NCBI RefSeq assembly: GCF_004570975.1
Contig: NZ_SPPC01000002.1
Coordinates: forward strand, 186,001-250,000
DNA: 64,000 bases
Source: Barnesiella sp. WM24
GTDB taxonomy: Bacteria; Bacteroidota; Bacteroidia; Bacteroidales; Muribaculaceae
Reading direction: 5' to 3'
Positions 1-64,000 of the stretch are shown here, one piece after another. The notes under the pieces were generated by a model, which was not told the DNA's origin, did not search any database, and worked only from the letters and a program-made list of their open reading frames with translations. The translations under genes were made by a program, and so were the position numbers. Positions within the stretch are counted from its first letter, which is position 1. The number at the start of each line of letters is the position of its first letter.

Positions 1-863
1 AACAGCTGATGGGATTTATTTACTCCATACAAGATGTAAAAATATCATTGGAGCGCATTAATGAGATACACGATGAACGCAACGAAAGCGAAAGGACAGG
101 AGGCATAAAAGATTTCAGCGAGGGAAAAAGCATAACTTTCACCGGAGTTGAATTTAAGTATGACCCCCACTCACCGAAACCGACACTTAAAGACATCTCA
201 ATCAACATTCCGGCAGGCAAGATAACCGCCATTGTCGGTGCCTCCGGATCGGGCAAGACCACGTTGATAAAATTAATGCTTGGATATTACGACGTAAAGG
301 AAGGAAATCTGTCAATAGCAGGGCGTGACATAAACGACTATGACCTTGAATGGCTAAGACGTCACTACGGAGTCGTGATGCAGGATGGAGTGATATTTTC
401 AGAAACAATCAGACGGAATATTGCGGTTGACGACGGAGATGTCGACAATGACCGGCTCATAATGGCAGCCCGCATTGCAAATATACATGACTATGTAGAA
501 TCGTTGCCCCTACAATATGAAACAAAAATAGGAGCTGACGGAACAGGACTTAGCCAGGGGCAGAAACAAAGGATATTGATAGCCCGTGCAGTATACAAAA
601 ATCCTGATTTTATATTTCTTGATGAAGCGACTAACGCGCTTGATGCAAAAAACGAAAGAGAAATAGTAGAGAATCTTTCGCAATTTTACCAAGGGCGCAC
701 TGTTGTCATCGTGGCTCACCGCTTGTCAACAGTAAAAAATGCAGATAAAATCATCGTTCTTGACAATGGGAAGGTAGCCGAAAGCGGAAACCACCATTCA
801 CTGACCGAAAAGAAAGGCATATATTACAACCTTGTGAAAAACCAACTTGAACTTGGCAACTGA
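1..863 (+). CDS. Peptidase-type ABC exporter, C-terminal part (5' end outside window)
   Basis: The reading frame is open to the window edge, so the N terminus is missing. What remains is the end of the membrane domain (ISLERINEIHDE, a linker typical of C39-peptidase bacteriocin/peptide exporters) followed by a complete nucleotide-binding domain. That domain shows Walker A GASGSGKTT, signature LSQGQKQRI, Walker B IFLDEATNALD and the switch histidine in AHRLST. It should bind and hydrolyse ATP at the inner membrane to drive export of a double-glycine leader peptide or similar cargo. The next gene starts 1 base after its stop and resembles the HlyD-type partner, as expected for a type I-like export operon. 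The domain type is certain; the cargo is unknown and the C39 peptidase domain lies outside the window. Confidence 0.9.
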   Translation, partial: QLMGFIYSIQDVKISLERINEIHDERNESERTGGIKDFSEGKSITFTGVEFKYDPHSPKPTLKDISINIPAGKITAIVGASGSGKTTLIKLMLGYYDVKEGNLSIAGRDINDYDLEWLRRHYGVVMQDGVIFSETIRRNIAVDDGDVDNDRLIMAARIANIHDYVESLPLQYETKIGADGTGLSQGQKQRILIARAVYKNPDFIFLDEATNALDAKNEREIVENLSQFYQGRTVVIVAHRLSTVKNADKIIVLDNGKVAESGNHHSLTEKKGIYYNLVKNQLELGN

Positions 864-864
864 A

Positions 865-1068
865 ATGGCTGACAACAATATTGAAAATATGGATTTGCGC
901 TCAGAAAAAATAAAGCGTCTACTATGTGAAATACCGCAAAGACCATTGTGGATAGGAACTTTCGTTATTGTCACTATTCTTTTGATTATTATTTTATCCC
1001 TGATATTCTTACCATACCCGTATTCTGACGGAGAAACCATTATCATGCACATCTTACGACAACATTAG
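865..1068 (+). pseudogene. HlyD-like membrane-fusion protein, N-terminal fragment only
   Basis: 67 codons starting 1 base after the ABC exporter stop. The product begins with a hydrophilic stretch containing DLRSEKIKRLL, then one membrane helix (residues about 31-50). This is how the HlyD-family adaptors paired with Bacteroidota peptidase-ABC exporters begin. Family members are around 400 residues; here a TAG at 1066-1068 stops translation just after the membrane anchor. The frame stays open for 52 more codons after that TAG (to the TAA at 1225), but I do not recognise HlyD barrel or lipoyl sequence there. A decayed gene is most likely. A functional stand-alone small membrane protein is the alternative. 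Confidence 0.5.
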
Positions 1069-1177
1069 GCAAGCTCTGCACCTGACAGGCAGCTTGTCGC
1101 TTTTGCACCCTATAATCAAGCAGCGGGTATCATTTGGCCTCAGAGGGGGTATTTAACATCATTTACGGGGTTGTCAC

Positions 1178-1252
1178 GCGATGCTAAATTCATGGCAGTT
1201 ATCCGTGGCTATCAACACATTACGTAATCGCAGCATAGGATTTAGCAGTCGC
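1178..1252. repeat. Imperfect inverted repeat upstream of pnp
   Basis: Arm GCGATGCTAAAT (1178-1189) faces ATTTAGCAGTCGC (1240-1252), pairing over 12 positions with a one-base bulge. A perfect ATTACGTAAT palindrome lies inside (1219-1228). It sits in the 293-base gap between the HlyD fragment and pnp. It could be a structured transcript or a remnant of an inserted element. No function can be assigned. Confidence 0.35.
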
Positions 1253-1311
1253 CGGGCAGATAAAATAAATAAGTTACACATATATTTATAGGAAATATGC
1301 ACAAAATTGCC

Positions 1312-1319
1312 TATCTTTG
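1312..1319 (+). promoter_or_regulatory. Bacteroidota -7 box for pnp
   Basis: TATCTTTG matches the TAnnTTTG consensus and lies 42 bases before the pnp ATG. No clear -33 TTG is seen. Confidence 0.6.
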
Positions 1320-1361
1320 TGCGATTTTTTGTACAAGAAAAATAACTGACTAACACTTTTT

Positions 1362-3626
1362 ATGGCAAAACCAATTAAAAAAACCATCGAGCTCGGTGAC
1401 GGACGTACGATCACCCTTGAGACGGGCAAGCTCGCCAAGCAAGCCGATGGAGCGGTAGAACTGCGCATGGGCAACACAATGCTCCTCGCGACAGTAGTGT
1501 CAGCCAAGGAGGCTGGCGAAGGGGTCGACTTCATGCCCCTGCAGGTAGAATACAAAGAGAAGTTTTCATCCAACGGTCGCTTTCCCGGCGGCTTCTTGAA
1601 ACGCGAGGGCCGCGCTTCGGATTATGAAATCCTTACCGCACGTCTTGTTGACCGTGTGCTCCGCCCTCTTTTCCCGGACAATTATCACGCCGACACATTT
1701 GTAAACATCATCATGTTCTCAGCCGACGGCGAGGACATGCCCGACGCTCTTGCCGGACTTGCAGCATCGGCTGCACTCGCAGTGAGCGACATCCCCTTCA
1801 ACGGACCTATCTCTGAAGTGCGCGTAGCCCGCGTCAACGGAGAGTTTGTAATCGACCCGACATTTGAACAGCTGAAGAGCGCCGACATGGAGCTTATGGT
1901 AGGCGCTACCTACGACAATATCATGATGGTCGAGGGCGAGATGAGCGAAGTGTCGGAAGCCGACCTGCTTGCCGCGCTCAAAGCAGCCCACGATGCCATC
2001 AAGGTGCAGTGTGTAGCCCAGATGGAGCTTGCCAAAGAGGCGGGCGCCACTGTAAAGCGCGAATACTGCCACGAGGTCAACGACGAGGATCTGCGCAAGG
2101 ATGTCCATGACAAGTGCTATGACAAGGCTTATGCCATAGCAAAGGCAGGATGTGCCGACAAGCACTGGCGCCAGGACTCTTTTGACGCCATCTGCGACGA
2201 ATATATCGAATCACTCCCTGAAGAAGAACGCGACGAGAAGGCTCCTCTTGTAAAGCGCTACTACCACGATGTAGAGCGTGAGGCTGTGCGCCGTTGCATC
2301 CTTGACGAGGGCATCCGTCTTGACGGACGTAAGACAACCGACATACGCCCCATCTGGATTGAGACCGACTATGTTCCGGGTCCTCACGGATCGGCTGTGT
2401 TCACCCGTGGAGAGACTCAGGCTCTCGCCACCGTAACCCTCGGCACCAAGCTTGACGAGAAGATACTTGACGACGTGCTTAACCAGGGCAAGGAGCGCTT
2501 CCTGCTTCACTATAACTTCCCCCCGTTCTCAACAGGCGAGGCAAAACCTCAGCGTGGCGTAGGCCGCCGCGAGGTAGGTCACGGCAACCTTGCCCACAGA
2601 GCGCTGAAGGGCATGTTCCCCGACGGATTCCCCTACGTATGCCGCATCGTGAGCGACATCCTTGAATCAAACGGCTCTTCTTCAATGGCTACCGTATGTG
2701 CCGGCACACTTGCGCTTCTTGACGCAGGCGTGAAGATGAAAAAGCCCGTCAGCGGTATCGCCATGGGTCTTATCACCGACACTGACGGAGCGAAATATGC
2801 AGTGCTTTCCGACATCCTCGGCGATGAGGACCACCTCGGCGACATGGACTTCAAGGTGACAGGAACCCGCGACGGTATCACCGCCACCCAGATGGACATC
2901 AAGGTTGACGGTCTTTCTTACGAAATCCTTGAGAAGGCTCTTCTTCAGGCTCGCGAGGGCAGAATGCACATTCTTGACAAAATCGAGGAGGCAATCCCCG
3001 CTCCGCGTGAAGACTACAAGCCTAACGTGCCGCGTATTGTCACCATGACTATACCTAAGGAACTTATCGGAGCCGTGATAGGCCCGGGCGGAAAGATAAT
3101 CCAGGGCATCCAGGAAGCAAGCGGCGCTACTGTGTCAATCGACGAGATAGACAACGAAGGCTATATCGAGATTGCAGCTACCAACAAGACTTCAATGGAC
3201 AAGGCTCTCGAGATGATCAACGCTATCGTAGAGCTACCTGAAGAGGGCAAGGTCTACACCGGAAAAGTGCGTTCAATCCTTGATTTCGGTGCATTTGTTG
3301 AGTTCATGCCTAATCGCGACGGTCTGCTCCACATTTCGGAGATAAGCTGGGACCGTCTCGAAAACATGGAGGCTGCCGGACTTAAAGAAGGCGACACCGT
3401 AGAGGTGAAGCTCATCGAAATCGACAAGAAGACCGGTAAATACCGTCTCTCGATGCGCGCGCTTCTCCCCAAGCCCGAAGGATGGGTTGAGCCGCAACGC
3501 GCACCCCGCGGTGACCGCGGCCCGCGCAACGACCGTCCGCGCCGCGATGGCGACCGCAACCGCAATGACCGCGGACCCCGCCGTGACGGCGACCGTGGAC
3601 CGCGTCGCGACCGCAATGAAGATTAA
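1362..3626 (+). CDS. pnp: Polyribonucleotide nucleotidyltransferase (PNPase)
   Basis: 754 residues, slightly longer than the usual 700-720. It degrades RNA 3' to 5' by phosphorolysis and acts in mRNA turnover as a trimer. Order of domains: first RNase PH domain (about 14-145), helical linker, second RNase PH domain (about 320-460, including [16 protein letters not shown]), KH domain near 560-620 with the IGPGGK loop, and S1 domain near 628-700 (LDFGAFVEF). The extra length is a C-terminal tail (about 712-754) made of RGD/RRDGDR repeats, strongly basic and glycine-rich, as in many Bacteroidota PNPases and probably RNA-binding. It stands alone between its own -7 box and a strong terminator. Confidence 0.98.
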
Positions 3627-3645
3627 TCATTTGCCATAAATAATG

Positions 3646-3680
3646 ACAAGGCATCCTCGACGAGGGTGCCTTGTTTTTTT
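3646..3680 (+). terminator. Intrinsic terminator of pnp
   Basis: A 13-14 bp stem, ACAAGGCATCCTCG against CGAGGGTGCCTTGT (one G-T pair), is followed by eight T. Confidence 0.9.
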
Positions 3681-3763
3681 ATAATTCCGCCTGCCTGATT
3701 GTCATTTTGTCAGTTTTATTCACTTTTTATAGCCAAAATTTCATTAATCCAACTATAAATTGC

Positions 3764-3771
3764 TATATTTG
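3764..3771 (+). promoter_or_regulatory. -7 box of the first FN3 gene
   Basis: TATATTTG lies 30 bases upstream of the ATG at 3802. Confidence 0.65.
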
Positions 3772-3801
3772 CGCATAAACCATCATTATTAAGTAATTTT
3801 T

Positions 3802-5817
3802 ATGAACAGAATTCTACTATTATCCACAGCCGTGGCATGCTGCTGGCAGGTAGCGACTGCACAAAGCGCAATACCGGCAGAGCCGACGACCTTCACAGGT
3901 AAATTCGAGCTTGTTGAAAATGTACCGGTAATCAACTTTGAGCTTACAGCTCCAACAGAAACACAAGATTTCTTAGACCCACAACCTCTGACTGAAAATA
4001 TCGCGAAAATCAAAGTCACCCGCTCCTGCTATGAACAGAAAGAATATGACGAGCCGGTTGCTGAGTTTACCGATGTAGAGCCGGGAACGGTGCTTACTTT
4101 TTCTGACGATGATTTTGAAACGGGTTACAGCTATTCTTACACCGCAAAATCGTATAACAGCGCAGAAGCGGCAAGCTATGGCAAGTATCTGACTATTTTT
4201 GCCGGCATACGCCCCGAGAAACCTGAATTTGTCTCCATAACCACAGGTGAAAAAGGAAGTTCACCGGTTAAGTTTACAGTAAAAGCTCCGACTAAAGAAG
4301 AGTCGGGAGATGAACTCTCTGTGCCCCTGACCGCACTCACTCTCACGCAATATGTAAGCTATAATCAGGAAGACAAACTCAAGACAATCGAGAATCCCGA
4401 ACCAGGCAAAGAATATACCTTCTCTCTCGACTTTGAGGACGGCTCACAAGTGTCGCTTCGCCTGTATGCTTCGACAGCCTATGGCACAGGCAGCTACGCA
4501 ACCGCCAGCCTCTTTGTAGGAAATGACGTGCCGGGAATGCCGACCGAGCTTACCGCTACCGTTAAGGGCACCGGTGTAGAACTTACATGGGCCGCGCCCA
4601 CCGCCGGTTTAAAAGGAGGATATATCGATGAGAGCGCAACGCTGTACAAAGTAGAACGCGTCACTACCAACGACCGCACCGAGATAGCAAGAGAGCTTAC
4701 CGAATGTACTTATACCGATAACTGCGACGACATCACAGCTCCCACCGAACTCACATATATCGTGACCGCCTACAATGCACAAGGCGACGGAGGATACGCG
4801 CAATACCGCCCTACCCTCGTAGTAGGACCCGCAATACAATTGCCTTTCGTTGAAAACTTCAACAAAGTGATTTCCGGCTCATGGAATGATTCCTATGTTC
4901 CTGAAAATCTCTGGTCGACGGAAACATCGGAAGATTTTGGCGGCACAAACTGGACTTACAACGCCAATACTTACCTGCTTCAGGATTTCACCGGTGTACA
5001 CGGTGATCTTGATGCCGAAATTTTAGACGGTTTCGCCTCTTGCTCCCACAAGTACAATTCACCCGGCGATTACGACGCGCTCGTGTCATCAAAAATAAAC
5101 ATCTCCGACGCTAAATGCCCTGTGCTTACATTCCATTATGCGGCAATCGCCGACATGTCCAACCGTCTCTCAGTCAGATTCCGCGCCGGTGACGAGGAGA
5201 CAGAGATTGCCGACCTCGGCATAAGCGAGGAAGCGTCGCTGGAAAAAGAAGCTGCATGGGTAAAGAAGGTTGTAGCCCTCGAAAGCACATCGGAGGAGGA
5301 AATCAATCTTGTATTCCGTGCTTATATCCCGGAAAACCTGGAATCGGAAAACCTTGGACAGCACAACGTGTATATCGACGGAATCTACCTTGACGACTAT
5401 CCTCCTGTAGAGACAGTGACCGTGGAAAACGAGACCACAGGCATCACCATCACATGGGAAGCGCCGTCAAACAGCACCGTGACAGCCGACGCCTATGATG
5501 TGGTGGTAAACGGTAAGGATGCTGTAAGAGTGACCGAGCCAAAGTTTGAAATCACTCCCGAGCCTGACACCGACTATATTGTGACAATCCTCGCCCACTA
5601 CGGAGAAATCGCGTCAATAAATTCGGAAGAAATCAAGTTTAGCAGCAAGCTGTCGTCAATCCTCTCCATCAGCGCTGACGGAGCCGCATTTGTAGAATAT
5701 TTCGACGTAAACGGTAGAAAAGTCACAGCTCCCGAAGAGGGAATGTTGCTTATCAAGCACTCGACATTGACAAGTGGCGAGCGCAAGGCAGAAAAAGTGA
5801 TATACAAAAACCGCTAA
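3802..5817 (+). CDS. Secreted fibronectin type III protein with sorting-like C terminus
   Basis: 671 residues with an N-terminal signal peptide ending near VATAQS (residues 1-21). The body is a chain of beta domains. FN3-like modules lie at about 45-345, one being the stretch from FVGNDVPGMPTEL to LTWAAPTAG. An adhesin-like jelly-roll region follows (about 350-530, VHGDLDAEILDGFAS, VYIDGIYLDDY), then another FN3 (about 535-620). The end has the form DVNGRKV...GMLLIK, resembling the C-terminal sorting modules of Bacteroidota cell-surface proteins, although this copy is degenerate. It is probably exported and surface-exposed; ligand or enzyme activity is unknown. It is a paralogue of the next gene. 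Confidence 0.75.
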   Translation: MNRILLLSTAVACCWQVATAQSAIPAEPTTFTGKFELVENVPVINFELTAPTETQDFLDPQPLTENIAKIKVTRSCYEQKEYDEPVAEFTDVEPGTVLTFSDDDFETGYSYSYTAKSYNSAEAASYGKYLTIFAGIRPEKPEFVSITTGEKGSSPVKFTVKAPTKEESGDELSVPLTALTLTQYVSYNQEDKLKTIENPEPGKEYTFSLDFEDGSQVSLRLYASTAYGTGSYATASLFVGNDVPGMPTELTATVKGTGVELTWAAPTAGLKGGYIDESATLYKVERVTTNDRTEIARELTECTYTDNCDDITAPTELTYIVTAYNAQGDGGYAQYRPTLVVGPAIQLPFVENFNKVISGSWNDSYVPENLWSTETSEDFGGTNWTYNANTYLLQDFTGVHGDLDAEILDGFASCSHKYNSPGDYDALVSSKINISDAKCPVLTFHYAAIADMSNRLSVRFRAGDEETEIADLGISEEASLEKEAAWVKKVVALESTSEEEINLVFRAYIPENLESENLGQHNVYIDGIYLDDYPPVETVTVENETTGITITWEAPSNSTVTADAYDVVVNGKDAVRVTEPKFEITPEPDTDYIVTILAHYGEIASINSEEIKFSSKLSSILSISADGAAFVEYFDVNGRKVTAPEEGMLLIKHSTLTSGERKAEKVIYKNR

Positions 5818-5827
5818 CCTTATTACC

Positions 5828-5870
5828 GACCGGCAACAGGCTGATTCAAGAGCCTGTTCCGGTCTTTTTT
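5828..5870 (+). terminator. Intrinsic terminator between the two FN3 genes
   Basis: GACCGG (5828-5833) pairs with CCGGTC (5859-5864), and ACAGGCT with AGCCTGT inside it, followed by TTTTTT. It ends only about 10 bases before the next start codon. Confidence 0.85.
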
Positions 5871-5880
5871 ATTACTTTAT

Positions 5881-8800
5881 ATGACTAAAAAGCTATTATC
5901 GGCACTATGTCCTGCATTAATCTGTGCAGGCACAATCAGCTCTCATGAAACAGTGCAGTTTTCTACTGAGAGATCAGGAAAAATAATTACAGGGACGCCG
6001 GCAACAATATTTTCCGGTGAAAAGTCAATACTGCACAACTACATCGAGCCCGAAACCTCCGGAATGAACAAGGTGGGAGCCACCGGCTCCACCATTTACG
6101 GCTATCAGTCTTATGCCGACATTGACGGTTTCACAGGCGGCATGTATGAGATTGAGCCCGACGGAACCATGACAAGACTGTGGGATTATGAATACTCGAC
6201 CATAGGCGCCTCGATTAACAACGGATGGCTGCGCAACGGGCTCCTTTGCGGACTTGGAGTGTACACATTGGGCTCCGACGACCTCATAGGCGATTATGCC
6301 TACCATGAATTTAATATATCAACCGGTAAAATGGTCACGATGAGGCGCATCGAGGTCTACGATGAGTATCTGCCCTATTTCTATACGGCAGCTTATGTAC
6401 CCGACGATGACCGTATATATGGATTTGGCAGAATAGGTGACATCTCAGCTGACACCAGACACATATTCAAGTCGGCACCTGCCGACAAGCCGGAAGAAGC
6501 AGTCATGATTTCAGAAATAAAGCCAGGCGAACGCTGCTACTCGTTTTGCTGGCATCCGGTAGACAAATGCTTTTATGGCGTCAACACATGGGGCACGCTT
6601 GTAAAAATCGAACGTGACGGAACATACACGGAAATTTGCAAACTTCCGTTTGACAACCTCGCCAATTCGCCAAGCGCACTCATGTATAGCCCCTATGACG
6701 GGTATATTTTATGGAATCCTACTGTCAATGAGGCAAAATCAAGGCTGTATGCGCTTTATCCATCCGAAAAAAGAGTTGAAGAGCTATACACATTTGACGT
6801 AGACCGACAGTTTACATTCTTCACCACCTCCGATTTCAAGGCTGATGAAGCGTCGCCCGCAGCAGCTACTTATCTCGGCTGCAACTTTAAGGACGCTGAC
6901 CACCACGGCACTCTCAGCTTCCGTCTTCCGTCAAAGACGCTTGGAGGAAATGACCTGTCAGGCAAACTGACCTATACGCTTTACATCAATGGAGCCAAGA
7001 CAGAGTCAGGAAGTTCCGACGCCGGCAGCGAGATAACCGTAACAGTCGCCAATCTCAATGACGCATATTACACATTCCGTCTTGAGGCGGAATCAAATGG
7101 CAAAACCGGTGTGCCGTGTGTCGCTCACATATATGTAGGCAACGACACTCCGAAAAGCCCGGCAAATGTAACTCTTACCGAGAATGCAATTAGCTGGGAG
7201 GCTGTTACAGAAGGCATACATAACGGCTACCTCGACCTGTCAGCCATAGAATATAAGATCTACCTTAATGAAAAACTGATAGGCACCACCAAAACCACAT
7301 CACTGGCCTACAACCTTGACAGCAACCAGGAGCTTGACACTTTCAGGGCTAAGGTCGTGGCGACATGCAACGGCATGGATTCGGAAGAAGGAATTTCCGA
7401 TAAAGTGATTCTCGGACAACCGTTGTCTCTGCCTGTCCAAATTATACCTACAGAGAAGCAAGCGGAACTTTGCACATACATCAACCGCGATGGAAGCCCC
7501 GAATATGGCACATGGCGACTTTCCGACCAGTGGGGCGACCTTTGCTTTGCCTCAGGCTGGAGCTATGAACACCCCGACGACTGGTTAATCATGCCCGTCA
7601 CCATGCTTCCCGATGCCGACAAAGTCTACTCTGTCACTATCTCTGCCGCACGCGGAGGCATGACAAGCTCTCATGAATATTTTGAGGTATGGGCAGGAAA
7701 TGCACCTGATCCGGAAGCGATGACAATACCGGTCATCGAGAAGACCCGTGCAAGAAAGTTCAACGAATGGGTCGACTATTCGGGCATATTTGCCATCCCC
7801 GAAGCCGGGACATATTACATCGCCGTACATGGCGTGTCAGACCCCGACCAGAAAGACCTTATCGTCAAAAACATACGTATTCAAGCGACCGATTTCAGCA
7901 TCAATTCGCCCGAAGCGGTAAGCTCGCTAAAGGTGGTGTCATCAAGTGATGCCGACCTTACAGCGACAATAAGCATGACCCTCCCGACGAAATATATCAG
8001 CGGAGCCGACATCGAAAGCGACAAAATAATCACCGTCAAGGCTACCGGAGCAAGCGAAGTGTCGACTCAGGGCAAAGCCGGTGAGTCAATCACGATAACC
8101 GTGCCTACCGCACAAGGCGACAACTATATCTCTGTCGTGGCAGAAATCGATGGTGCGACAGGTCGCACAAATGAGGTTTCGGTATTTACCGGAATGGACA
8201 TGCTGAGCTGGGTCGAAAATCTCAGCTCCCGGATTAGCGAAGACAACATGAGCGTGGAACTAAAGTGGTCGGCACCCAAAGAGTCACTAAACGGAGGCTA
8301 TTTCGAGACCACAGGCATTCATTATCTCATAGGTGAAGTTGAACCGGACGGTTCATTTATCTACGAGCCGTTCCGCACCGAAATGGATGTCACTGAACAC
8401 ACGGTAGTGTTCCCCAAGGGCACTCCACAGAAATTCACCCGCATAGCAGTCGTAGCAGAAAACGCGGCAGGTGCATCAAAGGCAGTGTACTTCGTAAGCG
8501 AGATTGTCGGAACACCCTACTCTCTTCCCATTCTTGACCGTTTTGACAATCTACAGCCTCAATATCAGCCCATGAGTGCCAGCGCCCCAACATCAGAGTA
8601 CAGCAACGGAGCATGGTCAATCGGACAGCCTGAACTTGTTCATCCCGATTTCACCGGCAATCAGTCCACATTTGCCATTATTGGCTACACTGATGAGCCG
8701 TCAGCCAAAGTAAGGATGCGTCTGCCCAAAGTATCTACAAGCAGCCTTACAGAAGCATATGCCACATTTGAAGTGTGGACAGGCCACCACTGTGCCGACC

Positions 8801-9222
8801 CGATTGACATCTATGCTATCACATACGGCATGAGCAGCCCCGAAAAGATTGCTTCCCTGCCCCTTGGCAACGGATGGCAGTTCATCACCGTGGCAATTCC
8901 GGAAAAGTATCTCAACCGCCCCTGGATGAATCTATACATTGACGGCAAGCTCAATTCATCGGAACACTATCTGATAATGTCAAGCTATTCTATCGACAAG
9001 TCGGCGGGCATGACGGACGTAGCTGAAGTGACAGGTTCAATAAATCCGCAAGATGGAAAAATCGTCATCTCAGGATTTGAAGGCGAAAGCTACACTATAG
9101 TGCGTGCCGACGGCATCGTGGCATCGTCAGGCATCTGTGACGGACTCACAGCCATAGCAGTAAACTCCGGCATATACATTGTAAAAGCAGGATCACATAC
9201 CGTAAGAGTTATCGTGAAATAA
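5881..9222 (+). CDS. Large secreted FN3 protein with type A-like sorting domain
   Basis: 1113 residues. A hydrophobic N terminus (LLSALCPALICAG) looks like a signal peptide. Residues about 45-330 contain short repeats such as GGMYEIEPDGT and FYGVNTWGTLVKI, suggesting a beta-propeller. FN3 modules follow (YVGNDTPKSPANV, aligned with FVGNDVPGMPTEL of the preceding gene), interleaved with jelly-roll regions. The last 60 residues (SYTIVRADGIVASSG, NSGIYIVKAG, VRVIVK) match the general pattern of type IX-type sorting domains. Probably cell-surface or secreted. No catalytic motif was recognised. The start codon follows a terminator so closely that no promoter fits between, so expression may depend on readthrough. 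Confidence 0.72.
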   Translation: MTKKLLSALCPALICAGTISSHETVQFSTERSGKIITGTPATIFSGEKSILHNYIEPETSGMNKVGATGSTIYGYQSYADIDGFTGGMYEIEPDGTMTRLWDYEYSTIGASINNGWLRNGLLCGLGVYTLGSDDLIGDYAYHEFNISTGKMVTMRRIEVYDEYLPYFYTAAYVPDDDRIYGFGRIGDISADTRHIFKSAPADKPEEAVMISEIKPGERCYSFCWHPVDKCFYGVNTWGTLVKIERDGTYTEICKLPFDNLANSPSALMYSPYDGYILWNPTVNEAKSRLYALYPSEKRVEELYTFDVDRQFTFFTTSDFKADEASPAAATYLGCNFKDADHHGTLSFRLPSKTLGGNDLSGKLTYTLYINGAKTESGSSDAGSEITVTVANLNDAYYTFRLEAESNGKTGVPCVAHIYVGNDTPKSPANVTLTENAISWEAVTEGIHNGYLDLSAIEYKIYLNEKLIGTTKTTSLAYNLDSNQELDTFRAKVVATCNGMDSEEGISDKVILGQPLSLPVQIIPTEKQAELCTYINRDGSPEYGTWRLSDQWGDLCFASGWSYEHPDDWLIMPVTMLPDADKVYSVTISAARGGMTSSHEYFEVWAGNAPDPEAMTIPVIEKTRARKFNEWVDYSGIFAIPEAGTYYIAVHGVSDPDQKDLIVKNIRIQATDFSINSPEAVSSLKVVSSSDADLTATISMTLPTKYISGADIESDKIITVKATGASEVSTQGKAGESITITVPTAQGDNYISVVAEIDGATGRTNEVSVFTGMDMLSWVENLSSRISEDNMSVELKWSAPKESLNGGYFETTGIHYLIGEVEPDGSFIYEPFRTEMDVTEHTVVFPKGTPQKFTRIAVVAENAAGASKAVYFVSEIVGTPYSLPILDRFDNLQPQYQPMSASAPTSEYSNGAWSIGQPELVHPDFTGNQSTFAIIGYTDEPSAKVRMRLPKVSTSSLTEAYATFEVWTGHHCADPIDIYAITYGMSSPEKIASLPLGNGWQFITVAIPEKYLNRPWMNLYIDGKLNSSEHYLIMSSYSIDKSAGMTDVAEVTGSINPQDGKIVISGFEGESYTIVRADGIVASSGICDGLTAIAVNSGIYIVKAGSHTVRVIVK

Positions 9223-9244
9223 GAACCTGCCACTGTTTCCCTCA

Positions 9245-9288
9245 AGAGGGTGTACCAAACGTCTTAATTTTGGTACACCCTCTTTTTC
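9245..9288 (+). terminator. Strong intrinsic terminator
   Basis: A perfect 15-bp stem, AGAGGGTGTACCAAA (9245-9259) against TTTGGTACACCCTCT (9269-9283), followed by T5. Confidence 0.95.
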
Positions 9289-9336
9289 ATATCCACACAT
9301 CCGGGAGAGCCTCCTGTCACCCGTCTTAAAAAAAAC

Positions 9337-9348
9337 ATGCCAAAGCAT
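9337..9348. promoter_or_regulatory. Degenerate upstream palindrome of KilA-N copy 1
   Basis: ATGCCAAAGCAT is the counterpart of the perfect ATGCCAAGGCAT found upstream of copies 2 and 3. One base differs and breaks the symmetry. Confidence 0.45.
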
Positions 9349-9385
9349 CTATTTTCCAACTGTTGCCAAAACCGAAGCAAATGAT

Positions 9386-9393
9386 TATATTTA
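9386..9393 (+). promoter_or_regulatory. Decayed -7 box of KilA-N copy 1
   Basis: TATATTTA stands where copies 2 and 3 have TATATTTG, in otherwise nearly identical surroundings. The key final G is lost. Confidence 0.5.
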
Positions 9394-9434
9394 TGTTATA
9401 AAATTCTGATTTCAATAAAAATACAACTACTGAC

Positions 9435-10237
9435 ATGGCGAAACTGATAGTAAAAGATACAGAGGTCAATATCCTCAAAGTTAACGGCGAGGATTATATC
9501 TGCCTCACTGATATGCTACGGACTAAAGATGGAGATTTCTTCATCACTGACTGGCTGCGTAATCGTAATACCTTGGAGTTTATTGGAATCTGGGAGAAAG
9601 TGTATAACCCTGATTTTAATTATGGCGAATTCGCCATAATTAAAAATCAGTCCGGACTTAATAGTTTCAAGATAAGTGTAAGGAATTTGTAGCACGAACT
9701 AATGCCATATCAGTACAGGCAAAAGCCGGACGCTATGGAGGCACATATGCTCATAAGGACATTGCATTTGAGTTTGCGATGTGGATTAGCCCCGAGTTCA
9801 AGATTTACATCGTAAAGGAGTTTCAGCGGCTAAAGGAAGAGGAACAGAAACAGCTCGGTTGGTCGGCTAAGCGTGAGTTGTCCAGGATAAACTATCGAAT
9901 CCACACAGATGCCATTAAGCACAATCTCATACCCGCCGAGATTACAAAGGCCCAGGCAAGTATCATATATGCCAATGAAGCCGATGTCCTGAATGTGGCT
10001 ATGTTCGGCATGACGGCTAAACAGTGGCGTGACACCAATCCCGACCTCAAGGGTAATATCCGCGACTATGCATCAATCAATGAACTTATATGCCTCTCCA
10101 ATATGGAAAACCTAAATGCCGTGTTTATTGAACAAGGGATGCCACAGCCGGAACGACTGATCAAGCTCAATCAGATTGCCATTCACCAGATGAGCGTACT
10201 TGAAAGCGGTGATAACAATAGAGAACTGTTGAAATAG
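9435..10237 (+). pseudogene. KilA-N domain protein, copy 1, frameshifted
   Basis: Frame 1 (9435-9692) encodes the start of a KilA-N protein (DYICLTDML, EFIGIWEKVYNPDFN) and then hits TAG. The continuation (KEFVARTNAI, GRYGGTYAHKDIAFEF) is in another frame and runs to 10237. Comparison with copy 2 places a one-base deletion between 9677 and 9680. The region is 803 bp against exactly 804 bp in copy 2, so restoring one base gives the same 267-residue length. The last 132 residues differ from copies 2 and 3 at only two positions each. With its decayed -7 box this copy is probably dead, unless frameshifting or phase switching restores it. The intact family is predicted to bind DNA through the KilA-N domain. 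Confidence 0.85.
9614..9645. repeat. Perfect 32-bp palindrome inside KilA-N copy 1
   Basis: Sixteen bases on each side of 9629/9630 are perfectly complementary. Outward from the centre the arm reads AAGCGGTATT then AATTTT. The symmetry continues as TGA/TCA at 9611-9613 and 9647-9649 if one base is looped out. The centre is the codon boundary GAA|TTC (Glu-Phe), so each codon is the reverse complement of its mirror codon. Confidence 0.95.
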
Positions 10238-10340
10238 CCCTTCAAACAGCAGCGTAAACACTCATTTACAAAAATTACACGATTCAATGCGTATAAGCAA
10301 TGCCCGACGAATGGAAGCCCTACCTTGTTTAAAACATAAC

Positions 10341-10352
10341 ATGCCAAGGCAT
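10341..10352. promoter_or_regulatory. Possible operator palindrome upstream of KilA-N copy 2
   Basis: ATGCCAAGGCAT is a perfect inverted repeat of 5 bases with a 2-base spacer, 38 bases before the -7 box. It is kept in copy 3 and broken in the decayed copy 1, which suggests a role, perhaps regulator binding. Confidence 0.4.
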
Positions 10353-10389
10353 CTATTTTCCAGCTGTTGCCCAAACCGAAGCAAATGAT

Positions 10390-10397
10390 TATATTTG
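10390..10397 (+). promoter_or_regulatory. -7 box of KilA-N copy 2
   Basis: TATATTTG lies 108 bases upstream of the start at 10505. The leader between them contains the leftover start ATGGCAAA at 10454. Confidence 0.6.
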
Positions 10398-10453
10398 TGT
10401 TATAAAAAACTAAACCCAATAGCTTGGCGACTCAGGTACAACCGGGAGTCAAC

Positions 10454-10474
10454 ATGGCAAAAGTAATACATTGA
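10454..10474 (+). other. Vestigial start codon in the leader of KilA-N copy 2
   Basis: ATG GCA AAA GTA ATA CAT TGA encodes MAKVIH. The sequence up to ATGGCAAA is shared with the leader of copy 3 (ATG at 11531) and then diverges completely. All three real proteins begin MAK, so this looks like the start codon of an earlier N-terminal half displaced when a new one arrived. It could also act as an upstream regulatory ORF. Confidence 0.5.
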
Positions 10475-10504
10475 ATTGACTCCAACAAATATCGAGACAT
10501 CTAT

Positions 10505-11308
10505 ATGGCAAAAATAACCGTTCTCAACACCGACATAACCATTGTTCAGTACAATGAAGAGGATTACATCAGTCTGACCGACATGGCTCGAAGTCAGATG
10601 CAGGAGCATATCATCTTTCGTTGGCTAAGTCTCAAAAGCACGTTAGAGTATCTTGGAGAATGGGAGATGCTGTATAATCCGGATTTTAATTGTACCGAAT
10701 TCGGTACAATTAAAAATGCTGCCGGCAGCAACAATTTTGTCCTTTCAGTGAAAACTTGGATAGAAAGGACTAATGCTATTGGTATCCGTTCAAAAGCAGG
10801 ACGATACGGTGGTACTTATGCACATCGTGATATTGCATACCATTTTGGCATGTGGATTGCGCCTAAGTTCCAGTTGCTTTTAGTTAAGGAATATCAGAGA
10901 CTTAAATCAGAGGAACAGAAACAGCTCGGTTGGTCGGCCAAGCGTGAGTTGTCCAGGATAAACTATCGAATCCACACAGATGCCATTAAGCACAATCTTA
11001 TACCCGCCGAGATTACAAAGGCCCAGGCAAGTATCATATATGCCAATGAAGCCGATGTCCTGAATGTGGCTATGTTCGGCATGACGGCAAAGCAGTGGCG
11101 AGACGCCAATCCCGACCTCAAGGGTAATATCCGCGACTATGCATCAATCAATGAACTTATATGCCTCTCCAATATGGAAAATCTAAATGCCGTGTTTATT
11201 GAACAAAGGATGCCACAGCCGGAACGACTGATCAAGCTCAATCAGATTGCCATTCACCAGATGAGCGTACTTGAAAGCGGTGATAACAATAGAGAACTGT
11301 TGAAATAG
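10505..11308 (+). CDS. KilA-N domain DNA-binding protein, copy 2 (intact)
   Basis: 267 residues. Residues about 1-130 form a KilA-N domain as found in Bacteroidota chromosomes and phages (DYISLTDMAR, WEMLYNPDFN, WIERTNAIGI, GRYGGTYAHRDIAYHF). The KilA-N fold binds DNA in known viral proteins. Residues 136-267 are a helical C-terminal region beginning EEQKQLGWSAKRELSR, virtually identical to those of copies 1 and 3 and probably used for dimerisation or partner binding. Residues 60-70 (FNCTEFGTIK) are encoded by a perfect palindrome. No other phage genes lie nearby. The role is unknown; autoregulation or competition between copies is possible. Confidence 0.85.
   Translation: MAKITVLNTDITIVQYNEEDYISLTDMARSQMQEHIIFRWLSLKSTLEYLGEWEMLYNPDFNCTEFGTIKNAAGSNNFVLSVKTWIERTNAIGIRSKAGRYGGTYAHRDIAYHFGMWIAPKFQLLLVKEYQRLKSEEQKQLGWSAKRELSRINYRIHTDAIKHNLIPAEITKAQASIIYANEADVLNVAMFGMTAKQWRDANPDLKGNIRDYASINELICLSNMENLNAVFIEQRMPQPERLIKLNQIAIHQMSVLESGDNNRELLK
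10684..10715. repeat. Perfect 32-bp palindrome inside KilA-N copy 2
   Basis: Centred on the GAA|TTC codon boundary at 10699/10700, at the same codon as in copy 1. Outward from the centre the arm reads AAGCCATGTT then AATTTT. It differs from copy 1 at three positions of the arm, and all three are compensated on the opposite arm. Confidence 0.95.
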
Positions 11309-11417
11309 CCCTTCAAACAGCAGCGTAAACACTCTTTTACAAACATTACACGATTCAATGCGTATAAGCAATGCCCGACGAGTGGAAGCCCTACCTTGTT
11401 TAAAACATATAAAAAAC

Positions 11418-11429
11418 ATGCCAAGGCAT
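11418..11429. promoter_or_regulatory. Possible operator palindrome upstream of KilA-N copy 3
   Basis: ATGCCAAGGCAT is identical to the site before copy 2, at the same distance from the -7 box. Confidence 0.4.
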
Positions 11430-11466
11430 CTATTTTCCAGCCGTTGCCCAAACCGAAGCAAATGAT

Positions 11467-11474
11467 TATATTTG
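11467..11474 (+). promoter_or_regulatory. -7 box of KilA-N copy 3
   Basis: TATATTTG sits in the same context as for copy 2, 109 bases before the start at 11583. The shared leader ends at a second vestigial ATGGCAAA at 11531. Confidence 0.6.
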
Positions 11475-11582
11475 TGTTATAAAAAACTAAACCCAATAGC
11501 TTGGCTACTCAGGAGCAACCGGGAGTCAACATGGCAAAGTGTTGTGCTTTTTTATTCATTCTTAAAACATCAAATTCCGTTT

Positions 11583-12398
11583 ATGGCCAAGATTATCGTT
11601 CAAAACACAGATATAACAGTTCTCGGAGTTGAGGGACAGGACTATATCTCCCTCACTGACATGGCGTCAGCAAAAGACGGAGACAGCAGAGCCGCCGATG
11701 TGATAAAGAACTGGATAAGGACACGATATACAATTGAGTTCCTTGGGACATGGGAGATTATTCATAATCCTAATTTCAAAGTGGTCGAATTTGACCACTT
11801 TAGAATGAGTGCCGGATTGCCATCGTTTGTGCTTAGTGCATCAGAGTGGGTTGAAAAGACCAATGCAATAGGAATAATTGTAAAAAAAGGTCGCTATGGT
11901 GGCACATATGCCCACAAGGATATTGCTTTTGAATTCGGTTCAGCAATAAGCGTTCCCTTTAAACTATATCTGATTGAAGAGTTTCAGAGACTTAAATCAG
12001 AGGAACAGAAACAGCTCGGTTGGTCGGTTAAGCGTGAGTTGTCCAGGATAAACTATCGAATCCACACAGATGCCATTAAGCACAATCTCATACCCGCGGA
12101 GATTACAAAGGCTCAGGCAAGTATCATATATGCCAATGAAGCCGATGTCCTGAACGTGGCTATGTTCGGCATGACGGCAAAACAGTGGCGTGACGCCAAT
12201 CCCGACCTCAAGGGCAATATCCGCGACTATGCATCAATCAATGAACTTATATGCCTCTCCAATATGGAAAATCTAAATGCCGTGTTTATTGAACAAGGGA
12301 TGCCACAGCCGGAACGACTGATTAAGCTCAATCAGATTGCCATTCACCAGATGAGCGTACTTGAAAGCGGTGATAACAATAGAGAACTGTTGAAATAG
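11583..12398 (+). CDS. KilA-N domain DNA-binding protein, copy 3 (intact)
   Basis: 271 residues from the ATG at 11583. The longer open frame from 11472 would begin inside the promoter region and lacks family similarity. The N-terminal KilA-N half (DYISLTDMAS, WIRTRYTIEFLGTWEI, GRYGGTYAHKDIAFEF) is only distantly like copies 1 and 2. The C-terminal 132 residues differ from copy 2 at two positions. Residues 65-74 (FKVVEFDHFR) lie over the palindrome. The sharp change from divergent to identical sequence occurs at the codons for EEQKQLGW. Predicted to bind DNA; target unknown. Confidence 0.85.
   Translation: MAKIIVQNTDITVLGVEGQDYISLTDMASAKDGDSRAADVIKNWIRTRYTIEFLGTWEIIHNPNFKVVEFDHFRMSAGLPSFVLSASEWVEKTNAIGIIVKKGRYGGTYAHKDIAFEFGSAISVPFKLYLIEEFQRLKSEEQKQLGWSVKRELSRINYRIHTDAIKHNLIPAEITKAQASIIYANEADVLNVAMFGMTAKQWRDANPDLKGNIRDYASINELICLSNMENLNAVFIEQGMPQPERLIKLNQIAIHQMSVLESGDNNRELLK
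11778..11801. repeat. 24-bp near-perfect palindrome inside KilA-N copy 3
   Basis: Centred on GAA|TTT at 11789/11790, aligned with the palindromes of copies 1 and 2. Outward from the centre the arm reads AAGCTGGTGA then AA. Eleven of twelve pairs match; the exception is G11787 opposite T11792. Compared with copy 1 the arm differs at five positions, and all five are compensated. Confidence 0.9.
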
Positions 12399-12450
12399 CC
12401 CTTCAAACAGCAGCGTAAACACTCATTTACAAATAATTGCATAGTACAAT
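12000..12450 (+). repeat. Long direct repeat, unit 3 (partial)
   Basis: It carries the KilA-N C-terminal half and the start of the 3' flank, then loses similarity near 12450. No further promoter or KilA-N copy follows. Confidence 0.8.
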
Positions 12451-12581
12451 ATGTATAAGCAATGCCCGGACGAGTGAAAACCAGCCCGCGTGTAAAAGCT
12501 GACAAGTCCAAACAAACAGCATGACAAAATATGTTATATATATGAAAGCCACCGCTTTGTGATAGTATCAACAAATTATAG

Positions 12582-12589
12582 TATCTTTG
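12582..12589 (+). promoter_or_regulatory. -7 box of the RsiV-like lipoprotein gene
   Basis: TATCTTTG lies 24 bases before the ATG at 12614. Confidence 0.6.
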
Positions 12590-12613
12590 CGGCGGTAATT
12601 AAACGATTTGGAT

Positions 12614-13489
12614 ATGTCACAACTGAATAGTACACGAGCCTTTGCGGCTGCAATCATAGGATTAGCCACGCTGTCGGCATGCAGCAATGCCCACACGGCA
12701 AAAAGCGTAGACACAGATGAAACCTCAGAGTCATTCATGACCGATTCGATTCACGTCAACGACACTCTGGTAATGGGGGGATGTAATGCAACTGCAAAAA
12801 TCTCGGGCCTGTATCCCACCGGCGACGATTGCCTGTCAGACAGTGTAAGAAAATGGATTGCTGACCGGCTGAGATATGGATTAAGTGAGACAGGCACACC
12901 GTTGTTTGAACTCCACGACGGGGTATATGACAACGGCGACAGCCTTATCAGACTGGAGTGTGACTTGCTGCTTGCCGACGCACGACAGGATTTTTCATCA
13001 TTTATCGCCGACAGCATATCGGTCTCTTATGAATATGACTTCCGCTTCAGCCCTGCATACACCACCGACAGCATCCTGACCTACTCGTTTGGCTCATATG
13101 TATATCTCGGGGGCGCACATGGAGGGGCAACCGGCTGCGGACAGACATTTGCAAGAAGCACGGGCGACATGCTCGACAGTGGCAACATGTTTCTCCCCGA
13201 CTCCCTGCCCGCCCTGCTATCTATGGTTAAAAGCGGATTGTGGAACCAGTATTTCAAGGATGACATTGACGGCTCCGACATGACCCTGCGTGATGTGTTG
13301 CTTATCAATCCCGACACCCTCCACCTGCCGGCATTTCCACCCGTATATCTTCAGGAAGGCATCAACTTCACATACCAGCAATATGAAATAGCATGTTATG
13401 CCGCAGGCATGCCTTCGTGTACAATAAGCTATGACTCAATAAGACCGTTACTAACCCCAAAGGCCGCGGCGCTTATCCCGAAACCCTGA
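12614..13489 (+). CDS. DUF3298/RsiV-like lipoprotein
   Basis: 291 residues from ATG 12614; an ATG at 12608 would add only two residues. A signal peptide ends in the lipobox LSAC, so it is probably a lipoprotein. The C-terminal part carries VYLGGAHGGATG, the hallmark of the DUF3298 fold shared with the B. subtilis lysozyme-sensing anti-sigma factor RsiV, followed by a region that often ends these proteins. No transmembrane anti-sigma part is present, so it is likely a periplasmic or outer-membrane binding lipoprotein with unknown ligand. A response regulator starts 31 bases downstream and may be co-transcribed. Confidence 0.75.
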   Translation: MSQLNSTRAFAAAIIGLATLSACSNAHTAKSVDTDETSESFMTDSIHVNDTLVMGGCNATAKISGLYPTGDDCLSDSVRKWIADRLRYGLSETGTPLFELHDGVYDNGDSLIRLECDLLLADARQDFSSFIADSISVSYEYDFRFSPAYTTDSILTYSFGSYVYLGGAHGGATGCGQTFARSTGDMLDSGNMFLPDSLPALLSMVKSGLWNQYFKDDIDGSDMTLRDVLLINPDTLHLPAFPPVYLQEGINFTYQQYEIACYAAGMPSCTISYDSIRPLLTPKAAALIPKP

Positions 13490-13520
13490 GCAACAGCAGC
13501 CAATCCATATACCGACAGCC

Positions 13521-14213
13521 ATGAACGCCTGTATACTTGTCATTGAAGATGATGAAACCCTGTGTGAGGCATTGCGCTTCAACCTTGAGGCAGAGGGATA
13601 TGACGTTGATGTAGCCCACAGTGCCGAAGAGGCGCTGACGCTCGATCTGTCATCCTACAGCCTCTTTCTGCTTGACATCATGATGGGTGAAATCTCCGGC
13701 ATTCAGCTTGCAGGCATCATAAGGTCAAATCCCGCCACACGCTCCATTCCACTCATCTTCTGTACGGCAAAAGACACTGAAGACGACATGATAAAGGGAT
13801 TTGAAATCGGTGCCGACGACTATATCGCCAAACCCTACACTCTGCGAAATGTGCTCGCGCGCGTAAAAGCCGTATTACGCCGCTCCGAGGGGCATGCCGG
13901 AAAACAAACCCGTGGCTCGGCTGAAATAGTCTATAAGGGACTGAAAATCGATTCCGATAGAAAGATTTGCACCGTCGACGGGCAGGATATAAAACTGCCC
14001 AAAAAAGAATTTGAGATACTCATGAAACTAATGTCGGACAGGGGGCGCATATTTTCGCGCGAAGAACTACTGCGGGATATATGGTCGGGAGAAGTCATCG
14101 TGCTCGACCGCGTAGTGGATGTCAACATCACGCGCATAAGGCAGAAAATCGGAAACTATGCAAAAAACATAATCTCACGCTCCGGATATGGCTACGGATT
14201 TGTCGAAGACTAA
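13521..14213 (+). CDS. OmpR-family response regulator
   Basis: 230 residues. The receiver domain (about 4-118) has the acidic pair EDD at 9-11, phospho-acceptor Asp52 in LLDIMMG, and the conserved Lys in YIAKPY. The winged-helix DNA-binding domain (about 130-228) includes KLPKKEFEILMKLM and VVDVNITRIRQKIG. It is a transcription factor activated by phosphorylation from the kinase encoded next, with which it overlaps by 26 bases. The downstream phosphate transporter makes a role in phosphate control conceivable, but similarity to RprY/other Bacteroidota regulators cannot be resolved by eye. Confidence 0.93.
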   Translation: MNACILVIEDDETLCEALRFNLEAEGYDVDVAHSAEEALTLDLSSYSLFLLDIMMGEISGIQLAGIIRSNPATRSIPLIFCTAKDTEDDMIKGFEIGADDYIAKPYTLRNVLARVKAVLRRSEGHAGKQTRGSAEIVYKGLKIDSDRKICTVDGQDIKLPKKEFEILMKLMSDRGRIFSREELLRDIWSGEVIVLDRVVDVNITRIRQKIGNYAKNIISRSGYGYGFVED

Positions 14214-15657
14214 ACTATCTTATCACCGACGCCTTTTTATATGGCTTGCCGGCTACTCCATCCTGCTTGTGGGTTGTGTTGTGATATTTCAGTATCACCG
14301 CGAAAAAGAGTTCAAAGCCGACAATATAAACACTCAACTGCAAATCATAAACAACTATCTGCTCAACGAGATTGAAAAAGGGATGCAAGTTGGAGATATT
14401 GACCTCAACGACTTTCATTCATTCAAAGACATGCGCATAAGCATTATTGACGAGAGGGGCAATGTGGAATATGACAACTCTCTCGACATGATTCCCGGCA
14501 CCAACCATCTTGACCGTAAAGAGATTTCGGAAGCTATGCGTTTCGGCTCGGGATATATGGTGCGCCGACACAGCGAAAGCACCGGTCAAACCTACTTTTA
14601 TTCCGCGACAAAAGGCGCCGATGGCTCAATAGTGCGCACAGCCGTCCCTTATACAGTCTCACTTAGCGGACTGCTACGCGCCGATTATGGCTTTCTGTGG
14701 TTTATGGGAGGCATTACTTTTATAATGTGTGTAATCGGATATTTCGCCACGCGACGTCTTGGACAGAATATCTCCCGACTTAGCACATTTGCACGGAAAG
14801 CGGAAAACGGAGAGCGTATCTCTGACACGGAGCCGTTTCCCCACGATGAACTGGGCGAAATCTCAAGCAACATCGTTAAAATGTATTCTCGCTTGCAAAA
14901 AGCGTTATGGGAACGTGACCGCGAACACTCGGCTGCCCTCCACCAGCAGAAAGAGAAAGAGCGCATAAAAAAACAGCTCACCAACAATATCAACCACGAG
15001 CTGAAGACACCTGTCTCCGCAATACAGGTGTGTCTTGAGACATTGAAAGAGCATGACGACCTGCCTCCCGAAAAACGCATGGAATTTATTGACAGGTGTC
15101 TCGTGAACTCCGGGCGTCTGAGAAAACTCCTTGCCGACGTGTCGCTAATCACACGCATTGAAGACGGAAGCACCTCAATCGAGATGTCGACGGTAAATCT
15201 TGCCGACATCATAGCCGAGGTCACGGAAGAGACAAGGACGACGGCCCAATCAAAAGGCTTTATCATCGACAACAAGGTAAGCGTCCCGCTACTGATTGAC
15301 GGCAACCGAGGAATGCTCGAATCAATATTTCACAACCTAATTGAAAACGCTGTCTCCTACAGCGGAGGCAGCAAAATCACCATCAACTGCCGAATCGACA
15401 ACAGCCGCATAACTGTCATAGTAGCCGACGACGGCAAAGGAGTAGATGAAGAGCATCTGCCACGGCTCTTTGAGCGCTTTTATCGCGTGGACAAAGGGAG
15501 GTCGCGTGCGGCAGGAGGGACAGGGCTCGGACTGTCGATAGCCAAAAACGCAGTCCTGCTCCACCGGGGGACGATAAAGGTAGAAAACAGGCGCACCGGC
15601 GGCCTCATCTTCACCATGACATTTCCCACCTCAAAAAAGCAGTCAACCGGAGGTTAA
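14188..15657 (+). CDS. Membrane sensor histidine kinase
   Basis: 489 residues. Two membrane helices (about 15-33 and 170-190) flank a periplasmic sensor of about 135 residues. After HAMP (about 190-245) come the HisKA dimerisation domain with phospho-acceptor His270 in NINHELKTP and the ATPase domain with N box HNLIENAV, G1 DDGKGVDEEH and G2 GGTGLGLSI. It should autophosphorylate and pass phosphate to Asp52 of the partner regulator. The start used here overlaps the regulator gene by 26 bases, typical of translational coupling. The signal sensed is unknown. Confidence 0.93.
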   Translation: MATDLSKTKLSYHRRLFIWLAGYSILLVGCVVIFQYHREKEFKADNINTQLQIINNYLLNEIEKGMQVGDIDLNDFHSFKDMRISIIDERGNVEYDNSLDMIPGTNHLDRKEISEAMRFGSGYMVRRHSESTGQTYFYSATKGADGSIVRTAVPYTVSLSGLLRADYGFLWFMGGITFIMCVIGYFATRRLGQNISRLSTFARKAENGERISDTEPFPHDELGEISSNIVKMYSRLQKALWERDREHSAALHQQKEKERIKKQLTNNINHELKTPVSAIQVCLETLKEHDDLPPEKRMEFIDRCLVNSGRLRKLLADVSLITRIEDGSTSIEMSTVNLADIIAEVTEETRTTAQSKGFIIDNKVSVPLLIDGNRGMLESIFHNLIENAVSYSGGSKITINCRIDNSRITVIVADDGKGVDEEHLPRLFERFYRVDKGRSRAAGGTGLGLSIAKNAVLLHRGTIKVENRRTGGLIFTMTFPTSKKQSTGG

Positions 15658-15743
15658 TAATAGCTTAAATTTTTTGAAACATTTTTGAAATGTTTTCTGT
15701 GTTATTTTGTTTTAGCAATAAAACTCAATAATAATTTGAATAT

Positions 15744-18026
15744 ATGGACATAATGTTTCTATGCGTTATCGTATTCCTGTTTTTGCTTGCCATATTTGAC
15801 TTGTCGATAGGAGTAAGCAACGATGCGGTAAATTTTCTTAATTCGGCAGTAGGCACCAAGGCTGCATCTTTCAAGCGCATACTTATTGTAGCGTCAATCG
15901 GTGTGTTTATCGGCGCAGCAATGAGCAATGGAATGATGGACATTGCCCGACACGGAATATTCCGCCCTGAACACTTCTCTTTCTACGACCTGATCTGCAT
16001 ATTCATGGCAGTAATGGTCACGGATATAATATTGATTGACGTGTTCAATTCATTAGGCATGCCTACATCGACCACTGTCTCGATGGTATTTGAACTGCTG
16101 GGCGCAACATTTGTCGTGGCCCTCATAAAGATTGCCGGAGGCAGCGACATGGGCTTCAATGAACTGCTCAATACCGAAAAAGCCTTGTCGGTAATCTTAG
16201 GTATATTCCTGTCGGTGGCTATCGCATTTTTTTTCGGCACTGTCGTCCAGTTCCTTTCAAGAGTAATCTTCTCATTTAACTACAAGAGCAATCTTAAATG
16301 GAAAATCGGCATATTCGGAGGTGTATGTGCCACAGCCATAATCTACTTCATGCTAATAAAAGGAGTCAAAGACCTCTCCTTCATGACTCCGGAAGTGAAA
16401 GCCTGGGTCAACCAATATACAGGGATGATTCTTATAGGGTGCATGGTATTTTTCACTTTGCTCATGCAGCTGCTCCACGCATTGAAGGTAAATGTGCTTA
16501 AAGTGATTGTAATGATGGGAACATTTTCCCTTGCCGTAGCGTTTGCGGGAAATGACCTGGTCAACTTTATCGGCGTACCGCTGAGCGGACTGTCGGCCTA
16601 CCAGGATTATGCCGCCAATGGAGCCGGCGACTCGACGGGCTACCTGATGCAATCGCTTAATTCCCCGTCAGACACTCCGCTATATTTCCTGATAGGCGCC
16701 GGATTGATAATGGTCGTATCGCTTGCCACGTCAAAAAAGGCGCGCAATGTCTCAAAAACCGAAATCGGACTCAGCAGCCAGCAGGTAGGCGACGAGATGT
16801 TTGGCTCATCGCGCATAGCACGCCGACTTGTAAGATGGTCGCTTAATATAATCGAATGGTTCCGCCGTATTACTCCTGTCAGGGTTAGAAAATGGTTCAA
16901 CACCCGCTTTAACACTGACGAGACAATAATGGAACAAGGTGCCGCATTTGACCTTATACGCGGCTCTGTAAATCTTGTGCTTGCCGGAACACTCATAGCC
17001 CTCGGAACGTCGCTCAAACTCCCTCTTTCGACGACATTCGTGACATTCATGGTCGCAATGGGTACATCGCTTGCCGACAGGGCATGGAGCAGGGAAAGTG
17101 CCGTATTCCGAATCACCGGAGTCATCTCGGTAATAGGAGGATGGTTTCTTACTGCCGGCGCAGCGTTCATCGGCGCAGGAATCATCGTTACAGCAATGCA
17201 TTTCGGAGGACAATGGGTGATGTTTGCACTCGGAGTGTTGACGATAGTGCTTATAATAAGAAGCAACCGCCGCTTCCGCAAGCGCAATAAGGAAGAAAAT
17301 GGCGATGCAATGTTCAGCGCCATCCTGTCGACCGACGACCAAAAGGAGGCATGGAACATGCTGCTTGTCTACATCTTTGACCAACAGCACAAATTTCTCA
17401 CCTACGCCAATGAATCATATCAGGCTATAACAAAGGCTTTCATCTCTGAAAACTCCAAGGTGTTAAGCAAGGCTGAAGCAAGCCTTATACAGCGGAAAAA
17501 TATCCTGAAAAATGCACGCAGGAAAGAGACGCTCTGCCTGCGTCATGTCGACCGTAAGACGGCTATCGAGAAAAGCACGTGGTTTCACCTGAGCAATAAT
17601 TGCTGTATGGGTATTCTGTACAATCTAAGAGGCATAACGGAAGTGAGCAAAGAGCATGTCGAAAATAATTTCCTTCCCTTGCCGCAGCAATACAAAGAGG
17701 ATTACGAATTAATCCGCACACGCGTAAGCACTCTGTTCAATGACACCCTCGACCTTATGGAGACAGGTGCTGAAGAAACGGTGCCGGTACTGCGACGTCA
17801 CTGCGATGAGATAAAAGACACAATCTCCGACACCTATCACCGACTTCATGACCAGCTGAGGGAAGGCGACACAGCCTCGATGACTGTAGTATATGTTTAC
17901 CTCAACATGCTTCAGGAAACCCAGGAAATGGTATCGTCAATCAGGAAGTATCTGCGTGCCATTGCCAAGCTGCGTGACAGCGATTTCCGCTCTCGCCAGA
18001 CAAGCCGTCAGCCGTCGATGAGCTGA
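15744..18026 (+). CDS. Pit-family inorganic phosphate transporter with PhoU-like tail
   Basis: 760 residues. The first about 510 residues form a PiT/PHO4-type permease with many hydrophobic helices and the two inverted family signatures, GVSNDAVNFLNSAVG near the N terminus and FAGNDLVNFIGVPL near residue 270. It imports phosphate, usually with protons or cations. Residues about 530-760 are soluble and helical and resemble PhoU domains (for example FDQQHKFLTYANESYQAI), an arrangement common in Bacteroidota. The gene follows the two-component pair by 86 bases and ends at a hairpin. The PhoU part may couple transport to phosphate signalling; that is inference. Confidence 0.93.
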   Translation: MDIMFLCVIVFLFLLAIFDLSIGVSNDAVNFLNSAVGTKAASFKRILIVASIGVFIGAAMSNGMMDIARHGIFRPEHFSFYDLICIFMAVMVTDIILIDVFNSLGMPTSTTVSMVFELLGATFVVALIKIAGGSDMGFNELLNTEKALSVILGIFLSVAIAFFFGTVVQFLSRVIFSFNYKSNLKWKIGIFGGVCATAIIYFMLIKGVKDLSFMTPEVKAWVNQYTGMILIGCMVFFTLLMQLLHALKVNVLKVIVMMGTFSLAVAFAGNDLVNFIGVPLSGLSAYQDYAANGAGDSTGYLMQSLNSPSDTPLYFLIGAGLIMVVSLATSKKARNVSKTEIGLSSQQVGDEMFGSSRIARRLVRWSLNIIEWFRRITPVRVRKWFNTRFNTDETIMEQGAAFDLIRGSVNLVLAGTLIALGTSLKLPLSTTFVTFMVAMGTSLADRAWSRESAVFRITGVISVIGGWFLTAGAAFIGAGIIVTAMHFGGQWVMFALGVLTIVLIIRSNRRFRKRNKEENGDAMFSAILSTDDQKEAWNMLLVYIFDQQHKFLTYANESYQAITKAFISENSKVLSKAEASLIQRKNILKNARRKETLCLRHVDRKTAIEKSTWFHLSNNCCMGILYNLRGITEVSKEHVENNFLPLPQQYKEDYELIRTRVSTLFNDTLDLMETGAEETVPVLRRHCDEIKDTISDTYHRLHDQLREGDTASMTVVYVYLNMLQETQEMVSSIRKYLRAIAKLRDSDFRSRQTSRQPSMS

Positions 18027-18072
18027 CAGTAAAAATGTGCTGACAAGACACTTACAAAGCTTTGATTACTAA

Positions 18073-18104
18073 CAACGGGGACGAGCATAGACTCGTCCCC
18101 GTTG
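18073..18104. terminator. Hairpin between convergent genes
   Basis: A perfect 13-bp stem, CAACGGGGACGAG (18073-18085) against CTCGTCCCCGTTG (18092-18104). The T-tract is weak on both sides. It lies between the Pit gene and the convergent LytM gene. Confidence 0.7.
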
Positions 18105-18174
18105 CCTTTATGCATTATTGTTTTGTAATCATCTATGAACCACCGCGTAGCTATATAAATTACTATGCAATGAA

Positions 18175-19677
18175 TTATTTTACCCAGACCGAGGGGTTCA
18201 GTTTTTCCTTTTCCTTGCGAAGCTCAAAGTGGAGTATCGACCTGTTGTCGTCATCGGGGTCGGAATAGACACGTCCTATTGTCTGTCCCTGCTTCAATTT
18301 ATCTCCGTTCTTAACCATTATATCGCTCAAATTAGCATAAATGGTAAGGTAATTGCCGTGACGCACCATCACGATTGTATTGAATCCCGGCTGACGGAAT
18401 ATGGCAGAGACTGTACCCTCATAAACCGCACGCGCATTTCCTCCCGGAGCCACCTCGATATCGATACCACCGTTGTCGGTCGTTACATGAGGGAGGTCAG
18501 GATGCTGATGACGTCCAAACGGACGGACAATCTTATATCGGCCGCTTACAGGAAACAGCAATCTGCCTTTGTTGCTTTCAAAGCTACCGGTCAGCTTACG
18601 GGAATCCTCAGCCTTGTTAAATCCTGCCGACGTGGCGCCGCTCTTTTTCTCCGACGGCGCCGGTGTCGGTTTTGCCTCGGCAACAGTCTTGTCGGGGGCT
18701 GTGGTCACAGGTTTCTTGCTGTCAACTTTCTTACCTGATTTATCATCCTTCTTTTTCTGCTGCTTTTTGTCTTTTTTCTTAGAAGCGGCAGCCGTCTCCT
18801 CCGCCTTCTTTTGTTCGGCAAGAATACGTTCCTGTTCAAGACGTTGCTCCTCAGCCTTGCGACGTTCTTCAGCAATACGCCGCTCCTCGGCTTTCCGGCG
18901 TTCCTCGGCAAGACGACGCTCTTCTTCCTCCCTGCGACGCTGCTCTTCAGCAATCAGCCTGTCAAGTTCCTGATCCAAAGCCCTCGCCTGCTCTTCCTTC
19001 TCACGCAACACCCTGCGCAGAGATGTATTCTCCTTTTTAAGTTCTTCGACAAGAATCGAGGTAGCCTGCTGCTTGCTTGCAAGCTGACTACGCGCTACAC
19101 TCATCTTTTTAAGCGACTCGCCCTTCTGTTCCTGCAATCGGGCAAGCTCGCTCTTTCTCATTGTCAACGAGTCCTGAACCACCTTTATCTCACCGCTCTT
19201 GCGGTCACGCCACTTTGAAAACTCCCTCAGATAGCGCATTCTGCGATAAGCCTGAAAAAATGAATCAGACGAAAAAATAAACGCGAGTTTTGACATCGAG
19301 CCTTCCCGCGCCGCGTTAACCCTCTTCACAGAGACGGCATAACTGTCGCGCATCAAGGCAAGCTTATCATCAAGCTTGTCAATCGAGTCACTTAACGAAG
19401 AAATCTTTCCGTTAATGGCGTTGACCTGTGAGGCGAGCGTATTTATGGAACGTTCATGCTCGCTGATTTCAGCATTGAGCGCGTTAAGTTGGTTAAGCGT
19501 ATGGTTAGTCTTGCGGGTATTTGCCTCAATCTGTTCGGCAGTAAGCTTTATCGCCTTTTCAGTGGCACGCTGCTCTTTCTTTATGCTGTTAAGATTGCGC
19601 TGCGGCTGCTTTGCCTCTGAGACAGGCACACACAACATTACAGCGGCAAGAAACAGAAAATAAAGATTTCGGCTCAT
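18175..19677 (-). CDS. EnvC-like coiled-coil protein with degenerate LytM (M23) domain
   Basis: 500 residues. A signal peptide (1-22) is followed by long coiled coil (about 25-300, the later part rich in EERRLAEERRKAEE) and a Lys/Pro linker. The LytM domain is C-terminal (about 385-500, VRPFGRHQHPDLP, GIDIEV, LHFELRKE). The zinc-site pattern of active M23 endopeptidases is eroded: Asn replaces His in DNGGID, and YANLS replaces the usual Y-x-H-L-S. This resembles EnvC, which activates amidases instead of cutting peptidoglycan itself, so a role in daughter-cell separation is likely. It is last in the dut-TPR-DUF4292 operon. Confidence 0.88.
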   Translation of the reverse strand: MSRNLYFLFLAAVMLCVPVSEAKQPQRNLNSIKKEQRATEKAIKLTAEQIEANTRKTNHTLNQLNALNAEISEHERSINTLASQVNAINGKISSLSDSIDKLDDKLALMRDSYAVSVKRVNAAREGSMSKLAFIFSSDSFFQAYRRMRYLREFSKWRDRKSGEIKVVQDSLTMRKSELARLQEQKGESLKKMSVARSQLASKQQATSILVEELKKENTSLRRVLREKEEQARALDQELDRLIAEEQRRREEEERRLAEERRKAEERRIAEERRKAEEQRLEQERILAEQKKAEETAAASKKKDKKQQKKKDDKSGKKVDSKKPVTTAPDKTVAEAKPTPAPSEKKSGATSAGFNKAEDSRKLTGSFESNKGRLLFPVSGRYKIVRPFGRHQHPDLPHVTTDNGGIDIEVAPGGNARAVYEGTVSAIFRQPGFNTIVMVRHGNYLTIYANLSDIMVKNGDKLKQGQTIGRVYSDPDDDNRSILHFELRKEKEKLNPSVWVK

Positions 19678-19690
19678 GTCACTGACTTTT

Positions 19691-20521
19691 TTAGTTTATA
19701 CTCTTCATAAGTTCCGATGCCTTGACACGCTTGTAGCCTTTCGGTGTCGACCACGATGACGTCACGCCCTGATTCCAGTTTGCGTCATTCCACCGCCAGG
19801 CTATAGAAGCATCAATCCTGTTGCGGGGAATCTCGGCTTTTACGGTAAGTCCATTCATCAGAACGCCCGTCTTTTTGTCAGCATAGGCATTGCCATAGTC
19901 ACACTGCGCCACCGTGCCTGTCTTAGTCACAGCTACCACAAGTGAGCGCAACACGTCATCAAGCGACACGGTGAATCCATATTCAATCCCCTTGGGGTGA
20001 GTCTTCGGGACAAGAATCCAGTTAAAATCAGTCAACTCCGCGTCAAACTTGCCAAAGCTGCCGTCAAGCGATGTGTCACTACCCATAAGAAAGACACGCC
20101 CCATAAGCATATCCTGAAGATTGCCTATCGTAAAAGGCATACCGGGAAATATCTCCGCAAGACTTTCAGCCATATAGGTCTTGCCGACCTTGACCATGCC
20201 ATATATGGAATCGGCATTGGCATATATCCTCCCCACCTCAAAGCCAAGCATGCGGAGGCTGATATCAACCGACTTGCCGCGCACCATCTTAGCCCTTCCC
20301 GAGATAGAGAAACTTTTGGGCGACACGATGTCGACACTAAGCGGTACCGAGACATCATTCCACGACCCGCAAGACCCGACAAGAGCATTGTATCTCTCCG
20401 GCACGGAAGCAGCCGGTAATTCAGGGACAGTCTTGGTAGCGGTATGAGACGAACGACATGACGCCAGCACGACGACACACAGCAAAATCGTTAATATACG
20501 CGGGATTCTCATTAAAATCAA
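19691..20521 (-). CDS. DUF4292 lipoprotein
   Basis: 276 residues; ATG at 20521, though the Met four codons later (MRIPRI) could be the start. The signal peptide ends with lipobox LASC. The mature part (SVDIVSPKSFSISGRAKMV, KTYMAESLAEIFPG) matches the DUF4292 family of Bacteroidota. These proteins look like LolB/VioE-type beta sheets and are found, as here, between a TPR protein and an M23 protein. The function is unknown; the context suggests a part of an envelope system working with the EnvC-like protein. Gaps to neighbours are 6 and 13 bases, so it is in one operon. Confidence 0.85.
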   Translation of the reverse strand: MILMRIPRILTILLCVVVLASCRSSHTATKTVPELPAASVPERYNALVGSCGSWNDVSVPLSVDIVSPKSFSISGRAKMVRGKSVDISLRMLGFEVGRIYANADSIYGMVKVGKTYMAESLAEIFPGMPFTIGNLQDMLMGRVFLMGSDTSLDGSFGKFDAELTDFNWILVPKTHPKGIEYGFTVSLDDVLRSLVVAVTKTGTVAQCDYGNAYADKKTGVLMNGLTVKAEIPRNRIDASIAWRWNDANWNQGVTSSWSTPKGYKRVKASELMKSIN

Positions 20522-20527
20522 AATATA

Positions 20528-22285
20528 TTATTCATAAAAATAAGTCTTGTGGCTTACCTTCTTCTGAAGCAACTCATTTTCAGGTTCAAGCTCAAGAGCT
20601 TTCTCCCAGAAATCAAGCGCCGCCTCAGGCTCGGCATTCATGAAGTATATGTCACCTGCATGATGAAACAGCTCACACGACGGCTCCTCAGTGTTTTCAA
20701 GCGCCTTGTCTATATAGACCATAGCCTGCACATAGTCCTTTTTCTTGAACATAATCCAGGCATATGTGTCGAGCGAAGTGGCGTTGTCGGGCTGGTCCTT
20801 CAATGTCAGCGCACTCATATGCTCGGCGCGGTCAAGATCTCTCCCCTCCACGGCAAGATAATAGGCGCAGTTATTAAGCGCAAGCATGTTTTGCGGATTA
20901 GCCTCTATAGCCTTGTTGTAATAGTCAAAAGCTTCATCAGTGTCACCCTTGGCATAATGTATGTCACCGATAGTGGAATATACTGATGATAATTCTTCCT
21001 GATTGTAAGGGTCGGTAAGAGCGAGCGACCGGTCAAGCGCCCCGAGAGCCTTATCGTATTCCTTCATCTGGCTGTATACCGTGCCGAGCACAAGATTTAT
21101 CATAGGGCTCTCCGGGTGATATTTAAGAGCCGTCTCGCCTGCCTTGGCGGCAGCGGCGAAGTCACGTTGCTGGATATAGAGCCCCATAAGAGTGCGCCAC
21201 CTGTCCTCGACCGAAGGGTCGACATCAAGGGCATAGCTCATCTGCTCCGCAGCCCCCGCATAATCGCTTATCGCAATCAGATAGGAACAGTAAAGGTCAT
21301 GGATGGCAACTTCATGAGGATGCTGCTCGATAAGAGTCGCAAACAGCTCCTGAATGCGCGGCTGCTGCGCCGGGTCCTCATACAGGGCACGTATATAGCC
21401 GGTAAGCAGTTCAAGCTTCGTGTCAAGCTCAAGGCTCTCCTGCTTCAATGCCTGAAACACCTCGCGGTCATAGCCCACGCTATCGTCAATCGACTTGTAA
21501 TAATTGGCGCGTGAGTAATAGGCAAGACCGAATGTAGGGTCAATCTCACACGCTCGGTTATAGTAATATAATGCAGAGTCAGGCTCTGAAAACATCGCGT
21601 AAATGTCACCTGCAAACACACTGTTTTCAGGACTTCGGGGCGATGACTTTATAAGCTCCTGCACCTCATTGAATATAGACGCGGTGTCCTGCGATATAAA
21701 ATAAGCCCTGATTTTACGAGTTGACACGGGAATATTCTTTCCTTGCGACTTTTCTATGCGTTCATATACATCTATGGATTTCGCTACGTTTGCCGAATCC
21801 TGAGAAGAGGCAAGCGCCTCGGCAAGCTTAAATGCGACCTCCGTCTTTGTCGGGAAAGCCCGGTCAAGCGAAGTCCACACTCTCAACGCCTCGTCACGCT
21901 CTCCAAGCTGGTCATTGATCGAGCCATAGACGAAGCTGCAATAAAAGTCGTCGGGCTTCTCGTCAAAATGACGCTTCATCATGGCATACCCCTTTTCAAA
22001 GGTAGCGGAGTCTTCACGTGACACCATCAGATCATAGTATCCACGGTAAAACGCCACTTCACTATTGGTCGTGTCAAGTTCATATGCCCTCCCGAGGAGT
22101 TCATAGTAGGCATCTTCATTTTCAAGGGCATGCTGCCGCATGGCTTCCATAAACACATAATCAGCCTTGCGGGAATCAGCCATAGCCCCTGCCTCACTTT
22201 TTCTTGCCGAATGACCGGCAACCGGCAGGCAAAATACAGCCAACCCGGCAAAACCGAAAAATAAGTTACGGAAGTAATGCTTCAT
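20528..22285 (-). CDS. Periplasmic tetratricopeptide repeat protein
   Basis: 585 residues with an N-terminal signal (FFGFAGLAVFCLPVAG). The mature protein is helical repeats throughout: about a dozen TPR units can be read, for example AEALASSQDSANVAKSIDVY, ALYYYNRACEIDPTFGLAY and AFDYYNKAIEANPQNMLAL. It probably acts as a scaffold for protein contacts in the periplasm or at the outer membrane. It lies between dut (15-base gap) and the DUF4292 gene (6 bases), a conserved Bacteroidales order. The partners are not known. Confidence 0.88.
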   Translation of the reverse strand: MKHYFRNLFFGFAGLAVFCLPVAGHSARKSEAGAMADSRKADYVFMEAMRQHALENEDAYYELLGRAYELDTTNSEVAFYRGYYDLMVSREDSATFEKGYAMMKRHFDEKPDDFYCSFVYGSINDQLGERDEALRVWTSLDRAFPTKTEVAFKLAEALASSQDSANVAKSIDVYERIEKSQGKNIPVSTRKIRAYFISQDTASIFNEVQELIKSSPRSPENSVFAGDIYAMFSEPDSALYYYNRACEIDPTFGLAYYSRANYYKSIDDSVGYDREVFQALKQESLELDTKLELLTGYIRALYEDPAQQPRIQELFATLIEQHPHEVAIHDLYCSYLIAISDYAGAAEQMSYALDVDPSVEDRWRTLMGLYIQQRDFAAAAKAGETALKYHPESPMINLVLGTVYSQMKEYDKALGALDRSLALTDPYNQEELSSVYSTIGDIHYAKGDTDEAFDYYNKAIEANPQNMLALNNCAYYLAVEGRDLDRAEHMSALTLKDQPDNATSLDTYAWIMFKKKDYVQAMVYIDKALENTEEPSCELFHHAGDIYFMNAEPEAALDFWEKALELEPENELLQKKVSHKTYFYE

Positions 22286-22300
22286 AAGTCAACGAGATTA

Positions 22301-22744
22301 TCAGTTTACCCCGGTGTGACCGAACCCTCCGTCACCACGCTTGGTTTCATCAAGCCTGTCGACCGGCTCCCAGTCAACACGCGTATACTCTTTTATAACC
22401 ATCTGACATATACGCTCCCCGTCGTTGACGACAAACGGCGTGTCAGACAGATTTATCAATATCACCCCTATCTCCCCGCGATAATCGGCATCCACTGTGC
22501 CGGGGGTGTTGACAAGTGAAATACCATGTTTCAGGGCAAGACCGGAACGCGGTCTAATCTGACATTCATAACCGTGAGGCAACTGTATATATAGTCCGGT
22601 GGGAATCAATGCGCGCTGTAACGGAGCAAGAGTAACAGGCTCTTTAAGACATGCCCTTACATCCATTCCTGCCGAAGAGGGAGTCTCATAAGCCGGCAGT
22701 TCATGTCCTGACCTGTTGATAATCTTTACTTTGATACGTTCCAT
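22301..22744 (-). CDS. dut: dUTP diphosphatase
   Basis: 147 residues, normal for trimeric dUTPases. It hydrolyses dUTP to dUMP and pyrophosphate, which keeps uracil out of DNA and supplies dTMP synthesis. The conserved motifs are present in order: [38 protein letters not shown] and the flexible C-terminal [10 protein letters not shown] that closes over the active site. It leads the four-gene minus-strand operon with the TPR, DUF4292 and EnvC-like genes. Confidence 0.97.
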
Positions 22745-22784
22745 ATTCTCTCTAAATAAATCGTTACGCGAAAATAGTTAAAAA

Positions 22785-22802
22785 GTGGCATTAAACCGCC
22801 AC
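22785..22802. other. Short hairpin in the dut leader
   Basis: GTGGC (22785-22789) pairs with GCCAC (22798-22802), with A-rich and T-rich flanks on both strands. It could be a weak bidirectional terminator or part of the dut leader. Confidence 0.3.
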
Positions 22803-22853
22803 GTTTTTACTATTTTTAAATAAAACATGTCATCAATACCTTATGTTCAGGCT

Positions 22854-22900
22854 AAAAAAAGGATTCCTCACGACAATTATAGGCCGTAAGGAATCCTTTT
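22854..22900 (-). terminator. Terminator after the Skp-like gene
   Basis: GGATTCCT (22861-22868) pairs with AGGAATCC (22889-22896). On the minus strand it is followed by a seven-T tract, and a T5 on the plus side makes it potentially bidirectional. Confidence 0.85.
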
Positions 22901-22930
22901 TATGTTACAGACCGGATAGTAATATCCCGA

Positions 22931-23527
22931 TTACTTCTCGCTGACTTTGTTATAGCGGGCATTTAGACCCTTAATCACTTCCTCGGTGATGTCAAGGTCG
23001 GGGTTGAAATATACTCCGGCAGCCTTATACAAGATAGCGTCATAATGCTTCTTGGCATTATAATCTTTGATAAATGACTCGATAGAGTCGGTAAGCTGCA
23101 TCTGCTGCTGAATCATCTCCTGCTCAGCCTCGCGCTGAAGACTTGCTATATAATTTTCCGCGTCTGACTGCTTCTTGTTGAAATTGTCGACATCAGCCTT
23201 ATAGCTTTCCTGTGAAAGATATCCGTTAGAATTCATTTTCTGCTGGATGGAGTTGCCGAGTTTCTGAAGTTCGGCACCACGGGTGCGCTGAGCATTGTCA
23301 ATCTTGCTGAAAGAGCGTATCTGCGCTTCCTTGAAATCTTTGGCAAGATTATAGTGGGCTGCTATCGAGTCGGCATCGATATAGCGGATGTTGATAGAAG
23401 TTACTTTATCAGCGGTTGATTCTTTAGCCGGAGCGGCAGATGACGAAGCATCATTGTTAGTACAAGAAATGGCAACGAAAGCCATCATTAGCATAAGTGA
23501 CTTGGCACAAAGTGCGAGCTTTTTCAT
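22931..23527 (-). CDS. OmpH/Skp-family lipoprotein
   Basis: 198 residues. The signal peptide has a lipobox-like AISC, so it may be lipid-anchored instead of soluble like classical Skp. The mature part begins with a short strand (INIRYIDADSIAAHYNLAKD), followed by a long charged helix pair (about 70-150, KKQSDAENYIASLQREAEQE), then a returning segment DAILYKAAGVYFNPDLDITE. This is the Skp/OmpH chaperone layout, in which tentacle-like helices hold unfolded outer-membrane proteins. It follows a small membrane-protein gene by 29 bases on the same strand. Confidence 0.85.
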   Translation of the reverse strand: MKKLALCAKSLMLMMAFVAISCTNNDASSSAAPAKESTADKVTSINIRYIDADSIAAHYNLAKDFKEAQIRSFSKIDNAQRTRGAELQKLGNSIQQKMNSNGYLSQESYKADVDNFNKKQSDAENYIASLQREAEQEMIQQQMQLTDSIESFIKDYNAKKHYDAILYKAAGVYFNPDLDITEEVIKGLNARYNKVSEK

Positions 23528-23556
23528 TACAGTGTAAGGTATGATTATTTATTTTA

Positions 23557-23697
23557 TTATTTTCTTTTCCCACGCAATGCAGCTATATCATGAGCATGTC
23601 CGGAGGGGAATTTACCTCCCTTCACAAAAAACACTTTCACCCCCAGAAGAAGGACCGCGAAAGCAATCAGGATTATTGACAATATCACGATTTTCAC
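23557..23697 (-). CDS. Small conserved membrane protein (46 residues)
   Basis: A GTG start at 23697 gives 46 residues: one membrane helix (VILSIILIAFAVLLLGVKV) and a basic tail GGKFPSGHAHDIAALRGKRK. The tail form FP-x-x-H-x...ALR is familiar from short uncharacterised Bacteroidales proteins. The longer frame up to 23922 is unlikely because a -7 box (23721-23728) sits inside it. With that box the leader would be about 17 bases. Function unknown; probably co-transcribed with the Skp-like gene. Confidence 0.6.
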   Translation of the reverse strand: MKIVILSIILIAFAVLLLGVKVFFVKGGKFPSGHAHDIAALRGKRK

Positions 23698-23720
23698 TGC
23701 CTCGTCTTGTTTTTGCAGTG

Positions 23721-23728
23721 CAAATATA
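23721..23728 (-). promoter_or_regulatory. -7 box of the small membrane protein gene
   Basis: TATATTTG on the minus strand, 23 bases upstream of the GTG at 23697. It decides the short start for this gene. Confidence 0.6.
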
Positions 23729-23863
23729 AGAAAGGAAAATAAATTTTGGTAATATCTAAATTTTATTTTGTAACTTAGAGTGCGAAATGTATCGAATTTA
23801 ACAATTTTATACATATAATCATTCTTTTTAAACTCAATTACACATAAATAAAAGCATTGAAAA

Positions 23864-25324
23864 ATGACTATTAAAGAACTTAAACCCGAACTAATCTGGG
23901 GCATCTTTGACCGGATAACCAAAGTTCCCCGTCCTTCAAAAAAAGAGGAAAAAATCCGTCAGTTTCTTCTTGACTTTGCCAAGGAGCATAACATCTCGGT
24001 AAAGACCGACGAAGTAGGCAACGTGGTAATGAGCAAGCCGGCGACTCCGGGAAAAGAGAATGCCCCGACCGTCATACTTCAGGGCCACATGGACATGGTG
24101 TGTGAGTCCAATGACAAAAACTTTGACTTTGACAACAATCCTATCACCACGATAATCGATGGCGAATGGGTACACGCCGACGGCACCACCCTCGGAGCCG
24201 ACAACGGAATAGGCATGGCAGCGTCGCTCGCCGTCATGGTCGACGATTCACTCGTACACGGTCCTGTGGAGGCTCTGTTTACTGTCGATGAAGAGACCGG
24301 AATGACCGGTGCCAACAATCTCGGCAAAGACATGATGAACGGCTCGATTCTTCTCAATCTTGACTCAGAGGATGACGGAGAGATATTCATCGGATGTGCA
24401 GGCGGCGTCGACACAACCATAACATTTGACTACAAGCGCGAAATGGCTCCCGCCGACAATCACTGGTTCAAGATTGACCTTTCCAACCTCAGCGGAGGTC
24501 ATTCGGGAGGCGACATCCATGAAGGACGCGCCAATTCCAACAAGCTGCTTGCCCGATTCCTCTTCAACCTGTCGCTCAAGCATGTTGTAAAGCTCAGTGA
24601 GATAAGCGGCGGCAACCTGCGTAATGCCATCCCGCGTGCCGCCCACGCTGTGTTTGGTGTCAGCTCGGAAAGCAAGGAGAAGGTAATGGTCGCATTCAAC
24701 GAGTATGTAGCTGCAGTCGAGAAGGAATATGCCCACACTGACCCCAACATGACAATCACCATCGAAAGCGTGGAAAAACCTGAATACGCAATCGACACCG
24801 ACACCTCCGACCGTCTTATCAGGTCACTGTATGCATGTCCTCACGGAGTAATCTCAATGAGCCATGACCTCGAGGGTCTTGTAGAGACATCGACCAACCT
24901 CGCTGCCGTAAAGATGCAGGACAACTCCACCATACTCATCACCACCAGCCAGCGCAGCTCGGTCGAGTCACGCAAGTGGGACATCGCCCGCCAGATTGAA
25001 GCGCTGTTTGTCCTTGCTGGAGCACATGTGACCCACGGTGACGGATATCCCGGATGGGCACCCGACATGAATTCAACCATAATGAAGATAGCAAGCGACG
25101 CTTATGAAGAACTTTACAATGTCAAGCCGGCAATCAAGGCTATCCACGCCGGACTTGAATGTGGACTGTTCCTCACCAAGTATCCGCATCTTGACATGGT
25201 ATCATTCGGTCCCACCTTGCGCGGTGTTCACTCTCCTTCCGAGAAGATGCACATACCGGCTGTGGAAAAATTCTGGAATCAGCTCACTTTGATTCTTAAA
25301 AAAGTAGCCGACCTTAAAAAGTAA
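23864..25324 (+). CDS. pepD: Aminoacyl-histidine dipeptidase (peptidase M20, PepD family)
   Basis: 486 residues, the usual length. A cytoplasmic dizinc metallopeptidase that cuts dipeptides such as Xaa-His. Visible active-site blocks: LQGHMDMVCES (His ligand and following Asp), DGTTLGADNGIGM (bridging Asp), FTVDEETGMTGA (catalytic Glu pair), LNLDSEDDGEI, and AIHAGLECGLF near the C terminus (ligand Glu/His). The lid domain lies in between, with LSGGHSGGDI. It stands alone, followed by a strong terminator. Confidence 0.95.
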   Translation: MTIKELKPELIWGIFDRITKVPRPSKKEEKIRQFLLDFAKEHNISVKTDEVGNVVMSKPATPGKENAPTVILQGHMDMVCESNDKNFDFDNNPITTIIDGEWVHADGTTLGADNGIGMAASLAVMVDDSLVHGPVEALFTVDEETGMTGANNLGKDMMNGSILLNLDSEDDGEIFIGCAGGVDTTITFDYKREMAPADNHWFKIDLSNLSGGHSGGDIHEGRANSNKLLARFLFNLSLKHVVKLSEISGGNLRNAIPRAAHAVFGVSSESKEKVMVAFNEYVAAVEKEYAHTDPNMTITIESVEKPEYAIDTDTSDRLIRSLYACPHGVISMSHDLEGLVETSTNLAAVKMQDNSTILITTSQRSSVESRKWDIARQIEALFVLAGAHVTHGDGYPGWAPDMNSTIMKIASDAYEELYNVKPAIKAIHAGLECGLFLTKYPHLDMVSFGPTLRGVHSPSEKMHIPAVEKFWNQLTLILKKVADLKK

Positions 25325-25348
25325 ACAGGCTAAACCACACTGATACTT

Positions 25349-25388
25349 ATATATAGGCATGGAAAATGTCCATGCCTATATATTTTAT
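25349..25388 (+). terminator. Terminator of the dipeptidase gene
   Basis: A 14-bp perfect stem, ATATATAGGCATGG (25349-25362) against CCATGCCTATATAT (25370-25383), then TTTATT. Confidence 0.85.
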
Positions 25389-25406
25389 TCAAATATCTTA
25401 ATTCTG

Positions 25407-26150
25407 ATGTCAACCATGCTGCTCTCATCAATAATCATAGCCGGATTGATAACACTATCATCGGCGCCGGTCATCCCCGACTCCACTTTGACCGACTCGC
25501 TAATCGTAGAAGAAGTCACGGCTCCTGTCGACCCTAACAATCACGGGACGATACAACGTCTTACAGAAGAAGACTTCACTCAAGCCGCTGAGCAACTTGG
25601 CATCGACGTGGCTACAATAAAAGCGGTGATAAGCATTGAGGCAGGCGCAGGACATCAAGGATTTCACGCTCCCGGAAAGCCGATTATCAATTTTGACCTG
25701 GCTATGTTCAGGCGCGCGGCGTCAAAACGGGGCATCAATCTTAACAAATACAAGAAGAGCCACAAAATAGTGTTCAACCGTGCCAACACTCAAAAATACG
25801 GTTCCTATCAGGCTGCACAACATGAAAGGCTCAGGTCGGCGATGACAATAGATTCAATAGCGGCTATCGACGGGACATTCTGGGGAATGTTCCAGATAGG
25901 AGGATTCAACTGGAAAAAATGTGGTGCAAAATCCCGAGGAGAGTTTGTCGAACGCATGAGCGACTCTGAACATGAGCAGTTGGAACTCTTTATCAACTTT
26001 ATCAAGACCAACGGCATGGACAAGTATCTAAAGAAAAAAGACTGGGCGGGGTTTGCCCGCTGCTACAACGGACCGTCATATGCCCGGCGAGGCTATCACA
26101 CCCGTCTTGCCAAAGCCTATAAGAAATACAAAAAGCAATCCGCCCGATAG
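25407..26150 (+). CDS. N-acetylmuramidase-family lysozyme
   Basis: 247 residues from the ATG at 25407. An ATG at 25359 lies inside the preceding terminator, so the shorter start, which exposes an immediate signal peptide (MLLSSIIIAGLITLSSAP), is preferred. The mature domain (about 55-245) fits the N-acetylmuramidase family (DUF3380/PF11860): a predicted catalytic Glu in VISIEAGAGHQGF, GTFWGMFQIGGFNWKKCG, and WAGFARCYNGPSY. It should cleave the glycan strand of peptidoglycan from the periplasmic side. Such enzymes are often phage endolysins, but no phage genes are adjacent, so a cellular role or a domesticated gene is likely. Confidence 0.85.
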   Translation: MSTMLLSSIIIAGLITLSSAPVIPDSTLTDSLIVEEVTAPVDPNNHGTIQRLTEEDFTQAAEQLGIDVATIKAVISIEAGAGHQGFHAPGKPIINFDLAMFRRAASKRGINLNKYKKSHKIVFNRANTQKYGSYQAAQHERLRSAMTIDSIAAIDGTFWGMFQIGGFNWKKCGAKSRGEFVERMSDSEHEQLELFINFIKTNGMDKYLKKKDWAGFARCYNGPSYARRGYHTRLAKAYKKYKKQSAR

Positions 26151-26165
26151 GCGGCTGCCCCTTTG

Positions 26166-29100
26166 TCATCGGGGCAGAAACCGTTCAAGCGATCTTACAT
26201 CGACAGACTTACGAGCCGCATAATCGGCAAGCTGATCATCACCGGGACGACCGACCGCGAAATAACGGCTCGCGGGATGGGTCAATATCAATCCCGACGT
26301 AGACGACACAGGCGCCATTGCTCCGCTTTCAGTCAACGAGACTCCAATTGAGCCGTAGTCAAGAATCCTGTCCAAATCAAATATCAGCGACTGATCGGGA
26401 AGCGAGGGATAACCGACAGCAGGGCGCACTCCTTTATGTCCACTGCACCACAGGCGCTCATGAACCACGCGATGCATCTGCTCAGTCGCAGCCTCGGCAA
26501 GCCGGTCGGCAAGGGTCTGATACAGAATCGACTTGTAATCATCACCTGAATCTTTATAGCGCGAGGCTATATCATCGACTCCACCCGCAGTGACAACAAA
26601 CACGCCTATATAATCACTGAGCGAGCCGTCGTCGCCCACAGGCGCCACGTAATCGGAAAGTGAAAGACACTCTCCGTTGACACTCCCTGACTGCTGCCGC
26701 AAGGTTGAAATCACGCCACGCGAGCCTCCATGCTCATATATTATATCGCCGCCACGCGAGCCTGCTTTCAGAAGCGCCACACGCGCTTTTAATGTTACGC
26801 CGTCGCGTTCAAGACGTTCAAGCGCGTTATTAGCCTCTTTTACAAGCTGCATCGCCTCGGTGGCATCAGCAATCTTGCCTGCCGGGACTGCGGCGAGCCA
26901 CTGAGCGCGGCAATGGTCACACCCGGTAATTTCAGCCACGGAAGCAAGCGAGGGGTCAAGTCGCCATGCAGCAAGGAAAGCTCGCCAGTTTATCAGACCG
27001 GCAACATCACTTACCTTAAATTCCAAATCATTAACCCCGACAGATGCAGGCGTGACAGGCGAGTAATCGAGACGCGGCGCACGTTCACACGCCTCCTTAT
27101 AGGACAAAGTGTCTGCCGTAGAGCCTTCATATTCACGGCGCAGACGCTCCTGCTCCTGCCGCAACGCGTCAACTGCAGCGTCATAAGTGGCGCTGTTACC
27201 AAATTTCTGTGCGACCGACGGCAACATTGCCGCGTCGCGGGTATATATGACCGGTCCGCTATAACACGGGGCTATCTTTACCGCAGTGTGAAGCGCCGAA
27301 GTAGTAGCACCGCCGATCAGAAGCGGAATCTTCATTCCCCGGTCCTCCATGAGACGTGCGACGTGACACATTTCCTCAAGCGAAGGAGTGATAAGTCCGC
27401 TAAGACCGATAAATCCGGCACCTGACTCAACAGCCTTCTCCACAATATCCTCACCGGGCACCATTACACCCATGTCAATAACGTCATATCCGTTACAATT
27501 CAGGATGACTCCCACGATATTTTTACCGATGTCGTGTACATCACCCTTCACTGTGGCAATCACCATGCGCCCGTTTGCTGACGATTGTCCCGAGCCGCGT
27601 TTTTCTTCTTCTATATAAGGAGTAAGCCACGACACTGCGAGCTTCATAACCCGCGCACTCTTGACCACCTGAGGCAAAAACAGTTTTCCTTCACCAAAAA
27701 GATCGCCGACACGGTTCATCCCTGACATAAGCGGACCATCAATCACCGCCACAGCCGATCCGAGCGTAGCCCTCGCCTCTTCAAGAATATCGGGAAGATT
27801 GTCGGAATGTCCTTTCACAAGCATCAGCTCAAGCCGCTCGACAGCCGGCAAAGCATCATCGTGTCCGGAATCAGTCGCGCCACCTTGACCGGTCTTCATC
27901 TCTTTCATCTCGGCGGCAAGCATGACAAGGCGGTCGGTGGCATCATCGCGTCTCACAAGCAACACGTCGTCAATCGCCTCTCTCAGATTATCCGGAATCT
28001 CATCGACAGGCATCATCGCCGCCGCATTCACGATTCCCATGTCGAGTCCTTTGGCAATGGCATGATACAAGAAAAGGGCATGCATCGACTCGCGCACATA
28101 GTTATTGCCCCTGAATGAAAACGACAGATTGCTTATGCCTCCACTGACTTTTGCTCCCGGGAGGTGGGTCTTGATCCATTCAACACTGCGGATAAAGTCA
28201 AGGGCATAGTCACGATGCTCCTCAATTCCCGTTGCGACAGCAAGCACATTAGGGTCAAAAACGATGTCACATCCTTTGAACCCGGCCTTACCGACGAGCA
28301 GGTCATATGCACGTCCACACACTTCTATCCTCCGCTCAAACGTGTCGGCCTGACCGCACTCGTCAAATGCCATGACCACCACGGCAGCACCCATCTCCCG
28401 GATATAACGTGCATGTTCAAGAAATATCTCCTCACCCTCTTTCAGGCTTATCGAGTTGACGAAAGGACGACCCTGCACTCGCTTCAGTCCTGCCTTTATT
28501 GTAGGCCAATGGGAAGAGTCGATCATGAACGGCACTGTTGCCGTCTCCGGCTCAGAGCCGAGACGGCTTAAAAACGCGGTCATCTCACTCTCCGAGTCAA
28601 GCATCGCGTCATCCATATTTATATCGACAATCTGCGCACCCGACTCGACCTGTTTACGGGCTATCTCTATAGCCTCGCCATAACTATGCTCTTTGATAAG
28701 ACGCAGAAACTTGCGGCTTCCGGCTACATTACACCGCTCGCCGACATTGACAAAATTGCGTTGGCGGTTTACCACAAGAGGCTCAAGACCGGCAAGCACC
28801 ATTTCATCATTTGGCAAAGGGATAATCCGTGGAGCGAGTCCGGCAGAAATGGATGATATGGCTGCTATATGTTCCGGAGTCGTGCCGCAGCATCCTCCTA
28901 TTATATTTACCATGCCACGCTCAAGCATCGGCCTCACTTTTGATGCCATCAACTCCGGCGTCTCGTCATACTCGCCCATCGCATTTGGCAAGCCGGCATT
29001 GGGATAGACACTGACTGCATAAGGGTAGCCCTGAAGCGCCTCAACATACTTTACCATCTCATCAGCGCCAAAAGAGCAGTTAAGCCCTATAGCAAGAGGA

Positions 29101-29843
29101 TTGCAATGACTCACAGTGGCGACAAACGCCTCGAGAGTCTGCCCGGCAAGAGTGCGCCCCGACTCCGTGAGTGTCACCGACAAGATGACGGGCACTCTCT
29201 TCCCTACACTTTCCATCGCCCGGCGCGCGCCCCATATTGCCGCTTTTGCATTCAATGAGTCATATATTGTCTCTATCAGGAATAAATCCACTCCACCCTC
29301 AAGCAGCGACTTACACTGAAGATAAAAAGTGTCGGCAAGAAAATCCCAGTCAACCTGCGCGTTGTTGTCGTCATCAAGGTCCTGCGACATAGAAAGTGAC
29401 TTGCCGGAAGGTCCTACACTGCCCGCAACCCAACACATCTCTCCGTCATGGCGGCTCATGAAACTGTCGGCAGCGTCACGTGCCACTCTCGCCGCGGCAA
29501 GGTTTATCTCAGCGACAAAATCGGAAAGACCATAATCGGCAAGCGACACGGCATTGGCATTGAACGAATCGGTCTCTATGATTCTCGCGCCAGCCTCAAG
29601 GTAGCGGAGGTGAATGTCGCGTATGACATCAGGCCGCGTAATTGTCAGCAGGTCGTTACATCCTTTAAGTCTGTGACTCCAGCCGGCAAACTTTCCGCTG
29701 CTGAAATCGTCCTCGGAAAGACCGGCTCGCTGTATCATGGTGCCCATCGCACCGTCAAGCACCACTATACCCTGATGAAGCGCATCGGCAAGACACCGTC
29801 CCGCCACATCATAATCCATATCGTCAATACATTTCATTGTCAT
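26166..29843 (-). CDS. metH: Cobalamin-dependent methionine synthase
   Basis: About 1225 residues from ATG 29843; a longer frame from 29903 overlaps tadA. It transfers a methyl group from methyltetrahydrofolate to homocysteine via cobalamin. Modules in order: homocysteine domain (about 1-330; zinc cysteines in LNCSFGADE and [10 protein letters not shown]), pterin domain (about 350-600; [14 protein letters not shown]), B12 cap and B12 domain (about 640-870; [10 protein letters not shown] supplies the lower-ligand His), and the SAM-dependent reactivation domain at the C terminus (about 900-1225; [14 protein letters not shown]). All four modules are present. No cobalamin riboswitch was found; it is third in an rnz-tadA-metH operon. 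Confidence 0.97.
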
Positions 29844-29887
29844 ATCGTAACTTTCCAAATACAAAATTAGCCAATACGTCGCAACAA

Positions 29888-30337
29888 TCAACGCTTGGAG
29901 CAAAAAAACTTACGCATCAGCGAAGAACACTCTTCTTCAAGCACCCCGGACACGACTACAGCCTTGGGGTGAAACGGTGACCGCGATGTCTGGCATACAT
30001 AGCCTCGCTTTACATCGGGCGCGCCAAACACCACACGCCGCAGCTGGCTCCATCCTATCGCGCCGGCACACATAAGACACGGCTCCACCGTGACATAAAG
30101 GGTGCAGTCGACGAGATACTTTCCGCCAAGCGTATTTGCCGCAGCAGTAATCGCCTGCATCTCGGCATGGGCAGTGACGTCGCCGAGTTGTTCGGTAAGG
30201 TTATGTCCCCTGCCTACAATAACGCCGCCACACACGACCACCGCACCTATCGGCACTTCATCGGCATCATAAGCAGCCTGCGCCTCGACAAGAGCCTGAC
30301 GCATAAAATATATGTCATCGTTCAATTCCTTATTCAT
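29888..30337 (-). CDS. tadA: tRNA adenosine(34) deaminase / nucleoside deaminase
   Basis: 149 residues, CDA fold. It probably converts A34 to inosine in the tRNA-Arg(ACG) anticodon. The zinc site is complete: His57-Ala-Glu59 in TAHAEMQ and Cys87/Cys90 in [17 protein letters not shown] at the N terminus and [16 protein letters not shown] are typical of TadA. The start codon overlaps the rnz stop by ATGA (30334-30337), so the two are translationally coupled. A guanine deaminase-like specificity cannot be fully excluded. Confidence 0.93.
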
Positions 30338-31254
30338 AGCAAATCGATAGCAAGTCCTTCATAAGCCGTCACAGTATTGGGAAATATCGCCTGAGCCTCA
30401 CGCAAGTGCTGACGCTCATCGGCATAACGCTTTGAAAAGTGTCCGAGCACAAGCTGCGTCGCCCCTGCCGCACGGGCTATCCTTGCCGCCTCCGAAGCCG
30501 TCGAATGACCGCGCTTGCGGGCCTTATCACTATAATCGTCGGTATAAGTTGCTTCATGATATAGTGTATGGACTCCTTCTACCGAACGCGCCACTCGCTC
30601 ATCATACACCGTATCGGAACAGTAAGCGTAACTTACGGCAGCATCGGCAGGCGATGTCAACACAGCGTTAGGTATCACCCTGCCCTCTTCAGTCACCCAG
30701 TCGTCGCCGCTTTTTATACGCGCATAATCCCTGACAGGCACATTATAGAACCTGACGACATCACCTTTAAGATGACGCAGCTTCTGCTTTTCCGCAAACA
30801 TGAAGCCTGTACACGGCACCCTGTGATAGAGTGGAAATGTAGTGACCGTCAGCGCGTCACTCTCGAAGATTGTCGACGTAGCCTTAGGGTCGAAGATTTC
30901 ATAACGGACATCAAACGGAGTCTCACGGCAAAAAAAGCCAAGAATGCGACGGAATATGTCAGCGCCGTCAGCAGTGGTGTGTATCGTCACCACTCCACCT
31001 TCCTTTCCGGTGAGGGCAAGGGTGGAGATAAGTCCCGGCAGACCGAGGCAATGGTCGCCATGAAGATGAGATATAAATATGTGTCCGAGACGGGAATATT
31101 TAAGTCTCTGACGTCTCATCGACAACTGGGCACACTCCCCGCAGTCAACCATAAAAAGGTTGTCACGGTAATCGATTACCTGACAACTCGGCAGATGACG
31201 CAATGTAGGCGTTGCCGACCCGCATCCGAGATAGTTTACTTTAAACTGCGACAT
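30334..31254 (-). CDS. rnz: Ribonuclease Z
   Basis: 306 residues from ATG 31254 (MSQFKVNYLG); the longer frame to 31314 has no family similarity and includes the promoter. A metallo-beta-lactamase-fold endonuclease that trims tRNA 3' trailers. Metal site: SHLHGDHCLGLPG, a later YHEATY and GHSTASEAA, and LGHFSKRY near the C terminus. It heads the operon with tadA and metH. The -7 box ends four bases before the ATG, implying a leaderless or nearly leaderless message. Confidence 0.95.
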   Translation of the reverse strand: MSQFKVNYLGCGSATPTLRHLPSCQVIDYRDNLFMVDCGECAQLSMRRQRLKYSRLGHIFISHLHGDHCLGLPGLISTLALTGKEGGVVTIHTTADGADIFRRILGFFCRETPFDVRYEIFDPKATSTIFESDALTVTTFPLYHRVPCTGFMFAEKQKLRHLKGDVVRFYNVPVRDYARIKSGDDWVTEEGRVIPNAVLTSPADAAVSYAYCSDTVYDERVARSVEGVHTLYHEATYTDDYSDKARKRGHSTASEAARIARAAGATQLVLGHFSKRYADERQHLREAQAIFPNTVTAYEGLAIDLL

Positions 31255-31258
31255 AGGG

Positions 31259-31266
31259 CAAAGATA
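31259..31266 (-). promoter_or_regulatory. -7 box immediately upstream of rnz
   Basis: TATCTTTG on the minus strand ends four bases before the ATG at 31254. Transcription would start at or next to the start codon. Confidence 0.55.
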
Positions 31267-31438
31267 ATAATTCTTTCCTAATATAGGGGTCTTGCACACC
31301 CGACAAAATGACAACTAAATGCGATTTTCTTGCTAATCGTGTCGGGAGATGAGCTTTTTGCCCTCCCTTATTAACAGTTTTATGGTTAAATTATGACAAA
31401 AAAGCAACCGGATATTTGTGTTATAACAATTTTAGCAG

Positions 31439-31446
31439 TATCTTTG
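31439..31446 (+). promoter_or_regulatory. -7 box of nifJ
   Basis: TATCTTTG lies 232 bases before the nifJ ATG, giving a long leader of about 225 bases that carries the hairpin at 31484-31517. Together with the divergent rnz promoter it accounts for the 424-base gap. I see nothing else in it. Confidence 0.6.
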
Positions 31447-31483
31447 AAATGTTTTTTCATAGGATTAGATTTTTAAGGTTTAC

Positions 31484-31517
31484 AAAGGTGCAGTCATCGT
31501 GAGATGGGGGCACCTTT
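31484..31517 (+). other. Leader hairpin upstream of nifJ
   Basis: AAAGGTGC (31484-31491) pairs with GCACCTTT (31510-31517), followed by the T-rich CATTGTTTATTTTT. It could be an attenuator or a transcript-stabilising structure. It is not a riboswitch class I recognise. Confidence 0.4.
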
Positions 31518-31678
31518 CATTGTTTATTTTTAGTTAAATAACAAGGCTTAACCACTTTTTATCACAAAACGGGTGTCATTATTTTTGGCATTTAACAGAT
31601 TAATAATTAAATTTGTCGGCAAAATAAAAACCTGAAAAACGAAATACGTATATTTCCTATAAAATAGATTACACGATT

Positions 31679-34600
31679 ATGAGTAAAGAAAAGAAATTCT
31701 TGACCTGTGATGGTAATCAGGCTGCAGCACATGTGAGCTACATGTTCTCTGAAGTAGCAGCTATTTACCCCATCACCCCCTCTTCCACAATGGCAGAGTA
31801 TGTAGATGAATGGGCTGCCGCAGGTCGTAAAAACATCTTTGGCGAGACCGTTCTTGTGCAGGAGATGCAATCAGAAGGCGGAGCTGCCGGTGCCGTTCAC
31901 GGTTCACTTCAGGCAGGTGCCCTCACCACCACCTACACAGCTTCTCAGGGTCTTCTCCTGATGATTCCCAATATGTATAAGATAGCAGGTGAATTGCTCC
32001 CTTGCGTGTTCCACGTATCGGCTCGTACACTTGCTTCTCACGCATTAAGCATCTTCGGCGACCACCAGGACGTAATGTCTGTGCGTCAGACCGGTTTTGC
32101 AATGCTTGCCGAAGGTTCTGTACAGGAAGTAATGGACCTCTCAGGCGTAGCTCATCTTGCAACTATCAAGTCACGTGTGCCTTTCGTCAACTTCTTCGAC
32201 GGATTCCGCACATCTCATGAGATACAGAAAATCGAGGCTCTTGAAAACGATGACCTCGCTCCCCTCTTGGACCGCGAGGCGCTTGCCGATTTCCGCAACC
32301 GCGCCCTTAACCCCAACAACCCCGTAGCACGCGGTATGGCAGAAAACGGCGACGTATTCTTCCAGCACCGTGAGGCATGCAACAAGTATTACGAGGCTGT
32401 TCCCGAGATTGTAGAAGACTACATGAACAAGATTTCCGAGATTACCGGCCGCAAATACGGCTTGTTCAACTACTACGGAGATCCCGAGGCTGAGCGCGTG
32501 ATTATCGCCATGGGTTCAGTGACCCAGGCTGCTCAGGAGGCTATCGACTACCTGCTGTCACAGGGCGAGAAGGTAGGTCTTGTATCAGTTCACCTCTACC
32601 GTCCCTTCTCTGCTAAACACTTCCTTGCAGCAGTTCCCAAGACCGCCAAGAAGATTGCAGTCCTTGACCGCACCAAAGAACCCGGAGCCAACGGCGAGCC
32701 CCTTTACCTTGACGTTGTCGAGTGTTACCGCGGCGTAGAAAACGCTCCGCTTATCGTAGGCGGTCGCTACGGTCTTGCTTCAAAGGACACTACTCCCGCA
32801 CAGATTCTTTCAGTATACGAAAACCTTTCTCTTCCCACTCCCAAGAACCAGTTCACTCTTGGTATCGTAGACGACGTGACCTTCATGTCTCTCCCGATGA
32901 AGGAAGAGGTTGCTCTCGGTGACCCCAGCACATATGAGGCTAAGTTCTTCGGTCTTGGTGCTGACGGAACCGTAGGTGCCAACAAGAACTCTGTAAAGAT
33001 TATCGGAGAAAACACCAACAAGTATTGCCAGGCTTACTTCGCTTACGACTCAAAGAAGTCAGGCGGTTTCACCTGCTCTCACCTCCGTTTCGGCGACAAG
33101 CCCATCCGCTCTACTTACCTGGTGACCACTCCCAACTTCGTGGCATGCCACGTACAGGCTTACCTTCACATGTATGACGTGACCCGCGGTCTCCGCGACA
33201 ACGGTACATTCCTTCTCAACACAATCTGGGAAGGCGAGGAGCTTGCAAAGAATCTCCCCAACAAGGTTAAGCGTTACTTTGCTGAACACAACATCAGCAT
33301 CTACTATATCAACGCGACCAAGATTGCACAGGAGATAGGTCTCGGCAACCGCACCAACACCATTCTTCAGTCAGCATTCTTCCGCATCACCGAAGTAATC
33401 CCCGTTGACCTTGCAATCGAGCAGATGAAGAAGTTCATCGTCAAGAGCTACGGCAAGAAGGGTCAGGATGTGGTTGACAAGAACTACGCTGCAGTTGACC
33501 GTGGCGGTGAATACAAGAAGCTTGAAATCGATCCGGCATGGAAGAACCTTCAGGACGAACCGGCTGTAGCCAACAACGATCCTGAATTTATCAACAAGGT
33601 AGTGCGCCCCATCAACGCTCAGGACGGCGACCTCCTTCCCGTATCGGCATTTGTAAACGAGCCCGACGGCACCTGGTATCAGGGTACCGCGAAGTATGAG
33701 AAGCGCGGCGTTGCAGCTTTCGTTCCCGAGTGGGTTGAAGAAAACTGTATCCAGTGTAACAAGTGTGCTTACGTTTGTCCTCACGCTGCTATCCGTCCCT
33801 TCGTAATCACTCCGGAAGAGATGGCAAAGGCTCCGTTTGGAGAAGACGCCACTATCCCCGCTATCGGCAAGACATTCACCGGCATGCGCTTCATGCAGGC
33901 TGTAGACGTGCTTGACTGTCTCGGTTGCAGCAACTGTGTTGATGTATGTCCGGGCAAGAAGGGCGAAAAGGCTCTCGTCATGAAGCCTCTTGAAACTCAG
34001 CTTGACATCCAGAAGAACTGGGATTACTGCGTTGCCGACGTTAAGTCAAAGGCAAGCCTCGTTGACGTAAAGGCCAACGTTAAGAACTCTCAGTTTGCAA
34101 CTCCGCTGTTTGAATTCTCCGGCGCATGCTCAGGCTGCGGTGAGACTCCTTATGTAAAACTTATCACCCAGCTCTTCGGTGACCGCGAAATCGTGGCAAA
34201 CGCTACCGGATGTAGCTCAATCTACTCAGGCTCAGTGCCTTCTACTCCTTACACCAAGGACGAGAACGGTCGTGGTCCGGCGTGGGCTAACTCACTCTTC
34301 GAGGACTTCTGCGAGTTTGGTCTCGGTATGACACTTGCCAACGAGAAGATGCGTGAGCGCCTCGACGCTGATGTACGTGCCCTCCTCGACTGCCCCAAGT
34401 GCAGCGACGAAATCAAGGCGCTCGCTACCCAGTGGCTCGACGAGAAAGACAACGCTGACCGCAGCCGCGAAATCTCTGACAAGCTTGTTCCCCTTATGGA
34501 AGCTTGCGGATGTGACGCATGCAAGAAGGTTCTTGAGCTCAAGCACTTCCTCATCAAGCGCAGCCAGTGGATCATCGGTGGTGACGGTGCATCTTACGAC

Positions 34601-35251
34601 ATAGGCTTCGGCGGTCTTGACCACGTTATCGCATCAGGCAAGGATGTCAACATCCTCGTACTCGATACCGAGGTTTACTCTAACACCGGTGGTCAGTCAT
34701 CAAAGGCAACCCCGCTTGGAGCAATCGCCAAGTTTGCCGCTTCAGGTAAGCGCATCCGTAAAAAAGACCTCGGTCTTATCGCCACTACCTACGGCTATGT
34801 ATATGTAGCTCAGATCGCAATGGGTGCCGACCAGGCTCAGACCCTCAAGGCTATCCGCGAGGCAGAAGCTTACGACGGTCCTTCATTGATCATCGCTTAC
34901 GCTCCCTGTATCAACCACGGTATCAAGGCAGGTATGGGCAAGGCTCAGCAGGAAGAAGCCAACGCAGTTGCTTGCGGTTACTGGCACCTCTGGCGCTACA
35001 ACCCCGCTGCAGAGCTTGAAGGCAAGAACCCCTTCACCCTCGACAGCAAGCAGCCTAACTGGGATGAGTTTGAAAACTTCCTCAAGGGCGAGGTTCGTTA
35101 CGCATCAGTAATGAAGCAGTATCCCGCAGAAGCAGCCGAACTCTTCGCTGAAGCCAAGGCTAACGCACAGTGGCGCTACAACAACTACCGTCGTCTCTCT
35201 CAGCAGCAGTGGGGAGTTGACCCGGAAGTTGAGACCCTCGAAAACAAGTAA
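31679..35251 (+). CDS. nifJ: Pyruvate:ferredoxin (flavodoxin) oxidoreductase
   Basis: 1190 residues, the single-chain homodimeric type. It oxidises pyruvate with CoA to acetyl-CoA and CO2, passing electrons to ferredoxin; it is central to anaerobic carbon metabolism. Order: pyrimidine-binding domain (YPITPSSTMAEYVDEW), CoA domain, gamma-like domain, two 4Fe-4S motifs (CIQCNKCAYVCPHAA and CLGCSNCVDVCPGKKG, residues about 690-760), and the TPP-binding domain (CSGCGETPYV, GGDGASYDIGFGGLDH, NTGGQSS). Codon choice is more uniform than in neighbours, with many C-ending codons, as expected for a highly expressed gene. Confidence 0.98.
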   Translation: MSKEKKFLTCDGNQAAAHVSYMFSEVAAIYPITPSSTMAEYVDEWAAAGRKNIFGETVLVQEMQSEGGAAGAVHGSLQAGALTTTYTASQGLLLMIPNMYKIAGELLPCVFHVSARTLASHALSIFGDHQDVMSVRQTGFAMLAEGSVQEVMDLSGVAHLATIKSRVPFVNFFDGFRTSHEIQKIEALENDDLAPLLDREALADFRNRALNPNNPVARGMAENGDVFFQHREACNKYYEAVPEIVEDYMNKISEITGRKYGLFNYYGDPEAERVIIAMGSVTQAAQEAIDYLLSQGEKVGLVSVHLYRPFSAKHFLAAVPKTAKKIAVLDRTKEPGANGEPLYLDVVECYRGVENAPLIVGGRYGLASKDTTPAQILSVYENLSLPTPKNQFTLGIVDDVTFMSLPMKEEVALGDPSTYEAKFFGLGADGTVGANKNSVKIIGENTNKYCQAYFAYDSKKSGGFTCSHLRFGDKPIRSTYLVTTPNFVACHVQAYLHMYDVTRGLRDNGTFLLNTIWEGEELAKNLPNKVKRYFAEHNISIYYINATKIAQEIGLGNRTNTILQSAFFRITEVIPVDLAIEQMKKFIVKSYGKKGQDVVDKNYAAVDRGGEYKKLEIDPAWKNLQDEPAVANNDPEFINKVVRPINAQDGDLLPVSAFVNEPDGTWYQGTAKYEKRGVAAFVPEWVEENCIQCNKCAYVCPHAAIRPFVITPEEMAKAPFGEDATIPAIGKTFTGMRFMQAVDVLDCLGCSNCVDVCPGKKGEKALVMKPLETQLDIQKNWDYCVADVKSKASLVDVKANVKNSQFATPLFEFSGACSGCGETPYVKLITQLFGDREIVANATGCSSIYSGSVPSTPYTKDENGRGPAWANSLFEDFCEFGLGMTLANEKMRERLDADVRALLDCPKCSDEIKALATQWLDEKDNADRSREISDKLVPLMEACGCDACKKVLELKHFLIKRSQWIIGGDGASYDIGFGGLDHVIASGKDVNILVLDTEVYSNTGGQSSKATPLGAIAKFAASGKRIRKKDLGLIATTYGYVYVAQIAMGADQAQTLKAIREAEAYDGPSLIIAYAPCINHGIKAGMGKAQQEEANAVACGYWHLWRYNPAAELEGKNPFTLDSKQPNWDEFENFLKGEVRYASVMKQYPAEAAELFAEAKANAQWRYNNYRRLSQQQWGVDPEVETLENK

Positions 35252-35274
35252 TCCAAAACTTACTTAAATAACCG

Positions 35275-35312
35275 GCGGGGTTGTGTCGCTCGACACAACC
35301 CCGCTTCTTTTT
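35275..35312 (+). terminator. Terminator of nifJ
   Basis: A perfect 14-bp stem, GCGGGGTTGTGTCG against CGACACAACCCCGC (35275-35304), then TTCTTTTT. Confidence 0.93.
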
Positions 35313-35477
35313 ACCCCGACCTCAACATCTTATCGCATATCATCTACGGCAAAAATCATGCGCCCTGACGGCAAGATTATATATACGGGCAACGACACTT
35401 CTGTAAATTCGTTAGCAACAGGCTGCTATTTTGTCATCATTGACAATGTATCGACATTTAAAGTCATAGTCCATTAA
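35283..35477 (+). pseudogene. Orphan C-terminal sorting-domain remnant
   Basis: The frame overlaps the nifJ terminator and has only a GTG start, so it is not a normal gene. Its last 40 codons (IMRPDGKIIYTGNDTSVNS, GCYFVIIDN, FKVIVH) align with the end of the large FN3 protein (IVRADGIVASSG, SGIYIVKAG, VRVIVK). It is most simply the surviving 3' end of a lost secreted-protein gene, still followed by its terminator. Confidence 0.45.
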
Positions 35478-35499
35478 CGGCAGTATTATTCTAATGGGA

Positions 35500-35546
35500 A
35501 TGGCGCTCAAAAGGTCTTTAAGTCCTTTTTGAGCGCCATTTATTAG
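35500..35546. terminator. Bidirectional terminator
   Basis: AATGGCGCTCAAAAGG (35500-35515) pairs with the segment ending TTTGAGCGCCATT (35525-35541), with one bulged base. It lies between the remnant above and the convergent pectinesterase-like gene. Confidence 0.8.
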
Positions 35547-35575
35547 AGTAATGCAGCTGCACTTGGAGCCGGCTC

Positions 35576-37966
35576 TTACTGCCAGGTGACAGCGAGGGAG
35601 CGCAGGAGGGTTGCGCTTGCGCCCCAGGAACCGGTATGCTGCACGCCGATACCGCCGAAATCATTGGGTGAGATGGTAGCGGAGAGAGCCACATCCTTTA
35701 CCAATCCGGGACGGTGGGGCTCCGGCACGTCAAGCGTGTTATTGACCGATGCAATCAGACGGTCACCCTTGACATCAAGTCTTATCCTGCAACCTTTGCG
35801 ATAGCACACTGCCGAGACCGGCTCGCTGATAGGCGTCGCCACACCATGCTCATATTTCATAAGCACGAAGTCGACAGCCTTGTCATTTTTGACCGTGCGG
35901 ATTATGCGAAGCGCATAGCCTGTGAGCGTGGCGGCATCAAATTTCACATACACATCCATGTACTGCCCTGTGGCGCTGCCAAAGCCTTGCCCGGCAGTCT
36001 TGCAGGGATCCACGTCAAGCGTCAGCGACATGTCGCCATACTTAGCTCCGACAGGATGATAAAGCAGACGCGCCCCGCGGGTGTTCTGCATCAGACCTTC
36101 TGATTTTGCCGCACCGTCGATTCCATTGCCGTAATACCAACTGTTACGCGGATCGGGCACCCACTCAAACTCCGCGGTATCAAGCGGTTTAAACGCATCG
36201 ACAGTCCAGAAGCCGGGAATCACCAATGGCTGGCAGTCAGTGACAAAATCATGGAAATCAGTCATCAGTGTGCGTGATTCGCCCACTCCCTCCACCGGAT
36301 TGGGGGTAACCGCGCTCACAGGCTCGCCGTAATCAGAACGTACATGTCTCGGCGCCGCAGCGGCTATGACATAATATCCATTGTCGGCGGCAGTGAGGGT
36401 ATACTCAAGTTTGGGGAGATCATGACGCGACACCGCCACGGGTATGGCGTCACTGCCATCAGCCGACTTGGCGCGATACCATGTCACTGACGACATATCC
36501 TTCCTGCCGCCAAGGTCAAGCCCGTATGCCACGCGAAGTTTATTGCCATCGGCTACTATCACCGGCTCAGAGGTAAATGAAGGAGAAGGCAACAACGGAG
36601 GACACACCGTGACTTCACACTCCGCCTCAAGCCCTTCCTTTGTCAAAGCCTTGATGTTGACTTTTTGTGGCATCTCGCCGCTATTCCGCCCTATAACGGT
36701 AAGCTCGCCGGGATTATAAATCCGCATGTCGACACACATGTCACACCCCTCAACGGCCTCCCACCAGGTAAAATACTTGTCACTCTTAATCACCAGCGTA
36801 TCCTTTCCGGTCTCCAGCCGCGCGACGCGCTTATCGATTGACAGCATGGTCGGTTGCGATGCAAGATTAGTAGTGTCCCGGTTTAACGGATTCCACCCGT
36901 CATCTCCCTTCACAAGATTATATACATTGTAGGTATCACCACATTTATAAGCCTCAAGGAGGGGTTTGCCGGTCATGACTACCGTCTGTCGCGGATGCTC
37001 CTTACCTATCACTACCTGCTTGCCGTTGAGCGTGACATTATGCTGATAGCAACGCAGGTCGGGAGTCGGGTCCTGCGTCCAGCCGAGATACAGCCCGGGG
37101 TCGTCGGATGTCCAGCGGCAGTCGACCATAGCCACATGGCTTCCAGCCTTTACAAGATACTGGCGTCCGCGTGTCTTGGAATGGATGTCGCAATCAAGAA
37201 AGCATGCACCCTGTGCATAGGTATTGTAAAACGGCTTTCCGCTGAAAAAAGTAAAGCGGCAGCCAAGATAGACGCCTGTGCCACACAAAGCGTCATCAGT
37301 ACATTCAAAGTAACACCGGTCAAACAGGATACGCTTTGCCCCGGCGAAAGGACACAGGTTCAACCGGCTTATAAAGCGGCAGTTGCGCGCCACGTAGCGG
37401 TCACCGTCACATATCACCAGCTGAGCCTGCACGATTGCATCCTCCCTCTTTTTCCTGTTGAGCGAGGGGTCACGCGGATACACCAAATCTACGTTACAGT
37501 AATTGCCAAATGTAAGGTTTTCCACCAGTATGTCGCTGCCGGTTATATGCAGCATAGTAAAATTACCCACGGCACCCTGGGTCTGCCCGCGATTGCAGGC
37601 GAGCACCACATCTTCAGGGTTGTCACTCAACCCGACGAGGCGAAGATGGCTCAGATTCACCTTCATTCCAAACGGCGTCGAGCCTCCCTTCTCCGGGCGT
37701 CTCACCTCCGGATCGTCAGGGTCATCAATCCAGTACACACCGGGGGCTATCTTTATCACAAGCGGATTTTCTTCGGTATACGCGTATTGCCGCTGCATGT
37801 TTTCAGCCTCGACAAGCGCGTCGCGCAACGAATTGAAATAGGTATCGTCGGCACAAGCCTCATCATCGTCAAGCGAAGAGTCAACGTAAAGCTCATGATG
37901 CTGCGCCGACGCGGGCAGCAAGGCAAATAGAGCCAGCAGCAGGGTAAACATAGTGTTCTTATTCAT
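35576..37966 (-). CDS. Secreted beta-helix, pectinesterase-like protein
   Basis: 796 residues from ATG 37966 (a second ATG lies two codons upstream). The signal peptide ends at ASAQ. Residues about 20-340 look like the right-handed parallel beta-helix of carbohydrate esterase family 8: FNSLRDALVEAENMQ, NPLVIKIAPGVYWI, ILVENLTFGNY, YVARNCRFISR, ACFLDCDIHSKTRG. FN3/Ig-like and concanavalin-like modules follow (about 460-796, ending GIGVQHTGSWGA). The family pattern suggests action on pectin-like polysaccharide, but I could not confirm the catalytic Asp pair of true pectinesterases. No SusC/SusD pair is adjacent. Confidence 0.65.
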   Translation of the reverse strand: MNKNTMFTLLLALFALLPASAQHHELYVDSSLDDDEACADDTYFNSLRDALVEAENMQRQYAYTEENPLVIKIAPGVYWIDDPDDPEVRRPEKGGSTPFGMKVNLSHLRLVGLSDNPEDVVLACNRGQTQGAVGNFTMLHITGSDILVENLTFGNYCNVDLVYPRDPSLNRKKREDAIVQAQLVICDGDRYVARNCRFISRLNLCPFAGAKRILFDRCYFECTDDALCGTGVYLGCRFTFFSGKPFYNTYAQGACFLDCDIHSKTRGRQYLVKAGSHVAMVDCRWTSDDPGLYLGWTQDPTPDLRCYQHNVTLNGKQVVIGKEHPRQTVVMTGKPLLEAYKCGDTYNVYNLVKGDDGWNPLNRDTTNLASQPTMLSIDKRVARLETGKDTLVIKSDKYFTWWEAVEGCDMCVDMRIYNPGELTVIGRNSGEMPQKVNIKALTKEGLEAECEVTVCPPLLPSPSFTSEPVIVADGNKLRVAYGLDLGGRKDMSSVTWYRAKSADGSDAIPVAVSRHDLPKLEYTLTAADNGYYVIAAAAPRHVRSDYGEPVSAVTPNPVEGVGESRTLMTDFHDFVTDCQPLVIPGFWTVDAFKPLDTAEFEWVPDPRNSWYYGNGIDGAAKSEGLMQNTRGARLLYHPVGAKYGDMSLTLDVDPCKTAGQGFGSATGQYMDVYVKFDAATLTGYALRIIRTVKNDKAVDFVLMKYEHGVATPISEPVSAVCYRKGCRIRLDVKGDRLIASVNNTLDVPEPHRPGLVKDVALSATISPNDFGGIGVQHTGSWGASATLLRSLAVTWQ

Positions 37967-37983
37967 GGTCAAGGTATTTTTTT

Positions 37984-37991
37984 CAAAATTA
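37984..37991 (-). promoter_or_regulatory. -7 box of the beta-helix gene
   Basis: TAATTTTG on the minus strand, 17 bases upstream of the ATG at 37966. Confidence 0.55.
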
Positions 37992-38039
37992 ATATATTTT
38001 CCCGACTATACACCCACCAATTATTCAAATTTATTTACA

Positions 38040-38047
38040 TATATTTG
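38040..38047 (+). promoter_or_regulatory. -7 box of the PH-domain gene
   Basis: TATATTTG lies 28 bases before the ATG at 38076, divergent from the preceding promoter. Confidence 0.6.
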
Positions 38048-38075
38048 CAGACCATCTTAAAAAAACTGGAATGAC

Positions 38076-38501
38076 ATGAAAAGAATCAGATACCGCCGCA
38101 ACAATATATACAGCTACTGGTACTATGCCATATTTTTCCTGACCATATTCATAGTAGCAATCATTGCAGGAGAGCTCACACTGTCGCTTATCTATTTCGG
38201 TCTGCTCGCAGTATTGTCGTTTATATACATATTTGGCGAAGGCTACTCAGTGGAGGACGACAATCTTATAGTGTACACGTTTTTTCACGGCACACGTTAC
38301 CCGATAAGAAAAATCACGCGCATACGCTATATCGAGAAGCAGATTCCGCTGCTCGGCAAGCGCACGCATCTCGCAGTCAGTTTCAGCGACCGGTCGGTAT
38401 TGAAAAGCACGTCACCGATGAGCATTTCCGTAAAAGACAGCGACAGCCTTGTAAGCGAGCTGCTAAACGTCAATCCCGACATACAGGTAATACGCCCGTA
38501 A
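38076..38501 (+). CDS. Small membrane protein with bacterial PH domain
   Basis: 141 residues. A basic N terminus (MKRIRYRRNN) precedes two close membrane helices (about 18-55). The cytoplasmic part (about 56-135) has the pattern EDDNLIVYTFFHGTRYPIRKITRI, a bacterial PH-like (YdbT/bPH) sheet. The function is unknown; similar proteins are linked to membrane-stress responses. The gene converges on the GH2 gene with a three-base gap. Confidence 0.7.
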   Translation: MKRIRYRRNNIYSYWYYAIFFLTIFIVAIIAGELTLSLIYFGLLAVLSFIYIFGEGYSVEDDNLIVYTFFHGTRYPIRKITRIRYIEKQIPLLGKRTHLAVSFSDRSVLKSTSPMSISVKDSDSLVSELLNVNPDIQVIRP

Positions 38502-38504
38502 GCA

Positions 38505-40499
38505 TCAGCGCAAAACCTTTACGCAACTGTCGCGGCTCACAGAGTCAGTGACCACAATCTCATTGGCGCCCTTGCCCAGTGGCACTCCGCGCCATGTCAT
38601 GACATTTACCTCGTCAGGCTCCGCCACGCCATATGAGACACCATTGACAGTAAGCCCGGCAGCGCCACGGTTGCCAAACGCCATAATGTCAACTGTCGGT
38701 GACTCGACATTACGGTTACGGCGTCCGGCGATATACAGCACCGGCTCATCCCTATTCCAGTTAGCCTTATAGAAATAATACGCATCCTTTTTAATCGTGC
38801 GGTCATAAGTCACGAGTCCCTTGTCATTACGCCCGAAAGTATCTCCTTCCTTTCTGCCTGCCGATGAAAAGTCGGCAAGACACCATATAAAATTACACCA
38901 CAGGAAATCCCGGCGGCTCAATATCTTCCAGTTTTCTATGTGATAATAGGTCTGCCAATTTTCAGGATGCCATTGTCCCCACGGTTCAGGATGCACCAGT
39001 GAATCAGATTGCTGAAACACACTTGCACCCGCTCCATATTCGCTTATTCCCATAGCCCGGTCAGGATGAGCGGCATGCTCCGCGTCAATCCAGTCAGCCA
39101 TATCGGCGGGATTATCCCCGTACCATCCGAAATATTTATTAAAGGCGATATATGACGGTATTGAATTAAATGAGTCGTTCTGGTTACTTGCCCCTATAGT
39201 AGGGCGTGTAGGGTCGATAGCCCTCGCAAGCGAATCCAGCGATGCAATCATGCCGCCAACCGGCTCCATCCATCCTGAATTTGCCTCGTTGAAGAGCCCC
39301 CAGGCAAGTACACACGGATGATTAAACTTCTGATAGACCAACTCCTTCAGCTGCATCTTCAGATTTTCTTCATATGCAGGATTGGAAATATAAATGTTGA
39401 CAAACGGCAGCTCCGTCCATGCGACAAGACCGGCTAAATCCATCCGGTCATACATCTCTTCCGAGTGAGGATAGTGAGCAAGACGGAGCGCATTACATCC
39501 CAGGTCAAGTGCCATATCAACCGTTTCGTCAAAATCCTCAGCCCTGTATGCCGCGCCTCTCTCGGCGCGGTCCTGATGCACATTGGCGCCTACAAGGCGG
39601 CAACGCTCTCCATTCAGGTAAAAGCCCTTGTCAGCGTCAGCTCCGTAATAACGCAGCCCGACATTGACACTCCGGCTGTCAACCGTCATTCCATCCTTTT
39701 CAAGCCTGACAATCCCTTTATACATAAACGGATCAGCGACACCATTCCAAAGACGAGGATTGGCAACCGACATCTTCATTGCCACAACACCGTCGGAAGC
39801 GACTGCGGCAGACCGCGCAGCAGCAACGGTGTCATCACCGTCCGTCAGTTCGGCAACCACAGTATAGTCTTTGTAGCCTTGTCCGGTATCGGAAAGATGA
39901 ACTTCCACATCTATTTCGGCAGCATCGGCAGAGACAAAGCGCTGAGCGAAAAACACCCCGTCGGAAGCATAAAAATCAGGAGCAATACAAACGGGAGCCG
40001 TAACCAGAAGTTCGACGCCGCGTGTAAGTCCGCCGAATATGTTGAAATCACCGCTTATAGGAGCCACATCAGACACCGGCGAATTATTGACCACAATATC
40101 CAGTTTATGACTTTTCCCGGGAGTGACATGTCGTGACAGCTCGACGACAAAAGCCGTATAGCCACCACGGTGCTGACCGATCCAGCGGTTGTCGACAAAG
40201 ATGTCGGCGACGGTCTGTGCGGCATTAACTTTCAGGAAATACCGACTTTCTTCACCCGTGACCGGAATATCCAACATTTTAGTATAAGTAGCCGATCCAC
40301 GATAATAATCACCGCCAAACATACCGTCAGCTGTATTCCAGGAATGAGGCAGGTCGACAGTCTCGCCATCATTGGCATTACCGAAACCGGAACCCTTCTT
40401 GAACTTCCACCCTGTGTCGAGACTCACCTGCTCCATAGCGGAAGATGCGACCGACATGACCAATGCAATCCCGAAAGCGACTATATTTTTAATTGCCAT
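38505..40499 (-). CDS. Glycoside hydrolase family 2 (beta-galactosidase-like)
   Basis: 664 residues from ATG 40499; the longer frame to 40538 runs into the -7 box. A signal peptide (IVAFGIALVMSVASSA) sends it out of the cytoplasm. GH2 order: sugar-binding jelly roll (about 25-190, GWKFKKGSGFGNAN, DLPHSWN), Ig-like domain (about 195-300), TIM barrel (about 300-600). The catalytic acid/base is Glu405 in GLFNEANSGW and the nucleophile is Glu487 in GISEYGAG. It probably removes terminal beta-linked sugars from plant or host glycans; the exact sugar is not predictable here. The truncated C-terminal architecture is like short Bacteroidota GH2 enzymes. Confidence 0.92.
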   Translation of the reverse strand: MAIKNIVAFGIALVMSVASSAMEQVSLDTGWKFKKGSGFGNANDGETVDLPHSWNTADGMFGGDYYRGSATYTKMLDIPVTGEESRYFLKVNAAQTVADIFVDNRWIGQHRGGYTAFVVELSRHVTPGKSHKLDIVVNNSPVSDVAPISGDFNIFGGLTRGVELLVTAPVCIAPDFYASDGVFFAQRFVSADAAEIDVEVHLSDTGQGYKDYTVVAELTDGDDTVAAARSAAVASDGVVAMKMSVANPRLWNGVADPFMYKGIVRLEKDGMTVDSRSVNVGLRYYGADADKGFYLNGERCRLVGANVHQDRAERGAAYRAEDFDETVDMALDLGCNALRLAHYPHSEEMYDRMDLAGLVAWTELPFVNIYISNPAYEENLKMQLKELVYQKFNHPCVLAWGLFNEANSGWMEPVGGMIASLDSLARAIDPTRPTIGASNQNDSFNSIPSYIAFNKYFGWYGDNPADMADWIDAEHAAHPDRAMGISEYGAGASVFQQSDSLVHPEPWGQWHPENWQTYYHIENWKILSRRDFLWCNFIWCLADFSSAGRKEGDTFGRNDKGLVTYDRTIKKDAYYFYKANWNRDEPVLYIAGRRNRNVESPTVDIMAFGNRGAAGLTVNGVSYGVAEPDEVNVMTWRGVPLGKGANEIVVTDSVSRDSCVKVLR

Positions 40500-40525
40500 A
40501 TATTTAAGGTTAACATGTTTAAAGA

Positions 40526-40533
40526 CAAATATA
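40526..40533 (-). promoter_or_regulatory. -7 box of the GH2 gene
   Basis: TATATTTG on the minus strand, 26 bases before the ATG at 40499. Upstream, 40534-40784 holds no gene I can support. Confidence 0.6.
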
Positions 40534-40784
40534 GTCATTATTTTTTACAAAAGCAAAGCGAGACCGCTGTCTTCCCAGACCGGCAGTCCCGCTGTATAAA
40601 ACAATAGCTTTAAGAATAAAATAGACTACTCCGTTAAAAACTGTCTGTAGTTATTGAGTAAGCTTCTTTTATCGTTTATTCGTATAATTATCCGAATGCA
40701 AAGTTACTACACCCGTGCAAACTTCACCATACCTAAATTTAGGTAATATTCACTTGCTTTCAGCCCAGTAATAATCAAAATTGA

Positions 40785-41444
40785 TTAGCTGACGCGCACA
40801 ATCTTGAATTCCGTGCTGGTATAAACGAAGTCAATGACACCAACGGCATACAGTTTCACCACTATATCCTCAGCTGCGGCACGGCTTATATGGGTGCCGG
40901 TCATATAATCCTCAACCGTCGTCATTCCCCACTCGTCAAGATAGTCAAGGAGGGCAGTCTCCTTTTCAGAAAGAGAAAACACCATCCCCTCCTCCGCTTC
41001 CTCGACGTGACGCCAAGCCTTGACCATGACAGGATGTGCGACAATGTTCTCGTCCTTTACACGGTAGTAGGCGCGCCATGTCCCGTCGACACTTTTTGAA
41101 TATACCGGACGACGGTCAGCCTTCAGAATATCGGCGCGTAGCACCACCGCACCGTTATCAACCCTGAACGCAGTAATCTTGACTTCCTGAGGCGGATTGC
41201 AGAACATCTGCGCTGCCTGTTCAATGACATAGATGTCTTCATCGCTGCGCACACCGGCTATATTACCGTTGTCCTTAACCCCGACAAGCAGCCTGCCACC
41301 GTCATTGTTGGCAAACGCGGAGATGGAATGGGCTATCTTGGCGGCATCAGTTATGGCAAACTTAAAGTCCTGATGCTCATGCTCTCCCTCCATTATAAGC
41401 GAATGGATGTAATACTTCCCTTTTATAGGTTGTAAATCCTTCAT
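40785..41444 (-). CDS. AlbA_2/Schlafen-like putative nucleic-acid-binding protein
   Basis: 219 residues. Residues about 15-130 fit the AlbA_2 (divergent AAA_4) domain: EHEHQDFKFAITDAAKIAHS, AFANNDGGRLLVGVKDNG. The C-terminal part (about 155-219) looks like a winged helix (ALLDYLDEWGMTTVEDYM, RAAAEDIVVKLYAVGVI). AlbA_2 proteins are related to Schlafen RNases and are often annotated as transcription regulators; whether this one cuts RNA or regulates genes is open. The start is 15 bases after the luxS stop, so it is probably co-expressed with mtnN and luxS. Confidence 0.78.
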   Translation of the reverse strand: MKDLQPIKGKYYIHSLIMEGEHEHQDFKFAITDAAKIAHSISAFANNDGGRLLVGVKDNGNIAGVRSDEDIYVIEQAAQMFCNPPQEVKITAFRVDNGAVVLRADILKADRRPVYSKSVDGTWRAYYRVKDENIVAHPVMVKAWRHVEEAEEGMVFSLSEKETALLDYLDEWGMTTVEDYMTGTHISRAAAEDIVVKLYAVGVIDFVYTSTEFKIVRVS

Positions 41445-41459
41445 TGTCGTCGGGCGGCT

Positions 41460-41942
41460 TTATTCAGGATATACGAGCTGAGAAGGCGTGATGCAGTCAA
41501 GCACCTCGTCAAGAAAACGACGCGCCTCTTTCCTCGCCCCAACCTGATCCATATAGCTGTAGTTGCCGCAGTCTCTCGGTGTGGCTCCCGGTATCTCGCC
41601 CTCATAATCAGCGATAAAGCGGAATGTCTCACGCATAAGTTCGACGACATCGCGACTGTCGTAGTCGCCACTCAGCAGCAGATAGTTGCCCGTGCGACAC
41701 CCCATCGGACCCCAGTACACCACCCTGTCGCGCCACTCTGCATGATTGCGGAGATAAGTGGCGGCAAGATGTTCTATGGCGTGGAGCACCTCGCCCGGTA
41801 AAGCCTCCTGACGGTTAGGCTCGGTCATGCGTATGTCAAATGTGGTTATCACATCGCCGCTTGGCGTGATGTCCTTGCGAGACACATATATTCCTCTTTG
41901 CAAAGTAAGGTGATTGACCGTAAAACTCGCTATTTTATCCAT
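41460..41942 (-). CDS. luxS: S-ribosylhomocysteine lyase (AI-2 synthase)
   Basis: 160 residues from ATG 41942; an in-frame TTG nine bases upstream is less likely. It splits S-ribosylhomocysteine into homocysteine and DPD, the precursor of autoinducer-2. The metal site is complete: His54 and His58 in LHAIEHL and Cys125 in DCGNYSYMD. Catalytic Cys82 is in MGCRTG. It starts five bases after the mtnN stop, so substrate supply and use are encoded together. Homocysteine released can be remethylated by MetH, encoded about 12 kb away. Confidence 0.97.
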   Translation of the reverse strand: MDKIASFTVNHLTLQRGIYVSRKDITPSGDVITTFDIRMTEPNRQEALPGEVLHAIEHLAATYLRNHAEWRDRVVYWGPMGCRTGNYLLLSGDYDSRDVVELMRETFRFIADYEGEIPGATPRDCGNYSYMDQVGARKEARRFLDEVLDCITPSQLVYPE

Positions 41943-41947
41943 GAGAT

Positions 41948-42628
41948 TCAAAGAGTTTCAAGTAATGATACAAGCACGTCAAATGTGTGACGCGGCGCGT
42001 CATCCCAGAATGTGGCATACTGAGCCGCATTATCGGCGGCACCGGGGGTGTCACTTATTACACGTATACTGAGAAACGGCACTTTTTTCAGATAACAAGC
42101 CTGCGCGATAGCCGCCGACTCCATGTCAACCGCCATGACGTCGGGATATATCTCCTTTATCGCGGCAAGCCCCTCTACGCTGTCGACAAACTGGTCGCCG
42201 CTCGCTATCAGACCTCGCTTCACGCCGTCACGGTCAAACACCGGAGATGCAAGCACGCCTGCCGGCGCCTCAAAATATTGAGGCAACCCCTGCACACATC
42301 CTCGAGGGGCGCCACACGGACCACACCACACGTCATGATATGCCACCCTGTCGCCTACCACCACGTCAAGTATTTTGGCTCCGTAGCCTGTGCCGCCGGC
42401 AACACCGGAGTTTATCACAAGACCGGGAGCAGCAGCCCCGATAAGCGTCAATGCGCCTATAGCCGCGTTGACCTTGCCTATGCCACACTGCATCACCGTC
42501 ACCTCATGGTTGCCGAGACGCCCTTCATAAAGCGCGATGTCATTGACAGTGTTGTCGTTATATTCATTCAAGAGAGGCAGCAAAAGGTCAAGTTCCTTCT
42601 GCATAGCCACTATTATACCTATTTTCAT
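41948..42628 (-). CDS. mtnN: 5'-methylthioadenosine/S-adenosylhomocysteine nucleosidase
   Basis: 226 residues from ATG 42628 (an upstream TTG is rejected). It removes adenine from S-adenosylhomocysteine and methylthioadenosine, making S-ribosylhomocysteine for LuxS. Active-site elements: Glu in IVAMQKELDLL, Glu in AVDMESAAIAQ that holds the ribose, and the general-acid Asp in VISDTPG. First gene of the mtnN-luxS-AlbA_2 operon. It is divergent from the B3/4 gene with a 99-base gap. Confidence 0.96.
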   Translation of the reverse strand: MKIGIIVAMQKELDLLLPLLNEYNDNTVNDIALYEGRLGNHEVTVMQCGIGKVNAAIGALTLIGAAAPGLVINSGVAGGTGYGAKILDVVVGDRVAYHDVWCGPCGAPRGCVQGLPQYFEAPAGVLASPVFDRDGVKRGLIASGDQFVDSVEGLAAIKEIYPDVMAVDMESAAIAQACYLKKVPFLSIRVISDTPGAADNAAQYATFWDDAPRHTFDVLVSLLETL

Positions 42629-42696
42629 GATTTCCAAGTTGTGATTCAGAGTGCTAAATTACGAATTTTTTAGATGGTACACAATCGGAAAAATCT

Positions 42697-42704
42697 TACC
42701 TTTG
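42697..42704 (+). promoter_or_regulatory. -7 box of the B3/4 gene
   Basis: TACCTTTG lies 23 bases before the ATG at 42728. Confidence 0.55.
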
Positions 42705-42727
42705 TATCTGATTAACCAAAACAGCCT

Positions 42728-43396
42728 ATGAATTTAGTTATTGAGGAGTGTGTGGGCGACATTGCCCCCGACCTTCAAGTCATAATGATAGAGGCAGATG
42801 TAACCAACGAGCCTACGACTCCCGCGCTCAAAGAAGAGCTTGAGCAAACAGCCGCCGACATTGCCGGCAAATACACGATGCCCGACATCAACAAGCGAAA
42901 AGGCATTGCCGCTACAAGGGCGGCATACAAGGCTCTCGGCAAAGAGCCCAACCGCTATCGCCCGTCGTGTGAGGCAATGTGCCGACGCGTTGTAAAAGGG
43001 ACCGGATTATATTACATCAATAATCTTGTCGACCTCATAAATGTGTTGTCGATGGCGTCAGGTTACTCTATCGGAGGCTTCGACCTTGCAAAAATTGACG
43101 GCGACACATTGAGTCTCGGCGCCGGACGCGATGGCGAGCCCTTTGAAGGAATAGGGCGCGGTCAACTTAACATCCACTGCCTGCCCGTCTATCGTGACGC
43201 CACCGGAGGCATCGGTACTCCCACAAGCGACAACGAGCGCACAAAAATCGACCTTGACACGACTCGCCTGCTGATGTGTATCAACATCTACGGTGAAGAG
43301 ATGCCGGTTGACGAGACCGAGGCCTATGCCGTCGACCTGCTTAAACGCCACGCAGCGGCACGCAACATAAAAGTGACCCGTCACTCTGTTAAATGA
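42728..43396 (+). CDS. B3/B4 tRNA-binding-domain protein
   Basis: 222 residues. It matches stand-alone B3/4 proteins, related to the B3/B4 module of phenylalanyl-tRNA synthetase beta chain that edits Tyr-tRNA(Phe). Family features seen: YKALGKEPNRYRPSCEAMCRR, LYYINNLVDLINVLSM, SIGGFDLAKIDGD. A trans-editing or amino acid-binding role is the usual guess; no function has been shown for most. It is followed after 30 bases by a secreted protein gene on the same strand. Confidence 0.85.
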   Translation: MNLVIEECVGDIAPDLQVIMIEADVTNEPTTPALKEELEQTAADIAGKYTMPDINKRKGIAATRAAYKALGKEPNRYRPSCEAMCRRVVKGTGLYYINNLVDLINVLSMASGYSIGGFDLAKIDGDTLSLGAGRDGEPFEGIGRGQLNIHCLPVYRDATGGIGTPTSDNERTKIDLDTTRLLMCINIYGEEMPVDETEAYAVDLLKRHAAARNIKVTRHSVK

Positions 43397-43426
43397 CATT
43401 TTTAAACAACATATAACCGTAACAAA

Positions 43427-44080
43427 ATGAGACATCTTCTATTAACCCTGACCATACTCTTCTCTTCTGTTGCCCTCAGCGCGGCTACTGCCCAGTTCAA
43501 GCGCATCTGGATTGAAACCAATGTGGAAAAAGACGGCGAAAGAGGACTGATGATACATGCCGACTTCGACCTGAACGGAGCAAAAGACAAAATCGTGCAG
43601 TGTCAGGCTATATTTTACGCCACTCCCGGAGGCCGCGCGCTGCGCGACATAAACGACCGCTACCGCCTGTCGCCTTCGTTGAACTATGTATCGTCGTCAG
43701 CCTACATGAAAGCCAAGACCAACGCCATGGACATCGAGGACATGGAGGTATTCATCCCTGCCGACGAGCTTCACCTTAAAAACCAAAGAAAATATCGCAT
43801 CTATGTCAAGATGTCGATATACACCGACCCGGGAAAGACAGGCGAATTTCTTGCCGAGAGCGACTACATCCCGTTTCTCATTGACATGAGCGACCTGCAA
43901 GGTTCAGGCGAGCGATTTGACTATGACCCGACCAAGCCCGTAGTCATCCCCGAGCTTCCCAAGGTAAAACAGGAAGAAAAACCGGCAGTAAAGAAAGAGC
44001 AGCAAGCCGACAACGACGAGCCTAAACGCGACAAGAAAGGCAGAATCAAGCCGAAGAAGGGCAAGGTGTTTATCTCATAA
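43427..44080 (+). CDS. Secreted protein of unknown function with basic tail
   Basis: 217 residues with a clear signal peptide (LLLTLTILFSSVALSAATAQ). Residues about 25-160 look like an all-beta domain (IWIETNVEKDGERGLMIHAD, YRIYVKMSIYTDPGKTG); I do not recognise the family. The tail (about 170-217) is Pro/Lys-rich and ends KGRIKPKKGKVFIS, so it could contact nucleic acid or the cell wall. The last six bases overlap the convergent DUF3037 gene. Confidence 0.65.
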   Translation: MRHLLLTLTILFSSVALSAATAQFKRIWIETNVEKDGERGLMIHADFDLNGAKDKIVQCQAIFYATPGGRALRDINDRYRLSPSLNYVSSSAYMKAKTNAMDIEDMEVFIPADELHLKNQRKYRIYVKMSIYTDPGKTGEFLAESDYIPFLIDMSDLQGSGERFDYDPTKPVVIPELPKVKQEEKPAVKKEQQADNDEPKRDKKGRIKPKKGKVFIS

Positions 44081-44458
44081 CACCAGCTCTTCAAAAAGGC
44101 GGTCAAATGTCGCGTCAAGATTATCGGTCTTGCCGGGATGGGGGCGCGATGTCTGTATACATGCGCTCCTCACCGCTGTAAGCCATCTGAAGCGTTCCTC
44201 GACAGGATTAGCCGCCATCGGTCCCGCCGACGGCTTTCCTTCCGCGACGGCAATCACTCCGTCAAGCTGACGGAGTATCTCTCCATGACTCAATTCGTTA
44301 TCAAACACGCTCATGCGCTTTGCGTCAACATTGACTGCGGCGCGTATCCAGCGTCGGCGCTTACTCATCATGATAAGCCCCACGTTGATAAACTCATCGC
44401 GCTCCACCCTTGGCAGATAGCGCAACACGGCATATTCATATAAGTGACTTTCTTGCAT
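44075..44458 (-). CDS. DUF3037 protein
   Basis: 127 residues of the DUF3037 family (YEYAVLRYLPRVERDEFINVG, RFRWLTAVRSACIQTS). The function is unknown. It overlaps the end of the HipA-like kinase gene by 23 bases, an arrangement I know as a recurrent pair. Tight coupling suggests a working unit, perhaps a regulator or substrate of the kinase; that is inference. Confidence 0.82.
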   Translation of the reverse strand: MQESHLYEYAVLRYLPRVERDEFINVGLIMMSKRRRWIRAAVNVDAKRMSVFDNELSHGEILRQLDGVIAVAEGKPSAGPMAANPVEERFRWLTAVRSACIQTSRPHPGKTDNLDATFDRLFEELVL

Positions 44459-45221
44459 TGACCGCTTCGTTTACAAATACACTTGAATTTTTCAGCCTCG
44501 TGGAGAGAAACTGCTTATAGACATCACGCAACTCATCCGGGGTCACGTCCCCACCCTCCCGGTCAAGCCATTCGTCAGGTATAAGGTCGACAATCCGGTC
44601 AAGGGTGCGCGGAGTGATTTTCTGACGCAACAACTTGTCGGCTTCCTCAATCCTTGACGCCTTACGGAGCAGCGCATGGTCCTTTATATAGCTGAACGGC
44701 GACACCGCCGCTTTCTCCCAATCACGCCATGAATGATGGAAATACAATGCCGCACCGTGGTCTATCAGCCACGTCTCCCCATGCCACACAAGCATGTTGG
44801 TATTCTTTACCGTGCGGTCCACATTGGTTATAAAAGCGTCAAGCCACACAATCCGTGAGGCAAGCATCTCATCAACTGGATTTACATACGGGTCCACCGT
44901 CAGAGCCCCCGACAGGAAGTGCAGTCCGAGATTAAGCCCACGGCTCGCCTTCAGCAGGTCCTGTATCTCCTCGTCACCCTCGGCCCTGCCGAAATCCTCG
45001 TCAAGATCAAGCATCACGAGCTCAGGCACCCTGAACCCGAGCGCCCTCGCTATCTCGCCGCCAATAAGCTCGGCAATCAATGCCTTTTCCCCGTGACCTG
45101 CACCGCGAAATTTCACCACATACTTAAATCCGTCATCAGCCTCGGCAAGAGCCGGCAATGAACCGCCCTCACGCAATGGCGTGATGTAGCGCGTAACCTG
45201 CTGTCGTCTCAATTCCATCAT
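44436..45221 (-). CDS. HipA-like kinase
   Basis: 261 residues, only the kinase-like core of HipA (full HipA is about 440). Seen: nucleotide-loop region VKFRGAGHGEKALIAE with a likely ATP-binding Lys, catalytic loop FITNVDRTVKNTNML (Asp and Asn in the right places), and metal-binding Asp in WLIDHGAALY. HipA phosphorylates glutamyl-tRNA synthetase; here the substrate is unknown, and no HipB-type antitoxin is adjacent. The partner gene encodes DUF3037. The -7 box lies so close that the leader is only a few bases. The start may be the second ATG at 45218. Confidence 0.83.
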   Translation of the reverse strand: MMELRRQQVTRYITPLREGGSLPALAEADDGFKYVVKFRGAGHGEKALIAELIGGEIARALGFRVPELVMLDLDEDFGRAEGDEEIQDLLKASRGLNLGLHFLSGALTVDPYVNPVDEMLASRIVWLDAFITNVDRTVKNTNMLVWHGETWLIDHGAALYFHHSWRDWEKAAVSPFSYIKDHALLRKASRIEEADKLLRQKITPRTLDRIVDLIPDEWLDREGGDVTPDELRDVYKQFLSTRLKNSSVFVNEAVNARKSLI

Positions 45222-45234
45222 AAATTATCTTTTG

Positions 45235-45242
45235 CAAATATA
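45235..45242 (-). promoter_or_regulatory. -7 box of the HipA-like/DUF3037 pair
   Basis: TATATTTG on the minus strand, 13 bases before the ATG at 45221. Confidence 0.6.
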
Positions 45243-45355
45243 ACAAACTTTTCCATAAAAAGACGCGGTCGCATATCCTCCCATGCCCCTAACGTGATGT
45301 TTGACGATTAATTGCATAGGCGGATATTTGAAACCAGGTTGCAAAACTTTCCATG

Positions 45356-45363
45356 TAATTTTG
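45356..45363 (+). promoter_or_regulatory. -7 box of the P-type ATPase gene
   Basis: TAATTTTG with a TTG at 45339-45341 at about the right -33 distance; 22 bases before the ATG at 45386. Confidence 0.65.
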
Positions 45364-45385
45364 CTGTATATAAAACAAGAAGATT

Positions 45386-47356
45386 ATGGGACATTGCAAC
45401 TGTAACAACAACACTGCCACCCACAGCCACGGACATCACCACGGGCAGCACGGACATCACCACGGGCATGGCGAGGGACACTCATTAGCAGCTCCGGCGC
45501 TGTCGCTCGTGATGCTTGTAGCCGGGCTCATTATGGAGCACACGGGACTAAGCTTTTTTGCAGGGAGCGAGACGACGCGCCTCATATGGTATATCGCGGC
45601 ATTTCTTCCTGTCGGAGTCCCTGTAATCAAAGCCGCCGCCGCAAGCATCAGTGCAGGCGACTACTTCAATGAGTTTTCGCTAATGGCGATAGCTTGCATC
45701 GGCTCATTCTGCATACGTGAATACCCCGAGGCTGTAGGAGTAATGTTGTTCTACTCCATCGGAGAGACATTGCAGGACAAAGCCGTAGGCAGAGCCACGC
45801 GAAACATATCACGCCTGCTTGACGTCAGGGGCGAACACGCGACAGTGATACGCGACGGAAAGGCTGTCGTCACAATCCCCGAAGATGTAACCGTAGGCGA
45901 GCTTATTGAGGTACATCCCGGAGAGCGTGTACCTCTCGACGGCACGCTCGCAAGCGACAATGCCACCTTCGACACCTCTGCGCTCACCGGCGAAAGCATG
46001 CCACGCGAAATATCACGCGGCGAAGAGGTGCTTGCCGGAATGATCTCCTCCACGAAAACGGCAAGAATCACCGTCACCCGACCATATGCCGACAGCGCCC
46101 TGTCACGCATACTCGACCTTGTAAACAATGCCCAGACGCGCAAAGCGCCCGCTGAGATGTTCATCCGCAAGTTTGCGCGGGTCTACACTCCGGCAGTGCT
46201 TGTGCTTGCGCTGCTTGTCGTCACGGTGCCGGCGCTCGTCTCGCTGATAAATCACGGGTTCCATTACGACTTCTCGGAATGGGTCTACCGCGCCCTGGTG
46301 TTTCTTGTAATCTCATGCCCGTGTGCCCTCGTGATCAGCGTCCCGCTCGGCTACTTTGCCGGCATAGGAGCCGCCTCGCGCAAAGGCATCCTGTTTAAAG
46401 GCGGCAACTATCTTGAGGCTATCACCACGATTGACACTGTAGCATTTGACAAGACAGGAACGCTCACCACCGGTCAGTTCAGCGTGACAGAAACAGAGAG
46501 CGACACTATCGGTAACCGCGAGATGCTGGCTCTTCTCGCCGCAGCCGAGACAGGCAGCACCCACCCTCTTGCCAAAGCGATTGTCAATTACGTGGAGTCG
46601 CTCGGCATAACAATTCCGGCGGCTGAAGAGGTGCAAGAAATAGCCGGTCACGGCATACGCGCCTCCATCGGGGGTAACGATGTAATCGCAGGAAATCTCA
46701 GGTTGCTCGATTCAGAAAACATACCCTATCCGGAAAGTGTAAGCCACTCGGGCACCACTATAATAGCCTGCGCGATAAACGGGAAATATGCAGGATATGT
46801 AGCGCTTGCCGACACGATAAAAGATGACGCCAAGGCAACGGTCGAAGGGCTACGCAATCTCGGTGTCAGCGATGTGGTGATGCTCTCGGGCGACAGAAAA
46901 GAGACAGTAAGCGACTATGCCCGCCGGCTTGGCATCACGGAAGCCTACGGCGCACTTCTCCCCCAAGACAAAGCGGCATACATCGAGCGGAAGAGGACAG
47001 TCGAGCGAAGAAAAACCGCATTTGTAGGCGACGGCATGAACGACGCGCCGGTGCTCGCCATCAGCGATGTCGGCATCGCAATGGGCGGTCTCGGCTCTGA
47101 CGCCGCGATAGAAAGCGCCGACGTAGTGATACAGACCGACAGGCCGTCGCGACTGCTTACCGCGATAAGAATCGGACGGACCACTCACGCGATAGTAACC
47201 GAAAACATCGTCGGCGCCATCGCCATAAAGGTCATAATCCTCGTGCTCGGCGCCTTAGGCTACGCTTCGCTCTGGGCGGCTGTGTTCGCCGATGTAGGCG
47301 TGGCACTCCTTGCCGTAGTCAACTCGATGCGCATACTCTGGAAAAAATATCAGTGA
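45386..47356 (+). CDS. Zn/Cd/Pb-type P1B ATPase
   Basis: 656 residues, inner-membrane efflux pump for soft divalent metals. There is no HMA (CxxC) domain; instead the N terminus (residues 3-32) is packed with His, such as HGHHHGQHGHHHGHGEGH, a likely metal-binding arm. Core motifs: TGES loop (LTGESMP), transmembrane CPC at 311-313 (ISCPCALVIS), phosphorylated Asp355 in DKTGTLT, GDGMNDAP hinge, and Asp in the last helices (VFADVGVALL) as in ZntA-type pumps. No metalloregulator gene is adjacent. Its last seven bases overlap the convergent DUF2339 gene. Confidence 0.95.
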   Translation: MGHCNCNNNTATHSHGHHHGQHGHHHGHGEGHSLAAPALSLVMLVAGLIMEHTGLSFFAGSETTRLIWYIAAFLPVGVPVIKAAAASISAGDYFNEFSLMAIACIGSFCIREYPEAVGVMLFYSIGETLQDKAVGRATRNISRLLDVRGEHATVIRDGKAVVTIPEDVTVGELIEVHPGERVPLDGTLASDNATFDTSALTGESMPREISRGEEVLAGMISSTKTARITVTRPYADSALSRILDLVNNAQTRKAPAEMFIRKFARVYTPAVLVLALLVVTVPALVSLINHGFHYDFSEWVYRALVFLVISCPCALVISVPLGYFAGIGAASRKGILFKGGNYLEAITTIDTVAFDKTGTLTTGQFSVTETESDTIGNREMLALLAAAETGSTHPLAKAIVNYVESLGITIPAAEEVQEIAGHGIRASIGGNDVIAGNLRLLDSENIPYPESVSHSGTTIIACAINGKYAGYVALADTIKDDAKATVEGLRNLGVSDVVMLSGDRKETVSDYARRLGITEAYGALLPQDKAAYIERKRTVERRKTAFVGDGMNDAPVLAISDVGIAMGGLGSDAAIESADVVIQTDRPSRLLTAIRIGRTTHAIVTENIVGAIAIKVIILVLGALGYASLWAAVFADVGVALLAVVNSMRILWKKYQ

Positions 47357-49557
47357 CGCGATTCATCGTCAAGAAGCACCCCGCGCAGCCGCTGATAGAA
47401 AAATGACACCACAAGCAGTATCGCGCCAAGCAGGATGAACACAACGATACGCCCTACAGGAGCCATGCGCCACAGGTCATACACGCCGAGTTTCAGAATC
47501 ACTACCCCAAACGTGCATAACGCGATAACGCGTAACAGGCGTGAGTGAAGGCGCATGCCTAAAGCAATCTGCACGGCGCCGGCGAGAGCGAGTGTCACAG
47601 ATATGCCGGCACTGTGGAGCCTCCCGAGATGAAGCGACGACAGCACCACCGAAGTGACAAGCAGCGCAAACAATACCGCTGATACATTATAATACACCAT
47701 ATACCATTTATAACTCAGCGGAGCGGCAGGCAAGCCTTTGCAGAACCGGTCAAATCCATTCACCGCCAACACTGCCGACAAGACAATGATGGCACAATAT
47801 TGAGGCACATATAACAGAAGAGGCACGTCATCGCCTGTATAACCTCCGACGTGCATCGCCACAACCACGATTGCGGGAAGCGCAAATGCCCCGTAGCTGT
47901 CATGGCGAAATGCCAATGTCACCACGAGCATCACTGCCGCGAGGCTCAGCAACGCCACTCCACGGTAAGCTGCATACAGGAAGTAATGATAATAGATAAA
48001 GCCGGCCCCCATAAGCATCAAGACCGCACCACACCACAGCGACGCAACAAAAAGAAACCGCCCGGCAGCGACATAGCCCGAGGACATGACAGGAAGATAA
48101 CGCCTGACAATCACTGCAGCGAACCATAAGGCGATGCCCGAAAGGAGATAAGAAGCACCTACACTGACCGGAGCGCCCCAGAAACACTCGTCACCGACAA
48201 TCCCGGTAATAATCAGTGCCGACACGAGCGGCACAGAAATGACAAGCGTGACCACAAGATACAGACGCCGCCCTGTGTGGCAGAAGAGCCACGCAGTCAA
48301 TGAAGCGTAGACGGCAAGAGATACAATCCGCACACACGGGTCACTGAACTGCATGAAAATGGCAATCAGAATAAATCCGCAAGCTGTCGCCAGGAGTATA
48401 TTACTGACAACACGGTCGACAGCCGTCCTGTAATACCGGAAAAATATAATAAGATTAAGCACAGCTCCGGCAAGAGCCACTATGCCGCGTACCGGTTCAA
48501 GAAACCCGATTTTCCTGACAAGATACATCGCGAAACCGATGTAGGCGAAGTCATTTAACACCATCGCCGCTGTCAGCAGCCATGTCATCGACGACTTTTT
48601 CCCGTCGCGGCGCAGCACTGTCACAAGCGGCAGCGAGAACAATACAAGATAAAGCACAAAGAAGAGCAGCGCAAATCCCGCCGAGCCCCTGACTGCAGGC
48701 GTCGCGATGACGGTCAATGACGCGACATAGGTAAACAGACATGACAGCGGAGGCAGCAAAAGCCAGTTTTTACGCAGCGTCACGACAAACATCGCCACGT
48801 CAAGCAACGCCATGTATCCGAAAAGGAAAAACACGTTACCACCGCTGTCGCCGGCTATGAACGGAGCCACGAAGCCGCCTATAAGAGCCGTGACGGCAAG
48901 CTCCTTCCTGTCAAAACGCAAAGCGACAGCAACCATAGCCGCAGTCAAGGCGACAAGTATGCCCATCGCCAACGCCGAGCCGAAGAGCGAATAAAGATTA
49001 TAGCCGATGCCCACGCTCGCAAAGCAGATGGCAAAACCACCGCCGGCAAGCAGGGATGAAAATTTACGATAATTGTCACGAAGACGGTAAGCCACAGCCC
49101 ACAGGCCAAGTCCCGCAGCCATGCCGAGCAACGTGCGCGCAACCTCGTTTATCCAGTCGCGGTCGATGGCATACTTGACAAAGAAGCTTACGCCTATTAT
49201 CAGCACGAGGATTCCGATTTTACTGAACAGGTTTTCACCTATCAGTCGCTCGATATTGCGCGTCCTGCCCATTGTGGCAGGTTCGGCCTCAGCCATCGGC
49301 GAAGGTGGCACCGGAGGTATCACAACCACAGGAGGCACAGGCGGTATCTCCGGAGGCAGCTCCGGTTCTGGCGCTGTCTCAAAATAAAGTTCATCATCGA
49401 CAGCGATGTCAATATCGGGTTCGTCAACCTGACTCCACGACTTTTCATCATGCGACATGATGTTTCGGAGTTCCGACTTAATTTCCGAAATCTCACTCTT
49501 CAGGTTCAAGAGCAACACCATTATCACCACCAGAAGAAAAAAGCCTATTATCTCCAT
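47350..49557 (-). CDS. DUF2339 polytopic membrane protein
   Basis: 735 residues. One N-terminal helix (IIGFFLLVVIMVLLLNL), a short coiled coil (SEISEIKSELRNI) and a Pro-rich linker (about 60-95) precede a body that is nearly all membrane helices (well over 15). GENLFSKIGILVLIIGVSFFV and KYAIDRDWI are the DUF2339 hallmark. Function unknown; it is not obviously a transporter or an enzyme. It stands alone with its own -7 box. Confidence 0.88.
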   Translation of the reverse strand: MEIIGFFLLVVIMVLLLNLKSEISEIKSELRNIMSHDEKSWSQVDEPDIDIAVDDELYFETAPEPELPPEIPPVPPVVVIPPVPPSPMAEAEPATMGRTRNIERLIGENLFSKIGILVLIIGVSFFVKYAIDRDWINEVARTLLGMAAGLGLWAVAYRLRDNYRKFSSLLAGGGFAICFASVGIGYNLYSLFGSALAMGILVALTAAMVAVALRFDRKELAVTALIGGFVAPFIAGDSGGNVFFLFGYMALLDVAMFVVTLRKNWLLLPPLSCLFTYVASLTVIATPAVRGSAGFALLFFVLYLVLFSLPLVTVLRRDGKKSSMTWLLTAAMVLNDFAYIGFAMYLVRKIGFLEPVRGIVALAGAVLNLIIFFRYYRTAVDRVVSNILLATACGFILIAIFMQFSDPCVRIVSLAVYASLTAWLFCHTGRRLYLVVTLVISVPLVSALIITGIVGDECFWGAPVSVGASYLLSGIALWFAAVIVRRYLPVMSSGYVAAGRFLFVASLWCGAVLMLMGAGFIYYHYFLYAAYRGVALLSLAAVMLVVTLAFRHDSYGAFALPAIVVVAMHVGGYTGDDVPLLLYVPQYCAIIVLSAVLAVNGFDRFCKGLPAAPLSYKWYMVYYNVSAVLFALLVTSVVLSSLHLGRLHSAGISVTLALAGAVQIALGMRLHSRLLRVIALCTFGVVILKLGVYDLWRMAPVGRIVVFILLGAILLVVSFFYQRLRGVLLDDESRH

Positions 49558-49597
49558 TGCTACTGAAATTTTTAATGTGGTAAGCCGTTCATTTTCC

Positions 49598-49605
49598 CAA
49601 ATATA
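49598..49605 (-). promoter_or_regulatory. -7 box of the DUF2339 gene
   Basis: TATATTTG on the minus strand, 40 bases before the ATG at 49557. Confidence 0.6.
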
Positions 49606-49641
49606 ACAATTCTCTGGCTCAATTCAAAAAAATCAGCAGAT

Positions 49642-49692
49642 AAAAAATTCCCGGCAAATGCCTATCCATCAGATAAAGGCAATACCGGGAAT
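49642..49692 (-). terminator. Terminator of the pilus operon
   Basis: On the minus strand ATTCCCGG pairs with CCGGGAAT (outer) and GCCT with AGGC (inner), followed by T6. It ends transcription coming from the gene at 49854 and accounts for most of the 296-base gap. Confidence 0.88.
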
Positions 49693-49853
49693 CCATTGGA
49701 ACATAAATTAAACAAGGGATTGTCTTTTCCCAAAGACAAGACCTAAAAACCTAACTAACATTCACCTGATCAAACATGCCGGCTGCTGTCGTCACGACAT
49801 TTTCCGGCGCTTCAGTCTAATTATATAGATAAAGTCATTATTGGATTATATCG

Positions 49854-52800
49854 TTAATCTTCCACAAGTCTTATAAACGCCGCATCGGTATCATTAAACA
49901 GCGAATAAGCATCGCTATTGAATGTATTAAAGTCAAATGTGGTATAGTTTATATCCCAAGCCGAGATAAGCGTAGGCCCGGGATTTTTAGGGTCTTCCTC
50001 TACCTCACCGGTCCAATAGACGGCGCCATTCTGCAAGTACATCGTGTAGAGCAACGGGCGATATTCCGCAAAATGTCCGGTTCCGTCAGGCATCAGCTTC
50101 GACCTGTTGCCATATCTAAGGACCCCCTCCTTATCATCTTCAGAATAATATGCCCCGGATTTACCGCTGCCATCTTTACGCCTGCCATGACCCGCGACTC
50201 CAATCGGAAAGAACAGGTTGAGACCATCTTTTCCAACATTGTAGACAAACCATCCACGCATGCCGCGCGACTGGCGACTGCTCTCGTCGACATAAGAAGC
50301 ATAACCTTCCGAAACATCCACTTCGGTCAGAGTCATTGTCGCTCCGTCGCCATACAGGATTCCGGCTCCGAAGTCACATTCCTTGCGAAGATCCTGAAAA
50401 TCAGCCTGTGAAGCCACTCTGCACTCTGTATCGCCTACTTTCAGTTTTGCCTTTTTAAAGAAATCCCTTGCGCTCCCATTGTTGAGGGACTTCGCGGTCT
50501 TTATCTCTCTCCACTTTTTACCAGTCTTATCCTTGTTTTCAGCATAAGGGGCAAGTATGAAATCTTCACGACTTTCAGGATAGTCCTTAAAGCGGTCACG
50601 CATCTGATTGTTATAAGACGCAATCGCATCTGTCAGGTTTCCATATCGGAACAGCGAGCCTTCAGAACGGGGATAGCGTTCTTCATGCGCGACATAACCG
50701 TTATCTTCATCGGTTGTCACATACTCCAGATTGACAGTATGCCACTTTACCCCGTTATTTGTAATCGCAACCGGAGCATAGCCCTGACGCACCATTATAC
50801 GATGGGTACATGTATAATTGTTATAAAGCACTTTTATAACCGCACATCTCACATCATCGGCTGACGCTGCCTTGGACAGGAATTTCACATCAAACTGAAT
50901 ATCGCTACCGGTATCGCCATGAATCTTGGCACCACGTGCGACATTTCCTCCGATAGAGAGCCAACCGCCACCTCCGGTGATATACTCAACCTCTGCGCTC
51001 CAGGGTCCTCCTGATGATTTAACCGGCTCATACGGTTTTGATCCATCTTCAGTAGTGTTGTGCATCAGATGCACATTAAACGGGTCGGTACAATTCCAGC
51101 TGCGGTATATGCCTTTCGGATTCACGATACGCGGCACCTGGAGCACCTTTGCCACGATTTCCTGATTTCCAAGTCCCTTGATTTTTGCCTTGAACGTAAT
51201 CTCGGCATAACGGTAATAGCCGATATATGGATTGTTGCCACGGTAACCCGCTGTCTTGATAAGATTTATCTCACGCGAAAAGAGCGGTATCAAGAAAGTG
51301 GTGTGTGGCACTCCGTTTTTGACCGTGGTCGACACCTCATATGTACCGTCTTTAGCAAAATCATCGTTTGCATTATCCGTTCTGTCGGTTGTTGGAGTCT
51401 TGGCGACATTATAAAAACGATGTCCCCTGTGATTCACTTTCTCATTAATGGCAGGGTCACCTTTTCCCTCCCAATATGCCTGATTATAAGGCAAACCATT
51501 ATACTTAGACGTTGATTGATTATAGTTATATTTGTCCCCTCCTACAGCCGCTTTGAATCCTCGCTCGACCTCATCAGGAGGAGCCTGACGTAAAGAGAGG
51601 AATCCGTGCCAAGGTCCATCATTTACAACCTTATTACGAGGATATACCTCAATGCCAGCAGGAGGCACACCTGGGTTGTCCTCCGTGCAGGGGAACCAGT
51701 CGGAACGTGTAATCTCTGCTTCAAGCTCGCCTTCGAGTTCTCCGACAATAGTCACGGGATACACCATGGACTGATTGTATATATAGGGCACGTAATAATA
51801 TGGGATGGGGACCTTAATGCCCTGTTCCTCATTATAATCTATGTGCCAGTCATAGTCGTTTGCCCTGCCGTTAAACGACAGAGTAAGCTTGTAGTGGTAA
51901 TTTCGCTCGGCGTTATAATCGGTAGTCTCGTTCTTGCCAAGCATGAAACGATAGACTATATTTCCATTGCTCACGATGTTGTCGCGCGAACGATAATATG
52001 CCTTCACTTCTATATATGAGCCCAAAGGCTTGTCATCCTTTTTAATGTCAGAATCCTTGACGTCGCCGGTAGGAGTGTCGCCGTCCATTTCAGGATATTG
52101 ACGCTTGTCCTTTCCCTCGCCCTGCATATTCTCGTAAAAGAATAGCGACACCTCATCCTGCAGGTGGCTTCCGTCGGCTTCCTCGGGATACTTGCGGCCA
52201 TGCACTATCGTGGTCCATTCGGTGTTATACAGTCCGTCGTTATCGGTAGCTTCATGACCGTTGGTGTAATCGATAATCTGGGCGTCGTCGCCATAGTTTC
52301 CGCCGTCGCCGTCATTACCGTTAAGCAGCTCCCCGGCTTTTTCAACAGTGTTGGGGCGCCCGAGACAGCAGCGGGAAGGAATATCCATTATTGTCGCCGA
52401 CTTCAGGTGAATCCAGATATTATCGCGCAGATTTGTGCCGTCAAAAGCGATTGTCACCTTTGACGCCGCACGCCTGAGCCATGACCTTACCTCCATGCCG
52501 TTGCTGCTTATGGTCTCTGTAGGCAATGACTCCATGCTGAAAAACTGTGCCGCCTCGATTGAGGTCTGCCCGCTTGTAAAGCAGCCAAACATCTCCGCAT
52601 TATTGGCAAGACATGAGGAATCCCATTCCAGTCTCAGTCCGCGCAGCCCGTCGACGGTCGACACATCATTGTCAGCGTTATTGAAAAGTTCATCATAGGT
52701 GGTTGTAGCCTCACTATATTTCTCCGACACCGAATTTCCGAGATTAGCCACACCGATTATGGTGTATTCGCCATAAGGAACGATTATCTTATTAAGCGTG

Positions 52801-53222
52801 CCGGTCATCGACTTGTCCTGGGCAAGCTTGCCGTTGGAAGCGTCGTCGGGATTGCGCTCTACCTCCTTGAACACTCCGGAGCCGTGAATAAAGCGACCGT
52901 CGGGCAATCCGGCAGGTTTCTTATCAGAATCGGGATTATAGTAATAGACATAGTCTTCCAGCAGATTACCCTCCTTGTCATAGAAAAGCAGACACAAGTC
53001 GGCTATCCCGTTAAGCGCATCGCCCTTTCCCGTCTCGGCACGACCGCCCGTAAGCCCCTCAGCCATAGGCATGAAATCCATCTGCATTGAAATCGATGTC
53101 ATACCTTCGGGTATGTTACCTGCGCCGTCAGGGAATCTATCCTCACAAGCCTGAGCCATAACGACAACCGCAGCGGCGACAGCTGCCTTATATAACAAAT
53201 GTATTAACCGTAGTCCTCGCAT
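49854..53222 (-). CDS. DUF4906 lipoprotein, probable pilus tip or accessory subunit
   Basis: 1122 residues. The lipobox is in VVVMAQAC. The N-terminal third resembles fimbrillins (SISMQMDFMPMAEG, EYTIIGVANLGNSV, SWLRRAASKVTIAFDG). The rest is a chain of beta domains typical of DUF4906 proteins, with MLGKNETTDYNAERNYHYKL, a repeat-like Ig region, and an FGly/Fib_succ-like end (GMRGWFVYNVGKDGLNLFFP). Such large proteins close Bacteroidales pilus loci and are thought to sit at the tip. It is last in a six-gene minus-strand operon, 19 bases after its neighbour. Confidence 0.75.
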   Translation of the reverse strand: MRGLRLIHLLYKAAVAAAVVVMAQACEDRFPDGAGNIPEGMTSISMQMDFMPMAEGLTGGRAETGKGDALNGIADLCLLFYDKEGNLLEDYVYYYNPDSDKKPAGLPDGRFIHGSGVFKEVERNPDDASNGKLAQDKSMTGTLNKIIVPYGEYTIIGVANLGNSVSEKYSEATTTYDELFNNADNDVSTVDGLRGLRLEWDSSCLANNAEMFGCFTSGQTSIEAAQFFSMESLPTETISSNGMEVRSWLRRAASKVTIAFDGTNLRDNIWIHLKSATIMDIPSRCCLGRPNTVEKAGELLNGNDGDGGNYGDDAQIIDYTNGHEATDNDGLYNTEWTTIVHGRKYPEEADGSHLQDEVSLFFYENMQGEGKDKRQYPEMDGDTPTGDVKDSDIKKDDKPLGSYIEVKAYYRSRDNIVSNGNIVYRFMLGKNETTDYNAERNYHYKLTLSFNGRANDYDWHIDYNEEQGIKVPIPYYYVPYIYNQSMVYPVTIVGELEGELEAEITRSDWFPCTEDNPGVPPAGIEVYPRNKVVNDGPWHGFLSLRQAPPDEVERGFKAAVGGDKYNYNQSTSKYNGLPYNQAYWEGKGDPAINEKVNHRGHRFYNVAKTPTTDRTDNANDDFAKDGTYEVSTTVKNGVPHTTFLIPLFSREINLIKTAGYRGNNPYIGYYRYAEITFKAKIKGLGNQEIVAKVLQVPRIVNPKGIYRSWNCTDPFNVHLMHNTTEDGSKPYEPVKSSGGPWSAEVEYITGGGGWLSIGGNVARGAKIHGDTGSDIQFDVKFLSKAASADDVRCAVIKVLYNNYTCTHRIMVRQGYAPVAITNNGVKWHTVNLEYVTTDEDNGYVAHEERYPRSEGSLFRYGNLTDAIASYNNQMRDRFKDYPESREDFILAPYAENKDKTGKKWREIKTAKSLNNGSARDFFKKAKLKVGDTECRVASQADFQDLRKECDFGAGILYGDGATMTLTEVDVSEGYASYVDESSRQSRGMRGWFVYNVGKDGLNLFFPIGVAGHGRRKDGSGKSGAYYSEDDKEGVLRYGNRSKLMPDGTGHFAEYRPLLYTMYLQNGAVYWTGEVEEDPKNPGPTLISAWDINYTTFDFNTFNSDAYSLFNDTDAAFIRLVED

Positions 53223-53241
53223 AATGAATCATTTCAACAGT

Positions 53242-54498
53242 TCACTTTCTCACAATTATCTCTCCGTTTTCATCACGGTCAAGACCAAACACGGGTTTAA
53301 GTTCCACCCACGCGTAAGGCTGCTCCTCCACGGTGACGTCAAGAAGCCTTCCGACAGCTACATCGACCACCACATGAGTGTTGCGGAACAGCGACACAAG
53401 CTGAGGCAGCTCCGCCTTATACTCCCTGGCGGTCCACGCCTCGCTGTCGTCAGCCCCTGCCACGCGTTCCTCGGTATGGAGCGTAAGCGTGTAGCTCTGT
53501 AATCCGAGCGCCGAGCCATTGTCCACGTCGCGGCTCTCGGCAAAATATACCGGCGAAGCTGTATAGACGGCTTCGGAAGCGGAATTGCCGGCAAGCAGAG
53601 GCGGCTCACTGTAAGAGCATGTCTTGCCCCCATATGTGACACTCGACGGCATGGCATAGTCAGTAAGCCACTGGTAACGCGCCACGTCGCCACGCTCGCG
53701 CTTCTTGGCCTCATCCACAAGCCACTCGGTCCAGTCACTGACATAGACGGTGTTGACAAGATCGGTGTCGACAACGCGACAGCCTGAGCCGGTCATCCCG
53801 ACATGGGGCATCAGAAAACTCCTGTCGGCGATGTCGCTTACGGTCCAGTCAACGAGCCTTATGTCGCGCGCCTCCTCATCTCCGTCACTTGCCGCAGTGC
53901 GGTTTTTAACGGTAAGGGTGAGCTTATTGACCGCCCTCACTATATAGCAGCGGCTATGCACATCGTTTTCATAGACATAGGTCTCGTAGAGGGCACTCAT
54001 GGGCAGCATCTCCATCTCGCCTTCAGTGAAGCCTAACGCAGCGTCGTCAACGGGCGCCGAACCGTCTGACGCAGGCAGATATGCAGCCGGCTGACTCATG
54101 TCAAGCACAGAGCCGTCGGCAGCAACCGCCGACCGGCAATTGGCGATAAGATACACGCGCTTGAAAGCATTAGGCGCCACCTTGTACTCCTTGCGGTCAT
54201 GCATCACCGCGCCGTCATAGGCGATGTAGTCATTATGCTCCACAGTCCATTCACTGCCCTCGATATTGCGGCTGAGAATGATGACACGCAGATTGTTAAT
54301 CTTCTCCGCGTCGGGCAGCTCACCGGCATCGTCACCGGCAACCGCGTCAAGAGTCAGCGCGTCAATCGCCATTGTGACATAACCCGGTTCCGGCGACCCG
54401 CAGGGCTCTTCATAAGTCCTGCCGCCACACGAGGGTAATGCCGCAAGCATTACAGCACACAGCAAGCCTAAACAATATATATTAACTCTTTCAATCAT
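53242..54498 (-). CDS. Fimbrillin-like accessory lipoprotein
   Basis: 418 residues with lipobox LPSC. Mature part: GYVTMAIDALTLDAV, INNLRVIILSRN, NAFKRVYLIANCRSAV and RAVNKLTLTVKNRT, all typical of the FimA/Mfa fold in which the first domain covers about 200 residues. By position it may be an accessory subunit like Mfa3-Mfa4/FimC-FimE. I cannot assign it to one of these from the sequence alone. Confidence 0.65.
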   Translation of the reverse strand: MIERVNIYCLGLLCAVMLAALPSCGGRTYEEPCGSPEPGYVTMAIDALTLDAVAGDDAGELPDAEKINNLRVIILSRNIEGSEWTVEHNDYIAYDGAVMHDRKEYKVAPNAFKRVYLIANCRSAVAADGSVLDMSQPAAYLPASDGSAPVDDAALGFTEGEMEMLPMSALYETYVYENDVHSRCYIVRAVNKLTLTVKNRTAASDGDEEARDIRLVDWTVSDIADRSFLMPHVGMTGSGCRVVDTDLVNTVYVSDWTEWLVDEAKKRERGDVARYQWLTDYAMPSSVTYGGKTCSYSEPPLLAGNSASEAVYTASPVYFAESRDVDNGSALGLQSYTLTLHTEERVAGADDSEAWTAREYKAELPQLVSLFRNTHVVVDVAVGRLLDVTVEEQPYAWVELKPVFGLDRDENGEIIVRK

Positions 54499-54522
54499 TA
54501 CAATGAAGCGATTGAAACGTCA

Positions 54523-55575
54523 CTAAAATTCAGTATTGTTAATTCTCACCACCCAATCGTTAATCACCAGGCGGGTGTCAAGCCAGGTATTGTCAGGACG
54601 AAGGAAAAACACCACCGAATAGTCACTCTCACGGTCAAGATACTCCTGACTGTCGGTGATATTATAAGGAGGCTTTGAGTAGCGGTCGCTCATCAACAGG
54701 GAGAGATAGGTAATCAGAGGAAAGTCGACCACTGTGCCGCCGTCGGAACGGCGTGTGACAATAAGCCTCGGAGCGTTGCCCGACACAATCCTTGAAGTGC
54801 TCAGCTCGGCATAGGCGACTGTCACGTCAAGCGGTGTCACGTTATTGCCGACAATCGACACTCCGGTGCGTGCCTGTCCCGTAGACCAGGGACGGTAGAC
54901 CACCTCCTCCACCCCGTCGGTGACAAGAGTATTGTCGCAGGCAAACAGCGAATTGTTGTCAGTGATTGAAAACTCGAAGTCATCGGGATTCACCTCGCCG
55001 CCCGCTTCCTGCTGCAACACGACACGTATATTGTTGGTGTCCTTCATCATCCTGACCGTCCCGCTGCTGTAATTGTCGGCAGAGGCGAGAGTCAGCTCTC
55101 CATAAAAGAGGTCGTGAAGACGCCTCTGAGAAGGCTCCGCCGCTCCTGTCACCGACAAGTCCATGGCGACACGCAAATCGCTGTAGCCCGTGCCCTGCCG
55201 CGGCAGGTCGACGACAGAAAATGTGGCGTCGTCACAAGCCAAGCCGCCGTAGGCAACAAGGCGGTAAGTGCCGGGGGCAAGTTCCAGGGTCATGCGGTAA
55301 TCTTCATCGGCAAGCTCGCTTCCGGTGACCACGCGGGTAGTCACATAACGGTCGTCACTGTCATAGACATACAGTGTCAGACAGTCAACCTGAGCAGGAA
55401 ACGCATTTGCCCACTCCATGTTGTAGTCGTAGACAAAGCGCAGTTCCATCCCGTGAGGACAAGGCTCCAGCTCCTCAAACATTCTTTCACACGACGTGAG
55501 GGTTATGCCCATAGATGTGACATATGCCGTCACACCTATGAGCTTGAAAATATTCTGTATGCTTTTGTCCGTCAT
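54523..55575 (-). CDS. FimB/Mfa2-family pilus anchor
   Basis: 350 residues with lipobox LTSC. It matches FimB/Mfa2: LEPCPHGMELRFVYDYNMEWANAF near the start, then CLTLYVYDSDDRYV and APGTYRLVAYGGL. Mfa2 proteins anchor the pilus to the outer membrane and limit its length. The last residues WVVRINNTEF closely resemble the end of the preceding Mfa1-like protein (WVVRVNEIEF). It follows the Mfa1-like gene by eight bases. Confidence 0.88.
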   Translation of the reverse strand: MTDKSIQNIFKLIGVTAYVTSMGITLTSCERMFEELEPCPHGMELRFVYDYNMEWANAFPAQVDCLTLYVYDSDDRYVTTRVVTGSELADEDYRMTLELAPGTYRLVAYGGLACDDATFSVVDLPRQGTGYSDLRVAMDLSVTGAAEPSQRRLHDLFYGELTLASADNYSSGTVRMMKDTNNIRVVLQQEAGGEVNPDDFEFSITDNNSLFACDNTLVTDGVEEVVYRPWSTGQARTGVSIVGNNVTPLDVTVAYAELSTSRIVSGNAPRLIVTRRSDGGTVVDFPLITYLSLLMSDRYSKPPYNITDSQEYLDRESDYSVVFFLRPDNTWLDTRLVINDWVVRINNTEF

Positions 55576-55583
55576 GACTTTTC

Positions 55584-57545
55584 TTAAAATTCAATTTCGT
55601 TGACACGTACAACCCAGGGTACAGCCTCGACCTCAACATCAAAGTAGACATCGCCCTTCTCGTCGGGAGTGTCGGGATCCACGGGGTCGGGGTCGTTTTC
55701 CGACAGGCGCGGATGACCGAGACGACGTATACCGGTCACGGCAAGCTTATATACATTGTTGCGCACGACGGCAAATTCCATCCGTCCCATCACACCGTTG
55801 TTATGGTTGTCATTATGACGGTTCCAGTAGAAATAATAGCAGTAGTAGCCTGCGCCATCAAGTTCGTCGTCAACGCTTGACTCGTAGATAGTGCAGCCGG
55901 CATTCAGTGCGGCAACCTTGAACTTAGATTTAGCCTCGCGGTTGTCGAGCGCCTTGTTGTGCCATTCATTCCACAGATAGTCGGCACTGTTCACGTCATC
56001 ACTGTACACATTTTCTTCATCGGTGTTTTCAGATTTTGGCACATTACTGGGAGTGCCAAATACCTGGCGGTAGAAATCGCTTCCTGTTCCGGCTTCAAGT
56101 GCAAAGGCACGCACTTCGGTCCAGCTTACATATATATTTCCGCCATGTACATAAAGAATGGCATCCTTGTCAGGATCTCCTGTAGCATTCTTAACGGCTG
56201 TAGCGATTGATGACTCCGCGTCTTCGGGAACAATCATCTTGCCCTTGAATACAACTCCGGTAGTGATACCGGCAACCTGACGGTCAACCGGACCGGGGAT
56301 GGTGTTTTCAGTAACGTAGCGCCAGATGTGATAGCCCGGATCTTTAGTGGGCTTTTCTTCGCCGGTCCATCCGTTGAAATTGTCAGGTGTACCTTTTAAA
56401 ACATCGGAAATCTTTGATGTGTACCACTGGTTGCGTGCCTGAATATCAATTGTCGCAGTGTTGCCGGATATATGGAAGAGTCCGAAATTAAAGTTTTCAG
56501 CGAAGCCAAGACCTGAGATAAAGTCCTCGTTGTTCTTTTGTGTGGCATCTGTGTCAACAACATAATTGCCGGAAGTCTCTGTTCCGCCTATCACGGCATC
56601 ATCAGCCAAACCGTTGCCGGACACACGGCGGAAAAAGTAGAAATTCTTGCTCATGTTGACAAGCGCCATCTTGCCGAGCTGAATCTGCAAAAGGACTTTG
56701 CCATCCCTATCAGTCACCACATCATAAGTGTTTTCACCTTTAGGACTACCGTCACGGAAATCAAAGCGAGCCACACTGCGCTCAATCCTGATTGCTCCGC
56801 TGTTGTCAATCTCCTGATTGGTATTGGCATGATTGACTCCCGAGAGCTGGAACGCGTCAGCAGCCGAAGTGTGATGTTCCCAGTCGCTGAAATCCTGAGG
56901 CAACTCCTTCTTTACAATCTCCGACGAAGTCATCAGGAATCCGCTTTTATGATTGTCACCGCCCCATATTGCCGAATTATTATTTGCAGCGCCCTGAGTA
57001 GAAGTCGACGATGTCTCAATGATAGAGCATATCTCGTCAATCCAGGTCTTGGTCTTTTTAAGATATGCATCAGCAATCGATTCTTTAATGCTTTGTGTAC
57101 CGTTGGCTATCAGAATGACATTAATCTTTCTCTCGTCAGCATCGAGTCTGTTGTCAGAGCCGTAGTAAGCTGAGAGCACTGACTTGTTAATCTTCTGTAC
57201 CGACTTAACCTTACCGGTATTGTCGATTTCAGAGACTGACTCCTGAGTGCCGTAAGCGATAATCTCATAATCATCTTTGGTGAAAATCATCATGATTTCA
57301 TTCACCTTGTTTTCATTATCGCTACCTATTTCCACTCCGCCGGTGCTGCCGCCGTTTTCTCCGGTAGTACTGCGGCTGCTGCCGGCTCCGGGGAGCTGCA
57401 TGGTGATATTCATGTAGACCGCATCGTTGGGGTCAACCGGATAGCTGCCCGGCTCGTCATTGACAATGTTGTCACTTCCACATCCGGTCAACACGGATGC
57501 AACAAGGAAAGCGCCAAAACAATTACGCAAAATTCTTCTTTCCAT
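55584..57545 (-). CDS. Mfa1-family major pilus subunit
   Basis: 653 residues from ATG 57545; the longer frame begins at 57560. Lipobox LTGC. Fimbrillin features: YMNITMQLPGAGSSRSTTG, EIMMIFTKDDYEIIAYG, NVILIANGTQS, RIERSVARFDFRDG, WHNKALDNREAKSKF, and a C-terminal strand ending WVVRVNEIEF. In type V pili the lipoprotein precursor is cut by a surface protease at an Arg and the freed strand is exchanged between subunits; an Arg at about 60-62 (SSRST) could serve, but this is a guess. It lies between the DUF3868 gene and the Mfa2-like gene. Confidence 0.9.
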   Translation of the reverse strand: MERRILRNCFGAFLVASVLTGCGSDNIVNDEPGSYPVDPNDAVYMNITMQLPGAGSSRSTTGENGGSTGGVEIGSDNENKVNEIMMIFTKDDYEIIAYGTQESVSEIDNTGKVKSVQKINKSVLSAYYGSDNRLDADERKINVILIANGTQSIKESIADAYLKKTKTWIDEICSIIETSSTSTQGAANNNSAIWGGDNHKSGFLMTSSEIVKKELPQDFSDWEHHTSAADAFQLSGVNHANTNQEIDNSGAIRIERSVARFDFRDGSPKGENTYDVVTDRDGKVLLQIQLGKMALVNMSKNFYFFRRVSGNGLADDAVIGGTETSGNYVVDTDATQKNNEDFISGLGFAENFNFGLFHISGNTATIDIQARNQWYTSKISDVLKGTPDNFNGWTGEEKPTKDPGYHIWRYVTENTIPGPVDRQVAGITTGVVFKGKMIVPEDAESSIATAVKNATGDPDKDAILYVHGGNIYVSWTEVRAFALEAGTGSDFYRQVFGTPSNVPKSENTDEENVYSDDVNSADYLWNEWHNKALDNREAKSKFKVAALNAGCTIYESSVDDELDGAGYYCYYFYWNRHNDNHNNGVMGRMEFAVVRNNVYKLAVTGIRRLGHPRLSENDPDPVDPDTPDEKGDVYFDVEVEAVPWVVRVNEIEF

Positions 57546-57599
57546 AAAAAATATAAACAAATAGTTAGATAATTCTTAATAGGCTTACAATATCATCCC

Positions 57600-59024
57600 T
57601 TATTTCTGTCGATTAATCTCTTCAATCTGCTCGATCATGACTGCCGCACGGTCAATGCCCATCTCACGCGACTTAATGAAATGGCTCATCGCAGTGGCGT
57701 TGTCACCGAGAATAGCCGCGCGGGTGCCACGCGCATATTCCGCCTCGCCGGAGTCGCCCGCCTTGTCGAGATACCTCGCCGCGCGCTGCATATCGCCCGA
57801 CATCATAGCGATGTTTGCCGCGTTCAGGTTGGCGACAGCGTCCTGAGGAAACATCCTGACAGCTACGTCAAATGTCTCGCGGAACTCCTCGCTTCCGGGC
57901 TCCATCTCCTTGGCGGCAAGATACATCTCGTTAAGACTAAGCTTCGAGGGCGATGTCTTTATAAGACGCTTGATTTCTTCTATGTCGTTGAATTCCCTGA
58001 CCTGATAGCGCACGACATAATCGGAGTGTCGCAGACCGGGATACACCTCTTTCAGCAAAAACGCATAGTCAGCCGGAAATCTGCGCTTTATCGCGGCATC
58101 CTTTTCATCGGGAAGAAGCTGCCCGGCTATGATTTCCAATATGGCATCCTTGTTGGCAAGAGCCGATGACACGACATATCTCTCCAGTCCTTTCCAGTCT
58201 TCAGGCTCATAGTCGGTCGTAATAATCGAGTCGGGAAACGCGTAACGGCTGTTTACAAAGTCCTTCAACGCGGCTGTACGACCCTTCGCGAGACGCTCAT
58301 TGTTGGCATAGGAGCCTTCGGGAGAGGCATAACCCTTTATCGACAGCCCTATTATGCGAGTGTCGGCATCATTGCGCACAGTGTCTATCGTAGCGATAAT
58401 CTTCTGTAGCTCAATAGGGTTGCGGCGATAATCGGGATGAATCTCGGTGCGGTTGACGGGGAAGTCGATGTAGGCCGAGCCTTCAAGTTCATTTATCTTA
58501 GCCACAGCCTCGGGCGTGACATACAGAAATTCGGGCATAAACCTCTTTGTCTCAAAGGAGAGCTTCATAAGATTCTGCTCGTCGCCAAACACTGTTTCAT
58601 CGCAGCATCCGGCAATCACGCCCGACACATTGAGCTGCGCACCGTTCATCCACGCCTCATAGGGAAGCACCGCGCTATATTCAAGCCGCTCTTTACCGCC
58701 TCCATTCAAAAGTATCGCGGAGGTGTTGAGTCCGTTGCGCAGGTCGGAATAGTAACGGTTACGCCCCGCCACTACCACCTCACGCAGGCGCAGGGTGTCG
58801 CCGCCATTGGCAAGCACGGGCTTCAATATAAGCTCTTTATTGTTTTTAGGCTTATAGCCCGACACATCAACATCCATAGTGACCAGCAGACGGTCGCCCG
58901 AACGCACAGCCGATACGTTGTCGAAATTCACATTTCCATCGGAAAATTCCACCGGAGCCGCCTCTGCGACACAACATGACGCCAACATGGCGCATACAGC
59001 GATTTTTGATATTGAATTTAGCAT
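57600..59024 (-). CDS. DUF3868/OmpA-family protein of the pilus locus
   Basis: 474 residues with signal peptide (VCAMLASCCVAEAAP). Residues about 25-180 match DUF3868 (ELILKPVLANGGDTLRL, VVVAGRNRYYSD). The centre is OmpA-like (YIDFPVNRTEIHPDYRRN, SIKGYASPEGSYANNERLAKGR), which may hold peptidoglycan. The last about 100 residues are TPR-like (AVANLNAANIAMMSGDMQRA). It is the second gene of the operon, 14 bases after DUF3575; proteins like this probably support pilus assembly at the outer membrane. Confidence 0.88.
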   Translation of the reverse strand: MLNSISKIAVCAMLASCCVAEAAPVEFSDGNVNFDNVSAVRSGDRLLVTMDVDVSGYKPKNNKELILKPVLANGGDTLRLREVVVAGRNRYYSDLRNGLNTSAILLNGGGKERLEYSAVLPYEAWMNGAQLNVSGVIAGCCDETVFGDEQNLMKLSFETKRFMPEFLYVTPEAVAKINELEGSAYIDFPVNRTEIHPDYRRNPIELQKIIATIDTVRNDADTRIIGLSIKGYASPEGSYANNERLAKGRTAALKDFVNSRYAFPDSIITTDYEPEDWKGLERYVVSSALANKDAILEIIAGQLLPDEKDAAIKRRFPADYAFLLKEVYPGLRHSDYVVRYQVREFNDIEEIKRLIKTSPSKLSLNEMYLAAKEMEPGSEEFRETFDVAVRMFPQDAVANLNAANIAMMSGDMQRAARYLDKAGDSGEAEYARGTRAAILGDNATAMSHFIKSREMGIDRAAVMIEQIEEINRQK

Positions 59025-59038
59025 TATGTTGCTGATTT

Positions 59039-59623
59039 TTAGAATGTATAAATTAGATTAAGAGCTGCCTTTGTAGGTCCTACATAGTTGTGGGCCTTCC
59101 CCTCGGCAAGTTTTGTGCCGCAAGTGGCGCAGGGATATACATCGGAGCGGGAATAAGTCCATCCGAAGCCTATCTCCGCCTCAAAATTCCAATGTCGGTC
59201 AATTATCCATGAATAGCCGTAAGCCACACCCGCGCCGGCAAACCAGCCCTGGTATCTACGGTCGGAAAGCAGGGAAAAATCGGTGCCGAGAAACTTGATT
59301 CCGTTTTTCAATCCGCCGACATTATATTGTCCGCCGACAAGATGAGCCCCCACAAAATGACCGGAAAAGCGTTCACAAAACCAGTAACGCGCCTCGGGCT
59401 GCAGAAACCAGTGTTTCCACTTCCTGTCATGAGACAATGTCCAGCTGTTATAATCGGCTGAGACATCCACTGTCCACCGTGGGGCAAGCCCTACCTCCAC
59501 CCCTGCGTTTACATTCAGCAACGCGTCATAGAGCAGATTGGTCTTTACCGCAACTTTCTGCGCTTCGATTGTAAAATGAGCCGACAAAGCAAAGGCAAGC
59601 ATCAGATATACAACTCTTTTCAT
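59039..59623 (-). CDS. DUF3575 outer-membrane protein
   Basis: 194 residues with signal peptide (VVYLMLAFALSAHFTIEAQ). It matches DUF3575: VAVKTNLLYDALLNVNAGVE, WFLQPEARYWFCERFSGHF, YNVGGLKNG, and a final aromatic strand ending LNLIYTF. It is probably a small beta-barrel that opens the fimbrial operon. The 5' leader appears long, since the nearest -7 box is about 360 bases upstream. Confidence 0.88.
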   Translation of the reverse strand: MKRVVYLMLAFALSAHFTIEAQKVAVKTNLLYDALLNVNAGVEVGLAPRWTVDVSADYNSWTLSHDRKWKHWFLQPEARYWFCERFSGHFVGAHLVGGQYNVGGLKNGIKFLGTDFSLLSDRRYQGWFAGAGVAYGYSWIIDRHWNFEAEIGFGWTYSRSDVYPCATCGTKLAEGKAHNYVGPTKAALNLIYTF

Positions 59624-59748
59624 CTCAAAATCAATTATTCACAGGTTTAAAATCAAAATTCACTCAGGTGTGTAAGACAACAGGATTCACAGATGTTCCC
59701 TCTGCAAACCGTCAAAATAAATCCAAACAAAAAAGCCTATAGGAGCCG

Positions 59749-59764
59749 GGTATTAAATAATACC
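59749..59764 (-). other. Hairpin in the long pilus-operon leader
   Basis: GGTATT (59749-59754) faces AATACC (59759-59764). On the minus strand, soon after it, comes CCTATAGGCTTTTTT. It could be a leader structure or a weak attenuator between the -7 box and the first gene. Confidence 0.35.
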
Positions 59765-59983
59765 TGACACAAATAATGATTGTAGATTAAATCAAACTTC
59801 TCCATTTTTCCTTATTTTTTTTGCACCAAATCAACTTTTTCATAAATTCATCCTGCATGACAACCCAATCTGTCACATCGGACTATAACTAATTTTTCCG
59901 GACGCTGTTAAATCATTTGCTAATTTTCAAACATTTAGCAACGAAACACCGCACTTTTTTCATAATTGGAAAAAATTCGGGTT

Positions 59984-59991
59984 CAAAAATA
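59984..59991 (-). promoter_or_regulatory. Candidate -7 box of the pilus operon
   Basis: TATTTTTG on the minus strand is the only TAnnTTTG match I found in the 550-base gap 59624-60173. It is about 360 bases from the first gene. The region is very A/T-rich, so chance is possible. Confidence 0.35.
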
Positions 59992-60030
59992 AAAAATTTT
60001 TTACCCATAACCAAAAAATTTTCCGAAAAT

Positions 60031-60063
<33 letters not shown>

Positions 60064-60116
60064 AGTTAATTTGGTAATGTGTTAGTAAAACATTGAGTTT
60101 TATCACAAAATCCTAT

Positions 60117-60150
60117 AAAAACACAGGCGCGATCACCATGACCGCGCCTG
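60117..60150 (-). terminator. Terminator of the glp/porin operon
   Basis: CAGGCGCG (60124-60131) pairs with CGCGCCTG (60143-60150). Read on the minus strand it is followed by TGTTTTTATA. Confidence 0.82.
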
Positions 60151-60173
60151 AAAAAAACAACTTATTGTCTATG

Positions 60174-61514
60174 TCAGAAAGAGAACATAAGTCTTCCCTG
60201 TATACAGTTGAAATTGGAGTCTTCCATATACTTGTCCCTGTCAAGGTGATTGTAGTTGTACTCCAGCATCACCTGGACAAACTTGTTGAAGGAGAAGTTG
60301 GCGCCTACGGTGACAGAGTGCAGGTTACCGCCGCCGATGCTCAATGAGGTCGCGGGATAGTCGGCAATCACGCCATTGGGATAATACTGGTCACGACCGG
60401 CGGAATAGTATTCGCCGTCAACCTTGTCATTAAGCCCGGTATAGCTGTAGCGTGCCACAATCTCAAGCGAGCGGCCCGACAGTCCGCCAAGCAGACCTTC
60501 GGCGCTGTTATACTTGTAGTCGGGGCCGAAAATCTTATAACCCGCCTCGATATAGGCTCCGTTGAAGCTGTTGCTGCCAAGCGGGTTGCCGTTTTGCCAT
60601 GATTCGAGTGTAGCCCAGGAGTCGATTGAGCCGAGATTTGCCTCAAAGAGAGTCTGGTCGTCACGCTTCTTGGTGACATGCTTCCACATGTACTCGGCAC
60701 GTGCAAAGAACTTGGGGCTTACATACAAAGCCTCGGCACCGATATTATACACATTGCGGGCATAAGGGAGTATAGCCTCCACAAACTGAGTGTCGTCGAC
60801 AAGCGTCTCCATCGGAGTGCCGAGCACCAGCTCCGTCATCTTAACGTTGTTTTCGGTTTTTCCCACATTGAGATTCTCATAGTGGAAGCTCGCGCCGATA
60901 TGGAATGCCGTCGTACCGTCATTTACCGGGCGGTAAAGCCAGCGTCCGCCCACAGCCACGCCCTGATATCCTGAAGGCTGGTTGTTATAAAGGTTTTCGG
61001 CAAACACACCGATATTGGAGTAAAACGGAGTGTTGTAATACTTGTAAGCGATACCAAGCTCACGTCCGGGGCAGAGAGCCACGGTAGGCGCCGCACGGTT
61101 GATGAAGTGCAGGCTGCCGAGCGACGTGTTGCGCGCCATGCCGGCAGGGTCATTGAAATAACCGGCCTTGATAGAGTGGACACCGCCATACTCCTGATCG
61201 GGGTCAAACGAATATTGCAGGAAGATATTTTTCTGATTGAACTTGCCGCCTGAAAAATCAAAGTCGGCGTAGAAATACCAGTTCTGATATGCCATCGATG
61301 TACGTATACGCGCATCGGTAAGCTTGGCACCCGATTTCATCGGCGTAAAATCAGTGTGATACCACGCGGCATCCATCATCATGCGTGCCCCTACGGTAAA
61401 GTGCAGGTCCTCTTCCTGATTGTCGATCTTGACAGTAGGATTGGTGTCAAAGTCCTGTGCTGCTGCCGAAAGCGTAAAAGCAGCTGCGGCACATAGTATA
61501 ATATGTCTTTTCAT
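60174..61514 (-). CDS. OprO/OprP-like porin
   Basis: 446 residues with signal peptide (LCAAAAFTLSAAAQ). An amphipathic beta-barrel throughout with aromatic strand ends (YFYADFDFSGGKF, KNIFLQYSF, FFARAEYMWKHV, FVQVMLEYNYN) and a terminal Phe (QGRLMFSF), as BAM substrates need. The pattern DARIRTSMAYQNWYFYADFDF fits the phosphate-selective porin O/P family, as used by Bacteroidota. With glpQ and glpT upstream at 36-38 base gaps, it probably admits glycerophosphodiesters or phosphate; the specificity is inferred. Confidence 0.88.
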   Translation of the reverse strand: MKRHIILCAAAAFTLSAAAQDFDTNPTVKIDNQEEDLHFTVGARMMMDAAWYHTDFTPMKSGAKLTDARIRTSMAYQNWYFYADFDFSGGKFNQKNIFLQYSFDPDQEYGGVHSIKAGYFNDPAGMARNTSLGSLHFINRAAPTVALCPGRELGIAYKYYNTPFYSNIGVFAENLYNNQPSGYQGVAVGGRWLYRPVNDGTTAFHIGASFHYENLNVGKTENNVKMTELVLGTPMETLVDDTQFVEAILPYARNVYNIGAEALYVSPKFFARAEYMWKHVTKKRDDQTLFEANLGSIDSWATLESWQNGNPLGSNSFNGAYIEAGYKIFGPDYKYNSAEGLLGGLSGRSLEIVARYSYTGLNDKVDGEYYSAGRDQYYPNGVIADYPATSLSIGGGNLHSVTVGANFSFNKFVQVMLEYNYNHLDRDKYMEDSNFNCIQGRLMFSF

Positions 61515-61550
61515 CGTTGTTGCTGTTAATAAATATGGTAAAACTGACTA

Positions 61551-63029
61551 TTAATAACCGAGACGCTCAAGAGTCTCAACAGGGTCAGGCACAAATGAGG
61601 GCGCTGAAGCGTTGTCAAACTGCGGATTGCAACGGAAGCCGTTTTCAATCAGGTAACGCAGTGTAAGCTCCGAACGGTTGGTGAAAAGTCCGTTTAGATA
61701 AACGGTCCACTGCTTTCCGTCGACAGTAACGCTGAGAAGATCGTCAAACTGGGTTGTGTTGCCGAAATTATACTGTCCCATATATTTAGCCATCTGCGCG
61801 TAAGAGTCAAATGAATAAGGATGGTTAAGCATTCTCGAGCGTGCAATCAGATAAGCCTGCCAGGGAGCGTCAAGCTCGCCGTAATTGTTTGGGGCGCCGG
61901 CAATCGACGGGCCGATGATATGAGCCTTGTTGGCAAGAGCCATATTGATGAAGTCGGCATATCCCTGAGGAGTGTTTACCTTCAGGTCGGTCGCAGCCTT
62001 TCCTTCCCACAGGAGGAAGCACATAGGGAGCTGTCCCTTGAACACGTCGGCAGTGCGGCGCAGCGATTCGAGCGAGAAAGTCTGTAACACCACCTTACCG
62101 TTGGCGTTTCCTACATTCACCTTGCCGTCCTTATAGTTGGGCACCCCGTCACACGGTTGAGTGATTACATTCCATCCGAGACGGTCAAGCTCGTCATATA
62201 CACGCTGCTCGAAGTCGCCGGGGTTAAGCCATGACTCCTTGAACTCGATGTATATACCGGGGCGGTTGCCTGTATCCTCGGGGTCGGCCTCATATTCCAG
62301 CGTATATGTGAGGCAGTCACGCGCATTCTCCGGATCCCATGTGCCGGTCACGGAATATATGCGCTCGCCGTCGGCATTACGCTTCAGAATCTTGCCCTCG
62401 GCAAAAGCGATCTGGTCGCTGAGCGCCGACACATACTGATGCTGTCCCATAGGATTATCGGGCGACTTGGGCGCGAAATTGTTGCGCGCCTGCTCAAGGC
62501 TTGACTCGTTAAACCAGCTTCCCGCGTCAAGCGCAAGCAGCTCTTCATACATGTAAGACATCGCGTAGTAAGGACGGAACGAAGCCACGTCAGCCTTATA
62601 CCATTCCTCAGCCTGCTCGGCTGTGGCGCCATGAGCCATATAGAACGCCTTACGGGTCTGAGGCACATATTCGCCATACACATTTTCTATATTGGTTGTG
62701 CGACACAGATTTTCATCATGATTGGCAAGAATCACGCCGTCTTTGGTACACTGGAGGTCAGATTCAAGGTAGTCGGCGCCCATCTCACGCGCCCACCGCC
62801 ATGCAGCCTCAGTCTCTTCCGGACCCCAGAATGTGGAGCCACGGTGAGCCATCACGGCATATTGCGGCACATAGTCACGCACCTTTGCCATCTCCGGGGA
62901 GATTGTGTTAACGCTGACGCGGGTTGCATCCACGTTTACATTGGTAAAGTCTTGTTCTTCCTGGCATGAGCTCAGGGCAAGCAGGGTGACAACAGAGACA
63001 CATCCCACTTTAATAAAACATTTACTCAT
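61551..63029 (-). CDS. glpQ: Glycerophosphodiester phosphodiesterase lipoprotein
   Basis: 492 residues from ATG 63029 (longer frames upstream are out of register with the signal peptide). Lipobox LSSC. GDPD barrel motifs: VMAHRGSTFWGPEETE (first catalytic His and Glu), YLESDLQCTKDGV and LANHDENLCRTTN (metal Glu/Asp and second His), GIYIEFKESW, VVLQTFSLESLRR. It hydrolyses glycerophosphodiesters to glycerol-3-phosphate and an alcohol. It contains an insert of about 100 residues between the second and third barrel strands. Together with GlpT it feeds glycerol-3-phosphate to the cell. Confidence 0.92.
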   Translation of the reverse strand: MSKCFIKVGCVSVVTLLALSSCQEEQDFTNVNVDATRVSVNTISPEMAKVRDYVPQYAVMAHRGSTFWGPEETEAAWRWAREMGADYLESDLQCTKDGVILANHDENLCRTTNIENVYGEYVPQTRKAFYMAHGATAEQAEEWYKADVASFRPYYAMSYMYEELLALDAGSWFNESSLEQARNNFAPKSPDNPMGQHQYVSALSDQIAFAEGKILKRNADGERIYSVTGTWDPENARDCLTYTLEYEADPEDTGNRPGIYIEFKESWLNPGDFEQRVYDELDRLGWNVITQPCDGVPNYKDGKVNVGNANGKVVLQTFSLESLRRTADVFKGQLPMCFLLWEGKAATDLKVNTPQGYADFINMALANKAHIIGPSIAGAPNNYGELDAPWQAYLIARSRMLNHPYSFDSYAQMAKYMGQYNFGNTTQFDDLLSVTVDGKQWTVYLNGLFTNRSELTLRYLIENGFRCNPQFDNASAPSFVPDPVETLERLGY

Positions 63030-63067
63030 AGATTTAAAAAATTGGTTGTTAGGTAACTGAATAATTA

Positions 63068-64000
63068 TTATTTCTTTTCCACAAGATACTGCTCTTCCTT
63101 GTAAGTGAGCCCCATAAACACCATTGAAAGCAGGCACGCACCAATAAGCATGATGAAAGTCCAGTTCCAGCCGGCGGTCTGGGCGACGTAGCCCACCACT
63201 ATGTTGGCAAGAATCGCCGTGCCGAAGAAGTAGCCGAAAAATCCGGTGAGACCTGCAGCGGTGCCGGCTGCATTTTTGGGTGCGAGGTCAAGAGCCTGCA
63301 CGCCAACAAGCATCACCGGTCCATAGATGAAGAAGCCTATAGCTACAAGAGAAGCCGTAACTATAAAGTAATTGTCGGAGAAAGTCCAATAGAGGAACAC
63401 AAACAGAGCCACAAACGCCATGAAGATAATCGTAGGCAACGCGCGACGCCCCTTGAACACCTTGTCGCTCATCCATCCACACACAAGGGTTCCCGGAATG
63501 GCGGCAAACTCATAGGCGAAGTAAGCCCAGCCCGCCTGCTTGATGTCATAGCCCTGTGCCTCCTTCAGATAGGTAGGCGCCCAGTCAAGACAGCCATAGC
63601 GAACCATGTAGATAAACGCGTTGGCAATGGCGATGTACCACAACAGCTTGTTGTTCAGGACATATTTGAAAAATATCTCTTTTGCGGTAAGCACCTGTTC
63701 CTGCTTCTCGCTATAATTTTTAGGATAGTCGTTGCGCCACTTTTCCACCGACGGCAACCCGCATGACTGAGGGGTGTCACGAATGAGGCAGTAGGCAAGA
63801 ATCGCGATGAACACAGCGACAGCAGCAGGGAAGGCATAAGTACCGATGAGGAAGTAATATTCCTTGTTGGAACCATAGAACCAGTGACCGAACCATATCG
63901 CGCCATATACAGCCATAGGGCCTACAAGGGCTCCGCCTACATTGTGGGCGCAATTCCATATCGACATCTTGGTGCCACGCTCCTTGACCGAAAACCAATG
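63068..64000 (-). CDS. glpT: Glycerol-3-phosphate transporter, C-terminal part (5' end outside window)
   Basis: The frame is open past 64000, so the first part of the protein lies outside the window. An MFS antiporter of the organophosphate:phosphate family. Seen: SVKERGTKMSIWNCAHNVGGA, WAPTYLKEAQGYDIKQAGW, GTLVCGWMSDKVFKGRR, and the last helices with GPVMLVGVQALDLAPKNAAG. The IWNCAHNVGG segment is the family signature. It imports glycerol-3-phosphate in exchange for phosphate. It is upstream of glpQ by 38 bases, with the porin third. Confidence 0.93.
   Translation of the reverse strand, partial: HWFSVKERGTKMSIWNCAHNVGGALVGPMAVYGAIWFGHWFYGSNKEYYFLIGTYAFPAAVAVFIAILAYCLIRDTPQSCGLPSVEKWRNDYPKNYSEKQEQVLTAKEIFFKYVLNNKLLWYIAIANAFIYMVRYGCLDWAPTYLKEAQGYDIKQAGWAYFAYEFAAIPGTLVCGWMSDKVFKGRRALPTIIFMAFVALFVFLYWTFSDNYFIVTASLVAIGFFIYGPVMLVGVQALDLAPKNAAGTAAGLTGFFGYFFGTAILANIVVGYVAQTAGWNWTFIMLIGACLLSMVFMGLTYKEEQYLVEKK

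Follow-up and report, generated by a model that had tools for sequence, protein, structure and literature searches.

Palindromes embedded in bacterial KilA-N genes and carried by phages without the gene: a likeness to BstA/aba

The window analysed here, a 64,000-nucleotide stretch of the Barnesiella sp. WM24 genome, holds tandem KilA-N units, each with a palindrome inside its coding sequence. This raises the question of why a run of codons should stay self-complementary while the residues that it encodes change, and what might read such an element.

Three diverged KilA-N units and their palindromes

The original prediction described three tandem KilA-N genes. Three units are indeed present as tandem repeats (Table 1; spacing 1,071 and 1,090 bp), but the first is not intact, its frame being broken between the two ORFs listed. 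The 3' parts of the units are nearly identical, the other two sharing 95% and 96% with copy 2 across 300 nt, unlike the KilA-N parts, which have diverged. No phage gene was found among the neighbouring ORFs examined around this chromosomal array.

Table 1. Coordinates, within the window, of the KilA-N units, their upstream repeats and their palindromes
Feature	Position	Strand	Details
Upstream/leader repeat, copy 1	9334..9457	+	70% to copy-2 repeat
Copy 1, N-terminal piece (KilA-N domain) of broken KilA-N gene	9435..9692	+	PF04383 E 1.1e-9; PDC-S22 E 6.3e-31; ORF stop at 9692
Palindrome, copy 1, AATTATGGC type	9614..9645		Centre GAA|TTC; perfect over 32 bp
Copy 1, C-terminal piece of the same broken gene	9779..10237	+	PDC-S22 profile positions 122-272, E 4.9e-74
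Upstream/leader repeat, copy 2	10338..10461	+	Repeat comparison
Copy 2, intact KilA-N gene, 267 aa	10505..11308	+	PF04383 E 3.2e-21; PDC-S22 E 2.2e-127; AF2 model, mean pLDDT 79.6
Palindrome, copy 2, AATTGTACC type	10684..10715		Codes for F61-K70; perfect over 32 bp
Upstream/leader repeat, copy 3	11415..11538	+	97% to copy-2 repeat
Copy 3, intact KilA-N gene, 271 aa	11583..12398	+	PF04383 E 2.3e-18; PDC-S22 E 6.2e-132
Palindrome, copy 3, AAAGTGGTC type	11778..11801		Centre GAA|TTT; 11/12 pairs

PF04383 is matched above the Pfam gathering score by both intact copies and by the N-terminal piece of copy 1; a Pfam search with the C-terminal piece of copy 1 returned no match. Across the family, PF04383 was matched by 69/69 aligned members (E up to 1; best 1.8e-26). 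All three copies also match PDC-S22, a PADLOC candidate phage-defence gene, with copies 2 and 3 covering profile positions 6-272 of 281, and there is a match to PHROG 2657, labelled 'transcriptional regulator'. Neither the PF04383 nor the PHROG 2657 label mentions an embedded cognate DNA element, and PDC-S22 has candidate status only: in the literature searched the name occurs in one paper, the available text of which gives it neither a mechanism nor a palindrome. The N-terminal domain is predicted to be a DNA-binding winged helix, and the AF2 model of copy 2 displays a separate helical C-terminal region. A fold search of the PDB with E up to 10 allowed gave 94 matches, all weaker than E 0.001; DdrC came first, at E 0.02, and the Mbp1 APSES domain lay at E 1.2-2.3. 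A PDB sequence search with the family profile gave a single match at E 0.56.

Recomputation bore out all three palindromes, and the arm readings, the three (copy 2) and five (copy 3) matched arm changes relative to copy 1, and the mirror pairing of codons across the centre proved right on recheck. The palindromes of copies 1 and 2 have 16-bp arms and zero spacer; in copy 3 the sole mismatch is at the third pair, where G faces T, and the value over 11770-11809 is 80%. In the AF2 model the palindrome codons of copy 2 correspond to the start of predicted helix 63-72. Searches of the organism's own genome and of related genomes placed the palindrome mostly inside these KilA-N genes. In its own genome the 16-mer core of copy 2 occurs once with up to 2 mismatches allowed, the 22-mer of copy 3 once with up to 3, and the 20-mer of copy 1 once within 3 mismatches, one further site in the window aside. 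That copy-1-like site, at 52757-52776, has 2 mismatches and lies within an unrelated ORF.

Palindromicity across the family and its link to the KilA-N half

Comparison of homologues with codon-shuffled controls, a check set beforehand, revealed the expected excess: over 217 distinct homologue sites (217 distinct 48-mers out of 269 hits, none dropped) the palindrome averages 11.04 complementary pairs of 12, versus 6.93 in a null in which each homologue's peptide was kept and synonymous codons were resampled with that gene's own codon usage. The same-peptide resampling thus sustains the claim that protein-level constraint alone is insufficient for the symmetry. When arms were exchanged between genes, pairs at positions 4-12 dropped from 8.30 to 4.72 of 9. 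The sites are diverse, with 58 distinct 12-nt left arms and 28 distinct perfect 24-bp palindromes. At the level of sequence, the embedded palindrome is confirmed as a family-wide feature of widespread bacterial KilA-N genes, and the view that this DNA stretch serves as both code and DNA-level element is supported. A literature search on KilA-N, PDC-S22 and the core sequences found no description of an embedded palindrome.

In the aligned proteins, tests run in either direction tie palindrome type to the KilA-N half rather than to the C-terminal half. When protein pairs are grouped into strata of C-terminal identity, palindrome type is tracked by KilA-N columns that lie outside the palindrome. 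Because such grouping draws the baseline of the C-terminal half towards zero, a converse test with strata of KilA-N identity was added, and it agrees, the C-terminal half showing no tracking of type (mean -0.076). Above a KilA-N identity of 0.825 the palindrome type is common to all 268 counted pairs, and in the 0.9 C-terminal stratum it differs in 152 of 199 (pairs with 3-5 differences being excluded from both counts). The suggestion that specificity and target change together therefore stands in so far as type varies with KilA-N residues outside the palindrome; recombination linkage and functional coevolution are not told apart by this variation.

Palindromes outside KilA-N genes

The element can sit outside the gene in some members, which the original prediction had not foreseen. 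Five members have at most 8/12 pairs inside the gene, and in four of the five a family-type palindrome lies nearby, no further than about 100 bp away. Outside palindromes are centred at -45 in L102, at -49 in L100 (10/11 pairs) and at -47 and -100 in L259, and one lies 15 bp past the stop of L157; L103, like L157, has its site at or after the stop. The truncated L171, without an internal palindrome, adjoins a gene with a palindrome of its own. As background, 11 of 214 genes with at least 10/12 pairs inside and 150 bp available on both sides have any extra flanking palindrome, 4 of these being family-type. A second, promoter copy of the own palindrome was rejected as a general rule: in 179 upstream regions there was no excess, own cores matching no better than others (mean best match 11.08 of 20 for own and 11.21 for other cores).

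Also unforeseen, phages carry the palindrome without a KilA-N gene. In IMG/VR, two palindrome-built patterns each match at least 120 stretches, against 2 matches for a control of equal information with the fourth pair swapped and 1 for a control with the third and fourth pairs swapped, which is one bit more specific. These controls belong to the first two patterns; a third pattern, covering the window's first two types, matched 23 virus stretches, 12 of them inside KilA-N. Among the matches listed, the 199 distinct-context viral sites comprise 29 in a KilA-N ORF, 2 near one and 168 without KilA-N in the locus, and 70 of these 168 are perfect palindromes. When 50 chosen viral records were searched whole, PF04383 was matched in one; the other 49 show no KilA-N gene. 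The off-centre T of copy 3, present in 26/30 distinct homologue sites with the copy-3 left arm, is also found in 38/45 viral sites with copy-3 arms outside KilA-N ORFs (not all independent), and this arm-specific base suggests one and the same reader for coding and non-coding copies.

The viral sites lie at many unrelated places. Many come after stop codons or tRNA genes, several of them immediately after and T-rich, so some may act as terminators. Phage arms sometimes look part-eroded. Homologous phage loci whose palindromes differ form 14 groups: in 3 of them the two arms have changed in concert, and in the other 11 the changes fall on one arm, in the centre or in a mixture. The searches that yielded the viral sites and the host scars looked for intact palindromes, so neither set can show that the palindrome is spared by decay. 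KilA-N-like coding flanks (p<0.002, on at least one side) accompany 4 of the 173 viral sites outside KilA-N ORFs, where about 0.7 would be expected by estimate, and none were detected at this threshold at the other 169; theft of gene fragments is therefore shown for only a few sites and was rejected as the general origin of phage tags. Translation revealed KilA-N fragments at L540, L547, L556 and L548, of which the first three are identical over the 38 residues shown and hence represent one event; a further candidate, L557, fails in the palindrome's frame.

In streptococcal satellites the AAACTGGTC type lies inside the KilA-N gene, and phage Javan117 has the exact 24-mer of this satellite type, other streptococcal phages carrying diverged forms. 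In phage EW, as in satellites Javan279 and Javan581, the KilA-N gene has the repressor on one side and the integrase on the other. The site precedes the scaffold gene by 82-146 bp in three streptococcal phages and overlaps the scaffold start in a fourth (scaffold gene assigned by PHROG in three streptococcal phages and by annotation in Javan53).

A BstA/aba-like reading and its rivals

The only near precedent found in the literature searched is BstA/aba, and, as far as the available text of PMC8585504 goes, a system of this general kind is already in print. BstA, known together with aba from Salmonella phage BTP1 and relatives, is an Abi protein of KilA-N-like type, with self-immunity conferred by a cognate DNA element in its own locus; its gene is a prophage gene adjoining the repressor, sometimes found outside prophages and on plasmids. 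The element, aba, covers 63 bp over the gene start and has terminal direct repeats, and a single chromosomal aba gave no protection (all from the available text of PMC8585504). Our family resembles BstA in joining a KilA-N(-like) N-terminal domain (PF04383 in the N-terminal half) to a separate C-terminal domain, the C-terminal half being independent of palindrome type at equal KilA-N identity, and resembles aba in having a short element in the gene's own locus that overlaps coding sequence. Each BstA protein has its cognate element, and here gene-specific palindrome types may play that part (comparisons with PMC8585504). Unlike aba, the element here is palindromic and encodes a portion of the KilA-N domain; the available text of PMC8585504 does not call aba a palindrome, and no report was found in it of phages carrying aba without the gene, as they carry the palindrome here. 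With a single BstA sequence as template, hhalign gave a homology probability of 0.2%, and BLASTP gave E 0.5. Pfam gave no match for the BstA sequence, which in PADLOC matches the model for BstA and a weak HTH model but does not match PDC-S22. Membership of this KilA-N family in BstA was rejected, no sequence homology being detected and the PADLOC models being separate; the relation, as far as sequences tell, is a likeness.

Our preference, by a modest measure of confidence, is that the palindrome is a DNA element read by its own KilA-N protein and working like BstA/aba, and that bare phage palindromes are immunity tags. We infer its binding, dimer, defence and immunity steps as follows. Each gene would give a two-domain protein, with a putative DNA-binding N-terminal and a helical C-terminal domain, and the internal palindrome of 24-32 bp would be bound by this protein, each arm probably taking up one subunit of a dimer. 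A cognate palindrome on replicating DNA would neutralise or divert the protein, as aba does with BstA, so that an element carrying the gene would be immune to its own defence, and elements with another palindrome or none would not. A password within the recognition-domain codons would travel with specificity in recombination, C-terminal domains being shuffled while the two stay joined. In a phage that has only the palindrome, it would serve as an immunity tag, either borrowed or evolved; such tags would drive diversification of the arms and would explain chromosomal tandem arrays with different palindromes. If the phage copies are tags, phage TCGAATTCGA-type palindromes would match the KilA-N types of hosts. 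Several points count against the BstA/aba-like reading. Homology to BstA was not detected, and aba is not described as palindromic in the available text; the third pattern matched few virus stretches, few phage sites are recognisable gene fragments, in 11 of 14 groups of phage loci the arms did not simply change together, and some viral sites may be terminators. Three of the four outside palindromes are at about -45 to -49, a usual place for an operator, and, the window's array being chromosomal and a single chromosomal aba being non-protective (available text of PMC8585504), self-immunity fails to explain retention of the palindromes there.

We are more hesitant, with doubt slightly outweighing belief, about a cross-phylum password system, separate from or far beyond BstA/aba, in which each KilA-N defence protein has its codon-embedded palindrome and phages from many lineages forge bare copies. 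Prophages, satellites, plasmids and chromosomes would then hold, and sometimes stack, several passwords, and the placing of the password in recognition-domain codons would make it hard to separate from specificity by recombination. If this were true, sequence alone would reveal, for each KilA-N protein, the phages immune to it, and a directly testable matching code would link hosts, satellites and phages.

The main rival, not exclusive of the BstA/aba-like reading though unlikely in its plain form, is autoregulation: the palindrome would be an operator at which the KilA-N protein represses its own gene, by an internal road-block or at the promoter, the phage copies being unrelated or regulating phage genes. 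Centres at -45, -49 and -47/-100 are typical operator positions, and the winged-helix domain suggested by the AF2 model, the PHROG 2657 label and the concentration of the palindrome in these genes in the genomes searched all fit a repressor. An internal site some 200 bp into the gene fits it less well, as do the sites of L157 and L103 at or after the stop, and autoregulation leaves unexplained both the 49 of 50 palindrome-bearing phage records without a KilA-N match and the type shared by satellites and phage. Palindromes outside the gene and in phages without it point to a possible role in self-immunity, or as immunity tags, beyond plain autoregulation.

It is quite improbable that the phage palindromes are instead targets that the protein attacks or senses, its own-gene copy being a titration sensor released as phage copies accumulate. 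One mutation would rid a phage of a harmful 24-bp site, yet 70/168 are perfect among the matches listed, both arms have changed together in three groups of homologous loci, and the sites lie at many unrelated places; the streptococcal sites at or near the scaffold gene and the part-eroded arms of some phages are what such targets might look like.

Template switching corrects quasi-palindromes, and several viral sites directly after a stop codon or tRNA gene are T-rich, but arm-copying mutation or secondary structure (an mRNA hairpin or intrinsic terminator) with no protein reader is scarcely credible, given that palindrome type goes with the protein's KilA-N half and that controls with exchanged inner pairs but unchanged base composition yield 2 and 1 matches against at least 120. 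A generic intrinsic terminator, whose core would be free, is rejected on these controls, although single viral sites may still terminate; a hairpin, which would tolerate G-U above A.C, is rejected on the opposite pattern, mismatches at positions 4-12 being 62 A.C and 15 G.T (shared ancestry inflates single types), and thus giving no sign of G-U pairing in sense mRNA. As a minor observation on distribution, the Photorhabdus gene found a match in one of 5,426 E. coli genomes, and this match, at the DNA level, was partial.

Palindromes within KilA-N genes

The three tandem KilA-N genes of the window (copies 1 to 3) form an array with unit spacings of 1,071 and 1,090 bp, in which each unit comprises a KilA-N gene and its own leader repeat. 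In copy 1 the reading frame is interrupted, leaving two ORFs. The N-terminal half matches PF04383, all three copies match the PADLOC candidate PDC-S22, and copies 2 and 3 match PHROG 2657, labelled 'transcriptional regulator'. Over 300 nt, the 3' halves are 95-96% identical to copy 2; the KilA-N halves are far more diverged. Searched against the entire genome, the copy-2 protein matched no copies beyond these three. The palindromes that the original prediction had placed within each gene are correctly positioned: two are perfect over 32 bp and the third has 11 of 12 pairs. An inverted repeat with 16-bp arms and a 9-nt loop (9244-9284), right after an ORF ending at 9222, is likely a terminator ahead of the array. 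The copy-1 palindrome recurs with 2 mismatches at 52757-52776, within an unrelated 1,122-aa ORF on the minus strand, where the peptide YGEYTII is similar to YGEFAII; this is probably a coincidence.

Homologues came from the window's family (114 of 297 genomes matched, and some of the matches were fetched), the phylum (66 of 395 genomes matched), a named-genome scan (80 loci kept among the matches listed), 47 virus loci, 28 plasmid records (8 fetched) and 32 phage records (5 fetched). The 269 hits, none of which was dropped, gave 217 distinct 48-mers at the homologous codon position. Perfect palindromes account for 40.6% of these, and 81.6% have at least 11 pairs. The excess of palindromicity over codon controls expected by the original prediction was indeed observed: mean complementarity is 11.04 of 12 pairs, versus 6.93 in a null model in which the peptide of each homologue was fixed and codons were redrawn from the same gene. 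The palindrome is a real and strong DNA element within code, and no description of it in KilA-N genes was found in the literature searched. It occurs in 58 distinct 12-nt left arms and 28 distinct perfect forms, in records labelled Bacteroidota, Bacillota, Spirochaetota (metagenome bins) and Gammaproteobacteria, as well as on plasmids and phage contigs; tandem neighbours carry differing palindromes in the window's array and also in L054, L069 and L158. Mirror residue pairs among the 217 are N/I (115), K/F (72) and others (30). Opposite the Tyr codon TAT stands Ile ATA in 33 cases and, with one mismatch, Thr ACA in 19; opposite TAC stands Val GTA in four. An mRNA hairpin is disfavoured by the mismatches at positions 4-12, most of which are A.C (62) and not G.T (15).

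In five distinct members, no more than 8 of the 12 positions pair at the internal site. Four of them possess a family-type palindrome just outside the gene (see table), and the fifth, L171, is a truncated 423-nt gene whose adjoining gene has its own palindrome. An extra palindrome of any kind was seen in the flanks of 11 of the 214 genes that pair internally at 10 or more of 12 positions and have 150 bp of sequence on either side; in four of the 11 (L072, L123, L178 and L103) it is family-type. The outside palindromes provide the strongest sign that selection acts on the DNA and not on the peptide. In some KilA-N genes with an internal palindrome, a second family-type palindrome that differs from it, or the core of one, is present upstream (L072 at -42, L117 at -28, L123 at -57, L178 at -64 and L201 at -94), as if two tags were placed on one element.

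Genes of the array and palindromes located outside coding sequences
Locus	Feature	Position	Remark
Copy 2	KilA-N gene	10505-11308	intact
Copy 3	KilA-N gene	11583-12398	intact
L102	outside palindrome	centre -45	
L100	outside palindrome	centre -49	10/11 pairs
L259	outside palindromes	centres -47 and -100	
L157	outside palindrome	15 bp past stop	

Association of the palindrome with the KilA-N domain

Copy 2 was modelled with AF2 from 69 sequences (mean pLDDT 79.6). The palindrome-coded residues 61-70 open a helix (63-72), followed downstream by a helix (82-89) and two strands (94-97 and 103-107), an arrangement that we read as a possible winged helix; a PDB fold search returned no confident match. 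When protein pairs with the same or different palindromes were compared at equal C-terminal identity (178 of 213 proteins kept), the top columns were 63, 64, 67 and 68, all palindrome-coded, and columns 52, 79, 38, 36, 39, 33 and 116, among others, strongly tracked palindrome type from beyond the palindrome. Since stratifying in this way necessarily keeps the C-terminal half close to zero, the reverse test was performed at equal KilA-N identity, giving a mean of -0.076 for the C-terminal half and 0.395 for the palindrome-coded residues. Palindrome type was the same in all 268 counted pairs of the 0.85-0.95 KilA-N identity strata, and different in 152 of 199 pairs of the 0.9 C-terminal stratum. 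Judging from these sequence comparisons, the palindrome and the KilA-N domain travel as one cassette, with the C-terminal domain shuffled. The tie between KilA-N residues and palindrome type may reflect either functional coadaptation or mere linkage.

Sites in viruses, satellites and host chromosomes

Two KilA-N-palindrome patterns each retrieved at least 120 stretches from IMG/VR; a control altered only at pair four, counted outward from the centre, retrieved 2, and another with the third and fourth pairs changed, one bit more specific, retrieved 1. Among 199 distinct-context sites in fetched loci (including 16 host loci), 29 fall inside a KilA-N ORF and 2 close to one; the other 168 are in loci without any, and 70 of these 168 are perfect palindromes. 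A PF04383 match was found in 1 of 50 whole virus records chosen from this last class; the records may be fragments. By a simple ORF call, 128 of 167 viral sites outside the family's gene are intergenic, and their neighbours differ widely. Outside KilA-N ORFs, 173 sites were scored, and only 4 of them retained coding flanks (p<0.002). Pattern 3, which derives from the copy-1 and copy-2 types, retrieved 23 virus stretches. By tblastn, 12 of these are inside KilA-N; the remaining 11 include KilA-N gene fragments at L540/L547/L556 (one event) and L548. Palindromes differ within 14 groups of loci with homologous flanks: both arms changed jointly in three, apparently non-coding (L287/L344, L357/L318 and L353/L368), and the other 11 show one-arm, centre or mixed changes. 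Where the arms are AAAGTGGTC, an off-centre T (GAATTT) is kept at 26 of 30 sites in the gene and at 38 of 45 viral sites outside it, some of the latter not being independent; the listed AAACTGGTC and AAAGGGGTC sites have a symmetric C. Because this off-centre T is common to both, gene and viral copies seem to be recognised by one reader.

Palindromes lie directly 3' of phage tRNA genes in L287, L324 and L344, where ARAGORN called tRNA-Met (CAT), and, judged by eye, in L273, L559 and L561; ARAGORN found no tRNA in L273.

Two streptococcal satellites, Javan581 and Javan625, carry the AAACTGGTC type in their KilA-N gene; a third, Javan279, has it there with a single mismatch. A 32-nt query of this type matched 29 phage records, six being satellites; Javan117 has the exact 24-mer, and other phages of streptococci, staphylococci and lactobacilli have diverged forms. 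In exact or diverged form, the palindrome is situated 82-146 bp ahead of the capsid scaffold gene in Javan117, Javan527 and Javan53; in phiSS12 it overlaps the beginning of that gene (these four being L530-L532 and L538, with the scaffold assignment backed by PHROG in three). A diverged form is found near the integrase gene of Javan637 (47 bp) and LR1 (220 bp). A diverged AAAGTGGTC type is present in 78 Flavobacterium phage records (one inspected), which probably represent a related group.

Pattern 1 was found in 16 of 296 Bacteroidota genomes, in 13 of them at the KilA-N places of the phylum-wide search, and its reversed control in none of the 296, although such a control is no test for terminators. 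In the window's family, pattern 3 yielded 48 sites in 45 of 297 genomes, and its reversed controls none in the 297. Forty-two of the 48 are at KilA-N places among the matches listed. An HMM search of the six elsewhere gave no hit; by eye, five (L594-L598) look like intact palindromes embedded in decayed KilA-N genes; the sixth has no KilA-N-like flank. Two genomes with these apparent scars (G014 and G032) have no KilA-N match at all. That decay spared the palindrome is not proven, because the sites were found by the palindrome itself.

Comparison with BstA/aba

As described in PMC8585504, BstA has a KilA-N-like N-terminal domain and aborts infection, and aba, a 63-bp DNA element across the start of the bstA gene, silences its cognate BstA, acting in trans on high-copy DNA. 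Likewise, the DNA element of the present family is linked to the gene, exists in many types and is tied to the KilA-N domain; it is also position-flexible, is carried by prophages and satellites and occurs in element-only phages, which fits the BstA/aba logic. As with every functional statement made here on this family and its palindrome, we infer rather than observe that it would work like BstA/aba, and file it as BstA/aba-like, not as BstA, because sequence homology to BstA was not found.

The main rival is autoregulation by the KilA-N protein via the palindrome, which may coexist with a BstA/aba-like role. Self-immunity does not account for single copies in a chromosome, the window's array among them, since chromosomal aba did not silence BstA (PMC8585504).

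The KilA-N gene has the repressor module on one side and the integrase on the other in phage EW and in two satellites, Javan279 and Javan581. On Photorhabdus and Aureispira plasmids (L099, L101) a 'recombinase family protein' gene adjoins it, and on a conjugative Aeromonas plasmid (L097) it shares a region with IS26 and aph(3')-Ia.
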